From the NCBI RefSeq assembly GCF_003003215.1, contig NZ_PVUF01000003.1:248001-312000 (forward strand): 64,000 bases of DNA. The letters are read 5' to 3'. The notes below the pieces were generated by a model. The model saw only the letters and a program-made list of their open reading frames with translations. It had not been told where the DNA came from and did not search any database. The stretch comes from Tritonibacter scottomollicae. GTDB taxonomy: Bacteria; Pseudomonadota; Alphaproteobacteria; Rhodobacterales; Rhodobacteraceae. Made by a program: the position numbers and the translations under genes. Of the stretch, positions 1 to 64,000 are shown piece by piece. Numbering within the stretch: the first letter of the stretch is position 1; each line of letters opens with the position of its first letter.

Positions 1-110
1 AGCCCCTTTCGATCAGAAATGATGGAATGCGAGGATTTACCCGGCGCAATCTCCGTGTCAAATCATACTCCGACAGGCCAAGCACGGACCAGCAGAAGGA
101 CACAGTACCG

Positions 111-803
111 ATGACAAAAATCGTGATCCTGACCGGTGCAGGTATTTCCGCCGAAAGTGGGCTCGGCACCTTTCGTGATAAAGGCGGGCTTTGGTCGCTG
201 CACAAGATCGAAGATGTCGCCTCCCCGGACGGGTTTTCACGCGACCCCGACCTGGTCCATCGCTTCTACTCCGCGCGCCGCCAGCAGGCTGCGCAAGCGG
301 TCCCCAATGCCGCCCACGCCGCATTGGCGCGACTGGAGCGCGACTGGCCCGGTGACGTAGTGATCATGACCCAGAATGTGGACGGCCTGCATGAGGCTGC
401 CGGCGCTCATCGGGTTCTGCACATGCACGGGACACTCTCAGGCGCGCTCTGCGCCAATTGTGAGCACCGATGGACGCACCGCCGGAAATGTCGCCTGACA
501 CCGCCTGCCCCGCCTGTGGCGCGCGCACGGCCCGATGTGGTCTGGTTCGGCGAGCTGCCCTATCACATGGACGAGATCCTGACCCACCTGGAAGAGGCCG
601 ATATATTTGTCTCCATCGGCACGTCGGGACAGGTCTACCCGGCGGCCTCCTTCGTGCAGGAGGCCAGGATGCAGGGCGCAGAGACGATAGAGCTGAACCT
701 GGAACCCTCAGAGATCAGCGCCGCCTTCACACAGCATCACTATGGCCCCGCGTCGGAGGTGGTGCCGCAGTGGGTCGCGCGCCTTCTGCCTGACCCCGCC
801 TGA
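111..803 (+). CDS. cobB: Sir2-family NAD-dependent protein deacylase, zinc-ribbon segment frame-shifted
   Basis: Predicted NAD-dependent lysine deacylase (sirtuin class III, CobB type) acting on acylated cytoplasmic proteins. Visible motifs: GAGISAESGLGTFRD at residues 10-23, TQNVDGLH near 88-94 and catalytic His106 in LHMHG. C114 and C117 form the first zinc-ligand pair. The second pair expected before RPDVVWFGE is absent in this frame; the +1 frame over bases about 473-517 encodes a canonical CPAC stretch, so two compensating single-base indels are inferred (see findings). ATG 111 is chosen because sirtuins normally begin just before the V/I-L-T-GAG strand; an upstream in-frame start at 27 adds non-homologous sequence. 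Length of 230 aa is normal. Either a natural variant with a damaged zinc site or a local sequence error. Confidence 0.9.
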   Translation: MTKIVILTGAGISAESGLGTFRDKGGLWSLHKIEDVASPDGFSRDPDLVHRFYSARRQQAAQAVPNAAHAALARLERDWPGDVVIMTQNVDGLHEAAGAHRVLHMHGTLSGALCANCEHRWTHRRKCRLTPPAPPVARARPDVVWFGELPYHMDEILTHLEEADIFVSIGTSGQVYPAASFVQEARMQGAETIELNLEPSEISAAFTQHHYGPASEVVPQWVARLLPDPA

Positions 804-841
804 CTCAGCTCAGCCTGCCTGACACCGCCTGCCGGATGCAG

Positions 842-869
842 AAAGCCCCGGCGCAGGGGCCGGGGCTTT
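842..869. terminator. Bidirectional hairpin terminator
   Basis: AAAGCCCCGG at 842-851 pairs with CCGGGGCTTT at 860-869 around an 8-nt loop. It lies between the convergent Sir2 and PCu(A)C genes and can serve both. Confidence 0.8.
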
Positions 870-912
870 GCAAGATGGCAACGAGATCAAACCCGCGGCG
901 ATGGCCTGTCTC

Positions 913-1443
913 TTAGTTGGACTCGCCGTCGCCATGATCAGAATGGCCGTCATGATCGGCGTGGTCTGCGTGGCCCTCATGGCTGCCGTGGCCAGCCTTG
1001 GACTGACGCGCCATATCGACCGGGATCTCGACGGTGACTTCACCGGCGCTCTCGAACACAAGCGTGACGTTGACGGAATCACCGTCCTTCAGCTCGCGGG
1101 TCAGCCCCATGAACATCACATGGTCGCCACCACGTTTCAGCTGATGGGTCTCGCCAGCCGAAATGGCAAAGCCTTCCTCCACATGCATCATCTTCATGAC
1201 GCCATTTTCGTCTTCACTATGAGTGTGCAGCTGCACGCGCTTGGCCACGTCGGACCGCACATCAACCAGCCGGTCATCGACATCACTGTGATTGATGATC
1301 TCCATAAATGCGGCGCCCGCCATCTTGTTCGAGGCGCGCGCATAGGCGTCCTCGATAATCATATGTGCAGAGGCGGCGCCCGCGAGGGCAAGGGTCGCTA
1401 CGGTCGAAAGGGCAGCCGATAGGGTGAGGGATTTGAAAGACAT
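913..1443 (-). CDS. Periplasmic copper chaperone PCu(A)C
   Basis: Secreted Cu(I) chaperone of the PCu(A)C/DUF461 family, which delivers copper to cytochrome oxidase assembly in the periplasm. A Sec signal peptide covers about the first 26 residues (hydrophobic core, AxA ending). The family copper ligands are visible as His and Met in LHTHSEDENGVMKM and HVMFMG in the cupredoxin-like domain. An extra C-terminal tail of about 25 residues is rich in His and Asp and may also bind metal. The start has an AGGAG Shine-Dalgarno 7 nt upstream. It lies 77 nt downstream of the small Cys-containing secreted protein gene on the same strand, probably one copper-handling operon. Confidence 0.9.
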   Translation of the reverse strand: MSFKSLTLSAALSTVATLALAGAASAHMIIEDAYARASNKMAGAAFMEIINHSDVDDRLVDVRSDVAKRVQLHTHSEDENGVMKMMHVEEGFAISAGETHQLKRGGDHVMFMGLTRELKDGDSVNVTLVFESAGEVTVEIPVDMARQSKAGHGSHEGHADHADHDGHSDHGDGESN

Positions 1444-1520
1444 CTCGTGTCTCCTTTGAAAACTGGGTGTTGGCCGGATGCCTTCGGCGCGGCCGATCTG
1501 AGTGTGAGAGGTGCTTCAGA

Positions 1521-1865
1521 TCAGACCAGCGGCGGTGCGCGCGCCCGGGCAACGGGAGCAGTTCCGACGTCGCATTGCGCGCGCGGCGCAACCGGAGCGG
1601 CCCGCCGCGCGGTCGCATGCGGCGCCGTCAGCGCAGAAGGATCCTGAACCAGATCAAGGAGATGGGTGATGCAATCTGGGCAAATATGCGGCGCGCCTGT
1701 CGGTTCGCCATTTTCATCGACATAGACGCTCACCGGCCCGCTGCCGGTGCACAGGATCACCTGTCCCGTTGCATCACGCGCAAACCGGCTGGCGGCGGCA
1801 CTATGGCCGGTCATCAGCAGGGCTGCAGCAAGCAGCAGGGCAATATACTGTCTGAGCCGTTTCAT
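1521..1865 (-). CDS. Small secreted Cys-rich protein, DUF2946-like
   Basis: A 114-aa protein starting MKRLRQYIALLLAAALLMTG, a clear signal peptide. The mature part has a Cys in VILCTGSGP and a CPDC pair, the pattern seen in DUF2946-type proteins often found beside copper genes. The assignment rests on this pattern and on the PCu(A)C neighbour, not on a full family match. A longer reading would start 12 codons upstream, but ATG 1865 gives the cleanest signal peptide. The C-terminal 40 residues are Ala/Pro/Arg-rich and low in complexity. It is the first gene of the proposed copper operon. Function unknown. Confidence 0.7.
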   Translation of the reverse strand: MKRLRQYIALLLAAALLMTGHSAAASRFARDATGQVILCTGSGPVSVYVDENGEPTGAPHICPDCITHLLDLVQDPSALTAPHATARRAAPVAPRAQCDVGTAPVARARAPPLV

Positions 1866-1973
1866 TGCGTTAGATATCTCAGGAAGCCCGCCCTGCCTCA
1901 AGCCTCAAGCGCATGTAACGGGCAAAGAGTCGCGCCTGCGCGCCCAGCGCGGGTCTGAGGCAATCACACACGC

Positions 1974-2005
1974 AAAGACCGCCGTGCAAACACACGACGG
2001 TCTTT
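1974..2005 (-). terminator. Terminator of rpmB
   Basis: Read on the minus strand: AAAGACCGTCG, a short loop, CGGCGGTCTTT (one wobble/mismatch position). It starts about 40 nt downstream of the rpmB stop. Confidence 0.7.
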
Positions 2006-2043
2006 AAAATTCTGGGCAGGATCACAAGGACGCGTCAGACCAA

Positions 2044-2334
2044 TCAGGCCTGAGCAGCTTGTGCCTTTGCAATCTCTTTCTTGACCTTCAGCGCAGTGTC
2101 GGACAGTTCAACGTCCTTCGCCTTTGCAAGGAAGGCGTCCAGACCACCGCGGTGATCGACAGAACGCAGAGCCGCTGCGGAGATGCGCAGCTTCACACCA
2201 CGACCGAGGATCTCGGACTGCAGGGTGACGTCGTTCAGGTTCGGCAGAAAGCGACGCTTGGTTTTGTTGTTGGCGTGGCTGACATTGTTGCCAGTCATCG
2301 GGCCTTTTCCGGTCAGTTCGCAACGGCGCGACAT
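2044..2334 (-). CDS. rpmB: 50S ribosomal protein L28
   Basis: L28 of the large ribosomal subunit, 96 aa, normal length. It begins [20 protein letters not shown], the conserved family start, followed by [17 protein letters not shown] and the R-G-x-K-L-R-I-S strand. The C-terminus is Ala/Lys-rich as usual in alphaproteobacteria. Upstream in-frame codons extend the reading frame by 67 residues of non-homologous sequence, so ATG 2334 is chosen. It stands alone with its own terminator. The 5' region of about 320 nt to meaB contains a 23-bp palindrome that could matter for regulation. Confidence 0.97.
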
Positions 2335-2652
2335 GGTGTTATCCTTCGTATCTGCGGCGTCCCGACCTCTGTGTGGCCTGCCCGGCCGTGTGAAGTCAGT
2401 CGCCAAATTACAAGGGCGCTGCCATTGGCTGCGCCCGAAAACTGGTTGCATGCGTTTAGGAGGAATCACCGGGATGGTCAAGCCATATGCGACGCTTTTG
2501 TGGCAGTCCGACCGACATTCCTGCACCCTTCCCATCAGCGCTGGCGGCCTTGTACAATTTTCACCGGATCAGACAAGCCCTGAGGTCGGGCGATGCGCCT
2601 GATCGCGGCAGGCAGCCCCCCGGTTATACCCGACCTGCCCACGCCCGAGTCG
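2335..2652. other. rpmB upstream intergenic region
   Basis: 318 bp between the rpmB start and the meaB stop, both on the minus strand. No convincing gene. It should hold the rpmB promoter. The only clear structure is a near-perfect 23-bp palindrome at 2414-2436 (GGGCGC, T, GCCA, T, TGGC, T, GCGCCC), 78 nt upstream of the rpmB start codon. Confidence 0.6.
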
Positions 2653-3636
2653 TCAGCGATTGGCCACACCAAGCCCGGTCAGCAAATCCCGCGCTGCGGC
2701 CTGCGGTGTTTGCGCCCCTTCGGCCACCTCGGCGGAGAGTTCGGTCATGCGGGATTTGGCCCAGGGCGTGTCGAGCCGCGCCGACAGCGCCTGACGCACC
2801 TCCTCGGCGAACCAGTATTGCGCCTGCGCCGCCCGGTTGCGATCCCAGTGACCGCTTTGCCGCCGCCACTCAGCCAGGGCCTGGATCTCTGCCCAAGCGG
2901 TATCAAGCCCTGTCGCCTCAACCGCAGAGACCGTCAGCGCCTTGGGAAACCCTTCCGGGTCCTGAGGACGCTTGCGCAGCAACCGCAATGCCCCGGCATA
3001 GTCGGCACAGGTGCGGGTCGCGGTGGATTTCAGATCGCCATCGGCCTTGTTCACGAGAATCATGTCCGCGATCTCCATGATGCCGCGCTTCACCCCCTGC
3101 AGTTCGTCCCCGCCGGCAGGGGCAAGCAACAGCATGAACAGATCCGACAGCTCGGAGACCACGGTTTCAGATTGTCCCACCCCCACGGTCTCGATCAGCA
3201 CCACGTCATAGCCCGCTGCCTCGCACAGGGCGACCGCGTCGCGGGTGCGGCGGGCAACGCCGCCCAGATGAGTCTGGCTCGGGCTGGGGCGGATGAAGGC
3301 TGCAGGTTCGCGGCTCAACCGCTCCATCCGGGTCTTGTCGCCAAGGATGGAGCCACCAGAGCGCGCAGAGCTTGGGTCTACCGCCAGCACCGCCACGCGC
3401 AGCCCCTTCCCGACCAACATCATGCCGAAGGTTTCGATGAAGGTGGATTTGCCAACCCCCGGCGTTCCCGACATCCCTATGCGCAAGGCCTGACGGCCGC
3501 TTGTGGTGAGCGATGACAGCAGTTCGTCGGCTTGAGCGCGATGGTCCGCCCGCGCGCTTTCGACCAGCGTGATCGCCCGGGCCAGCGCCCGCCGGTCCGC
3601 GTTCAAGATCCTGTCACTCAGCTGTGCGATGTCCAT
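2653..3636 (-). CDS. meaB: Methylmalonyl-CoA mutase-associated GTPase MeaB
   Basis: G3E-family GTPase that loads and protects adenosylcobalamin in methylmalonyl-CoA mutase (or ethylmalonyl-CoA mutase in this lineage). 327 aa, normal. P-loop GTPGVGKST near residues 55-63; DPSSARSGGSILGDKTRM switch region; LIETVGVGQSE; NKAD base-specificity motif. ATG 3636 gives the family N-terminus (MDIAQLSDRIL); the 66 in-frame codons upstream are not homologous. Methylmalonyl-CoA epimerase of the same pathway is 33 kb away at 36760; the mutase itself is not in the window. It is divergent from hrpB. Confidence 0.93.
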   Translation of the reverse strand: MDIAQLSDRILNADRRALARAITLVESARADHRAQADELLSSLTTSGRQALRIGMSGTPGVGKSTFIETFGMMLVGKGLRVAVLAVDPSSARSGGSILGDKTRMERLSREPAAFIRPSPSQTHLGGVARRTRDAVALCEAAGYDVVLIETVGVGQSETVVSELSDLFMLLLAPAGGDELQGVKRGIMEIADMILVNKADGDLKSTATRTCADYAGALRLLRKRPQDPEGFPKALTVSAVEATGLDTAWAEIQALAEWRRQSGHWDRNRAAQAQYWFAEEVRQALSARLDTPWAKSRMTELSAEVAEGAQTPQAAARDLLTGLGVANR

Positions 3637-3946
3637 GGCGCGCCTCTTGTCCTCACCGCGCATTGATGACGCAGGCAAGACGCGCTTGTCCAGTGGCGCC
3701 CGCCGCAAAATCCATAGAAAACCCAGCCGACAGTCTGCCAGAAATGACGCCGCTGTACCGGCACCAACGCCTTCCCTCGCAGCCCGTGGACCCGACTCGG
3801 TGCTCTGCCTGGGTGCTCCGCGACCACCGAACACGCGGCTTTGGACTGGACAAGGCGCTGATCGGCTCCGTTCATGATGCGATCCCGTTGAGGGACGGCG
3901 TTACACTGTCTGGACCTCGCGCCTGCGATTGGCGATAAGCGCCGCC
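3637..3946. other. meaB-hrpB divergent intergenic region
   Basis: 310 bp that must contain promoters for two divergent genes. No hairpin, repeat or small gene with a convincing ribosome binding site was seen. Confidence 0.5.
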
Positions 3947-6451
3947 ATGACACGGCTCCCCATCGATGACGCGCTGCCCGACCTGATCTCTGCCCTGCGC
4001 CGGAGCGGCCGCGCCGTGCTGCAGGCGCCACCGGGTGCGGGCAAGACCACCAAGGTGCCGCTGGCGATGCTGGAGGCGAAGCTGACCGAGGGTCGCATCC
4101 TGATGCTGGAGCCGCGCCGCCTCGCCGCCCGCACCGCCGCCGAGCGCATGGCCGCAACCTTGGGCGAAAGCACCGGCCAGACCGTCGGTTACCGGGTGCG
4201 CGGCGAGGCCAAGACCTCCAAGGCGACCCGCATCGAGGTGGTGACCGAAGGCATCCTGACCCGGATGCTGCAATCGGACCCGGACCTGCCGGGCATCGGC
4301 GCGGTGATCTTCGACGAGTTTCACGAACGCTCGCTCAACGGCGACCTGGGCCTCGCCTTCTGCCTCGAGGTCGCGGGCGCCCTGCGCGACGATCTGATGC
4401 TGCTGGCGATGTCCGCCACCCTCGATGCCGGTCCGGTGGCCGCGCTGATGGAAGCGCCGGTGGTGACGTCCCAAGGGCGCAGCTACCCGGTGGAGACACG
4501 CTGGCTCGACAGTCCGCTGCCCGCCCGGGCGCGTAGACTGGACGCGCTGGTGGACCTCGTGACCCGCGCCGAGGCCGAGACCCGCAACAGCGGTGGTGGT
4601 GGTGGCGGCCTTCTGGTGTTCCTGCCCGGCGAGGGCGAAATCCGCCGCGCCGCCAGCGCGCTGGAGCGCCGCCTGCCCGGCGATTGCCACATCCGCCCGC
4701 TGTTCGGCGCCCTGCCCTTTGCCGAGCAACGCGCCGCCATTGCCCCCGCATCCGAAGGCCGCAAGGTGGTGCTTGCGACCTCCATTGCCGAGACCTCACT
4801 CACCATCGAGGACATCCGCGTGGTGGTGGACATGGGACAGGCCCGGCGCGCGCGGTTCGATCCCGGTGCAGGCATGTCGCGGCTGGTGACCGAACGTGTG
4901 ACCCGCGCCGAGGCCACGCAAAGACAGGGCCGCGCAGGACGGGTCGCCGAGGGCACCTGCTATCGGCTCTGGGCCAAGGGCGAAGAAGGCGCGTTGATGG
5001 CCTATCCCCCGGCAGAGATCGAGGCGGCCGACCTCACCGGACTGGCGCTGGAACTGGCGCTTTGGGGCGCAGAACCCGATGATCTGCCCTTGCTGACCCA
5101 GCCCCCCGCGGGCAGCCTGGCGGAGGCCCGCGCGTTACTGCAGATGCTGGGCGCGCTGGACGCGCAAATGCGCATCACCGACCATGGCCGCGCGCTGGCG
5201 CGTCTGCCGCTTCATCCGCGTCTGGCGCATATGCTCGCGGTGGCCGGCCCCGACAGTGCCCTGCTCGCGGCGTTGATGGCCGACCGCGACCCGCTGCGCG
5301 GCGCACCAGTGGATCTGGCCCTGCGCCTGGAGGCCCTGCGCGATCTGCGCCGCTTTCGTGACCGCCGCCCCTATCAGGTCAAGACCCCCGCCCTCCAGGC
5401 CATCACCGCTGAGGCCAAGCGCCTGCGCACGCGGCGCGGCGGGCAGAGCGACAGGGCCGCCAGCGCCAAGGGCGGACCCGCCGCATCCCTCACATCCGAG
5501 CCCCTCTCCCCCGCCGCCATGGCCGCGCTGGCCTACCCCGACCGGGTGGCACAGCGGCGCAAGGGCGATGACGCGCGCTACGTGCTGGCCGGGGGCAAGG
5601 GCGCGGTGCTGGAAAATTCCGACCCGCTGGCCTCCGCCCCCTATCTGGTGGTGACCGACAGCGACGGCAACCCGCGCGAGGCAAAGGTACGGCTGGCGGC
5701 CCAGATCACCCTGCCCGAGATCCGCGGATTATTTGCCGACCAGATCACATGGCAGGATGTCTGCAGCTGGTCCAAACGGGATCGTCGCGTGGTGGCGCGC
5801 AGGCAGGAACGCTTTGGCGCGCTGGTGCTGGAGGACCGCATTTGGAAAGATGTGCCGCCCGAGGCCGTGGCCACTGCCATGCTCGACGGGGTGCGCGATC
5901 TCGGGTTGCGCCTCTCCCCGGCGGCCACGCGGCTGGCCACCCGCGTGGAACTGCTGCGCGCCGAAGGACATGACCTGCCGGATTTCTCCGACGCCGGGCT
6001 GATGGCGAGCCTCGACGATTGGCTGCTGCCCATGCTCGGCGCTGTCCGCAACGACAGCGACTGGAAGGGCTTTGACGCGCTGCCCGCCCTGCGCGCGGCA
6101 CTGACCTGGGATCAGACCCAGCTTCTGGACCGCGAGGTGCCGGGCAGCTTCATCACCCCGCTGGGGCGCAAGGTCCCCATCGACTACGCCGGTGAGGTGC
6201 CGGGCATCGAGGTGCGGCTGCAGGAAATGTTCGGCGTCACACGACACCCCACCGTGGCGGGCGTGCCGCTCAAGGTCACGCTGCTGTCCCCCGCCCGCCG
6301 CCCGATCCAGATCACCCGTGATCTGCCGGGGTTCTGGTCCGGCTCTTATGCCGATGTGCGCAAGGACATGCGCGCGCAATACCCCAAACACCCCTGGCCC
6401 GAAGACCCGACCCAGGCCGAGGCCACCCTGCGCGCCCGCCCCCGGCGCTGA
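3947..6451 (+). CDS. hrpB: ATP-dependent RNA helicase HrpB
   Basis: DEAH/RHA-type helicase of the HrpB family, 834 aa, near the usual size. Walker A PPGAGKTT close to the N-terminus (about residues 34-41); DEFHER motif II; MSATLD motif III; ATSIAETSLTIEDIRVVVD and QRQGRAGR as motifs V and VI. The C-terminal part matches the HrpB_C domain (FWSGSYADVRKDMRAQYPKH near the end). ATG 3947 is preferred over a TTG at 3929. The cellular role of HrpB is poorly known; RNA remodelling is inferred from family membership. Confidence 0.95.
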   Translation: MTRLPIDDALPDLISALRRSGRAVLQAPPGAGKTTKVPLAMLEAKLTEGRILMLEPRRLAARTAAERMAATLGESTGQTVGYRVRGEAKTSKATRIEVVTEGILTRMLQSDPDLPGIGAVIFDEFHERSLNGDLGLAFCLEVAGALRDDLMLLAMSATLDAGPVAALMEAPVVTSQGRSYPVETRWLDSPLPARARRLDALVDLVTRAEAETRNSGGGGGGLLVFLPGEGEIRRAASALERRLPGDCHIRPLFGALPFAEQRAAIAPASEGRKVVLATSIAETSLTIEDIRVVVDMGQARRARFDPGAGMSRLVTERVTRAEATQRQGRAGRVAEGTCYRLWAKGEEGALMAYPPAEIEAADLTGLALELALWGAEPDDLPLLTQPPAGSLAEARALLQMLGALDAQMRITDHGRALARLPLHPRLAHMLAVAGPDSALLAALMADRDPLRGAPVDLALRLEALRDLRRFRDRRPYQVKTPALQAITAEAKRLRTRRGGQSDRAASAKGGPAASLTSEPLSPAAMAALAYPDRVAQRRKGDDARYVLAGGKGAVLENSDPLASAPYLVVTDSDGNPREAKVRLAAQITLPEIRGLFADQITWQDVCSWSKRDRRVVARRQERFGALVLEDRIWKDVPPEAVATAMLDGVRDLGLRLSPAATRLATRVELLRAEGHDLPDFSDAGLMASLDDWLLPMLGAVRNDSDWKGFDALPALRAALTWDQTQLLDREVPGSFITPLGRKVPIDYAGEVPGIEVRLQEMFGVTRHPTVAGVPLKVTLLSPARRPIQITRDLPGFWSGSYADVRKDMRAQYPKHPWPEDPTQAEATLRARPRR

Positions 6452-6615
6452 GATCGCAAAATTTGCACCAATTCGTATCATGCAGGCGCGGCACCCCCGG
6501 CCTGCGGTGTCATAAAACCGTTGCACTATCAGCCGAATTTGCATACTCACCATCGGTCAATCACATCCGTTCACCTTCAAGGACACCCGGTCACGCCGGA
6601 CTGTTTATCACCCCG

Positions 6616-7074
6616 ATGCAAATTTCCCTGCACAACCTCTGGTTCCAGACACTGCGCCCCATGCTGTCGCGCCCGCGCCGACTGCAAGTGGCCGCGCTGT
6701 GTTATCGCCAGACGGGCGACGAGCGCGAAGTGCTGATGATCACCAGCCGCGACACCGGACGTTGGGTGCTGCCCAAGGGCTGGCCAATGGCAGGAAAATC
6801 CAGCGCCGAAAGCGCAGCGGAGGAAGCCTGGGAAGAGGCCGGCGTGCGCAAGGGGCGCTTTGATGACACCCCGCTTGGGCGCTATGAATATGACAAGCGT
6901 CTCGACAGCGGCGCGGTCGAACCGCTGGAAACCCTGGTCTATGCACTGGAGGTTGAAGAGCTGTGCGATGACTTTCCCGAGGCACATGAACGCAGCCGCC
7001 GCTGGATGACACCGTCCGAGGCCGCGGAACTCGTGAATGAGCCGCAGTTGCGCGATTTATTGAGCGTTTTTTGA
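6616..7074 (+). CDS. Nudix hydrolase, diphosphoinositol-polyphosphate-phosphohydrolase-like
   Basis: Nudix-fold pyrophosphohydrolase, 152 aa. The LPKGWPMAGKSSAESAAEEA segment followed by WEEAGV is the Nudix box in the shortened form seen in bacterial DIPP-like proteins; the catalytic EE is present, but the Arg usually preceding it is Glu. Substrate not determined (nucleoside diphosphate derivatives or capped polyphosphates are typical). ATG 6616 is chosen because it begins the conserved fold; the 51 upstream codons look like leader sequence. It stands 115 nt before the PiT transporter gene on the same strand. Confidence 0.88.
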   Translation: MQISLHNLWFQTLRPMLSRPRRLQVAALCYRQTGDEREVLMITSRDTGRWVLPKGWPMAGKSSAESAAEEAWEEAGVRKGRFDDTPLGRYEYDKRLDSGAVEPLETLVYALEVEELCDDFPEAHERSRRWMTPSEAAELVNEPQLRDLLSVF

Positions 7075-7189
7075 TCCTCTTGATCCGCGTGTCACATCTC
7101 CCCGCCAAAACGACTGCCATCGCACTGGGCCTGAACGTCGGCACTCCACCGACCGGCCCGGCTTGCGCGGCGCATCCTGAGGAGGCGAC

Positions 7190-8683
7190 ATGACCACCGG
7201 CCCCGACTGGAGATCCCTGGACAAGGACCTTGCCCGTCTCAATCAGACGGAGCGCGCGACAGGCTATGTGGTGCGTCCGCTGCTGGGGCTGGGGCTGGCG
7301 CTTGCTTTCATGGCCTTTGCCGGGCTTGAAGCTGCGCTGGTCATGGGTACGTCGCCCACCACCATCATGGCCATGGTGGCGGCGGTGTTTGGCGCTTATC
7401 TGGCGCTCAACATCGGCGCCAACGATGTGGCCAACAACATGGGCCCGGCGGTGGGCGCCAAGGCGCTTCCAATGACCGCCGCGCTGATCGCCGCCGCACT
7501 GGCAGAGGTCTCCGGCGCGTTGCTTGGCGGCAGCGAGGTGGTCAACACCGTATCACGCCGCCTGATCGACCCCACCGCAATGAACAGCCCCCAAGTGGTG
7601 GTTCTGGCAATGATGTCGGCGATGATCGCATCGGCGCTCTGGGTCAATCTCGCAACCTGGCTGTCTGCCCCTGTTTCCACCACCCAGAGCATCATCGGTG
7701 CCATTCTGGGCGCCACCTGCGCCGCTGCGGGCGTCGCAGCAGTCGACTGGCTGACCTTCAGCAGCATCGCCACCAGCTGGATGCTGTCCCCGCTGATCGG
7801 CGCTGCGCTGGCAATGGCGCTGCTGGCCTTGATCCAGCGTCTGATCAGCCGCCGGGACGACAAGATGGCCGCTGCACGGCGCTGGGTGCCAGTTCTTCTG
7901 GCGGGCATGGGCGGGGCCTTTGGCACCTTCTTCGCGCTGAAACTACCGGACACCATCGCCACCGTCACACCTGAGCAGGCTCTCGGCGTTGGGGCACTTG
8001 CAGGCGGGCTTTCTTTCATGATCGCCCGTCCAGTCATCCGCTACCGCGCCGCTCAGCTTGAACACCAGAAGGGCGCCATCAAGGCCTTGTTCCGCCTGCC
8101 ATTGGTCATCGCAGCGGTGCTGATGTCCTTTGCTCATGGTGCCAATGACGTGGCCAATGCAATCAGCCCGCTGGCCAGCATTGTTCAGGTCATGGGCCAG
8201 GAGAGCATTGGCACCCACCCTGCCGAAATCGACGCCTTTGCCCCGATCAGCGTTCCGTTCTGGGTGCTGATCATCGGCGCACTCGGCATGGCAATGGGAG
8301 TGCTGCTATTTGGGCCGCGCCTGATCAACATGGTCGGCACGCAGATCACCAAGCTCAATCCCATCCGCGCCTATTGCGTCTCCACCTCCGCCGCCCTGAC
8401 GGTCATCGTCGCAAGCTGGCTTGGCCTGCCGGTCTCCTCCACACATGTGGCGGTCGGCGCGGTCTTTGGTGTCGGTTTTTATCGCGAATATGCGGCCGCC
8501 CAGACCCGGCGGGCGGGCGGGAAATCAAACCGCCCCGGTCTGCCGCGCGAAGATCGCAGCCGCCGACGCCTGGTGCGGCGCAGCCATGTGTTGACCATTC
8601 TGGCGGCCTGGCTGATCACGGTGCCGCTCTCTGCCATGGTATCGGCGCTTGTGTTTACGGTGCTGCGTTTCTTTGCAGGCTGA
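7190..8683 (+). CDS. Inorganic phosphate transporter, PiT family
   Basis: Inner-membrane phosphate:cation symporter, 497 aa with about 10-11 predicted membrane segments. Both family signature repeats are present: GANDVANNMGPAVGA near residues 75-90 and GANDVANAISPLAS near residue 315. A hydrophilic loop rich in Arg lies near 440-470 before the last membrane span. ATG 7190 follows a GGAGG Shine-Dalgarno at normal spacing. No PhoU-like partner gene (often linked to Pit) is adjacent. Confidence 0.94.
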   Translation: MTTGPDWRSLDKDLARLNQTERATGYVVRPLLGLGLALAFMAFAGLEAALVMGTSPTTIMAMVAAVFGAYLALNIGANDVANNMGPAVGAKALPMTAALIAAALAEVSGALLGGSEVVNTVSRRLIDPTAMNSPQVVVLAMMSAMIASALWVNLATWLSAPVSTTQSIIGAILGATCAAAGVAAVDWLTFSSIATSWMLSPLIGAALAMALLALIQRLISRRDDKMAAARRWVPVLLAGMGGAFGTFFALKLPDTIATVTPEQALGVGALAGGLSFMIARPVIRYRAAQLEHQKGAIKALFRLPLVIAAVLMSFAHGANDVANAISPLASIVQVMGQESIGTHPAEIDAFAPISVPFWVLIIGALGMAMGVLLFGPRLINMVGTQITKLNPIRAYCVSTSAALTVIVASWLGLPVSSTHVAVGAVFGVGFYREYAAAQTRRAGGKSNRPGLPREDRSRRRLVRRSHVLTILAAWLITVPLSAMVSALVFTVLRFFAG

Positions 8684-9103
8684 GCCGCGCGGTGATCTAT
8701 CGCATGTCCCTTGCCGCGACCTTAGGTGGTCCCGTCGGCCCGGTTTCCTGTGGTCTGCTGGCGCCTTCTCCTCCGACAGCGCCGACGATGACAACTCAGC
8801 GGCGACCGGGCAGAGCTGTGCTGGTTCCGGCAGGCATCGCCCCCATAGTAACCCGCTGACGTCGCGCCGTGCCCTCACCTTCAGGCAAGGCGCATCAAGA
8901 TCACGCATCAATGTTTCAGCGTCATTTGCAATCATCAGTTGACCCTGACCGAGCCATCCCGACCAGACCAGATGTGAACCGCCTGCGCAAATGCACCGCG
9001 CCGGGCCAAAGGCCCGGCGCTACGCCCAACGGGCGGATCTGCATGTCAATGCAGGTGCAACGGGCGGGAGCCTCCCCGCCGCGGCCTCATCAATGCCGGC
9101 GGA
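8684..9103. other. Convergent intergenic region between pit and argF
   Basis: 420 bp between two converging genes. The first 310 bp show no supported gene or hairpin; the right third holds one copy of the palindromic intergenic element (8998-9070). Confidence 0.5.
8998..9070 (+). repeat. Palindromic intergenic element, copy A (half element)
   Basis: A 10-bp perfect stem GCGCCGGGCC/GGCCCGGCGC (8998-9007 and 9011-9020, loop AAA), then the shared block GCCCAACGGG (9024-9033), then a variable stem CTGCAT/ATGCAG (9039-9044 and 9049-9054), then the end block GGGCGGGAG (9062-9070). It lies between converging pit and argF. Confidence 0.75.
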
Positions 9104-10030
<927 letters not shown>

Positions 10031-10062
10031 GAGATGTATCGCTTTGTTGTGCCGGAGGAAAC

Positions 10063-10108
10063 GCGGGGACCAGTCCCCGCACCCTGAGATATTTGGGAAA
10101 AGATGAAG
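10063..10108 (-). repeat. A/T-block plus GC-hairpin intergenic repeat, copy 1
   Basis: Hairpin GCGGGGAC/GTCCCCGC (10063-10070, 10073-10080) followed by TATTTGGGAAAAGATGAAG at 10090-10108. It lies between argD and argF, directly after the argD stop. Its reverse complement closely matches 26022-26066. Confidence 0.6.
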
Positions 10109-10109
10109 G

Positions 10110-11285
10110 TCAGGCAGCCTCGACCGCCGTGGCGGCCGCATCGAGACGCGAGACGGCCTCCTCGATATCCGCATCGGTGATGGTCAGCGCGGGCAGCAGG
10201 CGGATCACATTGTCGGCGGCGGGCACCGTGATGACCTCGGCGGCATAGCCTGCCTTGACCACATCGGCGTTCACCGCCCTGCATTTCAGCCCCAGCATCA
10301 GGCCGGAGCCGCGTACCTCCTCGAACACCTCCGGGTGCGAGGCAACCAGCCCTTCGAGCTTCTGGCGCATGAGGCCCGCCTTGCGGTTCACCTCGGCCAG
10401 GAACTCCGGCGCCGCCACGTGATCCATCACCGCGCAGCCCACCGCGCAGCCCAGCGGGTTGCCGCCATAGGTGGAGCCATGGGTGCCCGCCGTCATGCCG
10501 GAGGCGGCCGTTTCGGTTGCCAGCACCGCGCCCAGCGGGAAGCCGCCGCCGATGCCCTTGGCCACCATCATGATGTCCGGGGTGATGCCCGCCCATTCAT
10601 GGGCAAACAGCTTGCCAGTGCGGCCCACCCCGCATTGCACCTCGTCGAGGATCAGCAGGATGCCGTGTTCATCACAGAGCGCGCGCAGGTCCTTCAGCTC
10701 CTGATCGGGCATCGGGCGGATGCCGCCCTCGCCCTGCACCGGCTCCACCAGAACTGCCGCAGTCGTCTCATCAATGGCGGCCTCGACGGCTTCGGCGTCG
10801 CCCCAGGGCAGATGCACAAATCCCGGCAGCAGCGGGCCGAAGCCCTTGGTCATCTTTTCCGATCCCGCCGCCGCGATGCCGGCGGACGAGCGACCGTGGA
10901 AAGACCCCTCGAAGGTGATGATTTCCACCTTTTCCGGGTGGCCCTGCTCGAAATGATACTTGCGCGCCATCTTCACCGCCAGCTCGCAGGCCTCGGTGCC
11001 GGAATTGGTGAAGAACACCGTATCGGCAAAGGTTTCCGCCACCAGCTTGTCCGCCAGCGCCTGCTGCTGCGGGATCTCGTAGAGGTTGGAGACATGCCAC
11101 AGGCTTTGTGCCTGGCTTGTCAGCGCGTCCACCAGCGACGGATGCGCATGGCCCAGCGCGTTCACCGCGATCCCCGAGCCGAGGTCCAGGAAGCGTCGAC
11201 CATCCGCCTCGATCAGCCAGGAGCCTTCGCCTTTGACGAAGGTCAGGGGCGCCCGATTATAGGTCGGAAGAACGGAAGCGATCAT
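10110..11285 (-). CDS. argD: Acetylornithine/succinyldiaminopimelate aminotransferase
   Basis: PLP-dependent class-III aminotransferase; makes N-acetylornithine in arginine synthesis and may act in lysine synthesis. 391 aa. [14 protein letters not shown] and the PLP lysine in [15 protein letters not shown] are present, as is FFTNSGTEA near residue 100. ATG 11285 ([14 protein letters not shown]) is chosen over 11294 because AAAGGA sits 8 nt upstream of it. First gene of the argD-argF operon. Confidence 0.95.
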
Positions 11286-11664
11286 CTGGATCATCCTTTG
11301 CAGTGCGGTCTAACAGGGATCAGGACCAAATCAGTGCCCCACCACGGGGCGACGGTCAATAACTGGTCCGGTCTGGGTTTGAGAAGGTCGCGCCCTCTTG
11401 ATGAACAAGCGAGGCGCGCGGGATCAAAAGCGCTGCGGGTGGCAGCGTGTCAGGCACATTGGCGTCGACGTCGAGTCGACAGGAGGCAAGCGTGTTTGAT
11501 CATAGGAAGGCTCCATAACGGAAGCTTTGCCACCTGAAAACCCCCTTTGGCACCCGATGGCGCACAAAATGGCATCCGGTCGCCCGTCATCCCGTCAGAC
11601 AGTGCGTCGCAGACCGCAGCCTTTGCGCTTGCCTTTGCGGCCCAGCTCGCGCACCGCTTGTACC
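11286..11664. other. argD-EamA divergent intergenic region
   Basis: 379 bp between divergent genes, expected to hold both promoters. A short GTCGAC-GTCGA-GTCGAC palindrome lies around 11464-11480. No other structure or small gene was seen. Confidence 0.5.
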
Positions 11665-12579
11665 ATGACGCATGTGACCCCTCAGAATCCCCCGCTGGCC
11701 GCCGCGCTGATCCTGCTTGCGACCGTCTTCATCGCTGGCACCACATTGCTGGCAAAGTCGCTCGGCACCGACACGCTGGGGCCGCCGCTGCACCCGCTGC
11801 AGATCAGCCAGGGGCGGTTTGTCTTTGCCTTCATCGGGATTTCCACCGCCGTGGTGGTGATGCGCCAGAAGATCCGGGCGCCGCATTGGGGGCTGCACAT
11901 CGGGCGGTCGACCTTCGGCTGGGGCGGGGTCACCTTGATGTTTGCCTCCGTCGCCTTCATCCCGCTGGCGGATGCCACGGCGATTTCCTTTCTGAACCCA
12001 GTGATCGGCATGCTGCTGGCGATCCCATTTCTGGGCGAGAAAGTCGGCCCCTGGCGCTGGCTGGCCGCGGCGATTGCCCTGGGCGGCGCCATGGTGCTGC
12101 TGCGTCCAACACCAGAGAGCTTTCAACCCGCCGCGCTGCTGGCGCTTGGGGCGGCGCTGGCCATGGGGGCGGAGCTGATCTTCATCAAGAAACTGGCAGG
12201 GCGCGAGCCACCGCTACAGGTCCTTTGGGTCAACAATCTGATTGGCATGGTGATCGCCAGCACCGCAGCAGTCGCCGTCTGGCAGATGCCGACGCTGGCT
12301 CAATGGGGCGCGCTGGCCGCGCTTGGCGGGCTGATGGCCTGCGCGCAGGCCTGTTTCATCAACGGTATGGCGCGGGCGGATGCGTCCTTTGTGGCGCCCT
12401 TTGCCTATGGCACGCTGGTCTTTGCCGCGATCTATGACGCGGCGATCTTTGGCGTATTGCCGGATTCGATCACCGTGCTTGGGGCCTGTATCATCCTGTC
12501 CGGTGCGGCGCTCCTGGCCTGGCGCGAGAGCGTCAATGGCAAGCGCCCTTCCGTGACCTTGCGCCGCCCCGCGCCCTGA
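11665..12579 (+). CDS. EamA/DMT-family transporter
   Basis: Drug/metabolite transporter superfamily protein, 304 aa, with about ten hydrophobic segments arranged as two EamA repeats. Typical features are PLADATAISFLNPVIGMLLA and FLGEKVGPWRWLAA in the first repeat and ALGGLMACAQACFINGMA in the second. Substrate unknown; relatives export amino acids or metabolites. ATG 11665 starts the first repeat; in-frame codons from 11527 give a non-homologous Arg-rich leader. It converges with the ABC-2 permease gene, with only 19 nt between stops. Confidence 0.87.
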   Translation: MTHVTPQNPPLAAALILLATVFIAGTTLLAKSLGTDTLGPPLHPLQISQGRFVFAFIGISTAVVVMRQKIRAPHWGLHIGRSTFGWGGVTLMFASVAFIPLADATAISFLNPVIGMLLAIPFLGEKVGPWRWLAAAIALGGAMVLLRPTPESFQPAALLALGAALAMGAELIFIKKLAGREPPLQVLWVNNLIGMVIASTAAVAVWQMPTLAQWGALAALGGLMACAQACFINGMARADASFVAPFAYGTLVFAAIYDAAIFGVLPDSITVLGACIILSGAALLAWRESVNGKRPSVTLRRPAP

Positions 12580-12598
12580 CCCGTCAGCACATTCAGGC

Positions 12599-13423
12599 TC
12601 AGGCCTTCAGGCGGTAGCCGGTACGCAGCATCTGCCAGGCCAGCGCCGTGATGGCGGCGGTCGCACCAAGGCACACCAGCGCGCCAAACAGCGGATCACT
12701 GTCAGAGACACCGATCATCCCGTAGCGCACCCCGTCGATCAGGTAGAACACCGGATTGACGTGGGAAATCGCATAAAGCACCGGCGGCAGCGCCTCGACC
12801 GAATAGAAAGTGCCCGACAGAAAGGCCAGCGGAGTCACCACGAAATTGGTGATCGCGGCCATCTGGTCGAACTTCTCGGCGAACACCCCGGCGACGATAC
12901 CCAGCCCGCCAAGGAAGGCCGCGCCCAGCACCACAAAGCCCAGCGCCACCAGCGGATGTGCCGGCACCAGCCCGAGGAACAGCACCATCCCAAGCCCGAT
13001 TCCCAGCGCCACCAACGCGCCGCGTGCAATCGCACCGCAAAGATAGCCCAGCAGGATCTCCAGCCCCGACAGCGGCGGCATCAGCGTGTCGACGATATTG
13101 CCCTGCACCTTGGAGATCACCAGCGACGAGGAGGTATTGGCAAAGGCGTTCTGGATCACCGTCATCATCATGATGCCCGGCGCGATGAACGACATGAAGG
13201 GCACCCCCATCACGTCGCCCCGGCGCGGGCCGATGGCAATATTGAAGATCAAGAGGAACAGCGCCGCCGTCACCATCGGCGCCACCAACGTCTGGGTGTA
13301 GACCACCAGAAAGCGCTTGATCTCGCGACCGGCAAGGGTCTGCAGCCCCAGCCAGTTGATCCGGCCGAACCGGCGCTCGCCCACTTCGATACGAAAGCTC
13401 ATCTGCGTGCTGTTGTCGGACAT
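12599..13423 (-). CDS. ABC-2 type transporter permease, orphan
   Basis: Inner-membrane permease subunit of the ABC-2 (YadH/NodJ-like) type, 274 aa, with about six membrane segments. The TSSSLVISKVQGNIVDTLMP segment and the C-terminal PVFYLIDGVRYGMIG stretch are typical. No ATPase gene is adjacent, so the partner must be elsewhere. It does not resemble KpsM closely enough to be paired with the KpsT-like ATPase at 21204. Substrate unknown. Confidence 0.88.
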   Translation of the reverse strand: MSDNSTQMSFRIEVGERRFGRINWLGLQTLAGREIKRFLVVYTQTLVAPMVTAALFLLIFNIAIGPRRGDVMGVPFMSFIAPGIMMMTVIQNAFANTSSSLVISKVQGNIVDTLMPPLSGLEILLGYLCGAIARGALVALGIGLGMVLFLGLVPAHPLVALGFVVLGAAFLGGLGIVAGVFAEKFDQMAAITNFVVTPLAFLSGTFYSVEALPPVLYAISHVNPVFYLIDGVRYGMIGVSDSDPLFGALVCLGATAAITALAWQMLRTGYRLKA

Positions 13424-13612
13424 GCCACCCTCATTTTCTGTATCCTGCCTGCATAATGGCTGTTTTCAGGGATGCAAGCTGCGGATCTGACCGCAGTCGG
13501 ACCTGTTCATGACTTGTATCTCGCCCGTCAGTAATTAATATAGCGAGGTAACTTGGAATTCGATGGCGGCCACAGGACCCCTGAGGCCGCTATCCGCTTT
13601 GAAAGGCACCTA

Positions 13613-14206
13613 ATGTCCTGGACAGACGAGCGCGTCGAACTGCTCAAGAAAATGTGGGGCGAAGGCCAGTCGGCCAGTCAGATCGCAAAGGAACTCGGTG
13701 GCGTGACCCGCAACGCGGTCATCGGCAAGGTTCACCGTCTCGGTCTGTCCAACCGCACCACGACCAGCAGCAGCAAGCCTGCAGCTGAAGCAAAGGAAAA
13801 GCCCGCGCCGAAGGCTCCCGCTAAGCCGAAGGTCCAGCCAAAGACCGAACCGGCCCGCCCGGTGACGCCGGAACCCGTTGCGGCGGAGGCCCCCGCGGTG
13901 GAGCCGAAGCCCTCGACCCATACGCGCAAGCAGATCATCCCGGCTGGCCAGCCGCTGCCGCCGCAGCCCTCGGCCAACGAGATCCCCGCCGAGGCGCTGG
14001 CCAAGGTCAACGAGATCGAGAAAAAGGCCAAGCGGCTGACCCTGATGGAGCTGACCGAGCGCACCTGCAAATGGCCCGTGGGCGATCCCGCGACCGAGGA
14101 CTTCTGGTTCTGCGGCCTGCCGGTGCAGCAGGGCAAACCCTATTGCGAGGCCCATGTCGGCGTCGCGTTCCAGCCGATGAGCTCGCGCCGCGACCGCAAG
14201 CGCTGA
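13613..14206 (+). CDS. gcrA: GcrA cell-cycle regulator
   Basis: Alphaproteobacterial transcription factor that binds sigma70 RNA polymerase and GANTC-methylated promoters. 197 aa. N-terminal HTH: MSWTDERVELLKKMWGEGQS then ASQIAKELGGVTRNAVIGKV. A Pro/Ala/Lys-rich linker spans about 50-115. C-terminal Cys/His cluster: C in TCKWP, C in FCGLPV and CEAH. ATG 13613 follows GAAAGG at proper spacing. No GANTC site was seen in the 110 bp upstream. It has its own terminator and is divergent from the permease. Confidence 0.95.
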   Translation: MSWTDERVELLKKMWGEGQSASQIAKELGGVTRNAVIGKVHRLGLSNRTTTSSSKPAAEAKEKPAPKAPAKPKVQPKTEPARPVTPEPVAAEAPAVEPKPSTHTRKQIIPAGQPLPPQPSANEIPAEALAKVNEIEKKAKRLTLMELTERTCKWPVGDPATEDFWFCGLPVQQGKPYCEAHVGVAFQPMSSRRDRKR

Positions 14207-14232
14207 GGCTTCGGAACGATCAACATGCAAGA

Positions 14233-14265
14233 CCCCGGCGCCCTTCGGCACCGGGGTTTTTCTTT
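14233..14265 (+). terminator. Terminator of gcrA
   Basis: CCCCGG stem with a CGCCCTTCGGCA loop region pairing to CCGGGG, followed by TTTTTCTTTT. Confidence 0.85.
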
Positions 14266-14287
14266 TACCGGGAGACTGGTGGCACGC

Positions 14288-14698
14288 TCAGGGATGCATC
14301 CGCGCGCCCTTGGTGATCTTGTCGACCAGCTTGCGCTCCTCGCGCAGCGCCAGACCGACCAGGTTCAGATCAGCCGTGGCGTATTCCGCCACCACAGCCC
14401 GGTTGGCCGCATCATCTCCGGTCGAAAACATCTCTTCGGTGTAGATCGACAGCGCCGCGCCGCGTGCTCCGGCGCGGTCGAAGATCTTGCGAATCCCCGG
14501 CCCATCGGTGCCCAGCACGATCACCGGCTGCACCGCCAGCGCGTTGTAGCCATTGCCGTCGCCGTCGCGGTAGCGCTCACCGATCAGGCCCGGAGTGGCG
14601 CCCACGATCCCCGACATCACAAACGCGGTGACATTCAGCTTCTGCCAGGGGGCGAGGTCCGCACGCAGGACAATGGCGATCTTGGTGTCAAACTGCAT
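14288..14698 (-). CDS. DUF2000 domain protein
   Basis: 136-aa cytoplasmic protein matching the DUF2000 family (MQFDTKIAIVLRADLAPWQK start, VMSGIVG, PVIVLG). The fold resembles peptidyl-tRNA-hydrolase-like proteins, but no activity is established. It starts 3 nt after the stop of the cupin gene, so the two are almost certainly cotranscribed and perhaps coupled. Both are divergent from an AraC-type regulator that may control them. Confidence 0.85.
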   Translation of the reverse strand: MQFDTKIAIVLRADLAPWQKLNVTAFVMSGIVGATPGLIGERYRDGDGNGYNALAVQPVIVLGTDGPGIRKIFDRAGARGAALSIYTEEMFSTGDDAANRAVVAEYATADLNLVGLALREERKLVDKITKGARMHP

Positions 14699-14701
14699 CG
14701 C

Positions 14702-15085
14702 TCAGCCCCCTGCCCGCAGGCGCTTGGGCGCGGAGACGGTCAGGGCGCTGTCGGCATCGCCGGTGTTGAGCGTCCCCGCTGGCTCCACCATCACCACCAC
14801 CGGCTCCGGGGTCAGGGCGCGGGGGCGATGTTCCACGCCGCGCGGCACGCAGAGAAAATCGCCCTCTCCCAGCTCCACCACGCCATCGCGGAAATCGAGG
14901 GCGATGCGCCCGCGCAGCACCAGAAACGCCTCGTCCTCCGCCGGGTGGCTGTGCCAGTCAAAGCGAGGGCCGAATTTGGCGACCTTGATCTGGGCGTCGT
15001 TCACATCCGCCACGATATGCGGATCGAAGACCTGTGAAATCTGCGCCTCCACGCGGTCGAGTATATTGAGTTTTTCGGGTGGCAC
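14702..15085 (-). CDS. Cupin domain protein
   Basis: 127-aa single-domain cupin. Metal-binding signatures visible: WHSHPAEDEAFLVLRG (His, His, Glu) and PRGVEHRP (His). Start is a GTG at 15085 (V-P-P-E-K-L-N-I-L) with a strong AGGAG 8 nt upstream; reading further upstream runs antisense through the AraC gene. Substrate unknown; the class ranges from dioxygenases to sugar isomerases and small-molecule binding proteins. First gene of the cupin-DUF2000 pair. Confidence 0.85.
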   Translation of the reverse strand: MPPEKLNILDRVEAQISQVFDPHIVADVNDAQIKVAKFGPRFDWHSHPAEDEAFLVLRGRIALDFRDGVVELGEGDFLCVPRGVEHRPRALTPEPVVVMVEPAGTLNTGDADSALTVSAPKRLRAGG

Positions 15086-15168
15086 GGGAATACTCCTTCT
15101 TGAATTCACCAACCGGCCCGCGCAGGGCCAGCCGGACGTGGTCCGCGCCGTCCCGGGACTGCTCTCCG

Positions 15169-16053
15169 ATGACCGACACGCGCTCAGGCCCCGAAACTGC
15201 CATGCCGCGCCCATGCGGTCTTGAACGATCCTGCACCCTCCCCGGTGCGGGCGACTGGCTGCGCGTCGCGCCCAAGGCCACCGGGCTGGAGCGGATCGAG
15301 GCGCATTTCGACGGCCATGCCTATGCGCCGCACCGCCACGACAGCTACGCCATCGGCTATACGCTCGACGGGGTGCAGAGCTTTCGCTACCGCGGCGCCC
15401 GCGCCGACAGTCTTGCGGGCAATGTGATCGTGATCCACCCGGACGAGCTGCATGACGGCGAGGCCGGTCAGGAGGGCGGGTTTTCTTACCGGATGCTCTA
15501 TCTGGAGCCCGCCCGCATCCGCGAAGCACTTGGCCCTGCCGCCCGCAGCCTGCCGTTTGCCAAGGATCCGGTGCTGACCAACCCCGCCCTTTTGCAGGCG
15601 CTGCACATGGCCTGCGCCGACATGGACCGCCCGCTGGAGCCGCTGCAACAGGATCAGGTGATCGCGCTTCTGGCACAGGGGGTGCTGTCTCAGGACAAGA
15701 GCGCCGGGCGTGCCCGCCGCGCCCGTATCGACATGCAAGCGGTGGATCGCGCCCGCGACTATCTCGACGCCCATGCGGCGCGGGTGGTGCCCTCCGAAGA
15801 GCTGGAACAGGTCACTCAGCTGGATCGCTACAGCCTGTCCAGACAGTTTCGCGCCGCGCTTGGCACCAGCCCCTACCGCTACCTGACCCTGCGCCGGGTG
15901 GAGCGCGCACGGCAGGCGATTCTGGCCGACATCCCCCTGGCCGAGGCCGCCGTTTTGGCTGGTTTCAGCGATCAGCCCCATATGACCCGCCAGTTCACTG
16001 CCGCCATCGGCATGTCACCGGGCCGCTGGCGGCGTCTGTGTCGTCCAGACTAA
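15169..16053 (+). CDS. AraC-family transcriptional regulator
   Basis: 294-aa regulator with an N-terminal AraC-type cupin arm (APHRHDSYAIGYTLDGVQSF, IHPDELHDG) and a C-terminal double HTH (about 190-290: LDRYSLSRQFRAALGTSPYR; AAVLAGFSDQPHMTRQF). ATG 15169 is used; it has no strong ribosome binding site. It is divergent from cupin-DUF2000 over an 83-bp gap, the usual layout for a regulator controlling its neighbours. Effector unknown. Confidence 0.9.
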   Translation: MTDTRSGPETAMPRPCGLERSCTLPGAGDWLRVAPKATGLERIEAHFDGHAYAPHRHDSYAIGYTLDGVQSFRYRGARADSLAGNVIVIHPDELHDGEAGQEGGFSYRMLYLEPARIREALGPAARSLPFAKDPVLTNPALLQALHMACADMDRPLEPLQQDQVIALLAQGVLSQDKSAGRARRARIDMQAVDRARDYLDAHAARVVPSEELEQVTQLDRYSLSRQFRAALGTSPYRYLTLRRVERARQAILADIPLAEAAVLAGFSDQPHMTRQFTAAIGMSPGRWRRLCRPD

Positions 16054-16065
16054 GCGCCGCCCATC

Positions 16066-16095
16066 AAAAAAGCCCCGCACAACATGCGGGGCTTT
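16066..16095. terminator. Bidirectional terminator
   Basis: AAAAAAGCCCCGCA, loop CAACA, TGCGGGGCTTT, between the convergent AraC and YHS-domain genes. Confidence 0.85.
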
Positions 16096-16135
16096 GGCAG
16101 GCCATCCGGCCATAATCCCGACCAGGATCAGCGAA

Positions 16136-16654
16136 TCAGTTCTGGGCCGGCGCGGGCGAGGAGAAGTTCGGGATCGTGCTGGTCGAGGCGGGCGCAGGGT
16201 CGATCTCCGGCCAGTTGCCCTCAGCCAGGGTAATGTTGCCCGGAATGTCCTCTTCCCAGAAGCCAACCACATTCTTGGTGATGTTCAGATAAAGCTTGTC
16301 GTCGATGATACGCCACAGGTTCGGGTTGCCGGGCACCTTGCCCCCCTTGGAGACGCCATAGGCGCAGTGACCATCGTATTGGGGGGCGTAATGCGCCGGG
16401 TTTTCCAGAAACATGTCGCGGTTCTCTTCGCTGGCAAAAGCAAAGGTCGCACCGTTGTAATCGGCAGTGATCTCCGCCTTGCCCGGAACCGCGGCGGGCT
16501 GCGCTTCGCCGACCGGAGCCTGCGTCAGGCTGCGATAGGCAACCACATCATAGCCGGAGGCCGCATAGCCTGTCTCATCGACGAATTGTTCGCCTGCAAA
16601 CGCTGGCAGGCCAAGGGTCAGGGCTGCCACTGCAGCCAAAGCGAAACGTTTCAT
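16136..16654 (-). CDS. YHS domain-containing secreted protein
   Basis: 172 aa with a signal peptide (MKRFALAAVAALTLGLPAFA) and a central YHS-type region: GYDVVAYRSLTQAPVGE, FAFASEENRDMFLENPAHYA, CAYGVSKG. These proteins are common in Rhodobacteraceae, and the region resembles the metal-binding YHS/TRASH fold. The C-terminal 20 residues are Pro/Ser/Thr-rich. Substrate or partner unknown. Confidence 0.87.
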   Translation of the reverse strand: MKRFALAAVAALTLGLPAFAGEQFVDETGYAASGYDVVAYRSLTQAPVGEAQPAAVPGKAEITADYNGATFAFASEENRDMFLENPAHYAPQYDGHCAYGVSKGGKVPGNPNLWRIIDDKLYLNITKNVVGFWEEDIPGNITLAEGNWPEIDPAPASTSTIPNFSSPAPAQN

Positions 16655-16831
16655 GCGAATTCCTCTCCTCGGGCGCCGCGGCGCACCATAAACTGAGACA
16701 CCTGCAGTGATCGCAGGATCTGAGGAGAAGATACGCGAAGCATCCTCCTTGCGAAGCCGCTCTCACGCGCCTGTGTTGGCAGACGAGCCTGCGTGAGATC
16801 GCCGTGATGCTGCGGAAACGGCGCGTCGGCC

Positions 16832-17221
16832 TCAGCTGTTTCGAGCCCGCCCAATGCGGCCAAGATGAGTGAATTCAAACCCTTGCATCGTTTTCAGCCC
16901 ATAGCCCAGCATCCGGTCAAAGCCGCAATGCGCCAACCACAGCGCGCCCAGCTCCCATCCCAGCGGCGCATGCCACAGGTGCCCCAGCGCCAATGTGACA
17001 GCGCCGAAGGCATAGACATGCACCAGATTGTAACAAACCGCGCCAAAGCGCCGACCAAACAGATACCCGAGAAAGCTCAGATCCAGCGCAAAGAACACCA
17101 GCACCGCCGCCCAGACCGGCAGCACCGTCTCCGCACCGGCATAAAGCCAGATACCAACGGCGCAGATCACCGCGCCTTCGGCCTTTTGCCAGCGGATGAC
17201 GGACTGCTCCGGCACGTCCAT
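16832..17221 (-). CDS. DUF4260 family membrane protein
   Basis: 129 aa with three or four predicted membrane spans (AVICAVGIWLYAG; VWAAVLVFFALDLSFLGYLF; YNLVHVYAFGAVTLALGHL). Typical DUF4260 motifs are GYLFGRRFGAVCYNLVHVY and AHCGFDRMLGYGLK. Function unknown. Its ATG overlaps the stop of the NYN-domain gene by one base (TGATG), so it is likely translated by coupling. Confidence 0.85.
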   Translation of the reverse strand: MDVPEQSVIRWQKAEGAVICAVGIWLYAGAETVLPVWAAVLVFFALDLSFLGYLFGRRFGAVCYNLVHVYAFGAVTLALGHLWHAPLGWELGALWLAHCGFDRMLGYGLKTMQGFEFTHLGRIGRARNS

Positions 17222-18033
17222 CAGTCCAGCCTACGCACCACGATCTGGTTGCCCTCGCCACGCCGGGTTTCCAGGATCTTCATGGTGGCGATCAGATCCG
17301 ACAGCTTGCGCTTGCCGTAGCTGCGGGTGTCGAAATCCGGGCTGGCCGCGGTGATATACTGGCCGATCTGGCCCAGAGAGAACCACTCGTCCTCCTGGCT
17401 GATCGCATCCATCGCGCGCAGCACCAGCTTTTGCGGATCCTCCAGCTCTGCCGGGGCCTCGTCGTCCTGCGCCGCGGCGGTCTGTTCCGTGATCTGGTCG
17501 CTGGCAAGTTCGCTGGCCTGTTCCGGCGTGGCGCTGCTGGCATGGGCTGCCGGTTTCTGCCGCGGTCGAGAGGGTTTAGGCACCTCGTTCAGCAGGTTCT
17601 CCACATAGATGAACCGTTTGCAGGCCCGCACGAACGCCGCCGGCGTCTTGCGCATGCCCATGCCATAGACATCCAGACCCTGTTCGCGGATGCGGCTCGC
17701 CAGGCGAGTAAAATCGCTATCCGATGAAATCAACACAAACCCGTCGAAGCGGCCCGAATGCAGGATGTCCATCGCATCGATCACCAGCGCGATGTCGCTG
17801 GCGTTCTTGCCGGTGGTATTGGCAAATTGCTGATGCGGCACAATGGCATAGGCCGCAAGCTTCTCCTTGCTCCAGCCCTGTGGGCCACCGCCGGAAAAGT
17901 CGCCATAGATGCGCCGGATGCTGGCTTCGCCAAGCGAGGCGATCTCCTCGAACATGGCCTCGGCATGTTTGGCAGAGATATTATCCGCGTCGATCAGGAC
18001 CGCCAGAAGGGGTGGTTTTTCGCTATTGGACAT
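17221..18033 (-). CDS. NYN-domain (LabA-like) protein with C-terminal OST-HTH/LOTUS domain
   Basis: 270 aa. The N-terminal half is a NYN/PIN-like nuclease domain: acidic residues in VLIDADN (D15, D17), ASDIALVIDAMD and ISSDSDF. After a Pro/Ala/Glu linker (about 145-195) the C-terminus (QKLVLRAMDAISQEDEWFSL to SYGKRKLSDLIATMK) fits an OST-HTH/LOTUS RNA-binding domain. Such proteins are thought to act on RNA; the target here is unknown. ATG 18033 is chosen over an upstream start because the conserved fold begins there. Translationally coupled to DUF4260. Confidence 0.88.
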   Translation of the reverse strand: MSNSEKPPLLAVLIDADNISAKHAEAMFEEIASLGEASIRRIYGDFSGGGPQGWSKEKLAAYAIVPHQQFANTTGKNASDIALVIDAMDILHSGRFDGFVLISSDSDFTRLASRIREQGLDVYGMGMRKTPAAFVRACKRFIYVENLLNEVPKPSRPRQKPAAHASSATPEQASELASDQITEQTAAAQDDEAPAELEDPQKLVLRAMDAISQEDEWFSLGQIGQYITAASPDFDTRSYGKRKLSDLIATMKILETRRGEGNQIVVRRLD

Positions 18034-18308
18034 CGGAGATCCTGTCTGTGAAAGGGCTTTGTCCATACATACCCGCATGACAGGAAATGGAAACCGGGCA
18101 TGGCGCGATCCGTGAAATTCTTCGCCGTTTCAGGCCGGGAGACGTCCTTGGTGTCGGAAAATTTACCGCACCAGACCTTCCAGTCATTGGAATTTTCATT
18201 ATTGTCCCCATCTGAGTTGGGACGCTGCCCCGGGACGTCTGCTTCACGACACCCCAGCATGGGTGGCTACGCTACCATAGTCTGACACGTAACATGATGA
18301 GGCCCTCC

Positions 18309-19187
18309 ATGAGCGATACGACCTACACCCCTCCGAAGGTCTGGACCTGGGATCAAGCAAGCGGTGGCAAGTTTGCCTCCATCAACCGTCCCATCGCGGG
18401 TGCCACCCACGACAAGGAGCTGCCCGTTGGGGATCACCCGTTCCAGCTCTATTCGCTGGCCACCCCCAATGGCGTCAAAGCGACCGTGATGCTGGAAGAG
18501 CTGCTGGAACTGGGCGTGAAGGACGCCGAGTATGATGCCTGGCTGATCAACATCGGTGATGGCGATCAGTTCGGCTCCGGGTTTGTCGAAATCAACCCGA
18601 ATTCCAAGATCCCGGCGCTGCACGACCGCTCTGGCGAGGCCCCGGTGCGCGTGTTCGAAAGCGCATCGATCTTGATGCATCTGGCCGAGAAGTTCGGTCA
18701 TTTCCTGCCCAAGGACGGCCCCGCCCGCACCGAGGTGATGAACTGGGTGTTCTGGCAGATGGGCTCTGCGCCCTATCTCGGCGGCGGCTTCGGCCATTTC
18801 TACGCCTACGCACCAGAGAAATTCGAATACCCGATCAACCGCTTCACCATGGAAGCCAAACGCCAACTGGACGTGCTGAACCGCGAATTGGCGGGCAAGA
18901 CCTATCTCGGCGGTGAAGAGTATTCGATCGCCGATATCGCGATCTGGCCTTGGTATGGTCAGCTGGTTCTGGGGCGTCTCTATGATGCGGCAGAGTTCCT
19001 GGACGTGGAAAGCTACGAGCATGTGATGCGGTGGGCCAAGGCGATCGACGCCCGCCCTGCCGTGCAACGCGGCCGCATGGTCAACCGATCCTTTGGCGAA
19101 TTGTCCTCGCAATTGCGCGAACGCCATTCGGCGGAGGATTTCGCAACCCGGACCCAGGATAAGCTGGAGTCCGAAGCGGCGGAATAA
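18309..19187 (+). CDS. yghU: Glutathione S-transferase, YghU type
   Basis: 292-aa GST of the nu class, whose members reduce disulfides using two glutathiones. The sequence follows E. coli YghU closely by inspection: KVWTWDQASGGKFASINRP, LPVGDHPFQLYSLATPNG, INIGDGDQFGSGFVEINPNS, FESASILMHLAEKFG, FGHFYAYAPEKFEYPINRF. ATG 18309 follows GAGG; a start five codons earlier is possible. Single gene with its own terminator. Confidence 0.94.
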   Translation: MSDTTYTPPKVWTWDQASGGKFASINRPIAGATHDKELPVGDHPFQLYSLATPNGVKATVMLEELLELGVKDAEYDAWLINIGDGDQFGSGFVEINPNSKIPALHDRSGEAPVRVFESASILMHLAEKFGHFLPKDGPARTEVMNWVFWQMGSAPYLGGGFGHFYAYAPEKFEYPINRFTMEAKRQLDVLNRELAGKTYLGGEEYSIADIAIWPWYGQLVLGRLYDAAEFLDVESYEHVMRWAKAIDARPAVQRGRMVNRSFGELSSQLRERHSAEDFATRTQDKLESEAAE

Positions 19188-19210
19188 CTTCGACCGCCCA
19201 GAACATCTGC

Positions 19211-19243
19211 AAAGCCGCGCCGCATCCCGGCGCGGTTTTCTTT
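19211..19243 (+). terminator. Terminator of yghU
   Basis: GCCGCGCCG, loop CATC, CGGCGCGG, then TTTTCTTTT. Confidence 0.85.
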
Positions 19244-19289
19244 TGCTCCGTTGGGCCTTGGTCCGTGACATATCCCAGATAGGGGAGCC

Positions 19290-19452
19290 CTCCCGCCCCC
19301 GCTGCAGGCGCCCTGCCCTTGGCAGAGCACCCTGGCAGGGTTGGGCCGGGCCTCCAGCCCCCATCGGGGGCTGGAGGCAGCGCCGGGCCGAATGGCCCGG
19401 CGCCACGCCCAACGGGAGCGGATCACCCAAGTGATCCGGCGACGGGCGGGAG
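19290..19452. repeat. Palindromic intergenic element, copy B (most complete copy)
   Basis: Bounded by CTCCCGCCC (19290-19298) and GGGCGGGAG (19444-19452). Internal structure: GTTGGGCCGGGC block; a 12-bp perfect stem CCTCCAGCCCCC/GGGGGCTGGAGG (19351-19362, 19366-19377); a 10-bp stem GCGCCGGGCC/GGCCCGGCGC (19380-19389, 19394-19403); the block GCCCAACGGG; and a 7-bp stem GGATCAC/GTGATCC (19420-19426, 19431-19437). It lies between converging yghU and sseB genes. Confidence 0.8.
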
Positions 19453-19484
19453 AGCCCCCGTCTCTGTTCTGCGCAATCGGATCG

Positions 19485-20276
19485 TTATTTCAAACGCGGG
19501 GGCTTGGCCGGATCTGATCCCGGCATCTGCGGCTGATAGCTTTGGGCGGCTTCCACCTTCGGCAGGTCGAACCGCAACCCCACGCGCGACAGCCGCGCCG
19601 AGATCTCCTCGCTGGCCGCAAAGAACCCCACATCCAGCGCTCCGGCCTCGATCCCCGAAAAGGTCAATGCCTCGCCGGCGGCCTTCGCCAGCGCGGCCTC
19701 GGCCCCTTCGGTTGTACCGATAAAGGCCAAGAGGTGACCGCTGCCGCCGCTCTCATAGGTTACTGCGGCAAGATAGGCGGTCTGCGCCAGGCCGGCGGCA
19801 GTCGCCAGCTTGGCATCCAGCGCTGTCAGCAGAACTTCGGGCAGCCCCTTGGGCGGGCGCACCTCGGATATGGATGCCTCCACCTCGCCCGGCGCATGCG
19901 ACAGCGTCTCTGCCAGCCAGCCCATCGCCGCCTCCGGGATCAGGATCGACGACGGCGCAACCTCCAGATTGACCCCCAGACCAATGCCCTGCCCGGCCAG
20001 CATCTGCGCGATCACCCGACCTGAAAGCGCGGCATAGGGCACGATCCGGTCGGCAAACTGCGCCAGACGTTCCTGGCGGTCGAACACCAGAACAAACTGC
20101 CCCTCGCCAGTATCAAACACCTGCGGGCTGATCCGCTCGCCCTCCGGCTCCTTGTCCAGCAGCATGAACAACTCGCTATCCGCAAGCCGTTCGAAAAACC
20201 GCAAACGGGCCGCGTCATCTTCCGGAGCCGCCTCCATGGCTGCGTGAGCCAGATCCAGCGGGGTCAGTTCAGTCAT
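19485..20276 (-). CDS. SseB family protein
   Basis: 263 aa with an SseB N-terminal domain (about 1-125: LFMLLDKEPEGERISPQVFD, DRQERLAQF) and an SseB-C-like second half. Function in non-pathogens is unknown. Two adjacent ATGs exist (20279 and 20276). It overlaps the end of the upstream uracil-DNA glycosylase gene by 8 nt, so the two form an operon. Confidence 0.88.
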   Translation of the reverse strand: MTELTPLDLAHAAMEAAPEDDAARLRFFERLADSELFMLLDKEPEGERISPQVFDTGEGQFVLVFDRQERLAQFADRIVPYAALSGRVIAQMLAGQGIGLGVNLEVAPSSILIPEAAMGWLAETLSHAPGEVEASISEVRPPKGLPEVLLTALDAKLATAAGLAQTAYLAAVTYESGGSGHLLAFIGTTEGAEAALAKAAGEALTFSGIEAGALDVGFFAASEEISARLSRVGLRFDLPKVEAAQSYQPQMPGSDPAKPPRLK

Positions 20277-20868
20277 CATCCATCAGCTCCTTCACCCTCG
20301 CACGCAGGACCGGCAGCAGCTCTGCCTCGAACCAGGGGTTGCGTTTCAACCAAGCCGTATTGCGCCAGGACGGATGAGGCAAGGCGAAGACATCCTCCGG
20401 CAGGGATCTCCAGCCCCGCACGACCTCCGTCACGCCTTTGCGGGTGCCGAGGTGATAGCGATGCGCATGCCCGCCAACCAGAATACGCAGGCGCACCCCG
20501 TCCAATGCGTCCATCACGCTGTTGTGCCAGGTTTCACCACAGATGCGCGGTGGCGGCAGGTCGGCCTTCTTGGCGTCATAGCCGGGAAAACAGAACGCCA
20601 TGGGCACGATGGCCACCCGTTCACGGTCATAGAATTGCGCCTCGCTCAGCCCCAGCCATGCGCGCAACCGGTCGCCGGAGGGATCGGTAAATGGTTTACC
20701 ACTTTCATGCACCCGCAGCCCCGGAGCCTGACCGGCGATCAAGATCCGTGCACCGCCCGCGAACCAGACCACGGGACGCGGCCGATGGGCCGTTTGCGTC
20801 GCCGCGAACCGCTCGGCACAGATGCGACATTCGGCAATCATTTGCTGCAGTTCCGAGACCCGCTTCAC
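20269..20868 (-). CDS. Uracil-DNA glycosylase family protein
   Basis: 199-aa UDG-superfamily protein that would excise uracil or related bases from DNA. GQAPGLRVHESGKPFTDPSG is the catalytic loop; VAIVPMAFCFPGYDAKKADL and ALPHPSWRNTAWLKRN (the HPS substrate loop) follow. An early C-x-x-C (CRIC) is present, but the full Fe-S cysteine set of family 4/5 UDGs was not found. The start is taken as GTG 20868, which has AAAGGA upstream at good spacing; further upstream codons are not homologous. Confidence 0.87.
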   Translation of the reverse strand: MKRVSELQQMIAECRICAERFAATQTAHRPRPVVWFAGGARILIAGQAPGLRVHESGKPFTDPSGDRLRAWLGLSEAQFYDRERVAIVPMAFCFPGYDAKKADLPPPRICGETWHNSVMDALDGVRLRILVGGHAHRYHLGTRKGVTEVVRGWRSLPEDVFALPHPSWRNTAWLKRNPWFEAELLPVLRARVKELMDDD

Positions 20869-21203
20869 CCGTATTCCTTTCGCTGAAATGCTGCGATACT
20901 GACCTGACCGGGCCACGCGCGATAACGCAATCGTTCCCGCTCTATGGCATGACATCGCTCAAATTCGACATATTTGCGCCTGAATCAACGCGTAAACCGT
21001 TAACGTTCCTGTGTTAGCACTCGCTGCACAGGAACGCGTCGGGTCGCTTTGAACGCCCGGCAGGGCATATGGTTCGCATCACGCGAATGAAAACACCGCC
21101 CGAGCGGGCGAACAACAAGAATGGCGCGAATGCGCTGAGGGAACATAGCAGGGTGTATGGACACTCTGTTGATTGAGGTAAGAGACGGCAAGCCGAGCAG
21201 GTC
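20869..21203. other. Leader region upstream of the KpsT-like gene
   Basis: 335 bp, divergent promoter region of the UDG operon and the polysaccharide-export operon. It contains three hairpin-forming segments: a 10-bp inverted repeat at 21004-21036, TTCGC/GCGAA near 21072-21086 and CGCCC/GGGCG around 21098-21111. No supported gene. Confidence 0.5.
21004..21036 (+). promoter_or_regulatory. 10-bp inverted repeat in the capsule-operon leader
   Basis: CGTTCCTGTG (21004-21013) and CACAGGAACG (21027-21036) are perfect inverted copies separated by 13 nt, 168 nt before the KpsT-like start. No T-run follows, so it looks like an operator or leader structure rather than a terminator. Confidence 0.45.
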
Positions 21204-21863
21204 ATGTTGGAATTTGTGAACGTCAGTAAATCCTTCTGGACCGGGACCCAGCGCAAGGTGATCCTGGACAAGGTCTCCTTTCAGGTAGAGCTTGGCACCT
21301 CGCTTGGCATTCTGGCTCCAAACGGCACCGGCAAGACCACCCTGATCAATATGATGGCGGGTCTCGAAAAGCCGGACGACGGCGAAATTTACCGCGGCTG
21401 CAAGATTTCCTTTCCACTGGGGTTCATGGGCGGCGTTGTCGGACGTCTCTCGGCAATGGAAAACAGCCGCTACATCGCCCGCCTGTATGGTCTGGACCCG
21501 GATTACGTCGAATCCTATTGCCGCTGGCTGTGTGGTCTGAATGAGTATTTCGACCAGCCCCTTGGGACGTTTTCCGCCGGTATGAAGTCCCGGTTCACCT
21601 TTGCGCTGATGCTGGCCCTTGATTTCGATATATATTTGATTGACGAGGGCATGCCCAGCTCCACCGATGTGGAGTTCAATCGCAAGGCTGGCACCATTTT
21701 GCAGGAACGATTGGCAACCACGACGATTGTCATCGTCTCCCATCAGCCCAGCACGCTGGAGAAATTCGCAAACAGCGCCGCCGTGCTGTCGAACGGGCAG
21801 CTCCACATGTTTGAAACCTTGGAAGAAGCGAAACAGCTCTATGACTACGAAACCCAAGGCTAA
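21204..21863 (+). CDS. KpsT-like polysaccharide export ABC transporter ATP-binding protein
   Basis: 219-aa ATPase of the KpsT/CtrD group, which energises export of capsular polysaccharide across the inner membrane. Walker A appears as APNGTGKTT (usual form GxNGAGKST), then KISFPLGFMGG as in KpsT, signature FSAGMKSR, Walker B DIYLIDEG and the H-loop VSHQ. ATG 21204 lies after AGCAGG. The next gene overlaps its end by 23 nt. No KpsM-type permease is in the cluster. Confidence 0.9.
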   Translation: MLEFVNVSKSFWTGTQRKVILDKVSFQVELGTSLGILAPNGTGKTTLINMMAGLEKPDDGEIYRGCKISFPLGFMGGVVGRLSAMENSRYIARLYGLDPDYVESYCRWLCGLNEYFDQPLGTFSAGMKSRFTFALMLALDFDIYLIDEGMPSSTDVEFNRKAGTILQERLATTTIVIVSHQPSTLEKFANSAAVLSNGQLHMFETLEEAKQLYDYETQG

Positions 21864-23565
21864 GAGATTTCGCATCCGGCGTTCACCGTCCTCCTTCGGG
21901 GAGGCCGAGGCCCGCACCTCTGCGACCGCCCGCCCGGTAGACCCGCCACGGCAAAGCCCTGCCTCCTTTGCGGCCGCAACCGAGCCCACCGGGGCAGAGC
22001 ACCAGCAGGCACAGCCGTCAGGTCCATCGCCCGCGGCACCGTCGCGACCAGCCGCAAACGCCGCGCAAACCAGTGGCGATCAGGCAGCGTCCGCAGCTGC
22101 GGGCGCGGGATCCACTGACATCGAAGAGATCAAACGCGAAGGCCTCACGGGGCGCCAACTCCGCCTGGCCCGTCGCGTGGCGCAGAAACACGATTTGCCG
22201 GCGACCTCGGATTATGACGCCGTGCGCCAGCTGCGTCAGATCGGTATTGATCCGTTCAAACGCTCGAACATGCTGGAACTGGTGGTTCCGCAGTCCAAAC
22301 AGGCGTCAGTGCCCGCCCCGACATCACCGTCAGGGGCCGATGCACAGACCTTGCCGCAGACAGTCAGCCGGGAGAAAGCCGCACCTCCCACGCCCGGACA
22401 CCTCAGCCCCGCTGAGCGTCGCAACCGTGAAATCCAATCCATCCAACGTGACATTGCCCGCCGCCGTCGGCGCAAGATGGCATTGCTCGGCGCACGGGTT
22501 GGGGCCTTCGTGATGATCCCCACATTTGTCGTGGGGTTTTACTATTACAACGTCGCCACGCCGATGTACTCCTCCCACTCGGAATTTCTGGTGCTGAAGG
22601 CCGACAGCACGGGCGCGTCCGGGTTTGGCGGCCTGCTCAGCGGCACTCAGTTTGCCACCAGCCAGGACTCGATCGCCGTGCAGGCCTATCTGCAATCCAA
22701 GGAGGCGATGCGCCGTCTCGACGAAGAAGCGGGCTTTCGCGCGCATTTCACCCAGGACTGGATTGATCCGATCCAGCGGTTGGAACCTGGCGCCACCAAC
22801 GACGACGCCTATACGATATACGAGCGCAATGTGAAGATCGGCTATGATCCGACCGAAGGCGTGGTGCGGATGGAAGTATCCGCTGCCGAGCCTGAGGTTG
22901 CGGCGGAATTCTCCAGCCGACTGATTTCCTACGCGCAGGAGAAGGTGAACCACCTGTCCGAGCAGAAACGAGACGACCAGGTCGGCGATGCCGAGCGTGC
23001 GCTGGAACTGGCAGAACAGCAGCGCCGGGACGCGCAGGCCGAACTGGTGCGTCTGCAACAGCAGGGCGCCGTCCTTGACCCGGAAGGCGTGATTGCGTCT
23101 TTGCGCAGCCAAATCAACACGTTCGAACTGCAGCTGCAGCAAAAGAAGCTGGAACTGGCCGCCTTGCAGGACAACCTGCGCCCGAACGCGGCAAAAGTCG
23201 AAGGCACCGCAGCCGATGTCAAACGGCTGGAAACCCTGATCGACAACCTGAACAAGCGGATGACGGATGCGTCGCAAGGCGAAAACTCGCTTGCCTCTCT
23301 GAGTGTCAAGATTCAGATGGCGCAGGCTGATCTCGCGACCCGCGACATGATGCTGCAATCGGCACTACAGCAGGTGGAACAGACCCGCATGGAGGCCAAT
23401 CGTCAGGTGCGCTACCTCACCACCGCGGTTGAGCCGGTTCCCTCCGACAGCCCGTCCAGCCCGCGCAAGTTCGAAAATACGATTTTGGCTTTCCTGATCT
23501 TTTCCGGTATCTACCTGATGTGTGCCCTGACGGCATCCATTCTTCGGGAACAGGTATCTTCGTAA
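21841..23565 (+). CDS. KpsE-like polysaccharide export inner-membrane protein
   Basis: 574-aa protein of the KpsE/BexC polysaccharide co-polymerase type. Residues 1-95 are a Pro/Ala/Ser/Gln-rich low-complexity cytoplasmic extension; about 96-150 (IEEIKREGLTGRQLRLARRV) is a compact helical segment; TM1 spans about 213-237. A periplasmic domain with long coiled coil (about 380-500) follows, then a second TM near the C-terminus (FENTILAFLIFSGIYLMCAL). Typical KpsE proteins lack the long N-terminal extension. ATG 21841 overlaps the ATPase gene, indicating translational coupling. Confidence 0.87.
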   Translation: MTTKPKAKRFRIRRSPSSFGEAEARTSATARPVDPPRQSPASFAAATEPTGAEHQQAQPSGPSPAAPSRPAANAAQTSGDQAASAAAGAGSTDIEEIKREGLTGRQLRLARRVAQKHDLPATSDYDAVRQLRQIGIDPFKRSNMLELVVPQSKQASVPAPTSPSGADAQTLPQTVSREKAAPPTPGHLSPAERRNREIQSIQRDIARRRRRKMALLGARVGAFVMIPTFVVGFYYYNVATPMYSSHSEFLVLKADSTGASGFGGLLSGTQFATSQDSIAVQAYLQSKEAMRRLDEEAGFRAHFTQDWIDPIQRLEPGATNDDAYTIYERNVKIGYDPTEGVVRMEVSAAEPEVAAEFSSRLISYAQEKVNHLSEQKRDDQVGDAERALELAEQQRRDAQAELVRLQQQGAVLDPEGVIASLRSQINTFELQLQQKKLELAALQDNLRPNAAKVEGTAADVKRLETLIDNLNKRMTDASQGENSLASLSVKIQMAQADLATRDMMLQSALQQVEQTRMEANRQVRYLTTAVEPVPSDSPSSPRKFENTILAFLIFSGIYLMCALTASILREQVSS

Positions 23566-23569
23566 ACTC

Positions 23570-24403
23570 ATGAAAAAAATTGACATCAATGGTATCACCA
23601 TTGGCAATGACTGTCCTCTGACCGTCATTGCCGGCCCCTGCCAGCTGGAAAGCGCCGATCACGCGCAGATGATTGCCGGCAAGATGAAGGAAGCCTGCGA
23701 CGCCGCCGGCGCACAATTCGTCTTCAAGGCCTCGTATGACAAGGCCAACCGCACATCGCTCTCCGGCAAGCGCGGCCTTGGCATCGACGCCGGGCTACAG
23801 GTGCTCGCCGACCTACGCGACATGTTTGGCGTGCCGGTGCTGACAGATGTCCACACCGAAGCCCAGTGCATCGTCGCCGGTGACGTCGTCGACATCCTGC
23901 AAATCCCGGCGTTCCTGTGCCGTCAGACCGACATGCTTCTGGCCGCTGGCAACACCGGCAAGGCCGTGAACATCAAAAAGGGTCAGTTCCTGGCGCCTTG
24001 GGACATGGACAATGTGGTGTCCAAGGTCGAGAGCACCGGCAACAACAAGATCCTGCTGACAGAGCGCGGCACCTCCTTTGGCTACAATGCGCTGGTCGCC
24101 GATATGCGCGGCCTGCCCCGGATGGCGCAAACCGGATATCCCGTCGTCATGGACGCCACCCATTCGGTACAGCAGCCCGGCGGTCAGGGCGGATCGACCG
24201 GTGGACAGCGCGAATTTGCGCCGGTGATGGCGCGTGCTGCCGTTTCTCTGGGCATTGCCGCGGTTTTCATCGAAACCCATGAAGATCCGGACAACGCACC
24301 CTCCGATGGGCCGAATATGATTTACCTGAAAGATATGCCGCAATTGATTGATACATTGATGGGGTTTGATGCGCTTGCAAAAGCGGATCCGATCCGTCTC
24401 TGA
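23570..24403 (+). CDS. kdsA: 3-deoxy-8-phosphooctulonate synthase (KDO-8-P synthase)
   Basis: Condenses phosphoenolpyruvate and arabinose-5-phosphate to KDO-8-phosphate. 277 aa. AGPCQLES (Cys24) marks the metal-dependent class, since metal-independent enzymes have Asn there. FKASYDKANRTS, DVHTE, QIPAFLCRQTD, MDATHSVQQPGG and SDGPNM are all present. It starts 4 nt after the KpsE-like stop, so it is in the export operon. That context suggests KDO is needed for a KDO-linked capsule as well as, or instead of, LPS. Confidence 0.96.
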   Translation: MKKIDINGITIGNDCPLTVIAGPCQLESADHAQMIAGKMKEACDAAGAQFVFKASYDKANRTSLSGKRGLGIDAGLQVLADLRDMFGVPVLTDVHTEAQCIVAGDVVDILQIPAFLCRQTDMLLAAGNTGKAVNIKKGQFLAPWDMDNVVSKVESTGNNKILLTERGTSFGYNALVADMRGLPRMAQTGYPVVMDATHSVQQPGGQGGSTGGQREFAPVMARAAVSLGIAAVFIETHEDPDNAPSDGPNMIYLKDMPQLIDTLMGFDALAKADPIRL

Positions 24404-24429
24404 GCTCCATTATTTAAGAGAGTACAATT

Positions 24430-25926
24430 ATGACCAAGCCTCAGCCCGAAGTGACGCCCAACACCTGGGAGTTCCTGCGCGACGCGATGATCAAGCCCAC
24501 GGGCTTTCGCGAATATGACGCGCGCTGGAAGTACCCGGAAGAGATCAACCTGCCCGGCATGACCGCACTGGGGCTTGGCCTCGGCACCCAGATGATCCGC
24601 CGGGGCATCGCACCGGTGATTGCCGTCGGCAATGATTACCGCGACTATTCCCTTGCCATCAAGAACGCGCTGATGCTGGGCCTCATGCAGGCTGGCATTA
24701 AGGTCAAGGACATCGGTCCCGCCGTGTCTCCGATGGCGTATTTCGCGCAGTTCCATCTCGATGTGCCCGCGGTCGCCATGGTCACCGCCTCGCACAACCC
24801 CAACGGCTGGACCGGGGTGAAGATGGGCTTTGACCGTCCGCTCACTCATGGTCCGGACGAGATGGGCGAGCTGCGCGATATCGTGCTGCGCGGTGAAGGA
24901 GAGCGGCGTGAGGGCGGCTCGTACGAATTTGTTGAGGGAGTGAAAGAGGCCTATATCGACGATCTGGTCGGTGACTTCAAAATGTCCCGCCCTCTCAAGG
25001 TCGTCTGCGCCACTGGGAACGGCACGGCATCGGCCTTTGCCCCAGAGATTTTCGAGCGCATCGGCGTCGAGGTTGTGCCCAGCCACAACACGCTGGATTA
25101 CACCTTCCCCCACTACAACCCCAACCCAGAAGCCCTTGAAATGCTGCATGATATGTCCGACAGCGTCAAAGCGTCGGGGGCTGATCTGGCGCTTGGGTTT
25201 GACGGCGACGGCGACCGCTGTGGCGTGGTCGATGACGAGGGTGAAGAGATCTTTGCCGACAAGGTTGGCGTGATCATGGCGCGCGATCTATCCAAGATCT
25301 ATCCAAATGCCACGTTTGTTGCAGATGTGAAATCCACCGGCCTCTATGCGTCTGATCCCGAGCTGCTGAAAAACGGTGTGAAGGCCGATTATTGGAAGAC
25401 CGGCCACAGCCACATGAAGCGCCGGGTGAAGGAAATCGGCGCGCTGGCTGGCTTTGAGAAATCCGGCCATTACTTCCTCGCGGAACCGATCGGTCGCGGC
25501 TATGACTGCGGCATGCGCGTCGCGGTCGAGGTCTGCAAGATGCTGGACCGCAACCCCGACATGAAGATGTCCGACCTGCGCAAGGCGCTGCCAAAGACCT
25601 GGGCGACGCCCACCATGTCCCCCTATGCCTCTGACACCGAAAAATACGACATCCTCGCACGTCTGGTCGACAAGCTGGTCGCCAAACACGCCGCCGGAGA
25701 GACAGTTGCCGGCCGCGCCATTCAGGACGTCGTCACGGTGAACGGCGCGCGGGTGATCCTCGACAATGGCTCCTGGGGGCTGGTGCGCGCCTCATCGAAC
25801 ACGCCCAATCTGGTGGTGGTCTGCGAAAGCTCTGAGAGCGAAGCCGAGATGCGCGCGATCTTTGCCGATATCGACGATGTCATCCGCACCGAACCGGGCG
25901 TTGGCGATTACGATCAAACCATCTGA
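24430..25926 (+). CDS. Phosphomannomutase/phosphoglucomutase
   Basis: Alpha-D-phosphohexomutase interconverting hexose 1- and 6-phosphates for nucleotide-sugar synthesis. 498 aa, AlgC/ManB type. Phosphoserine loop TASHNPNG (Ser121), Mg loop DGDGDR, sugar-binding FEKSGH and phosphate-binding RASSNTPN are visible. It begins 26 nt after kdsA and is the last gene of the kpsT-kpsE-kdsA block; a terminator follows. Confidence 0.94.
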   Translation: MTKPQPEVTPNTWEFLRDAMIKPTGFREYDARWKYPEEINLPGMTALGLGLGTQMIRRGIAPVIAVGNDYRDYSLAIKNALMLGLMQAGIKVKDIGPAVSPMAYFAQFHLDVPAVAMVTASHNPNGWTGVKMGFDRPLTHGPDEMGELRDIVLRGEGERREGGSYEFVEGVKEAYIDDLVGDFKMSRPLKVVCATGNGTASAFAPEIFERIGVEVVPSHNTLDYTFPHYNPNPEALEMLHDMSDSVKASGADLALGFDGDGDRCGVVDDEGEEIFADKVGVIMARDLSKIYPNATFVADVKSTGLYASDPELLKNGVKADYWKTGHSHMKRRVKEIGALAGFEKSGHYFLAEPIGRGYDCGMRVAVEVCKMLDRNPDMKMSDLRKALPKTWATPTMSPYASDTEKYDILARLVDKLVAKHAAGETVAGRAIQDVVTVNGARVILDNGSWGLVRASSNTPNLVVVCESSESEAEMRAIFADIDDVIRTEPGVGDYDQTI

Positions 25927-25949
25927 GCACGCCCTCAGCGATAAAGACC

Positions 25950-25987
25950 AAAGAGGCCGCGCCTTCCGTTCCGAAGACGCGGCCTTT
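25950..25987 (+). terminator. Terminator of the polysaccharide operon
   Basis: AAAGAGGCCGCG, 14-nt loop, CGCGGCCTTTC. The stem is GC-rich and the loop contains a small GGAA/TTCC pairing. Confidence 0.7.
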
Positions 25988-26021
25988 CTCATGTCAGGTC
26001 GCCAACCAGCGCGACGGCACC

Positions 26022-26066
26022 CTTCAGCTTTTCTCAAATACCTCGGGGTCCGGGGCAGCGCCCCGG
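26022..26066 (+). repeat. A/T-block plus GC-hairpin intergenic repeat, copy 2
   Basis: CTTCAGCTTTTCTCAAATA (26022-26040), CCTCGGGGTC, then hairpin CCGGGGC/GCCCCGG (26050-26056, 26060-26066). It matches the reverse complement of 10063-10108 in order and spacing. It lies in the convergent gap between the mutase and AsmA genes. Confidence 0.6.
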
Positions 26067-26078
26067 TCCGTCCTCGCC

Positions 26079-28019
26079 TCAGTCGCCGCCAAGGAACTTC
26101 AGCAACTGCTTGCGTGCTTCTTCCTCAACGCGGCGCTTCAGCGCGTCATTGACGTCTTGTTCAGTTTCGACCGGCACACCCAGCTCTTCGCTCAACTTGT
26201 CACGCACCGCTTGCTTGGCCTTTTCCTCAGCCTCATCCAGCTTCGGCTGCACCAGCTTGCTCAGATCCGGCTTGATCTCCGGGTCGAACCAGGAGCCACG
26301 GATCCGCACCGGCACGGAAATGCCCGACGACGTATCGCTGGCGAATGCCGTAGGGGTGAAGGTGTAATCCAGATCCTGCGCGCCAAGCCCCACACGGCCC
26401 TCACCTTCGGCCTTCAGCATCTTGAGCGCAGCGCGCAGATCATCATTGCGCAGGGTGCCATCTTCCATCGCGAAACTGGCCGTCAGCCCCTCAAAGATGG
26501 TGGAGCCGCCATTGCCCCCGTCCGGGTCCATGATCGCCTGCAGGTCAAAGCCGGTGAAAAACCCTTTGCCAAGCTCCACGTTGCCCTTGCCATCCAGCGA
26601 GCTCATGATCTGGTCCATGGAATTGCCAACACCGAGGAAATCCAGCGCCCCGGATGCCTCGCCGTGCAGCTTGTCATATCCCGCCAGCTGGCCCAGCGCC
26701 TCCTGCATCTGCACCTCGGCAAAGCTCAGCCGCCCGGCGACCGACAGGCCGTTGCGGTTGTTGGCAATCAACTCCCCCTGTAACGCGCCGCCAAAGGCCT
26801 GCACCGGCAGCAACGACAGCACCGCACGCGCGCGCTCAACCGCCAGCGTCAGCCGGCTTGGTCCAAGCGTCAGCGAGGAGGTTTTCAGCCCCTGCACATC
26901 CAGCGAGATCTGCCCGTCCAACAGCGCGAGGGCCGAGGCATCAATCGGCTCTGTCGACCAGCCCCGCGCCGCAGCGCCGCCCGTCCCTGCGCCCCCGGCG
27001 GAGGACGCAGGTGCAGCATCCAGCGCACTTAGATCGAGCACATCGCCCTTCAACGCCGCCGTCAGCTGCAGCGGCGAGGCGCTTGTGTTCACATCAGCCT
27101 CCCCCGTCACCGTGTTCTGATCCAGCGACAGGCTCAGGTCACGCAGCGCGATGCGGCCGTCCGGCGTATAGGTGGTGTCGGCAGCAAATTCGACCGTCCG
27201 GCCCAGCCCCTGCGGGATCTCTGCCGGCTCAAGGCCCAGCGCCGCCATCAACGCGCCCGTGTCCTCGCTGGCGCCCGTCACACGTCCGTCAAATGCGCCG
27301 GTCAGATCCGCCCGCCCATCCAGCCGCGCCTTGCTGGCCTGTGTCGTCACCGTCGCCCCGACCGAGGCCACCTGCCCCAGCAGGAATTGCTTGAAACTTC
27401 CCACTTCCCCCTGAACCCGCACCGGTTTTCCCGATGGGCGCACTGTCAGATCTATCGTCGCGGTGCCGTTGGGATCAGGCCACAGCAGGTTCAGGTCCAC
27501 CTGGCTCATCTCGATCACGTCCTGACCATGCGGCGCATAGCGCAGCGAAGCCCCGTTCAGCGTCACCGCCTCGATCGCAAAGGAGGCGCTCTCTTCCGTC
27601 GCGCTCTCACCCGCTGCGCCCGCTTCGGCCTGTGGGCTTTCAAACACCCAGTTGCCCATCCCGTCCTCGCGGGTTTCCAGGTTGAGATGCGGCACGATCG
27701 CCGTCAGCTCGGTGATGCGCACATCGCCCCGGATCAGATCCGCCGCATCCACGCCGATCACCAGCCGCCCGGCGGTCAGCATCGGCTCCGGCCCCGCCCA
27801 ATCCGCATTGGCAAGCGCCACGGTGTCGGCCTGAATGCCCAGCGTCGGCCAGAGCGAGAATCGCACGTCACCGCCAAACACCACCTGCCGACCGGTCTGC
27901 TTTTCGATCTGCTGCCCCACCAGTTCTGCCAGCTTCTGCCCCGGAATAAACGCCAGAATGGCAAAGGCCGCGGCGACGGTCAGAACAAGGGCGGTAAGAA
28001 GACGAAGGATCAGGCGCAT
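26079..28019 (-). CDS. AsmA family protein
   Basis: 646 aa. An N-terminal signal anchor (about 1-28: LLTALVLTVAAAFAILAFIP) is followed by the AsmA N-terminal domain (VFGGDVRFSLWPTLGIQADT, ITELTAIVPHLNLETREDGM) and the AsmA_2 C-terminal repeat (LSFAEVQMQEALGQL to FFTGFDLQAIM). AsmA-like proteins are thought to bridge the periplasm in lipid transport or outer-membrane assembly. A Ser/Gly/Ala-rich insert lies near 340. The C-terminal 50 residues form a charged helix (LDEAEEKAKQAVRDKLSEEL). Confidence 0.9.
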   Translation of the reverse strand: MRLILRLLTALVLTVAAAFAILAFIPGQKLAELVGQQIEKQTGRQVVFGGDVRFSLWPTLGIQADTVALANADWAGPEPMLTAGRLVIGVDAADLIRGDVRITELTAIVPHLNLETREDGMGNWVFESPQAEAGAAGESATEESASFAIEAVTLNGASLRYAPHGQDVIEMSQVDLNLLWPDPNGTATIDLTVRPSGKPVRVQGEVGSFKQFLLGQVASVGATVTTQASKARLDGRADLTGAFDGRVTGASEDTGALMAALGLEPAEIPQGLGRTVEFAADTTYTPDGRIALRDLSLSLDQNTVTGEADVNTSASPLQLTAALKGDVLDLSALDAAPASSAGGAGTGGAAARGWSTEPIDASALALLDGQISLDVQGLKTSSLTLGPSRLTLAVERARAVLSLLPVQAFGGALQGELIANNRNGLSVAGRLSFAEVQMQEALGQLAGYDKLHGEASGALDFLGVGNSMDQIMSSLDGKGNVELGKGFFTGFDLQAIMDPDGGNGGSTIFEGLTASFAMEDGTLRNDDLRAALKMLKAEGEGRVGLGAQDLDYTFTPTAFASDTSSGISVPVRIRGSWFDPEIKPDLSKLVQPKLDEAEEKAKQAVRDKLSEELGVPVETEQDVNDALKRRVEEEARKQLLKFLGGD

Positions 28020-28134
28020 GGCTCGTGGCCCCTTTTTGGGAATTCAGCAGATGTCTGGCCCAAGTTCAGGGCTTTGCACCAGATTACAACCCTCACCCGC
28101 GGGATCAATCCGGCCGTGTCCTCAAAACCATGGC

Positions 28135-29787
28135 TCAGCGCAGCCGGAACCGCTGGCGCAGCGCCAGACCGAGAAAAAACAGCAGCGGTAGCGACAGCAC
28201 GGTCTGCGCTCCGGACAGCACCTGGAGCACGGGCGGCATTTCGTCCAAAATCTCCCCCAGGGCGCCTCGACCAAAGCCAAACAGCGGAAACAGGTTGGAA
28301 AAGCTCAGCGCCATCGCTGTGCCCATCGGGCGTTCAACAACGCCCGGCGGTGCGGGCACGCAACAGCTTGCAAGATAGCCCCAGAAGGCAGCACCGCCAA
28401 AGGCCCACAGACACAGCAGCCACACAAGAGGCCGCTGGATCGAATACCCAAAGTCGGACAGCCAGCCAAACAACAGATAAGGCAGCCGCTCGGTGAAGCT
28501 GCGCTCTTTGCTCCGCCCTTCACTGGACAGCCCGGCACAGTCTTCACTGGGCAGCCCGGCAAAATGCATTTCCCGGCGAAAGAAGAAATGCGCGTCCTCC
28601 GGCAGCCCTTGCTGGGTCAGCACATGGCGAATGGTGGCACAGCTTTCGCGCGCACTGACCGGATCCTGTTGCGTTTTCTGTGGCCAGAAGGTCCGCCCCT
28701 TGAGGTCTTTGTCTCGTTTAATTTCATTCGGCGTCGGTTTCATCCGCGCGGTAAAGCTGGTCTTGTCATGCAGCACCGCGCCCGAGAAATCCGGATAGCC
28801 ATCACAGAACAGCGCCTGACGGAAGGAGGTTGGTTTTTCAAACAGACAGTCACTGAAATCCGGGATGCAGGGTTCTTCAGTAGAACTCCCGAAACGGGTT
28901 CCTGTGAAATAGGCAAAGCCGCTGAAACTGGCGGATTTGAACTGGGCATTCTGTGCAAAGGTGGCTGCGCAAAAGTCAGCGTCCTGCGTGAAGGTGACGG
29001 AGGCGAACCAAGCGTCCTGTTTGAAGGTAGCAGAACTGAAAGAAGCGGACTGCTGAAAGGTAGCGGAATCAAACGAGGCGTTAGAAGAGAAAGTCGCTTC
29101 GACAAACACTGCGTCCTGTGTGAACGTAGTGTAATCAAATTCAGCTGACTGTCTGAAGGTGACGAAGGCGAACCAGACGGCCTGCACGAAAGTCGCAGCT
29201 TCGAACATAGCATCCGACGCGAAGGTCGCGGAATGGAACAACACATCTCGTCTGAAGGTAGTGGTGTCAAACAAAGCATCTAACTTGAATGTTGCAGAGT
29301 CGAACAATGTAGCCGACATGAAAGTAGCTGACGCAAACCGAGCCGTCCGCATGAAATTGGCGAGGATAAATGAAGCCTCAGACGCAAATACAAACCCGTC
29401 CAACACAAGTGTATTGGCGAAGTATGTTGATGACATATCTATGAGGCGCGTGGCTTTCGGCAAATCGGGTACGGTGCCGACCTCTGGATTGCGGCGCCTA
29501 TACTCCGCAGCGAACCGGGCCTTGATCTCCTCCGACAGGTCCTCCCACGCCTCCAGCTCTGCCACATCAATTTTCGATGATTTTGCCGCCGCCGCGCGCT
29601 CCTCAGCACTCAGCGTTTGACCGGACCAGGCATTCCACGCCCGGCGGTTCTTTTCGTGCAATACCCGATCAATCAACTCCCCTTTCTGCTCATCATGAAG
29701 CGTCATCAGGATGTACCAGGGGTTTTCACTGGCCGGGCGCAGGCCCTCTGGGGTCTCTGGTGGGCGCGTGTCGGCGGAATCGGGCAT
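28135..29787 (-). CDS. Membrane-anchored pentapeptide-repeat protein
   Basis: 550 aa. Residues 1-115 are a soluble helical domain. About 125-345 is a run of pentapeptide repeats (A-x-F-x-x type, for example [17 protein letters not shown]) that should fold as a right-handed quadrilateral beta-helix with Phe mostly at the central position. Two C-terminal hydrophobic segments ([20 protein letters not shown] and [20 protein letters not shown]) suggest a membrane anchor. A short tandem [16 protein letters not shown] lies near 412-425. The first in-frame codon upstream is TTG; ATG 29787 is preferred. The target is unknown; soluble pentapeptide proteins can mimic DNA, but the membrane tail argues for a different role here. 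Confidence 0.85.
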
Positions 29788-29941
29788 CAAAGTCTCACGT
29801 CATTGCAAATCAACTGCCCGGAGCCTAGCGCAGCTTTTGTGTTCCGCGAAAGGCAGATGGCCGCCCCGCCCCCTCAATCAGGGGCACATTGCGCGCAAAC
29901 CCCCTATTCCCTTGACCGCGCGCGCGGTCTATAGGACGGCC

Positions 29942-31345
29942 ATGACCAGCAATCCGCCAGATCTCCGCCCCGACCTCGCGCCGAAACCCTCCTTTGGCGC
30001 CGCCCCCCGCAAGGACCAGCCGAGCCTCGGCATGGTCTCCCTCGGCTGCCCCAAGGCGCTGGTGGACAGCGAACGCATCCTGACGCGGCTGCGCGCCGAG
30101 GGCTATGGCATCTCCGCCGATTACGCCGGCGCCGATGCGGTGATCGTCAACACCTGCGGCTTTCTCGACAGTGCCAAGGCCGAAAGCCTGGAGGCCATCG
30201 GCGAGGCACTGAAGGAAAACGGCAAGGTGATCGTCACCGGCTGTCTGGGGGCCGAACCCGATTACATCCGCGAACACCACCCGCGCATTCTTGCCGTGAC
30301 CGGCCCGCATCAATACGAACAGGTGCTGGATGCGGTGCATGCCGCCGTGCCGCCCAGCCCGGACCCGTTTGTGGACCTGCTGCCCGCCACCGGCGTCAGC
30401 CTCACGCCGCGGCATTTCAGCTATCTGAAGATCTCCGAGGGCTGCAATCACAAGTGCAAGTTCTGCATCATCCCGGACATGCGCGGCAAACTGGCCTCGC
30501 GCCCGGCCCATGCGGTGCTGCGCGAGGCGGAAAAGCTGGTTGGCGCCGGCGTCCGCGAACTCTTGGTGATCTCTCAGGACACCTCCGCCTATGGGCTGGA
30601 TCGCAAGTACGACGTGAACCCGTGGAAAGAAGGCGAGATCCGCAGCCATATCACCGACCTCACCCGCGCGCTGGGGGAACTGGCCCCGGCGGAGGAGCTG
30701 TGGGTGCGGCTGCATTACGTCTACCCCTACCCATCTGTGCGCGAGCTGATCCCGCTGATGGCCGATCCCGCCAATGCGGTGCTGCCCTATCTCGACATCC
30801 CCTTCCAGCACGCCCACCCGGACGTGCTGCGCCGCATGGCCCGCCCTGCCGCTGGCGCCAAGACGCTGGACGAGATCCGCGCCTGGCGCGACATCTGCCC
30901 CGAGATCACCCTGCGCTCCACCTTCATCGTCGGCTACCCTGGCGAGACGGAAGCGGAATTCCAGCATCTGCTGGACTGGATGGACGAGGCGCAGCTGGAT
31001 CGGGTGGGCTGCTTCAAATACGAAAACGTCGATGGTGCGCGTTCAAACGCGCTGCCGGATCACGTGCCCGAGGAGCTGAAGCAGGAGCGCTGGGAGCGGT
31101 TCATGCAGAAGGCGCAGGCAATTTCCGAGGCGAAACTGGCCGCCAAGGTGGGTCAGACCATGCAGGTTATCGTGGACGACATCGACGCGGACGGCATCGC
31201 CACCTGCCGCACCAAGGCCGACGCGCCAGAGATCGACGGCAACCTGTTCATCGACGAGGGCACCGATGCGCTGAACGTCGGCGATCTGGTGACGGTCGAG
31301 GTGGATGAGGCCGGGGAGTATGATCTATGGGGCGCACTGCGCTAA
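29942..31345 (+). CDS. rimO: Ribosomal protein S12 methylthiotransferase RimO
   Basis: Radical-SAM enzyme that methylthiolates an Asp of ribosomal protein S12. 467 aa. N-terminal UPF0004 domain ([32 protein letters not shown]) with three Fe-S cysteines; radical-SAM motif CNHKCKFC; C-terminal TRAM domain ending LWGALR. ATG 29942 gives the canonical [10 protein letters not shown] start of roseobacter homologues; the 77 upstream in-frame codons overlap the pentapeptide gene antisense. Confidence 0.95.
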
Positions 31346-31358
31346 CCTCGACTGATCG

Positions 31359-31378
31359 GTCCGGCCGAGAGGCCGGAC
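31359..31378 (+). terminator. Hairpin after rimO
   Basis: Perfect 8-bp stem GTCCGGCC/GGCCGGAC with a GAGA tetraloop, 14 nt after the rimO stop. There is no T-run, so terminator function is uncertain; it may protect the 3' end. Confidence 0.45.
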
Positions 31379-31422
31379 AGCCCCCGAACTTCCGAACCGA
31401 AGGTCGCGAGATAATCAACGGA

Positions 31423-32256
31423 TTATTCAATATTAAGCAGTAGATCCCTTAGTTTATACCCTTTTGAGGTAAGCTCAAACATCCGCTCAGAACGAATAAC
31501 ATCTTTCACAAAACCTTCGCTGGATAGGAGTTGCAATGCCTCCTCTACTTCAACATCAAGCCTTTTGCCATTACCAAATAACTTCCGATCATCGGGTGAC
31601 AGTGTCATACTGACCTCTTGGACAATTTGAGAAAGAGACCGGTTTTTTTCTGCATTTCCAAGTACGATTAACGCGTAACGGCCTGCGACATTCAAATGAC
31701 TATTTCCTTTCAACCATTTCGCCTCTCGTTCTAACTCCTTCCCCTCGCGTTCATTATCATTCTTAGACCTAGCGGCAGCCAATTCATCAACGGCCTCTTG
31801 TCCAAGATCTTCCGCATCCTTATCTCTCCTAGCGCGCGCTATAAGTTCATTTTCTTCCTGAGCTTCTCGATCAGCTCTCGCACGCCTAAACTTAGTTTGC
31901 GCGTCTAATCGCTCAGCCTCGACTCGATAACCATTTATTTCTCGCTTCGTCGCTTCATCTTGCTCCAAGCGATGCAACCAAAATTTCGGCCACCGTGCCG
32001 CCCACGCACCAACAAAGGTCAGGATCGGTAGGATAAGTGCCAAGCCTACCCCGGTGAAAATTGGCCAAAAGATTGAATTTGCGAAGCTGTATAGCGCCTC
32101 AATCTCGGAGATCTTGAACTGAGCTGACCTGCCAGAGAAAAATACCAAAACAGCCCTCCAATTCCAAAAAAGAAGGCTAAAGGCGACGCTGCCAAGAATG
32201 GGGGAGCGAACTCTCTCGTTAATACTTTGCACAAATTGCTGAAAAAAATCCCCCAT
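31423..32256 (-). CDS. Low-GC two-TM coiled-coil protein of unknown function
   Basis: 277 aa. The N-terminal motif NERVRSPILGSVAFSLLFWN followed by W-R begins TM1 (about 20-40), with TM2 at about 63-86. A charged coiled coil (about 97-185, Glu/Lys/Arg/Ala-rich) and a C-terminal domain that looks like a winged helix (LSQIVQEVSMTL to KLRDLLLNIE) follow. GC is about 40-43% in the stretches counted, against about 65% around it, and codon use is unlike its neighbours, so recent transfer is likely. It is a lone gene with an A/T-rich 5' region. I do not recognise a named family. The R/K-S/N-P-x-x-G-[ST]-x-x-x-S-x-x-x-x-N-W start recurs in membrane proteins of accessory loci. Function not assigned. 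Confidence 0.8.
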   Translation of the reverse strand: MGDFFQQFVQSINERVRSPILGSVAFSLLFWNWRAVLVFFSGRSAQFKISEIEALYSFANSIFWPIFTGVGLALILPILTFVGAWAARWPKFWLHRLEQDEATKREINGYRVEAERLDAQTKFRRARADREAQEENELIARARRDKDAEDLGQEAVDELAAARSKNDNEREGKELEREAKWLKGNSHLNVAGRYALIVLGNAEKNRSLSQIVQEVSMTLSPDDRKLFGNGKRLDVEVEEALQLLSSEGFVKDVIRSERMFELTSKGYKLRDLLLNIE

Positions 32257-32447
32257 AGGACGTCCCTAAAGCGTTTCACACTTAAATAATGAAGTCTACG
32301 CGGCGACGCTTGTCACACAAGGCTAAAATATAGATAAAAGATAAAATCCCCTTCCGTACCAAAAGAAAAAGTGGGCTTTTTGTTGTTATGTTTGTGTTGT
32401 ATTTCGAGTGCAGCTTTCGGCTTTGCTTGCGACTCTTCCTCAGCCCC

Positions 32448-32723
32448 CTACTCCGCCGCCACCGCGTGCTCTTCCTTCAGGTAGGCAAGCAGATCGGCGT
32501 TGCGGCAGTAATCCGGCGTGCGCTCGATCTCGCCCTCAAGGCTTGCCAGTTTGCGATCGCAGACCTGCGGGCAGGCGCAGCGGGTGCAGCGCAGCACCGC
32601 CTCGGCGATTTCCTCGAACTGCAGGGTACCGCTGACCGCCTCTTCCTCAAGGTCCAGCCCCATGGCCCTGCCCATACGGTCAAAGAGGGCCGCGTGTGTC
32701 TTCAGCTGTTCCGGGTCGGTCAT
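32448..32723 (-). CDS. DUF6455 family protein
   Basis: 91 aa, one small helical domain with a four-Cys pattern: LRCTRCACPQVCDR and then C in PDYCRNADLL. This spacing is typical of DUF6455 proteins, widespread in Rhodobacterales. A metal or Fe-S site is plausible but not shown. Function unknown. Confidence 0.8.
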   Translation of the reverse strand: MTDPEQLKTHAALFDRMGRAMGLDLEEEAVSGTLQFEEIAEAVLRCTRCACPQVCDRKLASLEGEIERTPDYCRNADLLAYLKEEHAVAAE

Positions 32724-32823
32724 GATACGCGCTCCTGATCCTGTTCACGCGGATCACTCTGCCAGCGCGCAGGGGCGGACGCCTTGATGCAGGTCAAATA
32801 GACCTATGGCCACCGCCCCCCGC

Positions 32824-33207
32824 TCAGCGGGCTTCCAGATAGGCGCGCACCGCGTCCTGCACCCGGCGGAACCGATCACCGCCCAGCTTCTTGCCGCCAT
32901 ACCAGCGGGTGACGATGATGACGTGGTCCGACAGCCCCTCGCGCTCCATCATCCGCAGGATCACCATGCCGGCGCCGCTCTCGCCATCGTCGGCCTTGAG
33001 GCCGCCGGTGGGCAGCATTGCCGCCCAGGTGTTGTGGGTCGCCTTGGCATAAGCGCGCTCTGCCTTTAGCGCCGCCAGCACCGCATCCACATCCGCACGA
33101 CTGCCCACCGGGGCACCGGTGACCGCATACTTCGAGCCCCGATCCGTCAGCACCACGCCAAGTTTCGTCAACGCCACGGGCGCAGCGTCCGGGTTCTTCG
33201 TCATCAT
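32824..33207 (-). CDS. YigZ/IMPACT-N (UPF0029) domain protein
   Basis: 127 aa made only of the UPF0029/IMPACT N-terminal domain: ERAYAKATHNTWAAML, DDGESGAGMVIL, VTRWYGGKKLGGDRFRRVQD. The second (DUF1949) domain found in long YigZ proteins is missing. Two start ATGs exist (33207 and 33204). It begins 6 nt after the M48 peptidase stop and is probably cotranscribed with it. Confidence 0.85.
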   Translation of the reverse strand: MMTKNPDAAPVALTKLGVVLTDRGSKYAVTGAPVGSRADVDAVLAALKAERAYAKATHNTWAAMLPTGGLKADDGESGAGMVILRMMEREGLSDHVIIVTRWYGGKKLGGDRFRRVQDAVRAYLEAR

Positions 33208-33213
33208 CAGCCC

Positions 33214-33873
33214 TCAGTTCAGACCGTATTTACGGATGGTTTTCTTGACCACCAAGATGCGGTCGGGGTTGGCCGGATGCGTGCCCAGAAAGGCATCCCC
33301 CGGATCCGGGATGGCATCGAAGAACTGGACCCCGATGCTCGGACGATAGCCCGCCAGATGGGTAATCACCGTGCCCAGCGCATCCGCTTCCAACTCAAAC
33401 GCCTTTGAATAGCTGCGCGCGCCCACCACAGCGCCCACATACTGCGCATTGGCGATTTCCTCCGGCGTGCCCCCTTCAAGCGAGACCAGTTCTCCCAGAA
33501 ACACGGCCCCCTGCACGGCATTGCGCCGCTGCTGGTCCAGATGGCCGAGGATATGATGCGCCACCTCATGGCTCATCACAAAGGCCATCTCGTCTGGATT
33601 CCTGAAGCTCTCCAGCATGGACGCCGTGAAGATCACCAGCGGACGCCCGCTGCGGTCCACCGACTGAAAGGCATTGGCAGGCGCCTTGGGGTCCATATCC
33701 AGTTGCAACTCGAAGTCACAGTTGCGGTTGGGATTGCGCTTGCGGCATTCGGCCTCGGCCACCGGCTCCACATCCTGCGCCACCGCGACAAAGGCGCGAT
33801 AGGTCGGGTCATCGGCGGTGATACCGGCACAGCCGGCAACCCACAGGACAATGAGAATCAAGAAACGACGCAT
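33214..33873 (-). CDS. M48 family metallopeptidase, lipoprotein
   Basis: 219-aa periplasmic zinc peptidase of the M48 (BepA/LoiP-like) family. Lipobox VAGC with lipidated Cys15; HEVAH zinc site at 102-106; third ligand in the FELEADALG motif (about 160). GTHPANPDR near the C-terminus is typical of the family. It likely acts in envelope protein quality control (inferred). First gene of a pair with the UPF0029 gene. Confidence 0.9.
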   Translation of the reverse strand: MRRFLILIVLWVAGCAGITADDPTYRAFVAVAQDVEPVAEAECRKRNPNRNCDFELQLDMDPKAPANAFQSVDRSGRPLVIFTASMLESFRNPDEMAFVMSHEVAHHILGHLDQQRRNAVQGAVFLGELVSLEGGTPEEIANAQYVGAVVGARSYSKAFELEADALGTVITHLAGYRPSIGVQFFDAIPDPGDAFLGTHPANPDRILVVKKTIRKYGLN

Positions 33874-34027
33874 GACATTCCACGGTTGAACACACTCAGG
33901 CTAGCCCGGTTCCGGGCGAGGGTGCAATCAACTGGCGCGGTTGTGCGTCCACATTGCGGTCCTGCCACCTGACGCTGCCCAAGATCATCGCTTGCCAGTG
34001 CCGCCCGGCCGGTGGCAAGCTGAAGAC

Positions 34028-34270
34028 ATGTTTACCATCGAGCATGAATTCGATTCCACGGTGATCACCCTCGTCGACGAGGGCAAGGCGCATCTGAACG
34101 AGGATGTGATCATCAACGCCTTTTCCGAATGTGTCACGGTCGAGCAATTCGACCCGCGCACCAACTCGGTTCAGCGCATCACCCTCTCTCCCGAGCAGCT
34201 GCAGGATCTTGCGGCCGCGCTCGACCTGCCAGAAGGCGTCTATCGGCTGGTGCTGGAAAAGAACAGCTGA
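34028..34270 (+). CDS. Small conserved-looking hypothetical protein
   Basis: 80 aa starting MFTIEHEFDSTVITLVDEGK. Composition is protein-like: acidic N-terminal half, one Cys, and a C-terminal amphipathic helix (LSPEQLQDLAAALDL). No known domain recognised. In-frame codons from 33941 exist, but ATG 34028 starts the plausible fold. It lies alone between the divergent M48 operon and the convergent DUF167 gene. Confidence 0.65.
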   Translation: MFTIEHEFDSTVITLVDEGKAHLNEDVIINAFSECVTVEQFDPRTNSVQRITLSPEQLQDLAAALDLPEGVYRLVLEKNS

Positions 34271-34336
34271 CGCCGTCCCCGTGTGGCTCTGGTCAAGGGA
34301 CCGCCTGCGGTGGGAATCCGGTTGTCGCCCTCGGCG

Positions 34337-34615
34337 TCAGGCTGCGCGCACCACAAATGTCTTGTCGCGGCTGGTCGCACCCCGTCTCAGCTCCAGCCGT
34401 GACGGCGCCAGACCCAGCGCGCGGGCCAGAAGCGCCTGCACATCTGCCGTCGCCTTGCCGCCCTCCGGCACGGTTGTCACCAGAACTTTGATGATATCAC
34501 CCTGCCGCTGCACGGCATTGAACGCCGCCTTGGGCGTCACCCGCACCGTGACTTCAGCCCCTGCCACGGCGAGGTCGCTGAGGTCCGCCATTTGCCGCGC
34601 CTTCGGCTTTGCCAT
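34337..34615 (-). CDS. DUF167 (YggU/UPF0235) family protein
   Basis: 92 aa with the YggU fold signature: VTVRVTPKAAFNAV, IIKVLVTTVPEGGKATADVQ and LGLAPSRLELRRGATSRDKT. Function unknown; a small cytoplasmic protein found across life. The reverse strand of the same region is GC-rich but carries no better candidate. Confidence 0.88.
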   Translation of the reverse strand: MAKPKARQMADLSDLAVAGAEVTVRVTPKAAFNAVQRQGDIIKVLVTTVPEGGKATADVQALLARALGLAPSRLELRRGATSRDKTFVVRAA

Positions 34616-34858
34616 CGCCTGCTGCTCCTACCTGATCGCCAGTCCATGTGCCCCATGTACCCCATGTGCAAGGGCGCGGGGCACCCTGTGCGGGCCTGCC
34701 CGTGGACAGATCGCACCTGCTTCACTACACGCCAGACAGGACAGTTCCCAGCCCGGCCCCTGCATCGCAGAGGTGGCCAGATGCAAGGCGTCTTGCCTCT
34801 TGAAACCCACGCCACGCTGCCCGACATAGGGCAGGATAGATGTAATAAGGTTTTACAT

Positions 34859-35437
34859 ATGCCGCAACGCAATGATGCCGCCCTCGATTTTCTGCAAACC
34901 CGCCGGTCTCGCCCGGCCAAGACCCTGATCGCCCCGGCCCCCAGCCGCGACGAGCTGATGCCCCTGCTCACCGCCGCCGCCCGCACGCCGGATCATGGCA
35001 AGCTGGAACCCTGGCGCTTCATCGTGGTGGAACAGGGCGCGATGGGCCGCCTCGGCGATCTGACCGAAGCGGCAGGCGCGCGGCTCGGCAAATCCGCCGA
35101 GGATATCGCCAAGGCCCGCAGCCAGTTCGACCTTGGGCAGCTTGCCGTTGTGGTCATCGAGATCCAGAAGAACAACCCCAAGATCCCGCCGCTGGAGATC
35201 ACTTATTCCGCAGGTGCCGTCTGTTTGGCGTTGCTGAACGCGGCGCTGGCTGCAGGCTGGGGCGCCAACTGGCTGTCCGGCTGGATGAGCCATGATCGCG
35301 GGTTCTGCGAGGCCGCCTTTGACCTTGCGCCGAACGAGCGGGTCGCCGGGCTGATCCACATCGCCACCGAAGGCTCCGTGCCGCCCGAGCGCCCACGCCC
35401 GGATCTGGAGACGATCACCACCTGGGTCGACGCATGA
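34859..35437 (+). CDS. Nitroreductase family protein (YdjA-like)
   Basis: 192-aa FMN-dependent reductase. FMN-binding R-R-S in LQTRRSRPAK; TPDHGKLEPWRFIVVE; AVCLALLNAALAAGWGANWL; family length and order fit the YdjA group. Substrate unknown. ATG 34859 is used; the 89 upstream in-frame codons are not homologous. Its stop overlaps the next gene's start (ATGA), so it is coupled to the EI24 gene. Confidence 0.88.
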   Translation: MPQRNDAALDFLQTRRSRPAKTLIAPAPSRDELMPLLTAAARTPDHGKLEPWRFIVVEQGAMGRLGDLTEAAGARLGKSAEDIAKARSQFDLGQLAVVVIEIQKNNPKIPPLEITYSAGAVCLALLNAALAAGWGANWLSGWMSHDRGFCEAAFDLAPNERVAGLIHIATEGSVPPERPRPDLETITTWVDA

Positions 35438-36126
35438 TCTTTACCGCTTTTGGCAAGGCCCTGGGCCAGGTCGGAGACCCGCGCTTTCGTCGGGTGCTCC
35501 TGCTTGGCATCGGCCTGACCTTTGCGCTCCTGGTGGCCGCCTATGCCGCGCTTTTGATGCTGATCCAATCGCTGGTCGGGCCAGAGACCTCCCTGCCCCT
35601 GATCGGTGAGGTCACGTGGATGAACGACCTGCTGTCGGTGGGATCGTTCTTCTTCATGATGCTGCTGTCGGTGTTCCTGATGGTGCCGGTCGCCTCGGCG
35701 ATCACCTCGATGTTCCTCGACGAGGTGGCCGCCGCGGTCGAGGCGCGCCACTATCCGCATCTTGCGCCCGTGCCGGGCCTTTCGGTCTGGGAAGGCGTCA
35801 AAGACACGGTGAATTTCCTCGGTGTGTTGATTACCGCCAACGTGCTGGCGCTGGTGCTTTACGCACTCTTTGCCCCGGCGGCATTGTTCATCTTCTGGGG
35901 GCTCAACGGCTTTTTGCTGGGACGTGAGTATTTCACCCTCGCCGCTGCACGCAGGGTCGGACTGGTGGAGGCCAAGCGCCTGCGCCGACGCCATGGCGCA
36001 ACCATCTGGGCGGCCGGTGTGCTGATGGCAATGCCGCTGTCGGTTCCGCTGGTGAACCTGCTGATCCCGATCCTCGGAGCGGCGACCTTCACCCATATCT
36101 TCCACGCCCTATGGCGTGCGGAGTGA
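35434..36126 (+). CDS. EI24/CysZ-like membrane protein
   Basis: 230 aa with four main hydrophobic segments (about 22-47, 72-95, 128-155 and 185-215) and the family motif WGLNGFLLGREYFTLAAAR. EI24-domain proteins include sulfate permease CysZ, but similarity here is to the wider group, so the substrate is not assigned. Coupled to the nitroreductase by a 4-nt ATGA overlap. Confidence 0.87.
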   Translation: MIFTAFGKALGQVGDPRFRRVLLLGIGLTFALLVAAYAALLMLIQSLVGPETSLPLIGEVTWMNDLLSVGSFFFMMLLSVFLMVPVASAITSMFLDEVAAAVEARHYPHLAPVPGLSVWEGVKDTVNFLGVLITANVLALVLYALFAPAALFIFWGLNGFLLGREYFTLAAARRVGLVEAKRLRRRHGATIWAAGVLMAMPLSVPLVNLLIPILGAATFTHIFHALWRAE

Positions 36127-36204
36127 CCGCCTGAGATGCCAGCCAACCTGCGGGCGCGGCGATCAAATTTGATCTGGTAGCGGCGGCCTGCACGCCAGCG
36201 CCGC

Positions 36205-36258
36205 CCACCGCATCGTCACTGGCCACCGCATGGTCGCTTGCCACCGCATGGTCACTGG
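36205..36258. repeat. Three 18-bp tandem repeats
   Basis: Units at 36205-36222, 36223-36240 and 36241-36258, each CCACCGCAT[C/G]GTC[A/G]CT[G/T]G. Units 1 and 3 differ at one position and unit 2 at two or three. Intergenic, between convergent EI24 and DUF1467 genes, next to element copy C. Confidence 0.8.
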
Positions 36259-36285
36259 CCCGATCCGGGTCCGGCCAGGTGATCC

Positions 36286-36359
36286 GCGCCGGGCCGTCAG
36301 GTCCGGCGCTCGGCCCAACGGGCGCGATGCATGTTTCATGCCGTCGCAACGGGCGGGAG
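36286..36359 (+). repeat. Palindromic intergenic element, copy C (half element)
   Basis: Stem GCGCCGGGCC/GGTCCGGCGC (36286-36295, 36300-36309; one pair becomes G-U), block GCCCAACGGG (36313-36322), variable stem GCGA-t-GCATG / CATGC-cg-TCGC (36324-36333, 36337-36347), end block GGGCGGGAG (36351-36359). Confidence 0.75.
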
Positions 36360-36396
36360 AACGCCACTCTCGCCGCTGATTTCTCGAATGATCCGA

Positions 36397-36672
36397 TCAG
36401 GGACGATCCGGCAGACGGTTGAGCCAGTCGAAATCGTTGACGCTGATGACACCGGACCAGATCACCCCGGCGATGATCGCCCAGAGTACAGCCGCCGCCC
36501 CGGTCGTGATCCAGGCCTTCTGCTTCAGAAAATGCCGCTCGGGCGCGCCAGCATGGGTGCCGGGCACCACCGCTCCGGCATCGCCCTGGGTCTCCAATCG
36601 GATCGGGATCACCACCAGAAAGGTCATGAACCAGATGACCGCATAAAGCACGAGACCGGATGTGATACCCAT
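36397..36672 (-). CDS. DUF1467 family membrane protein
   Basis: 91 aa with two membrane segments (LVLYAVIWFMTFLVVIPIRL and AWITTGAAAVLWAIIAGVIW) around a short polar loop. Typical DUF1467 motifs are WFMTFLVVIPIRLETQGD and APERHFLKQKAWITT. A small inner-membrane family of alphaproteobacteria with unknown function. It is the next gene downstream of the epimerase gene on the same strand. Confidence 0.88.
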   Translation of the reverse strand: MGITSGLVLYAVIWFMTFLVVIPIRLETQGDAGAVVPGTHAGAPERHFLKQKAWITTGAAAVLWAIIAGVIWSGVISVNDFDWLNRLPDRP

Positions 36673-36759
36673 GGGATGTTCCTTTCACGGGGCCAATAAT
36701 GCAGGACAGCCTGCAGGACAATCAGTTCGGACACGTGGCCCGACAGGGGCCATCTAGTC

Positions 36760-37164
36760 TCAAACCTCTTCGAGTTCCACCAGGCAGCCGTTGAAATCTT
36801 TGGGGTGCAGGAACAGCACCGGCTTGCCATGCGCCCCGATCTTCGGCTCCCCCGTGCCCAGCACCCGCGCGCCTTCGGATTTCAGATGGTCCCGCGCCGC
36901 CAGAATGTCGTCGACTTCATAGCAGATGTGGTGGATACCGCCCGCCGGGTTCTTGTCCAGAAATCCCTGGATCGGCGAGCCCTCCCCCAGCGGATAGAGC
37001 AGCTCGATCTTGGTGTTCGGCAGCTCGATGAAGACCACGGTCACCCCATGGTCCGGCTCATCCTGAGGCGCCCCTACGCTTGCGCCAAGCGCATCGCGAT
37101 ACTGCGCCATCGCGGCCTCCAGGTCCGGCACGGCAATAGCTACGTGGTTCAGTCGTCCGATCAT
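36760..37164 (-). CDS. mce: Methylmalonyl-CoA epimerase
   Basis: 134-aa glyoxalase-fold epimerase interconverting (R)- and (S)-methylmalonyl-CoA. Start MIGRLNHVAIAVPDLEAAM with metal His, then IELLYPLGE, GGIHHICYEVDD and FLHPKDFNGCLVELEE with the remaining metal ligands. ATG 37164 is chosen; an alternative start nine codons upstream adds non-homologous residues. It belongs with meaB (2653) functionally. Confidence 0.93.
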   Translation of the reverse strand: MIGRLNHVAIAVPDLEAAMAQYRDALGASVGAPQDEPDHGVTVVFIELPNTKIELLYPLGEGSPIQGFLDKNPAGGIHHICYEVDDILAARDHLKSEGARVLGTGEPKIGAHGKPVLFLHPKDFNGCLVELEEV

Positions 37165-37349
37165 GGCAGGCTCCCTCAGCATCCGAAACAATATGTCCCC
37201 GTAAAGATCAAAACCCTACGTTTCTTGCAAGCCCACTGGCACACGCCAGAGATGTATATGACCGCGTCGAGACGTCACATCTGCCACCATTAAGAACTTG
37301 TTAGCCCAGATTCCATAGCGTCGGAGTATGTAATCAGTGAGGTCAGAAC

Positions 37350-38069
37350 ATGGACGATTCGGATCTTTTTGCCTCTGCGACCCGGCTGGGAAGTGGACGC
37401 CGCCCGCTTCTGGGTTTGACGATCCTTGTGGTAGAAGACAGCCGCTACGCCTGCGAGGCGATGCGCCTGCTGTGTTTGCGCAGCGGGGCCCGCATCCGCC
37501 GGGCCGACAGTCTGAAATCCGCCCGCCGACATTTGCAGGTCTACCGCCCCTCCGTGGTGATCATCGACATGGGCCTGCCTGATGGCTCCGGCGCCGAACT
37601 GATCGAAGCTCTGTCGGGCGCCTCGCGTCAGGTTGCCGTCATCCTCGGCATCTCGGGGGACGAAAACACTGAAAGCGCCGCTTTGGCCGCCGGTGCGGAT
37701 GGTTTTCTGCCCAAGCCCATCGTCTCCGTCGCCGCGTTTCAGAACGCCATCCTCAACAACATGCCACCGGAGCGTCAGCCGATCGGCCCGCGCCCCATCA
37801 CCGACGAGGCGGTCGAACCCGATATTCTCGCGTTTCGCGATGATATGGCACATGCGGCCGAAGTTCTCGACGAAGCCCGGGACGAAAAGACGCTGGACTA
37901 TCTGGCCCAGTTCCTCGGCAGCGTCGCCCGTAGTGTCGGGGACTCCTCGCTGGCCACAGCCGCGACCCGTCTGGCTGAAACCCGCGAATCCGGAGGTCCG
38001 TTGGCCATTGAGACCGCCCATATTGCGGATCTCGTGCAAGAGCGGCTCCAACGCAAGATTGCGATCTGA
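37350..38069 (+). CDS. Response regulator receiver protein with unassigned C-terminal helical domain
   Basis: 239 aa. Receiver domain at about 23-140: acidic pair E29-D30 in VVEDS, phospho-acceptor D73 in [10 protein letters not shown]102 in GISGDE, K122 in PKP. The rest (about 150-239) is helical ([20 protein letters not shown]) and lacks a DNA-binding or enzymatic motif. It could be an Hpt-like or dimerisation region, but the Hpt His-x-x-K signature is absent. No histidine kinase is adjacent. ATG 37350 follows GTGAGG. Confidence 0.88.
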
Positions 38070-38072
38070 GCC

Positions 38073-38201
38073 ATGCTGCAGTCTCTTCTAATCGCTTCGC
38101 TGACCCTGGTCATCGTCTTGGTCGTGCAGGCTCGTCTAAGCTCCTCTGATGCAGAGGCCTCTCGTCATTCGATGCAGCCTCGACGCCCAAAAACGCGTTA
38201 G
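38073..38201 (+). CDS. Possible small membrane protein
   Basis: 42-codon frame starting 3 nt after the response-regulator stop: MLQSLLIASLTLVIVLVVQA followed by a polar, basic tail ending RPKTR. One membrane segment with a cytoplasm-retaining basic end. The ribosome binding site is weak, but it could be coupled to the preceding stop. It overlaps the end of the convergent thioredoxin-like gene by 4 nt. Confidence 0.4.
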   Translation: MLQSLLIASLTLVIVLVVQARLSSSDAEASRHSMQPRRPKTR

Positions 38202-38677
38202 CCTGTGCTGCGCATTGCCTGTTCCAACAGACCAATCAGCGGGCCCGGCTCTTCCACTGGCAAAAAATAACGGTAGTCACTGCGCCCGGAATCGAGCGCC
38301 TCCTGCAATACGCCTTCGGGTGACAGGATCATTGAGCGCGGAATATAGTCACCATCCGGAGCGTAGGCTTGACTGATCTCCGGTTCCTGGTCCCGATCAA
38401 CCAACACGAATATGAGGTTTCGAGAGAGCGCCTCTACGCGGCGCTCAAAGAAAACGGAACGAAATGCGCGACACGTCGGGCACCAGGTCGCGTGCACCAG
38501 CATGTAGATCGGCTTGCGTTCGGCCTGCGCCCGATCCAGCCCCTCACCGTAGCTGTGCCACGCAATACCCTCTGTGTTGAAAGACGCAGCACTGGCATCC
38601 GCAGAAACTGTCTCCGGCCAAAGAAAAGGGGCCGCCAAACTGGCAGCTCCCGTCACAATCTGTCGACGTCTAAGCAT
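38198..38677 (-). CDS. Thioredoxin-like exported protein
   Basis: 159 aa. N-terminal basic/hydrophobic stretch ([20 protein letters not shown]) fits a signal peptide, possibly Tat-like. The thioredoxin fold has active site WCPTC (C66, C69), then DRDQEPEISQAYAPDGDYIP with a cis-Pro-like region. Likely a periplasmic thiol-disulfide protein of the DsbD-gamma/SoxW-like kind (inferred). Its ATG shares one base with the aspS stop (TGATG), so it is translationally coupled to aspS, an unusual partner. Confidence 0.85.
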   Translation of the reverse strand: MLRRRQIVTGAASLAAPFLWPETVSADASAASFNTEGIAWHSYGEGLDRAQAERKPIYMLVHATWCPTCRAFRSVFFERRVEALSRNLIFVLVDRDQEPEISQAYAPDGDYIPRSMILSPEGVLQEALDSGRSDYRYFLPVEEPGPLIGLLEQAMRSTG

Positions 38678-40461
38678 CAATCGTCTTGCGGGATCACCCG
38701 CAGGCCCAGCTCCATCAGCTGCTCTGCCAGCGGCTCGGACGGTGCCGCCATCATCAGGTCTTCGGCGCGCTGGTTCATCGGGAACATGATGACCTCGCGA
38801 ATGTTGGCTTCATCCGCCAGCAGCATCACCATCCGGTCGATGCCGGCCGCGCAACCACCATGCGGCGGGGCGCCGTATTGGAACGCGTTGACCATACCGC
38901 CAAAGCGTTTCTCGACCTCATCCTTGCCATAGCCGGCAATTTCAAAGGCCTTGAACATGATCTCCGGCTTGTGGTTCCGGATCGCGCCAGAGACCAGCTC
39001 ATAACCGTTACAGGCCAGATCATACTGGAAACCGCGCACGGCCAATGGGTCGCCTTGCAGCGCCTCCATCCCGCCCTGCGGCATGGAGAAGGGGTTGTGC
39101 TCGAAATCAACCTTGCCGGTTTCCTCGTCCTTCTCGTAGATCGGGAAATCCACGATCCAGGCAAAGGCAAAGCGGTCCTTGTCGGTCAGGCCCAGCTCCT
39201 CGCCGATCACATTGCGGGCCCGGCCTGCAACGCTCTCGAAGGTCTTTGGCTTGCCGCCGAGGAAGAAGGCCGCATCGCCGACACCCAGACCGAGCTGCTG
39301 GCGGATTGCCTCGGTGCGCTCGGGACCGATGTTCTTGGCCAACGGACCTGCGGCTTCCATGCCGTTGCCCTGATCGCGCCAGAAGATATAGCCCATGCCG
39401 GGCAGTCCTTCCTTCTGGGCAAAGGCGTTCATGCGGTCGCAGAACTTGCGGCTGCCGCCGGTCGGCGCGGGAATGGCGCGAATTTCGGTGCCGTCCTGCT
39501 CCAGCAGTTTGGCAAAGATCGCGAAGCCGGAGCCCGCGAAATGCTCGGACACCACCTGCATCTTGATCGGGTTGCGCAGGTCCGGCTTGTCGGAACCATA
39601 CCACAGGGCCGCGTCCTTGTAGGAGATCTGCGGCCAGTCTTCGGCGGCATCCACCTTGCGGCCCTTGCCGAATTCCTCGAACACCCCCGCCATCACCGGC
39701 GCGATCGTGTCGAACACATCCTGCTGGGTGACAAAGGACATCTCCAGGTCGAGCTGGTAGAAATCGGTGGGCGAACGGTCGGCGCGCGGGTCCTCGTCGC
39801 GGAAACAGGGCGCGATCTGGAAATACTTGTCAAAGCCGGACACCATCATCAGCTGCTTGAACTGCTGCGGCGCCTGCGGCAAAGCGTAGAATTTGCCCGG
39901 GTGCAGACGCGAGGGCACCAGGAAGTCACGTGCGCCCTCGGGGGACGATGCGGTGATGATCGGCGTCTGGTATTCGTTGAAGCCACGATCCCACATGCGT
40001 TTGCGGATCGACTGGATCATCTGCGAGCGCAGCACCATGTTGTTCTGCATCTTCTCGCGCCGCAGGTCGAGGTAGCGATAGCGCAGGCGGGTTTCTTCCG
40101 GGTATTCCTGTTCGCCAAAGACCATCAGCGGCAGCTCTTCGGATTTGCCGAGCACTTCGATGTCGCGGATGAAGACTTCGACCTCGCCGGTCGGGATCTT
40201 GGCGTTGATCAGGCTTTCGTCGCGAGCCTTCACCTCGCCGTCGATGCGGATACACCATTCGGCGCGCACCTTTTCGATCTCGGCAAACACCGGGCTATCC
40301 GGATCCGCCATGACCTGGGTGACGCCGTAATGGTCGCGCAGGTCGATGAACAACAGGCCGCCGTGGTCGCGGACCCGATGGACCCAGCCGGACAGGCGAA
40401 CGGTTTCGCCGACGTGGGATTTGTTCAACTCGGCGCAGGTATGGCTGCGGTATGCGTGCAT
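38677..40461 (-). CDS. aspS: Aspartyl-tRNA synthetase
   Basis: Class-II synthetase, 594 aa, bacterial type. N-terminal OB anticodon domain ([20 protein letters not shown]), motif 2 region [11 protein letters not shown], bacterial GAD insert (about 280-420) and motif 3 [25 protein letters not shown] is typical of the bacterial branch. ATG 40461 begins [13 protein letters not shown], as in relatives. Whether it is discriminating or non-discriminating cannot be told from these motifs alone. Confidence 0.97.
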
Positions 40462-40784
40462 GGATCTGGTCTCTCTCGGCTGCGGCTGGCGAGATGCGGG
40501 GCATCAGCGCCGGGCAAAATTCATCCGCACCCGTACACAGGGTTCAACCGGTCTTGTCAAGCAAACCGGGCCAATTGACCGACCTCACCGCCCTGTTTTG
40601 CACCACTGCAGCGGCGCGGGAGGCTCCCGCCCACGCGGGCCGCCCTGCACAGGCAGGGCAACACCTTGCGGTTGGGCCGGGCGCCGCGCGTTGCGCGGCG
40701 CCGCAGCCGGTCCCCCGCGGGGACCGGCTGCCCCCTCCGCTCGGGCATCCTGTCTGACACATCCGTCGGGAGAGAGGCGCGTGT
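40462..40784. other. Gap between aspS and pabC
   Basis: 323 bp upstream of aspS and downstream of pabC (both minus strand). It holds element copy D (40624-40731) and presumably the aspS promoter. No supported gene. Confidence 0.5.
40624..40731 (-). repeat. Palindromic intergenic element, copy D (half element, opposite orientation)
   Basis: End block CTCCCGCCC (40624-40632), hairpin GCCCTG/CAGGGC (about 40642-40659), GTTGGGCCGGGC block (40671-40682), 9-bp stem GCGCCGCGC/GCGCGGCGC (40681-40689, 40693-40701), 13-bp stem GCAGCCGGTCCCC/GGGGACCGGCTGC (40703-40715, 40719-40731). Confidence 0.75.
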
Positions 40785-41435
40785 CTACGCGCCAAGCCGC
40801 GCCGCGATCTGCCCCCGCAGTGCGTTCATCAGATGGATTTGCCGCGCCTGCCGCAAATCATCCATCGTCATAACCGCCTCGCGCAGCGCGCCGGCCTCCA
40901 GCAGGCTCTGACGGTAGATCCCCGGCAGACAACCGGAGGCCAACGGTGGTGTGAGCCTGTCGCCTTGCGCGGTGGTGACGGCGATATTGGTGATCGTTCC
41001 TTCGCAAAGCTCCCCGCGCGTGTTGAGGAACACCATCTCCTGCACCCCAGCCAGAAGGTCGCGCCGCACCTGGTCATAGAGCGCCCGCCGAGTGCTCTTG
41101 TGCTGCAACATCGGGTCATCTGCCTCCAGCCGCGCCTCGGCGATGGCAAATCGCCACGAAGCTGCGGCCGGCGGCATCGGAGAGGTCGCCAGATCCAGCG
41201 CGCCATCTGCCGCAAGGGTCATACGGCAGCGCAGCGGCGCCGAGCCCCACAAGCCCGCCACCAAACGGCTGGCTCCTTCCGCATCGAAGGGGATGCCAAA
41301 CGCCGTCGCCGACCGTGCCATGCGCGCCAAATGCAGATCCAGCCGCGCCACGCGCGCCCCCTGCCCCGGCACATAGCCGAAGGTCTCGATCAGGCGGAAA
41401 TCGGGGTCGTCACCTGCGCAAAACGGGCTTTCCAC
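40785..41435 (-). CDS. pabC: Aminotransferase class IV, aminodeoxychorismate lyase-like
   Basis: 216-aa fold-type IV PLP enzyme; converts 4-amino-4-deoxychorismate to p-aminobenzoate for folate. RLIETFGYVPGQG start, ARLDLHLARM, PLP-lysine in LQHKSTRRALYDQ and GELCEGTITNIAV are present. The start is GTG 41435, lying inside the 3' end of pabB (46-nt overlap), with GAGGAAG upstream. Context with pabB supports the PabC role over branched-chain aminotransferase. Confidence 0.88.
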   Translation of the reverse strand: MESPFCAGDDPDFRLIETFGYVPGQGARVARLDLHLARMARSATAFGIPFDAEGASRLVAGLWGSAPLRCRMTLAADGALDLATSPMPPAAASWRFAIAEARLEADDPMLQHKSTRRALYDQVRRDLLAGVQEMVFLNTRGELCEGTITNIAVTTAQGDRLTPPLASGCLPGIYRQSLLEAGALREAVMTMDDLRQARQIHLMNALRGQIAARLGA

Positions 41436-42529
41436 AGCGCTTCCTCATATTCCGAGGCCGCGGTGCTGTCCCAGACCAGCCCGCCGCCGACGTTGAAAGT
41501 GGCGCGGTCGCCGTCTAGAAGCACGGTGCGGATTGCCACGTTGAATTCCGACCGGCCATCCGGCGCCGCCCAGCCGATGGAACCGCAATAGATGTCACGC
41601 GCCCAAGGTTCCAGATCGCGCAGCACCTCCATGGCGCGGATCTTCGGCGCGCCGGTGATCGACCCGCAAGGGTACAGCGCGGCAAAGATCTCCGCCAGAC
41701 CACAGCCCGCTGCCAGACGTGCCCGCACCAGCGACACCATCTGATGCACGGTGGTGTAGCTTTCGATCGCGAACAGCTCCGGCACATGCACCGATCCGGT
41801 CTCGGCCACGCGGCTGATGTCGTTGCGCAAGAGATCCACGATCATCAGGTTTTCCGCGCGGTTCTTCTCGTCCGCCTGCAGGAAATCGCGCCGCCGCGCG
41901 TCCTCTGCCGGATCGGCGCTGCGCGGCTGGGTGCCCTTCATCGGGCGGGTCTCGATCACGCCCTCACCCGTGGTGCGAAAGAACAGCTCCGGGCTGCGCG
42001 ACAGGATCGCGGGCAAGCCCTCCTGCTCGATCAGGACCCCGTGCCCCACCGGCTGACGCTGTGCCAGAGCCGCGTATAGCGCCTCCGGACTGCCCCAGGC
42101 CGCGACATCAATGGGAAAGGTCAGGTTGGCCTGATAGATGTCGCCCGCGCCAATCAGCGCCTTCACCTGGTCAAAGGCCTGCGCATAGCGCGCCGCGTCC
42201 CAGCGTGGCACCGCCTCGCCAAAGCCTGCATCGCCCGCCCAGCGCGGAACCTCTGCCACCGCCGGCGCGCGGTACACCCCGAACTGCATCAACGGCAGAC
42301 GCCGGCGCTCCGGCATCCGCGTCGAAAGCCGTGGCTCCAGCGCATAGCCCAGCTCATAGGAGGCATAGCCCGCAACCCAATAGCCCTCGGCGCGCGCCTC
42401 ATCCAAGGCCGCCAGCGCATCCGGCACCTCCTGTGCGCAGGCGGCACGGATCATCCGCAGCGGCTCGGCAAATTGCGCCGCACCGCCGCCCTCACCACAC
42501 ACAGGGCCATTGTCAAACCGGAGTCGCAC
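41390..42529 (-). CDS. pabB: Aminodeoxychorismate synthase component I
   Basis: 379-aa chorismate-binding enzyme making aminodeoxychorismate from chorismate. Chorismate-enzyme motifs: AGDIYQANLTFPI, SRSPELFFR, ETRPMKGTQPR, ENLMIVDLLRND and GSITGAPKIRAMEVL. The start is taken as GTG 42529 (V-R-L-R-F-D-N-G-P) with GAGGAG 9 nt upstream. The upstream in-frame codons are not homologous. No pabA/trpG glutaminase gene is adjacent. Confidence 0.92.
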   Translation of the reverse strand: MRLRFDNGPVCGEGGGAAQFAEPLRMIRAACAQEVPDALAALDEARAEGYWVAGYASYELGYALEPRLSTRMPERRRLPLMQFGVYRAPAVAEVPRWAGDAGFGEAVPRWDAARYAQAFDQVKALIGAGDIYQANLTFPIDVAAWGSPEALYAALAQRQPVGHGVLIEQEGLPAILSRSPELFFRTTGEGVIETRPMKGTQPRSADPAEDARRRDFLQADEKNRAENLMIVDLLRNDISRVAETGSVHVPELFAIESYTTVHQMVSLVRARLAAGCGLAEIFAALYPCGSITGAPKIRAMEVLRDLEPWARDIYCGSIGWAAPDGRSEFNVAIRTVLLDGDRATFNVGGGLVWDSTAASEYEEALWKARFAQVTTPISA

Positions 42530-42733
42530 CGTCAAAGTCTCCTCACAGACTGTTGGAGCCCCGCATATAGCGGTTTGATCGCCTCGGGAAAGGCCTGAAA
42601 GCGGCAAATTGCGTTGCGGGGCCGATCCCCCTTGCACCTTTTGTCTCGCTCCCTATAACGCAGGACAATTTGGGCGCTGCCCGCGCCTGATTCAGACTGC
42701 CACCCGCATAGTTTTCCAAGAGGACGCCACGCC

Positions 42734-46096
<3,363 letters not shown>

Positions 46097-46120
46097 GCCT
46101 CCATCACATAAAGACAGACA

Positions 46121-46150
46121 AACGCCCCCGGTTCGGGGGCGTTTTCTTTT
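46121..46150 (+). terminator. Terminator of carB
   Basis: ACGCCCCCG, loop GTT, CGGGGGCGT, then TTTTCTTTT. Confidence 0.9.
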
Positions 46151-46288
46151 GCCCAACAACGGCTTTGTCCTGTCTATGGCGGGCCAGGGACTGCCATAGC
46201 CGCACGGCAGGCACACCTGCATACGCGACGCGCCATATATGCTAGGAACGCATCAGACACGCGCGTTCTCTTGCTGATAGGTGCCCTG

Positions 46289-46369
46289 ATGATGATCCGC
46301 CGCTTTCTCTGCCTCTCACTGTTTATATCGCTGGCTGCATGTGATGTGCCCTTGGTGCCGCTGATCTGA
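46289..46369 (+). CDS. Tiny lipoprotein
   Basis: 26 codons: basic start MMIRR, hydrophobic core, lipobox LAAC, then only eight more residues, DVPLVPLI. A complete lipoprotein signal with an almost absent mature part, reminiscent of entericidin-like mini-lipoproteins. Two adjacent ATGs; an AGGTG element lies about 8-10 nt upstream. It sits alone 190 nt after carB and before a strong hairpin. Confidence 0.6.
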   Translation: MMIRRFLCLSLFISLAACDVPLVPLI

Positions 46370-46580
46370 TCCCTCGCCGCGTTCGGTGATTTTTCGTACA
46401 ATTGAATCAGATGTTTACGGAGCGCTCACGACGTCTGCGTTGCGACGACTCAATCGCGCAGGCAGAGTTAGTCCTGCATAGAGCAGCTCAGAAGAGCAGC
46501 GGAAGATCATGTTCCCTCCGGCCATCACCTTCTCTCTCACCCCCTCACAGATGGCCAACCTTTGATCTCCCCTTTAACGG

Positions 46581-46615
46581 AAAAGCCCCGTGGGACAGGA
46601 TCCCCGGGGCTTTTC
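46581..46615. terminator. Terminator of the RND operon (and of the tiny lipoprotein)
   Basis: AAAAGCCCCG (46581-46590) pairs with CGGGGCTTTT (46605-46614), 14-nt loop; A- and T-runs on both sides make it bidirectional. Confidence 0.8.
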
Positions 46616-46673
46616 TCAGTCTTGTTTGTTCCGGCCGCGCCACGAAGGGCGCAACCGGATGTCTGTCAGGTCA

Positions 46674-49600
46674 TTAGGCCGCCGCAGCCGCCTCGGCCTT
46701 CTCGCGGCGTTCTACTCCTTTGAAGAAGATCAGGTAGAACACCGGCGCGGCCACCAGGGTCAGCACGGTGGCAAAGGCCAGACCACCCATGATGGTCACC
46801 GCCATGGAGACGAAGAAGGCATCGCTCATCAGCGGCGCCATGCCAAGGATGGTGGTCACCGCCGCCAGCATCACTGGGCGCAGACGCGACACCGAAGCCT
46901 TGACGATGCTTTCGCGCAAGGGCAGCGCCTCCTCGCGGCGCACGATGTCGATCTCCTCCACCAGGACGATGCCGTTCTTGATCAGCATCCCCGACAGGCT
47001 CAGCAGACCCAGAAGCGCGGTAAAGGTGAAGGGCAGCCCGGTGCCCATCAGCCCGATCACCACGCCGTTCACGCTCATCGGCACCAGCAGCCAGATGATG
47101 ATCGGCTGGCGGATGGCATTGAACAGCAGCACCGAGATCAGCACCATGATCAGGAGCGACAGCGGCAGCTGCTTTCCGAGGCTTTCGTTCGCCTCGGCGG
47201 AGTTCTCATGCTCCCCGCCCCACTCCATTTTGTAGCCCAGCGGCACCTCGATGGCCTCCACTGCAGACTGAACCTCGCTGAACACCGTCGCCGCCGTCAC
47301 CTCGGATGAGATATCTGCACCGATGGTGATGGTGTAGACCCGATCCCGACGATGGACGAGGGTGTTCTGCACCTCGTAGCCCACCCCGTCGAGCATCTGC
47401 TCGATCGGAATCCAGGTGCCCGCAGTTTCGGAAAACACCACCTGATTCATCAGGTTGTATGGCTCTTCCGGCGGCTGGCGCATGACGATGGGGATCAGAC
47501 GCTCCCGCTCGCGGAACACCCCGGTGGTCAAACCATTGGTCGAGAACTTCAGCGCGTTGGAGATCGCCTCCCGCGTCACGCCTGCGGTCTGGGCGCGATC
47601 CGTTGCATAGACCGGCTTCAGCACCAGTTCCTGTTCCCGCCAATCATGTCGGACGTCGCGCGTCAGGTCGCTTGACGTCTCCAGGACCACCTTGGCCTCT
47701 TGTGCCAGCTGTCGCAGCACGGCCGGATCGGGCCCGGAGAACCGCACCTCCACCGGAGCCCCGCCGCCGGGTCCAAAGACCAGCCGTTCGGTGCGGAACT
47801 CGCCTTCCGGGAAGCGGGACTTGCCAAAGGCTTCCAGCTCCGCCTGCAGCGCCGGGATCTGCTCGATGTTTTCGGTGCGGATGATCAGGTGACCATAGCT
47901 CGGGTTTGCCTTCTGTGCGGCGTAGGTCAGCAGGAACCGGGTTGCGCCCTGCCCCACGAACGTCGCGGTGGACACCACATCATCGCGCGCGTCCAGCCAC
48001 TCCTCGACCACCGCCAGATGCGCCGAGGTGGTCTCGATCGCGGTGCCCTGCGGCAGCTTGTAGTGCACATAGAACAGCGGCGTGTTGGAGTTCGGGAAGA
48101 ACTGCTGCTTCAGCATGCCAAAGCCCATGAAGCACACCACCGTCACTGCAATCAGACCAGCTACGACGAACCAGCGCAGCTTCAGCGCCGCCCGCAACAG
48201 GCCACCATAGGCGCGGAACATCAATCCGCCATAGCTGTCGAGATCCTCGCCGGTGCCACGCTTGAAGAAGTAATGCCCCAGCAGCGGCGTCACGGTCAGC
48301 GCCAGAAGCCAGCTCAACAGGAGCGAAATCCCGATCACCGCAAAGAGCGAGAACATGAACTCACCCGTGGCATCCGGGCTAAGACCAATACCGGCAAAGG
48401 CCATGATACCGATGACCGTCGCCCCCAGCAGTGGGATCTGTGTCTTGGCAGCCGCCTCATGCGCCGCTTCGCGCGAGGATCTGCCTTTCTGCATGGTGAT
48501 CTGCATGCCCTCGGCCACAACGATGGCGTTGTCCACCAGCATGCCCATGGCAATGATCAGCGCACCCAGTGAAATCCGCTCCATCTCGATCGAGAACAGC
48601 GCCATGAAGAACAGCGTGCCCACCACCGTCAGCAGCAGCGTCGTGCCCACCACGATCGCCGCACGCCAGCCCATGAACAGCGCCAGCACCACGATCACGA
48701 TGGCCACCGACATGGCAAGGTTCACCAGAAAGTCGTTGGAGGCCTTCTCCACCACGATATGCTGCTGGTAGATCGGGTGCAGCTCGACACCAAAGGGAAT
48801 TTCGCTGTCCAACTCGGCCAGCTTGTCATCCACCCGGTGCCCCACATCGACGATGTTTTCGTTGGCAACGCCCGACACGCCCAGCGTGAAGGCTTCCATG
48901 CCGTTGAACCGGATCAGCTCGTTCGGGTCGACTTCGCGCCCGCGCCAGACATTGGCAATGTCGATGATGTTGATGGTTTCACCACCCACGCCCACCGTCA
49001 GACCGGCGATTTCAGATACCGAGTCGGTCCCTTCCGGCGTCTGCAGAAGCGTGTTCACAGTGCCAGCCTTGATCTCCCCCGCCGGTGTGACGGAGTTCGA
49101 TGTGGCGATGGCATTGGCGATCGCATTCACCGAAACGCCCAGATTGGTCGCGATCGGCATATCGGGTTCGACATAGATGGATTCGTTGCGCAAACCGGCG
49201 ATATTGACGTCGGCCACACCCTCCACCGTCAGCAGCTCCCGCCGCAGATAGGTGGACAGCTCGTATTTCTCCTTGTCGGAGAATCCTTCCGCCGTCACCG
49301 CGTAGAAAATGCCAAAGACGTCGCCGAAACTGTCATTGACCAGCGGCTCACTGACGCCATCGGGCAATCCCCGCGCCGCATCGCGCACCTTGGCGCGCAG
49401 TTTGGTCCAGATCTGTGGCAGCTCGGACCCGTCATAGGTGTCCTGCATCTCGACCTCGATGATCGACACGCCGGGCCGGTTCATCGAGCTGATTTCCTTC
49501 ACTTCCGCCATCTTCTGAATGGCGGATTCCAACGGTTCGGAGACCTCCATCGCCACCTGTTCGGCGGTGGCGCCGGGATAGGTGGTCTGGATCACCGCCT

Positions 49601-49730
49601 GTTTGATGGTAAAGGCCGGGTCTTCGAGCCGCCCGAGGCTGAGAAAGCCCCAGATGCCCCCGAACAGGGCAAACAACATGATCAGCCACGTATAAAGCGG
49701 CCGTTGAATGGATCCGCGTGCAATGTCCAT
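46674..49730 (-). CDS. RND efflux transporter permease
   Basis: 1018-aa inner-membrane RND pump. N-terminal TM1 begins after MDIARGSIQRPLYTW; periplasmic pore domain YPGATAEQVAMEVSEPLESA; ISLGALIIAMGMLVDNAIVV is the TM4 signature with the proton-relay Asp. It belongs to the AcrB/HAE-like RND family; the substrate class is not set by sequence. It follows the adaptor gene by 10 nt in a MarR-adaptor-pump operon. No outer-membrane TolC gene is adjacent. Confidence 0.93.
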   Translation of the reverse strand: MDIARGSIQRPLYTWLIMLFALFGGIWGFLSLGRLEDPAFTIKQAVIQTTYPGATAEQVAMEVSEPLESAIQKMAEVKEISSMNRPGVSIIEVEMQDTYDGSELPQIWTKLRAKVRDAARGLPDGVSEPLVNDSFGDVFGIFYAVTAEGFSDKEKYELSTYLRRELLTVEGVADVNIAGLRNESIYVEPDMPIATNLGVSVNAIANAIATSNSVTPAGEIKAGTVNTLLQTPEGTDSVSEIAGLTVGVGGETINIIDIANVWRGREVDPNELIRFNGMEAFTLGVSGVANENIVDVGHRVDDKLAELDSEIPFGVELHPIYQQHIVVEKASNDFLVNLAMSVAIVIVVLALFMGWRAAIVVGTTLLLTVVGTLFFMALFSIEMERISLGALIIAMGMLVDNAIVVAEGMQITMQKGRSSREAAHEAAAKTQIPLLGATVIGIMAFAGIGLSPDATGEFMFSLFAVIGISLLLSWLLALTVTPLLGHYFFKRGTGEDLDSYGGLMFRAYGGLLRAALKLRWFVVAGLIAVTVVCFMGFGMLKQQFFPNSNTPLFYVHYKLPQGTAIETTSAHLAVVEEWLDARDDVVSTATFVGQGATRFLLTYAAQKANPSYGHLIIRTENIEQIPALQAELEAFGKSRFPEGEFRTERLVFGPGGGAPVEVRFSGPDPAVLRQLAQEAKVVLETSSDLTRDVRHDWREQELVLKPVYATDRAQTAGVTREAISNALKFSTNGLTTGVFRERERLIPIVMRQPPEEPYNLMNQVVFSETAGTWIPIEQMLDGVGYEVQNTLVHRRDRVYTITIGADISSEVTAATVFSEVQSAVEAIEVPLGYKMEWGGEHENSAEANESLGKQLPLSLLIMVLISVLLFNAIRQPIIIWLLVPMSVNGVVIGLMGTGLPFTFTALLGLLSLSGMLIKNGIVLVEEIDIVRREEALPLRESIVKASVSRLRPVMLAAVTTILGMAPLMSDAFFVSMAVTIMGGLAFATVLTLVAAPVFYLIFFKGVERREKAEAAAAA

Positions 49731-49740
49731 GTCGCGGGCC

Positions 49741-50805
49741 TCAGTTGCTGAAGCCGGTGAAGCGGCGAACCGCCTGACCGTCTTTCAACGCCGCACCGCC
49801 GGTCAGCACGACCTCGTCCCCGTCATTGACACCGGACAAGACCTCGAATTCACCAAATTGGTTCGGCTCGACCGTGACCTCGGTCCAGGTCACAGCCCCC
49901 TGATCCGCGCCGGTCGGGGTAAAGATCATCACGCCCGTCACCCCTGCAGGTGTGGTCACGATGGCTGTGGCTGGCAGAGAAATCCGATGCCGCCCGATCA
50001 TCACCCGCACGCTGACGGTGGTTGAGGCCCCCGGCAGCACCTGCCGGTCCTCCGGTGGCTCCATCGACAGGGTCACCCGATAGGTCTGACCCACTGCTGA
50101 GGCCTCGGCCGTGTATTCCAGGATCTCCAGGGGATACTCCTTATCCGACCGGGGAAAGGTCGCAACGATCTCGAAACGATCACTTTCGTTGGTCCGCTGG
50201 AACAGCAGCTCCGGCACGTCGATTTCCACATGCAGCTCCGACATGTCGTGCAGACGTGTGATCGGTGTTCCGGCAGACACCGTGGAGAACAGCGCCACCT
50301 CACGTCGCGCCACCAGCGCATCAAAGGGCGCATAGAGCGTGGCGTGATTGAGGTTGGTCTGCGCCGTACGCAGGGATACCTCGGACAGGCCCGCCGCGGT
50401 TTCCGCATCCTCGATCACCACCTGGCTCACCGTACCCGCAAGGCGCGCATTGCGTTCCTTGTTGCGGTCGGCCTGCTGCTTGTTCAGCACCGCCTGTTCC
50501 AACTGCAACTGAAAGGTCTCCAGATCGAGCTGCGCAATCAATTCGCCCTGTGGCACCACATCGCCTTCGGTCACAGGCAGTTTCAGCACCTGGCCGCCAA
50601 CCTGAAACGCCAGATCGACGGTCTCCTTGGCGGCCACCTGACCGAAGAAACGCCGCTCCATCGGTGCGGCGCCCCCATCGGCAGTCATCAGCTTCACCGG
50701 CTTCAGCGATGTGTCCACCGCCTGCTCCGCATCCTGTGCCTGCGCCGCCAGCGGTGCCGCAAGCACCACCCCCAGCAGCACGGCCCGGATTGATGTCATT
50801 GTCAT
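49741..50805 (-). CDS. RND efflux periplasmic adaptor
   Basis: 354 aa. Signal peptide (IRAVLLGVVLAAPLAAQAQ), biotinyl-lipoyl-like half-motifs (VDLAFQVGGQVLKLPVTEGD and LYAPFDALVARREVALFSTV) flanking a coiled-coil hairpin (about 95-150), then beta-barrel and membrane-proximal domains. The start ATG 50805 has AGGAG at 7-8 nt and overlaps the MarR stop (ATGA). Membrane fusion protein of the pump at 46674. Confidence 0.92.
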   Translation of the reverse strand: MTMTSIRAVLLGVVLAAPLAAQAQDAEQAVDTSLKPVKLMTADGGAAPMERRFFGQVAAKETVDLAFQVGGQVLKLPVTEGDVVPQGELIAQLDLETFQLQLEQAVLNKQQADRNKERNARLAGTVSQVVIEDAETAAGLSEVSLRTAQTNLNHATLYAPFDALVARREVALFSTVSAGTPITRLHDMSELHVEIDVPELLFQRTNESDRFEIVATFPRSDKEYPLEILEYTAEASAVGQTYRVTLSMEPPEDRQVLPGASTTVSVRVMIGRHRISLPATAIVTTPAGVTGVMIFTPTGADQGAVTWTEVTVEPNQFGEFEVLSGVNDGDEVVLTGGAALKDGQAVRRFTGFSN

Positions 50806-51284
50806 GTCTGATCTCCTTCACAGGGTCCTACAGCGCCCGACTGAACGGCCTTGTTGTGAATTTTCTGTGCGAGCCCTGCGAGAATTCGTGCTTCCTCTCG
50901 CGTCAGGCCCGACGTTTCATAAAATACCTCGGACGCATCAGCGACAAGCTGCCGCCGCCTTGCATGTCCGTTCTGCGTCAGTTCCAGCAGCCAGGCGCGC
51001 CCGTCATCGGCATCACGCACCCGACGGATCAGGCCCTGACGTTCCAGCGCCCCTGCTCCGGCCGTAACGGCCGAGGGCGCCTTCATCGTCAGCCGCGCCA
51101 GCTCCCCCATGCGACAGGGTCGCACGAGAAGCAGCAACAGATGGCATTCCATCCGGCCCAGCTGTTCCCCGAGACGTGCATCATTCAGGCGCTGCTCCAA
51201 TTGCCAATGCAGTGCAAAGACCCCCATCATGGCCTGCACTTCTGGTGTATGGAGATCCCAATTGTCGGAATGATCTGAAGTCAT
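50802..51284 (-). CDS. MarR-family transcriptional regulator
   Basis: 160-aa winged-helix regulator. MarR core at about 20-140: RMECHLLLLLVRPCRMGELA, APSAVTAGAGALERQGLIRR, DADDGRAWLLELTQNG (the wing). First gene of the efflux operon, so it probably represses it and is induced by the pump's substrate. An inverted repeat lies 22 nt upstream. Confidence 0.9.
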   Translation of the reverse strand: MTSDHSDNWDLHTPEVQAMMGVFALHWQLEQRLNDARLGEQLGRMECHLLLLLVRPCRMGELARLTMKAPSAVTAGAGALERQGLIRRVRDADDGRAWLLELTQNGHARRRQLVADASEVFYETSGLTREEARILAGLAQKIHNKAVQSGAVGPCEGDQT

Positions 51285-51642
51285 GTCTCGCTCCTGAGAG
51301 CCAAATAGTTCACGAACTGAAGTATTTAAAGGGGGCCCCTCCTCTTTCTGCGCGCATCCCGAAGCATTATGTCACATCTCACAGGTCAAAGCGTATATTT
51401 CACGCAAATGTCGCAGATCAGCTGCGGGACCTGCGGTCAGACCACATATCCCGCCTCACCTTTCGCCAAAGCTATTCGTCTGAGGTTTTCGCAGATCGCC
51501 GGGTGTGATTCGCCCCCACCACATTGCTCTTGACCCGAGGGCATGCAGCCCGCCGCCCTTGACCTCTCGACTTGAAAAAGGCCCTATATGCGCCACCTCG
51601 AGACAGGGGACCTGTTCAGGCCCCGCCACCTGGGACGCAAAC
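51285..51642. other. Divergent regulatory region of the efflux operon and the ketoacyl synthase
   Basis: 358 bp with an AGTTC-AC-GAACT inverted repeat near the efflux side (51307-51318). The rest shows no supported gene or strong hairpin. Confidence 0.5.
51307..51318 (-). promoter_or_regulatory. Candidate MarR operator
   Basis: AGTTC (51307-51311), AC, GAACT (51314-51318): perfect 5-bp inverted repeat 22 nt upstream of the marR start. TAGTTC...GAACT-like palindromes are common MarR-family sites. Function inferred from position. Confidence 0.45.
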
Positions 51643-52767
51643 ATGTACACACCCGCCATTACCGGAACCGGGGTCTTCACCCCCGCAGAGCGCATCTCCA
51701 ACGCGGAACTGGTCCAGGCGTTCAACGCCTATGTCGACCTGCAGAACGCCCGGCACGCCGAGGCCATCGCTGCCGGTGAGCGCGAGCCGCTGCACTACTC
51801 TTCGGAAGAGTTCATCGAGAAAGCCTCCGGCATCCGCAGCCGCTTTGTAATGGACAAATCCGGCGTGCTCGACCCGGAGGTGATGCACCCGCAGCTGCGC
51901 CAGCGCAGTGACGACGAACCCAGCATCATGGCCGAAATGGCCGTCGACGCCGCCCGAAAGGCGCTCGCGCAGGCCGGCAAGACCGCTGCCGACGTCGATG
52001 CGGTGATCTGCGCCGCCTCCAACATGGAACGCGCCTACCCCGCTGTCGCCATCGAAATCCAGCAGATCCTCGGTATCAAGGGGTTCGCCTTCGACATGAA
52101 CGTGGCCTGTTCATCGGCCACGTTCGGCATTCAGGCCGCCGCCGACATGGTGCGCTCCGGGTCGATTCGCTCCGCCTTGGTGGTGAACCCGGAGATTTGC
52201 TCCGGCCATCTGGAATGGCGTGACCGCGACTGCCACTTCATTTTTGGGGACGTGGCCACCGCAACTCTGATCGAGCGTCAAGAGGACGCCACCGGCGCCC
52301 ATTTCGAGATCCTCTCCACCCGCTGCGCCACCGAGTTTTCCAACAACATCCGCAACAACAACGGTTATCTGCGCCGCTCCCGCCCCGACGGCGTGGCCGA
52401 CCGCCGCGACATGCAGTTCATGCAAAACGGCCGCAAGGTGTTCAAGGAAGTGCTGCCCATGGTCAGCCAGCACATCGCCGACCACATGCAGGCCGAGGAC
52501 GTGACCGCCAGCGATCTCAAGCGTCTCTGGCTGCATCAGGCCAACAAATCCATGAATGACTTCATCGGCAAGAAGGTTCTCGGCCGCACGCCCGAAGCGG
52601 GTGAGCAGCCAAACATCCTGCAGGACTACGCCAATACCTCTTCGGCGGGGTCCATCATCGCCTTCTCCCAGTTCTCCGACGACCTCAGCGACGGCGACAC
52701 CGGTCTGATCTGCTCCTTTGGGGCGGGCTACTCGGTCGGTTCGGTGATTCTGCGCCGCCACGGCTGA
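51643..52767 (+). CDS. Beta-ketoacyl-ACP synthase III-like protein
   Basis: 374-aa thiolase-fold enzyme longer than typical FabH (about 320 aa). Catalytic Cys156 in VACSSATFG, His298 in LHQANKS and Asn331 in YANTSSAGS are all present. Extra sequence lies in an N-terminal insert (about 30-70) and in SNNIRNNNGYLRRSRPDGVA. It may start fatty-acid synthesis or a specialised acyl chain; another FabH is expected elsewhere in the genome. ATG 51643 begins the conserved MYTPAITGTGVFTP. Confidence 0.9.
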   Translation: MYTPAITGTGVFTPAERISNAELVQAFNAYVDLQNARHAEAIAAGEREPLHYSSEEFIEKASGIRSRFVMDKSGVLDPEVMHPQLRQRSDDEPSIMAEMAVDAARKALAQAGKTAADVDAVICAASNMERAYPAVAIEIQQILGIKGFAFDMNVACSSATFGIQAAADMVRSGSIRSALVVNPEICSGHLEWRDRDCHFIFGDVATATLIERQEDATGAHFEILSTRCATEFSNNIRNNNGYLRRSRPDGVADRRDMQFMQNGRKVFKEVLPMVSQHIADHMQAEDVTASDLKRLWLHQANKSMNDFIGKKVLGRTPEAGEQPNILQDYANTSSAGSIIAFSQFSDDLSDGDTGLICSFGAGYSVGSVILRRHG

Positions 52768-52814
52768 CGGGTGCGTCTTCTCTGTCGCTGTGCCGACGAC
52801 GCGCGCTTGCACAT

Positions 52815-52849
52815 AAAAAGCACGCGCCCGATCTGGGCGCGTGCTTTTT
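52815..52849. terminator. Strong 15-bp bidirectional terminator
   Basis: AAAAAGCACGCGCCC (52815-52829), loop GATCT, GGGCGCGTGCTTTTT (52835-52849); perfect pairing, between convergent genes. Confidence 0.92.
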
Positions 52850-52927
52850 GTATCCGCTCAAAGCTGTGCAACCTGTCTCAGTAAACGACCAAGATTTCAG
52901 CCCCCGCTCAAATGCAGCGGGAAGGCT

Positions 52928-53386
52928 TCAGGCGCTTTCTTCTTCCAGGTGCAATTTCATGTCGATCAACACCTGCTGCAGCAAGACAGTCTCCCTCAAC
53001 AGCCGCTTTGCCTCATTCACGGTGATGATTCCATCGGCGATGGCATCCTGATACTCGCTCATCAGTTGCGCAAACCGGCGGCTCAACGCGATCACGTCGG
53101 TATTGACCCCACCGGGCCGGGTGACAGCCCCCGGCGTGCCGGAATAGGACAGGGTGATGTTCTTCAGATCAGCCAGCGCAGAGGTGACATGCGGGAACGA
53201 AGACGCCCCCTCGAGCTTTGCTACTGCATCCACCGGAATGAAACGATCCGCGTGTTCCGTATTCTCGGAATAATACCGTCCTAATGTCGCCTTGGATTTG
53301 CCGGTAATCTGGCAAGCGGACTCGATCCCCACGTCCTTTACAAGTGCTTCGGTATGTTTTTTCAGATACGTCCCGATATCCGCCAT
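52928..53386 (-). CDS. Putative phage-type regulatory protein
   Basis: 152 aa. The N-terminus has an HTH-like stretch (VGIESACQITGKSKATLGRY) followed by a conserved-looking helical part (PVDAVAKLEGASSFPHVTSA; LMSEYQDAIADGIITVNEAK). The overall order resembles phage CII/CP76-type regulators; this is a weak resemblance without other phage genes nearby. It stands alone with an A/T-rich upstream region. Function not assigned. Confidence 0.65.
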   Translation of the reverse strand: MADIGTYLKKHTEALVKDVGIESACQITGKSKATLGRYYSENTEHADRFIPVDAVAKLEGASSFPHVTSALADLKNITLSYSGTPGAVTRPGGVNTDVIALSRRFAQLMSEYQDAIADGIITVNEAKRLLRETVLLQQVLIDMKLHLEEESA

Positions 53387-53885
53387 AATACTCTTTTACC
53401 TACATGTATGCCCCCCGAACCAACGGCTTGGGGGAACCTCACGATTAAATTCCCATTCAGTTTGCTTAACCGAATTGTAATACCTTTGCCAGACCTGCCG
53501 TGACGACTTGAGCTTCAAGAGTGGTGTGAGTTGGCGTTTGAGTCACGACAGGTCGGAAGGATCGGCATTGTGAGTGAGTAGCCTGTCTTTTCAAGTGGCA
53601 ATTGGTCTGCCGAGAAAGATGTCTCCCAGGGACGGAACGTGGTTCTCAGAAGGGCTTTTGACGCCTTGGATCGCAACTCCGGCTCTCTGGGGGCATCACC
53701 CTCGGCGTCGCTTTGGTTTCCGTGCGGTCTGGACCTTTTGGGCTGAGTGTTACCGACCCTTCGTGACGCCGCCGAAATAGCCCGCGACACGCCAGGCTGG
53801 CGCCAGAATACGCCTCCTTGCAGCATCTCGGGCGCCGCAAGCTTTCACCTTTTCTAAAGTCGCGGATGCGGATAGACCCCAGCCC
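53387..53885. other. Intergenic region upstream of tdk
   Basis: 499 bp of lower GC than average in its left half. No convincing coding frame, hairpin, tRNA or repeat was seen; short frames on both strands lack ribosome binding sites and recognisable domains. Confidence 0.5.
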
Positions 53886-54479
53886 ATGGCCAAGCTCTAC
53901 TTCAATTACTCCACCATGAACGCCGGTAAATCGACCGTCTTGCTGCAGGCGTCTCACAACTACCGCGAAAACAACATGCAGACCTATCTGCTGACCGCGA
54001 GCGTTGACGACCGGGCGGGCGCCGGCCGCATTGCGTCGCGCATCGGCATTGGCGCCGAAGCGGATGTGTTCCGACCCGAGGACGACCTGCACGCCCGCAT
54101 CTGCGCCCGGCTAGAGCAGGGGACGGTAGCGGCAATCTTTGTGGATGAGGCGCAGTTCCTGACGCCGGATCAGGTCTGGCAACTGGCCCGTGTGGTGGAT
54201 GACCTGCGCATTCCGGTACTGGCCTATGGGCTGCGGGTGGATTTCCAGGGCAAGCTTTTCCCCGGCTCTGCCACCCTGCTGGCACTGGCTGATGAAATGC
54301 GCGAGGTGCGCACCATCTGCCATTGCGGCAAGAAAGCCACCATGGTTGTGCGCCAGGATGATCAGGGCAATGTTCTGACCGAAGGCGATCAGGTGCAGAT
54401 CGGTGGCAATGAAAGCTACGTCTCCCTCTGCCGCCGCCACTGGCGCGCCGCCATGGGCGATCTACCAGATAACAGCTGA
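53886..54479 (+). CDS. tdk: Thymidine kinase
   Basis: 197-aa type II thymidine kinase, salvaging thymidine to dTMP. P-loop STMNAGKST near residues 9-17; FVDEAQFL; lasso domain zinc ligands in ICHCGKKA and SLCRRHW; YGLRVDFQGKLFPGSATLL. The first Gly of the P-loop is replaced by Ser (YSTMNAGKST). ATG 53886 fits the family start. Confidence 0.94.
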   Translation: MAKLYFNYSTMNAGKSTVLLQASHNYRENNMQTYLLTASVDDRAGAGRIASRIGIGAEADVFRPEDDLHARICARLEQGTVAAIFVDEAQFLTPDQVWQLARVVDDLRIPVLAYGLRVDFQGKLFPGSATLLALADEMREVRTICHCGKKATMVVRQDDQGNVLTEGDQVQIGGNESYVSLCRRHWRAAMGDLPDNS

Positions 54480-54530
54480 GCGTGCTCTGACCGCAAGCGT
54501 CGACCTCAGGTTCGGTCAGGGCCGGTGGGC

Positions 54531-54639
54531 CTCCCGCCCGCACCCGGGCTGCGCCAAGGCGCCGCCGGTTCGGTTGGGCCCGGCACGCAAGGTGCCTTTG
54601 GCACCTTGCGTGCCGCAGCCAGCCCATCGGGCTGGCTGC
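54531..54639 (-). repeat. Palindromic intergenic element, copy E (half element, opposite orientation)
   Basis: End block CTCCCGCCCG (54531-54540), short GCGCC/GGCGC hairpin, GTTGGGCCCGGC block (54573-54584), 15-bp perfect stem GGCACGCAAGGTGCC/GGCACCTTGCGTGCC (54582-54596, 54600-54614), 11-bp stem GCAGCCAGCCC/GGGCTGGCTGC (54615-54625, 54629-54639). Between convergent tdk and the dehydrogenase gene. Confidence 0.8.
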
Positions 54640-54733
54640 CCGCCCCAATACAGCCCTAAAAGATCGGTCTTGACGGAAGGCGTGCGTCTGAAGCACTGGG
54701 CGCTATGCCGTCTCGATCCGGGGTCGATGCAGA

Positions 54734-55726
54734 CTAGACGGGGTTCGGCACGCGCTGCCCGGCCAGAAGTGCTGCCACATTGTCCAGCGCCATATGGCCC
54801 ATATCGCTGCGCACCTCTTCGGTCGCAGTGCCCAGATGCGGCAGCAGCGCGACATTGTCCAGATCGCGCAACGCCTGCGGCACCTCGGGTTCGAACTCGT
54901 AGACATCCAGCCCCGCACCGGCGATTTGCCCGGACTGCAGCGCCGCGATCAGTGCCGCCTCTTCCACCACTTCGCCGCGGGCAATATTGACCAGATGCGC
55001 ATGGGGTCGCATCGCCTTCAGCACCTGCGCGTCGACCAGATGCCGGGTCTCCGCCCCGCCGGGCACGGCGATCACCAGCATGTCGACCATGGACGCAAGC
55101 GCCATCAGGCTTTCCGCGCGTTCGGCAGGATAGTCGGTGGCCTTGTCGCTGCGCGCGACATAGGCAATCTGCATGCCGAACCCGTAATGCGCCCGCCGCG
55201 CGATCGCATCCCCGATCCGCCCCAGTCCAACGACGCCGAGCCGCTTGCCCGACAGGTGTAGCCCCAGCATCTGGGTCGGGTGCCAGCCCGCCCATTGGCC
55301 GGACCGCACCAATCGCTCGCCCTCGCCCGCCCGCCGGGCCGTCATCAGCATCAGGGTCAGCGCAATATCCGCCGTCGCATCGGTCACCGCACCGGGCGTG
55401 TTGGCGACCTCGACCCCTGCCCTGCGCGCCGCCTCAGCATCGATATGATTGAAACCGACGCCGAAATTGGCCAGCAACCGGCAGCGCGGCGCCGATGCGG
55501 CGGCAAAGATCTCCGCCCCATAGGCATCGCCCAAGGTCGGCACCACCACGTCGAAATCGCGCAGGCTGGCGATCATCTCATCTGGGGTCATCGGCGTGGT
55601 CTGGCTGCGGATCTCCACATCAAACTCTGCCCGTGCCCGGGCCTCCACGGCTGCTGTCATGGGCCGGGTGATCAACACGCGGCCCGTCCTTGCGCCCGTC
55701 CCCGTGCCTGTGATCGCACCTGACAT
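54734..55726 (-). CDS. D-isomer-specific 2-hydroxyacid dehydrogenase
   Basis: 330-aa NAD(P)-dependent dehydrogenase. Substrate loop ANFGVGFNHIDAEA, Rossmann motif GVVGLGRIGDAIA, catalytic Arg in NIARGEVV, Glu in DVYEFEP and His in LLPHLGTAT. Closest to glyoxylate/hydroxypyruvate reductases; exact substrate not set. Last gene of a proC-csaA-dehydrogenase operon; its ATG shares one base with the csaA stop. Confidence 0.9.
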   Translation of the reverse strand: MSGAITGTGTGARTGRVLITRPMTAAVEARARAEFDVEIRSQTTPMTPDEMIASLRDFDVVVPTLGDAYGAEIFAAASAPRCRLLANFGVGFNHIDAEAARRAGVEVANTPGAVTDATADIALTLMLMTARRAGEGERLVRSGQWAGWHPTQMLGLHLSGKRLGVVGLGRIGDAIARRAHYGFGMQIAYVARSDKATDYPAERAESLMALASMVDMLVIAVPGGAETRHLVDAQVLKAMRPHAHLVNIARGEVVEEAALIAALQSGQIAGAGLDVYEFEPEVPQALRDLDNVALLPHLGTATEEVRSDMGHMALDNVAALLAGQRVPNPV

Positions 55727-56076
55727 CAGTGCATCCGCCCGCCGGTCGGCACCTCGGCAGTTACCTCGCCGTCAGGGCCGATCAGGACGATCTCACCATC
55801 GGCGTCCGGCAAACCCAGCACCAGCACCTCGGACATGAACTTGCCAATCTGGCGCGGCGGGAAATTGACCACCGCCATCACCTGCTTGCCCACCAAATCC
55901 TCTGGCGCGTAATGCGCCGTCACCTGGGCCGAGGACTTGCGCTCCCCGATCTCGTCGCCAAAGTCGATCCACATCTTGATGGCGGGCTGACGCGCCTCGG
56001 GAAAGGTTTCCGCCCGCAGCACTTTGCCGACGCGCACATCCACCTTCAGAAAGTCATCAAAGGAAATCTCAGCCAC
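55726..56076 (-). CDS. csaA: tRNA-binding protein CsaA-like
   Basis: 116-aa single-domain OB-fold protein (TRBP111/CsaA). Visible motifs: VDVRVGKVLRAETFPEARQP, SSAQVTAHYAPEDLVGKQVM, VVNFPPRQIGKFMSEVLVLG. Binds tRNA elbow and may act as a chaperone (family knowledge). Start is GTG 56076 with GAGGAG 7 nt upstream; it overlaps proC by 8 nt. Part of the proC operon. Confidence 0.9.
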   Translation of the reverse strand: MAEISFDDFLKVDVRVGKVLRAETFPEARQPAIKMWIDFGDEIGERKSSAQVTAHYAPEDLVGKQVMAVVNFPPRQIGKFMSEVLVLGLPDADGEIVLIGPDGEVTAEVPTGGRMH

Positions 56077-56884
56077 GCGACAGCTCCTCAGAGCGCTTGG
56101 CCGCAGCCTCCACGGCGCGCTGCAACAGCGGCGGGAAGCCGGCGGTCTCATCCATCAGCACCTCAAGCGCTGCCTGCGTGGTGCCATTGGGACTGGTCAC
56201 ATTGACCCGCAGCTGCGCCGGATCTTCCTCTGCGGCCTCGGCCAGCGCGCCTGCGCCCGCCACCGTCGCCTTGGCCAGCTGCATGGACAAATCCTCCGGC
56301 AGGCCCTGCGCCACGCCCGCGGCGGCCAGCGTCTCGATCAGGTGGAACACATAGGCCGGGCCGGAGCCGCTGACCCCGGTGACCGCATCCATCTGGCCTT
56401 CGCTCTCCAATCGCACGGTCTGACCCACCGCCTGCAACAGCCCCTCGGCCTGCGCCAGATGCGCCTCGGTCACATGAGCGTTGCCAATGATCGCGGTGAT
56501 CCCACGCCCGACCGCCGCCGGCGTATTGGGCATGGCGCGGATGATCGGGGTGCCACTGCCGAGCATCTTCTCGAAAGTCGCGATAGAGGTGCCCGCAGCC
56601 ACCGAAATAAACAGGGTGTCGCCGCCGCCGTAGGATTTCGCTGTGGGCAGCGCCGCGGCCATCACCTGCGGCTTCAACGCCACCAAAACGATGGCAGGCT
56701 GCTCGGGCGCGGCCGAATTGATCCGCACGCCGGTGCCCTTCAGCCAATCTGAGGGTTTGGGGTCCATCACATAGACGGCCTCGCGCGGCAATCCGCGTTC
56801 CAGCCAGCCCGCAAGCATAGCCGACCCCATCTTGCCACAGCCCAAAAGCACCAGCCCGCGCGCCGCGATCTGTTCCATATCCAT
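56069..56884 (-). CDS. proC: Pyrroline-5-carboxylate reductase
   Basis: 271-aa enzyme of proline synthesis reducing pyrroline-5-carboxylate with NAD(P)H. GCGKMGSAML Rossmann motif near residue 15, RAMPNTPAAVGRG, and the family signature VTGVSGSGPAYVFHLIETLA. Three nearby start codons (56896, 56884, 56878) are possible; 56884 is a compromise and uncertain. First gene of the three-gene operon. Confidence 0.95.
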   Translation of the reverse strand: MDMEQIAARGLVLLGCGKMGSAMLAGWLERGLPREAVYVMDPKPSDWLKGTGVRINSAAPEQPAIVLVALKPQVMAAALPTAKSYGGGDTLFISVAAGTSIATFEKMLGSGTPIIRAMPNTPAAVGRGITAIIGNAHVTEAHLAQAEGLLQAVGQTVRLESEGQMDAVTGVSGSGPAYVFHLIETLAAAGVAQGLPEDLSMQLAKATVAGAGALAEAAEEDPAQLRVNVTSPNGTTQAALEVLMDETAGFPPLLQRAVEAAAKRSEELSRG

Positions 56885-56945
56885 GATATCCACCATCTGT
56901 CGTTCCGGTTGATGCCGACCCGAGGTCAGCTGATGGGGCTAAGAC

Positions 56946-57446
56946 TTACGCGCGCCCATAAGCCTCTGCAATGGCGACCTGCATTGCCTCCTTGGCCGGG
57001 CGCTCGCCCCAGACCATCAGCTGGATCGCCGGGTAGTAGCGTTCGCAATTGCTGACTGCGGCCTGCACGATCGCATCCACCTGCTCTGGCGTCGCCATCT
57101 GCCCGCCCGACAGCACCAGCCCGTAGCGATAAAGCATCAGCCGATGCTCCGGCCAGTAACTGAACGCCCCGGCCCAGCACTGATCGTTCATGTGGTTGAT
57201 CAGCTCATAGAGCTGCGGCACCTTGGCCTCCGGCGGCTCCATTTCGAAGCTGCAGACCATGCGCAATGTCTCGTCATAATCGGACCACGCCAGGGTCAGG
57301 GAATAGGTGCGCCACTGCCCTTCCACCGCCATGGCGATCTGGTCATCGGCGATACGGTCGAAATCCCAGTCATGATGGGACGCGAGGTTCTCGACAAGGT
57401 CGATCGGGTGAAGGTCGTCCTGCAGCTCGTGCTCGGAAAGTGCCAT
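56946..57446 (-). CDS. YbjN domain-containing protein
   Basis: 166 aa, matches the YbjN (DUF1790) fold: AMAVEGQWRTYSLTLAWSDY, CSFEMEPPEAKVPQLYELIN, AFSYWPEHRLMLYRYGLVLS. Fold is related to type-III secretion chaperones; function in these bacteria unknown. ATG 57446. It lies upstream of proC on the same strand with a gap of about 60 nt and may be cotranscribed. Confidence 0.88.
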   Translation of the reverse strand: MALSEHELQDDLHPIDLVENLASHHDWDFDRIADDQIAMAVEGQWRTYSLTLAWSDYDETLRMVCSFEMEPPEAKVPQLYELINHMNDQCWAGAFSYWPEHRLMLYRYGLVLSGGQMATPEQVDAIVQAAVSNCERYYPAIQLMVWGERPAKEAMQVAIAEAYGRA

Positions 57447-58058
57447 GATGCCACCTCTCTGGTCTCTAGCTTTTGGACCCGCAGTGAGCCCCTATTGCTA
57501 GCTGTCTTATCTAAGGACAGGGAGGGTTCCCCTGCTCCCTACCAGATATGGTGGGCGCGTGCCGCATCCGTGGCAACCCTTTATTTGGGGACAACTGCAA
57601 TAAGTTGTGGATGACTGGAATTCTTGTGCAAAATATCGGGGTTCTGCTAGGCTGACACACAGGCGTTACCCGAGCGGCCTAGACTGTCGCTCCGGGATGG
57701 AGGCAGGCGGCCCCTGTTTTGTGACCGCAGAACGGCACGACCAATACATCACCGTAAAACGCGCGCCCAAGCCGCCGATCCGCGATTCCCCGCCCTGTTC
57801 CGGCGTCAAACGCCGCAGCCGCATGCCCGCGCCGCGGCGTTCTTCCGGCCCAGCCCCCGCCCCGCCTACGGGCAGTGGGATCGCGAGCAGCGTCAGACGC
57901 CACGGCCTCTGCCGGGGCCGCTCTGCGCCCCTGCGGAGGCTCAAACTGAAAAAGGGATGCACTGCCGCATCCCTTTTCCCATATGACAAAGAGCGTTCAG
58001 ATCCCGGTGACCCGCCGCGAATTACACCGCGCGCGCCCTTCGGACAGGATCAGCGCAC
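57447..58058. other. Gap between ybjN-like gene and ubiK
   Basis: 612 bp. It contains a hairpin at 57950-57977 (AAAAGGGATGC/GCATCCCTTTT) suited to terminate ubiK. The left 500 bp shows no supported gene or repeat; a frame on the plus strand from 57607 runs antisense through ubiK and is rejected. Confidence 0.5.
57950..57977 (-). terminator. Terminator downstream of ubiK
   Basis: AAAAGGGATGC, loop ACTGCC, GCATCCCTTTT; 81 nt past the ubiK stop. Confidence 0.75.
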
Positions 58059-58304
58059 TCAGTTGGATTTGGCTTCCAGCGCATCCAGACGCGCCTTAAG
58101 CGCTTCGTTCTCTTCGCGGGCCTTCTGCGCCATGGCGCGCACGGCATCGAATTCCTCGCGGGTCACGAAATCGCGATCGGCGAGCCATCGGTCGATCATG
58201 CCCGACATCGCGGTTTCCGCTTCGTCCTTCGCCCCTTGCGCCACACCCATGGCGTTGGTCATCAGCTGCGAAATATCATCCATAATCTTGTTGCGGGTCT
58301 GCAT
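58059..58304 (-). CDS. ubiK: Ubiquinone biosynthesis accessory factor UbiK-like (BMFP)
   Basis: 81 aa, BMFP/UbiK family accessory factor of the Ubi complex. Pattern NKIMDDISQLMTNAMGVAQG, then a DRDFVTREEFDAVRAMAQKA segment and a C-terminal coiled coil. Start ATG 58304 (MQTRNKIM) matches relatives; ATG 58322 with GAGG upstream is an alternative adding six residues. Divergent from lgt. Confidence 0.87.
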   Translation of the reverse strand: MQTRNKIMDDISQLMTNAMGVAQGAKDEAETAMSGMIDRWLADRDFVTREEFDAVRAMAQKAREENEALKARLDALEAKSN

Positions 58305-58418
58305 GGCCATCTCCCGTTTCATGTCTTACCTCTGTGAGGCTTGCTGCCTATATGGGCGCTAGAACACCAAACGGCAAGTCGTTGACAGCACTTGCTCCAA
58401 AGAGGCACAGAGACCCCC

Positions 58419-59330
58419 ATGCTGGCTGAGATGATCCAATTCCCGAACCTGTCGCCGGAGATTTTCTCCATCTCCCTCTTTGGAATGGACTTCGCCCTGC
58501 GCTGGTACGCGCTGGCCTATATCGCCGGCATCCTGATCGCCTGGCATCTGGCGGTGCGTGCCGTGAAAACCCCGGCCCTCTGGGCCAATGGCACCGCCCC
58601 CATGGCGCCCCGTCAGGTCGAAGATCTGATGACCTGGATCATCCTCGGCGTCATCCTGGGGGGTCGTCTGGGCTATGTGTTGTTCTATCAACCTGCCGTC
58701 TATCTTGAAAATCCGGCCCAGATCCTGCGCATCTGGGAGGGCGGCATGGCCTTTCATGGTGGTCTTCTCGGCGTGGTAGTGGCGGCATGGGCCTATGCGC
58801 GTGCTCAGGGCATCGACAAACTGGCCATGGCCGATCTGGTGGCCCATACCGTGGCCCCCGGCCTGCTGCTGGGACGGTTGGCGAATTTCGTCAACGCCGA
58901 GCTTTGGGGCCGCGCGACGGATCTGCCCTGGGGCGTTGCTTTTCCGGGCCGTGCGGCACAGGACTGCGGTCAGGCACTGGGCGAAATCTGCGCCCGCCAC
59001 CCCAGCCAGCTGTATGAGGCCGCGATGGAGGGGCTGATCCTCGGCGCTCTGATCCTCTGGATGGTCTACCGCCGCCACGCCTTTCACGCACCGGGCCGCA
59101 TCCTTGGCACCTTTCTCGCCGGCTATGGCATCGCCCGTTTCATCGTTGAGTTCTTCCGCCAGCCGGACGCGCAATTCATCTCTGACGGCAATCCGCTGGG
59201 GCTGGCCTGGCAGATCGGCGGCTTTGGTCTCACCCAGGGCCAGGCGCTGTCGATCCCGATGATCGCACTGGGTCTGTGGTTCGCCCTGCGCGCCCGCCGC
59301 ACCAGCGCCAAGACCGGGGCCGCAGCATGA
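58419..59330 (+). CDS. lgt: Prolipoprotein diacylglyceryl transferase
   Basis: Inner-membrane enzyme that lipidates the lipobox Cys of prolipoproteins. 303 aa with seven membrane spans. [17 protein letters not shown], the Lgt signature [10 protein letters not shown], and the catalytic region [20 protein letters not shown] are present. ATG 58419 is used; ATG 58431 ([12 protein letters not shown]) is also plausible. First gene of lgt-midA-pgeF, each overlapping the next by 4 nt. Confidence 0.94.
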
Positions 59331-60400
59331 GCCTGACCGACACGCTCCGTCGCCGCATTCTGCTTGATGGTCCGATCAGCCTGGCGGACTATATGTCCGA
59401 ATGCCTGCTGAACCCGAGTTTTGGCTATTACACCACCGCCACCGCCATCGGAGCGGAGGGCGATTTCATCACCGCGCCGGAAATCAGCCAGATGTTTGGC
59501 GAATTGCTGGGGCTGGCGCTGGTGCAATCCTGGCTCGACCAAGGCAGCCCCGCGCCGTTCACCCTGGCCGAGCTGGGCCCCGGACGGGGCACCCTGATGG
59601 CCGATATGCTGCGCGCCACCCGCATGGTGCCGGGGTTTCACGACGCGATGGATCTGGTGCTGATCGAGGCCTCGCCGCGCCTGCGTGACCAGCAGGCCAG
59701 CGCGCTTCGGGACTATGCTCCGCAGTGGCTGCCCTCGGTCGAGGATCTGCCGCAACAGCCGCTCTTTCTGATCGCCAACGAGTTCTTCGACGCGCTACCG
59801 ATCCGTCAGTTCCAGCGTGATGGCGACCTTTGGCGCGAACGCCGGGTTGGCTATGACACCGAGAGCGCCGCACTCTGCCTCGGGCTTGGCGCCCCTGCCC
59901 CGCAACCCGCGCTGGACCACCGGCTTGAGGACACGCCCGCCGGCAAGCTGGTAGAGCTCTGCGAGATCGCCGGCGTGCTCTGCGAGGCCATTGCCCAGCG
60001 GGTTGCGGAGTGTGGCGGGGCTGCATTGCTGGTGGATTATGGCGACTGGCGCTCACTTGGTGATACGCTGCAAGCAATGCGCGCCCATGCGCCCGCCGAC
60101 CCGCTCATCGATCCGGGCCAGTCCGACCTCACCGCGCATGTGGATTTCGAGGTGCTCTGCCGCGCCGCCCGTGCCTCGGGCTGTGCCCACACCCGCGTCA
60201 CACCGCAGGGAGTGTTTCTGGAACGGCTGGGCATCACCGAACGCGCGCAAACCCTCGCCGCCAATCTGGACGGCGCTCCGCTGGATCAGCTGATCGCCGC
60301 ACATCGACGGTTGACGCACCCCGAAGAAATGGGAACCCTGTTCAAAGTGCTCGGCCTCTATCCCGCCAAATGCCCTCCCCCCGCAGGACTGGAAAAATGA
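59327..60400 (+). CDS. SAM-dependent methyltransferase MidA-like (DUF185)
   Basis: 357 aa. NDUFAF7/MidA family: [41 protein letters not shown] motif [31 protein letters not shown]. The mitochondrial relative methylates an Arg of complex I subunit NDUFS2; a similar role here is inferred only. ATG overlaps lgt stop (ATGA). 59327 is chosen over upstream in-frame codons inside lgt. Confidence 0.92.
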
Positions 60401-61164
60401 CCCTCGAAATCGTCACCTCGGATCTTCTGACCCCGGCTCACCATGGCTTCTTCACCCGCAGGGGCGGCGCCTCTTCCGGCGTGTTTCAGGGGCTGAACTG
60501 CGGTGTCGGCTCCTCCGATCAGCGCGAGGCGGTGATGCTGAACCGGGCCCGCGTGGCAGAGGCGATGGGGGTCGCAACCGACGCGCTGGTGGGCATGCAT
60601 CAGGTTCATTCCGCAGATGTAACGGTCATCGACGGGCTGCCCGAAGATCCCACCGCCCCGCGCCCCCGTGCCGACGCGCTGGTGACAGCCACCCCCGGCG
60701 TGGCGCTCTCTGTGCTCACTGCCGACTGTCAGCCAGTGCTCTTTGCCGACCATCAGGCCGGGGTCATCGGCGCGACCCATGCCGGCTGGCGCGGCGCCCT
60801 TGATGGGGTGCTTGAGGCCACCATTGAGGCCATGCTGTCGCTCGGGGCCACCCGCGAGGGCATCCGCGCGGTGATCGGCCCAACGATCTCCCAGCGCGCC
60901 TATGAGGTCGGGCCGGAGTTCTTTGACGACTTCATGGCGCAGTCCCCCGAAAACGCGCGCTTCTTCGCGCAGGGCAAAGAAGATCGCATGCTCTTCGACC
61001 TGCCGGCCCTGGGACTTGCACGGCTGCGCTCCGCAGGCATCCAGCAGTGCGAATGGACCCGGCACTGCACCTATTCGGACCCGGATCGGTTCTATTCCTA
61101 TCGTCGCACAACCCATGCCAAGGAAGCCGACTACGGGCGCCTGATTTCCTGCATCCGGCTTTGA
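60397..61164 (+). CDS. pgeF: Peptidoglycan-editing factor PgeF-like (laccase-domain, YfiH)
   Basis: 255 aa, YfiH/PgeF family. Metal ligands His in MHQVHSADV, Cys in LTADCQPVLFA and His in THAGWRGALDGV. The family removes misincorporated L-Ser from UDP-MurNAc-L-Ser in E. coli, and purine-nucleoside activity is reported for relatives. Coupled to midA through an ATGA overlap; last gene of the operon. Confidence 0.93.
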   Translation: MTLEIVTSDLLTPAHHGFFTRRGGASSGVFQGLNCGVGSSDQREAVMLNRARVAEAMGVATDALVGMHQVHSADVTVIDGLPEDPTAPRPRADALVTATPGVALSVLTADCQPVLFADHQAGVIGATHAGWRGALDGVLEATIEAMLSLGATREGIRAVIGPTISQRAYEVGPEFFDDFMAQSPENARFFAQGKEDRMLFDLPALGLARLRSAGIQQCEWTRHCTYSDPDRFYSYRRTTHAKEADYGRLISCIRL

Positions 61165-61432
61165 GTGGCCGCAGCCCGCGCATTGTGGCGGCGGCTTTGC
61201 AGTTCTGCCATAATTTGAATGCGTGATGTCCGACCATCACCTTCCCTTGCGTAAGCTGCACCCACCACACTCAATAAATTCAATGACTTAAGGGCACCTC
61301 CGGGCGATGGCGGACTTTTCCGCTGTTGGACCGCTGTTTCCACGCGCTGGCCATATTCAGACCGCAATATTCAACGAAAACTGACGGTAGAAAGAATTCA
61401 GCTGCCCGAATTTGGCGGACAGGAGATTTAGA

Positions 61433-61588
61433 ATGCCCGCGCAGTCACGTTTTGTGAAATCCATCGTCGCCACGTCCAAGGCACAGGACATCCGCCTGCC
61501 CTGGACCCGTGGTGCGCCCCGCAAGGCCATGATTGCACGCCGCCGGAAAGACCTCGTTGACGCGACGCCTGTCGCGAAATCCGCCTGA
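61433..61588 (+). CDS. Small basic protein, 51 aa
   Basis: MPAQSRFVKSIVATSKAQDI then RLPWTRGAPRKAMIARRRKD and a 10-residue tail. Basic, no membrane segment. It has a strong AGGAG Shine-Dalgarno 7 nt before the ATG and ends at an 8-bp inverted repeat (GAACGATC/GATCGTTC, 61587-61606), so it behaves like a complete small gene. The LPW-R-G-x-x-R-x-x-x-I-A-R-R motif looks conserved-type, but I know no function. Confidence 0.65.
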   Translation: MPAQSRFVKSIVATSKAQDIRLPWTRGAPRKAMIARRRKDLVDATPVAKSA

Positions 61589-61606
61589 ACGATCCATCGA
61601 TCGTTC
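61587..61606. terminator. Inverted repeat at the end of the 51-aa gene
   Basis: GAACGATC (61587-61594), CATC, GATCGTTC (61599-61606). Starts within the stop codon; no T-run, so a terminator or operator role is uncertain. Confidence 0.4.
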
Positions 61607-61836
61607 GACAGAGCGGACCCGCCGGAGAAACCGGCCCACCTGCAGACCACCTGCAGGCGCATTGCCCGTCCCGCCCTACGGCCGAGACGCTCGTTTCTGT
61701 GTCCGCCCCATGCTTTCTGCAGGCAGGGGGTGCGGACGACGGGCTGCTCTGGGCCGGGCAGGCTCTGGGCTGAAGATCACGCGCGATACCTTCGGTGGGG
61801 GCCGGAGGTCGCGCCCTTAGGGAAAGAAGGCCAAGC

Positions 61837-62607
61837 ATGATGACCTTGCCCCAGTCGTTGCAGCGCGCTGCCGCAAATATTACCGAAACCCAACCGGTGT
61901 TGCGGGATCAGGCGGCCGCGCAGGCCGGACCGAAACCGCAGCTGCGCCGCTACGAGGTCGCCAGCCTGCTGCCCAATGGCAACCTGGCCGAGACCCGTCA
62001 CATTGCGCCGGCGCTGCCGCTGTTCGAACAGGCCTTCTGCGCCTTCACCCGGGGCTCTTTGGTAGAGACGGACTTCGGCCCTGTGGCGATCGAGGATCTC
62101 TATCCCGGCGATCAGGTCCTGACCCGCGACGGCAGCTATCAGCCGTTGATCTGGAAAGGCATGACAACCCTGGTGCCCGGTCGCAAGGCTGCCACCGGCA
62201 CGCGCCACGCCCTCACAAGTTTCATGGCCGACAGCCTCGGCATGGAGAAGCCGATGTCCTGTGTGATCAGCGGCCCCTCGGCACGGTTGCTACGCACCCC
62301 GGCCCACCTGCGCCACGCTGAAGGCGATGGCCCGCTGCTGACCCCGGTTACAGAGTTCCTCGACGGAATGAACATTGTCGAAACCACACCGCCAGCGCCG
62401 GTGGACATGTATCACCTCTGCCTTGCGCGCCATGCGGTGATCCGCGTCGGTGGGCTGGAGTTTGAAACCTACCATCCCGGCCTCGACGCCCTGCGGCTGG
62501 TCAGCTACCCGATCAAGACGCTCTTTCTGAACATGTTCCCGCATGTGGACAAGATCGCGGATTTTGGCCCGCTCGCCTTTGATCGCGCCCGCGCGCTGCA
62601 GGCCTGA
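61837..62607 (+). CDS. Hint domain-containing protein
   Basis: 256 aa. A Hint-type domain begins at Cys68 (AFCAFTRGSLVETDFGPVAI then EDLYPGDQVLTRDGS); the expected C-terminal H-N or H-C splice pair is not seen. A family abundant in Rhodobacteraceae, often in secreted calcium-binding proteins; here there is no RTX repeat and no clear signal peptide. ATG 61837 follows AGAAGG. Self-processing activity is possible but not supported by the termini. Confidence 0.85.
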   Translation: MMTLPQSLQRAAANITETQPVLRDQAAAQAGPKPQLRRYEVASLLPNGNLAETRHIAPALPLFEQAFCAFTRGSLVETDFGPVAIEDLYPGDQVLTRDGSYQPLIWKGMTTLVPGRKAATGTRHALTSFMADSLGMEKPMSCVISGPSARLLRTPAHLRHAEGDGPLLTPVTEFLDGMNIVETTPPAPVDMYHLCLARHAVIRVGGLEFETYHPGLDALRLVSYPIKTLFLNMFPHVDKIADFGPLAFDRARALQA

Positions 62608-62621
62608 GGCACAGACCCAAC

Positions 62622-62652
62622 AAAAATGCCGCCCCTTTCATGAGGAGCGGCA
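62622..62652 (-). terminator. Terminator of the lrp gene
   Basis: Read on the minus strand: TGCCGCTCC, loop, GGGGCGGCA, TTTTTG; 30-60 nt after the lrp stop. It also lies after the converging Hint gene. Confidence 0.7.
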
Positions 62653-62681
62653 GCAGGATGTTCTCAACCGAAGGTGCGAGG

Positions 62682-64000
<1,319 letters not shown>

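Follow-up and report, generated by a model that had tools for sequence, protein, structure and literature searches.

What are the hairpin-rich sequences that recur between genes in this stretch of DNA, and what do they do? In the 64-kb window (the whole stretch that was analysed), a sequence-only reading had listed five such copies and offered three options: REP/MITE-like mobile repeats, transcription-ending structures or structured RNA. Our study found all five copies at the locations given and indicates that they are probably lineage-specific REP/BIME-like extragenic repeats, with a conserved fold that works in mRNA 3' ends.

Anatomy of the element

Read towards the hairpin P4, a unit consists of a G-rich arm (P0) able to pair with CTCCC, CTCCCGCCC, a variable hairpin (P2/P3) closed by P1 (GCCC:GGGC), the block (C)GTTGGGC and, immediately 3' of GTTGGGC, P4 itself, a strong GC hairpin. 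Subtypes add a P5 hairpin and a CCTC-like tail, so that the consensus ends are CTCCCGCCC and, in those subtypes, CCTC; one subtype carries CGTC after CTCCCGCC, with no AT stem. Units are about 75-130 nt long and hold several hairpins.

A search of the window with the covariance model R1 returned six units at 64.8 to 33.6 bits, with the next match at 14.1 bits, although four of the six belong to the 61 home-genome units on which R1 was trained and so match partly by construction (Table 1). Copies A and C each consist of one minus-strand unit, D and E each of one plus-strand unit, and copy B of two units face to face across shared hairpins. What the sequence-only reading described as right and left halves is one directional unit, seen on opposite strands. 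Copy B, described as having both ends, holds as a site, its anatomy now refined to two facing units.

Four of the units lie just past the stop codon of a same-strand gene: A 33 nt past argF (9104-10030, minus strand), the right unit of B 32 nt past an SseB-domain gene (19485-20279, minus), C 37 nt past a DUF1467 gene (36397-36672, minus) and E 51 nt past a thymidine kinase gene (tdk; 53886-54479, plus). The left unit of copy B lies downstream of the ordinary terminator of a gst-like gene. No same-strand gene was called before copy D; the preceding stretch (40461-40624, plus) could hold a small gene or an sRNA, or be transcribed in antisense. At the orthologue of the copy E site in genome G180, a facing pair of units is found instead.

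Table 1. Elements and associated features in the 64-kb window, with R1 scores for the units
Feature	Position	Strand	Remark
Copy A, closing GC hairpin P4	8998..9020	-	perfect inverted repeat, 3-nt loop
Copy A, unit (P0, CTCCCGCCC, variable hairpin, GTTGGGC)	9018..9078	-	64.8 bits
Intrinsic terminator of gst-like gene (18309-19187, +)	19215..19244	+	hairpin plus T-run
Copy B, left unit, long subtype	19282..19352	+	33.6 bits
Copy B, first shared hairpin	19351..19377	.	inverted repeat
Copy B, second shared hairpin (P4 of right unit)	19380..19403	.	inverted repeat
Copy B, right unit	19401..19460	-	54.1 bits
Copy C, closing hairpin P4	36286..36309	-	inverted repeat, one non-Watson-Crick pair
Copy C, unit	36307..36367	-	51.3 bits
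Copy D, unit	40616..40683	+	37.7 bits
Copy D, two closing hairpins	40682..40731	+	inverted repeats
Copy E, unit	54523..54585	+	50.7 bits
Copy E, two closing hairpins	54580..54639	+	inverted repeats

Copy number and distribution

The ordered pair CTCCCGCCC-N15..45-GTTGGGC has 78 exact matches in the home genome (4.68 Mb), against 1 for the reversed pattern. Taken singly, the 9-mer blocks occur in the window, at one mismatch or fewer, 44 and 34 times against expectations of 45.6 and 32.8. Single blocks are therefore at chance level and the ordered pair is far beyond it. The model R1, built from the 61 of the 78 exact units that have a 46-50 nt core, found at least 97 units in the home genome at E≤0.1 (150 candidates were scored in a first look). 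The expectation of many genomic copies was accordingly borne out, by 78 exact matches and 97 model hits, and the family is one of about a hundred copies rather than only five; alignment, covariance modelling and searches of the genome and its relatives recovered it in the home genome and in some other marine Rhodobacteraceae.

Scans of the order and class, which used the exact pattern only, found it in 70 of 292 genomes of the order. Four or more matches occurred in 32 genomes from 12 genera, the largest reversed-control count being 3, and 237 genomes of other alphaproteobacterial families gave 22 matches in 20 genomes, one or two each, against 28 for the reversed control. By exact pattern, the element belongs to about a dozen genera of one family and elsewhere in the Alphaproteobacteria is not above control. 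When R1 was run over 32 chosen genomes at E≤0.001, units were found in 20 and none in 12.

The argF end was followed across relatives. The home argF has 96 % identity to that of Tritonibacter mobilis, the closest named relative in the argF scan, and 80 named argF loci gave 17 hits at E≤1 in 10 loci: T. mobilis, two Phaeobacter, Pseudophaeobacter, three Leisingera and three Rhodobacteraceae records. The element is present at the argF end itself in the home genome (G000), G189, G181, T. mobilis, Phaeobacter sp. HF9A and Leisingera aquaemixtae; one further Rhodobacteraceae record has a weak match there, and the element of locus L075 lies 427 nt further on, not at the argF end. At another site, identified by a convergent gene common to all of them, a unit with altered stems persists in seven species, and in four of these it follows the same SDR gene. 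With a single element as query, phages gave no match and three megaplasmids did, so a chromosome-only placement was dropped. Two candidate protein partners cannot explain where the element is present or absent, ProQ being found in 0 and an RNB-domain exoribonuclease in all 30 of 30 genomes.

Fold and covariation

Among the 61 home-genome units, 11 of 19 stem pairs vary on both sides, and the covariation score was 0.332, compared to 0.116 when shuffled and ≤0.126 in slid controls. A score of 0.388 against 0.116 was obtained from 117 distinct units of other genomes, in an alignment fitted to the model. P1 is nearly invariant and hence uninformative on covariation. RNAalifold on a MAFFT alignment returned the invariant stem only, and for this reason the structure was written by hand and its pairs counted. 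P4 has a median energy of -25.9 kcal/mol in 197 of 204 units (seven were omitted because the motif was altered or the flank was too short), compared to -15.1 in a control of 80 stretches taken 900 nt off, 54 of which also reach -10.

The loops give the unit a direction. Over 177 units the P3 loops are A-rich (293 A vs 103 T), and the P4 loops are unskewed (182 A vs 177 T). An A-rich P3 loop on one strand means that the unit has a strand, and this is usually the strand of the upstream gene. The option of a structured RNA gains support from the covariation and the strand-specific loop, though the stems show no excess of G-U over A-C (31 vs 41). The middle hairpin shows no folding asymmetry in favour of the sense strand, its antisense folding at least as well; together with the lack of a G-U excess, this leaves RNA unproved over single-stranded DNA. 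At an orthologous site in two T. mobilis strains (L324 and L317), the P4 loop is inverted, TTC in one and GAA in the other, in copies that are otherwise similar, which is what hairpin inversion would give.

Placement relative to genes

Placement was surveyed in 204 distinct units, drawn from 63 sources in the home genome, after removal of three duplicate loci that overlapped, and from 99 loci of 20 other genomes, taken from the strongest model hits (E≤0.3). The sample is non-random, units within one genome are related, and the genes were called by a simple codon-score script that misses small ones (the DUF1467 gene was missed by the first caller). Convergent gaps hold 115 of these units; 49 are co-directional in sense, 26 co-directional in antisense and 6 divergent, with 3 overlapping a called gene and 5 at locus edges. 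A same-strand gene lies upstream in 164 of the 204, at a median distance of 42 nt from its stop. Unpaired co-directional units are sense in 37 cases and antisense in 15 (P=0.003). Only 2 of 75 co-directional units occupy gaps of ≤150 nt, compared to 125 of 178 background gaps, a shortage that follows in part from the unit's own length. Neighbouring units ≤250 nt apart are facing in 29 cases, back to back in 5 and in tandem in none.

The 26 of 75 co-directional units that point the wrong way qualify this picture. On the TM1040 megaplasmid (L300:2862-3475), a locus tag number is absent from the gene table between the genes flanking an element, and a hidden gene may account for that element's apparent antisense setting.

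The strong bias to convergent genes is also what might be seen if the element acted as DNA, as a cruciform- or hairpin-prone site used by a nucleoid protein or a topoisomerase where convergent genes end. The symmetric P4 loops, the equal folding of the other strand and the lack of a G-U excess would suit such a role, whereas a directional unit with its A-rich loop on one strand, and the sense bias in co-directional gaps, would not, and we regard it as improbable.

Relation to U-tract terminators

The sequence-only reading had also raised transcription ending, which is plausible. In its favour are the position of the units and the orthologous exchanges with U-tract terminators described below; against it are the strand-paired comparison and the scarcity of U-tails. 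By the criterion set, only 4 of 197 units have a U-tail after P4, and a looser scan adds a few. In convergent gaps that hold an element, U-tract terminators were found at 16 of 71 sense and 21 of 71 antisense ends (P=0.445); this comparison of two strands is the fairest test of a terminator role, and it was not significant. A first, less strict test on the home genome had been more favourable (6/36 vs 13/31), as had a comparison of units ≤70 nt from a stop (14/112) with element-free ends (29/100), a contrast partly forced by lack of room. Set against antisense-only ends (16/92), the same 14 of 112 gave no significant difference (P=0.43). Since the fairest test was not significant, the earlier looser contrasts should not be leaned on. 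An ordinary terminator precedes some units: of the 35 that lie >70 nt past a stop in convergent gaps, 14 are accompanied by a U-tract terminator, mostly before the unit (L031, L052, L182, L245 and others).

Orthologous gene ends can differ between species in which of the two they carry. The argF end carries the element in some species and a U-tract terminator in others, including three other named Tritonibacter species with a hairpin and T-run (read by eye), and in T. aquimaris (G247) a U-tract terminator replaces the element at the argF, DUF1467 and tdk ends. These swaps fit a role in mRNA 3' ends. A survey of seven gene ends in six genomes, in which one element-bearing argF end was passed over by the gene caller, counted the element at 12, element plus U-tract at 3, U-tract at 6 and neither at 18, compared to 51 with a U-tract and 113 with neither among ends in element-free sets. 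Where the element occurs somewhere at these seven ends, relatives that lack it mostly have neither element nor U-tract (18/24).

It could be supposed that the units are ordinary intrinsic terminators that look alike merely through a GC-rich genome, given their 3' placement, their strong hairpin and the T-run after P4 in a few of them. This is very improbable for homologous copies with an invariant motif pair and a U-tail in only 4 of 197.

We favour the mRNA 3'-end reading because of the placement, the sense bias, the strand-specific loop and the covariation, and we infer that the element ends transcription or protects mRNA. Once transcribed, a unit would fold into a compact multi-hairpin 3' end, which may halt either RNA polymerase or a 3'-5' exonuclease; the element would thereby do a terminator's job without a U-tract, perhaps with a protein that recognizes the invariant blocks and the A-rich loop. 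A stronger form of this idea, which we advance only tentatively and think unlikely as a whole, is an undescribed lineage-specific class of structured RNA that makes U-tract-free mRNA 3' ends, has a dedicated protein reading the CUCCCGCCC/GUUGGGC pair and A-rich loop, and multiplied through genomes as a repeat before becoming established as the ends of genes. If the function we infer is true, about a hundred genes in one Tritonibacter, and many in Phaeobacter/Leisingera relatives, end in a conserved RNA fold outside Rfam.

Copying, mobility and transposase

Copies at unrelated sites of the home genome share as much as 86 % identity over about 130 bp, and 96 % over 76 bp, and the similarity stops at the unit borders. 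Such sharp-ended similarity at unrelated sites indicates that units were copied. The dispersed, REP-like part of the sequence-only reading is upheld by about 100 intergenic copies, their 3'-end placement, the inverted pairs and this identity; present mobility is not. The megaplasmids of T. mobilis F1926 and A3R06 carry 21 units each, and no empty site was found in A3R06 for any of the 21 F1926 units, in this comparison of two strains of one species. Eleven were aligned one by one, with flanks 90-99 % identical, two partner units lay within the same alignments, and the remaining eight fall in unbroken A3R06 stretches, three at 96-98 % and five at 95-98 %. Between species the occupied sites differ, and they vary even between close relatives, so the element is not simply present at every locus in related genomes.

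The home genome gave no match to PF01797, the RAYT-type transposase domain, and a RAYT link was rejected on that account. Of 40 genomes searched, 6 have the domain, 3 of them among the 20 that carry the element and 3 among the 20 others. One element-rich genome (G181:C1) has PF01797 matches at three places (four matches).

Alternatively, the units may be what is left of a non-autonomous mobile element (MITE or REPIN-like) and have no function today, in which case their 3'-end bias would only mark the places that tolerate insertion. Closely similar, sharp-ended copies at unrelated sites, facing pairs with TIR-like ends and presence that varies between species at the same gene end all point that way, as does the same 3'-end bias in REPs elsewhere (PMC3733652). 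Stems that covary while the motifs stay fixed, the sense bias and strand-specific loop, the lack of empty sites among the 21 megaplasmid units and the PF01797 results argue against it, and we consider such an origin without function possible but doubtful. If the 3'-end function that we favour is true, the old REP question, domesticated RNA 3' ends or tolerated debris, becomes testable: a structure that covaries and a loop tied to one strand can be traced here in a genome that has no known REP transposase.

Comparison with known systems

GTAG/CGTC REPs and BIMEs are high-copy, extragenic and palindromic, with a 3'-end bias, inverted dimers and varying stems and loops, as far as the main text of Di Nocera et al. 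2013 (PMC3733652) describes them. Like these, the present element is found close to the 3' ends of genes, in convergent and co-directional gaps. Unlike the GTAG REPs of that description, it has no terminal GTAG tag beside a short palindrome, and no PF01797 in the home genome; unlike the CGTC REPs, it was seen by eye to lack the CGTC tag, the 8-9 bp stem starting AT and the CCA tail; and its unit, at about 75-130 nt with several hairpins, is longer than either. Rhodobacter, Roseobacter, Ruegeria and Silicibacter are absent from the main text of that paper.

Like intrinsic terminators, the element places a GC hairpin just past the stop at the ends of transcription units, but it lacks a U-tail in 193 of 197 units and has, ahead of the GC hairpin, a conserved pair of motifs and one more covarying hairpin. 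It resembles the L17 downstream element (PMC2864571) in being structured and downstream of genes, and differs in not being bound to one gene and in having about a hundred dispersed copies per genome. Rfam 15 gave no family at gathering score in the window, and the two hits at E≤1 in 15 loci are not on an element; one locus (L036:8-86, minus strand) carries a SAM_alpha riboswitch at 68 bits, against a gathering score of 36. The attC sites of integrons have a core pair RYYYAAC...GTTRRRY and stand in cassette arrays. By its letters GTTGGGC fits GTTRRRY, but no RYYYAAC partner is present within a single unit, and the units are scattered. Insertion polymorphism, as expected of MITEs, was not seen for the 21 units of the two T. 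mobilis strains. No published description of the element was recognized in the literature within reach, which included the available parts of PMC8632094, PMC1590033 and PMC2267715 and few subscription journals. With 97 model hits and 29 facing pairs, the family agrees with the broad definition of REPs and BIMEs as many dispersed extragenic palindromes, often in inverted pairs. The element is REP/BIME-like by behaviour, without the GTAG/CGTC tags as these are described and without a RAYT in the home genome, and is thus a variant of the extragenic palindromic repeats.
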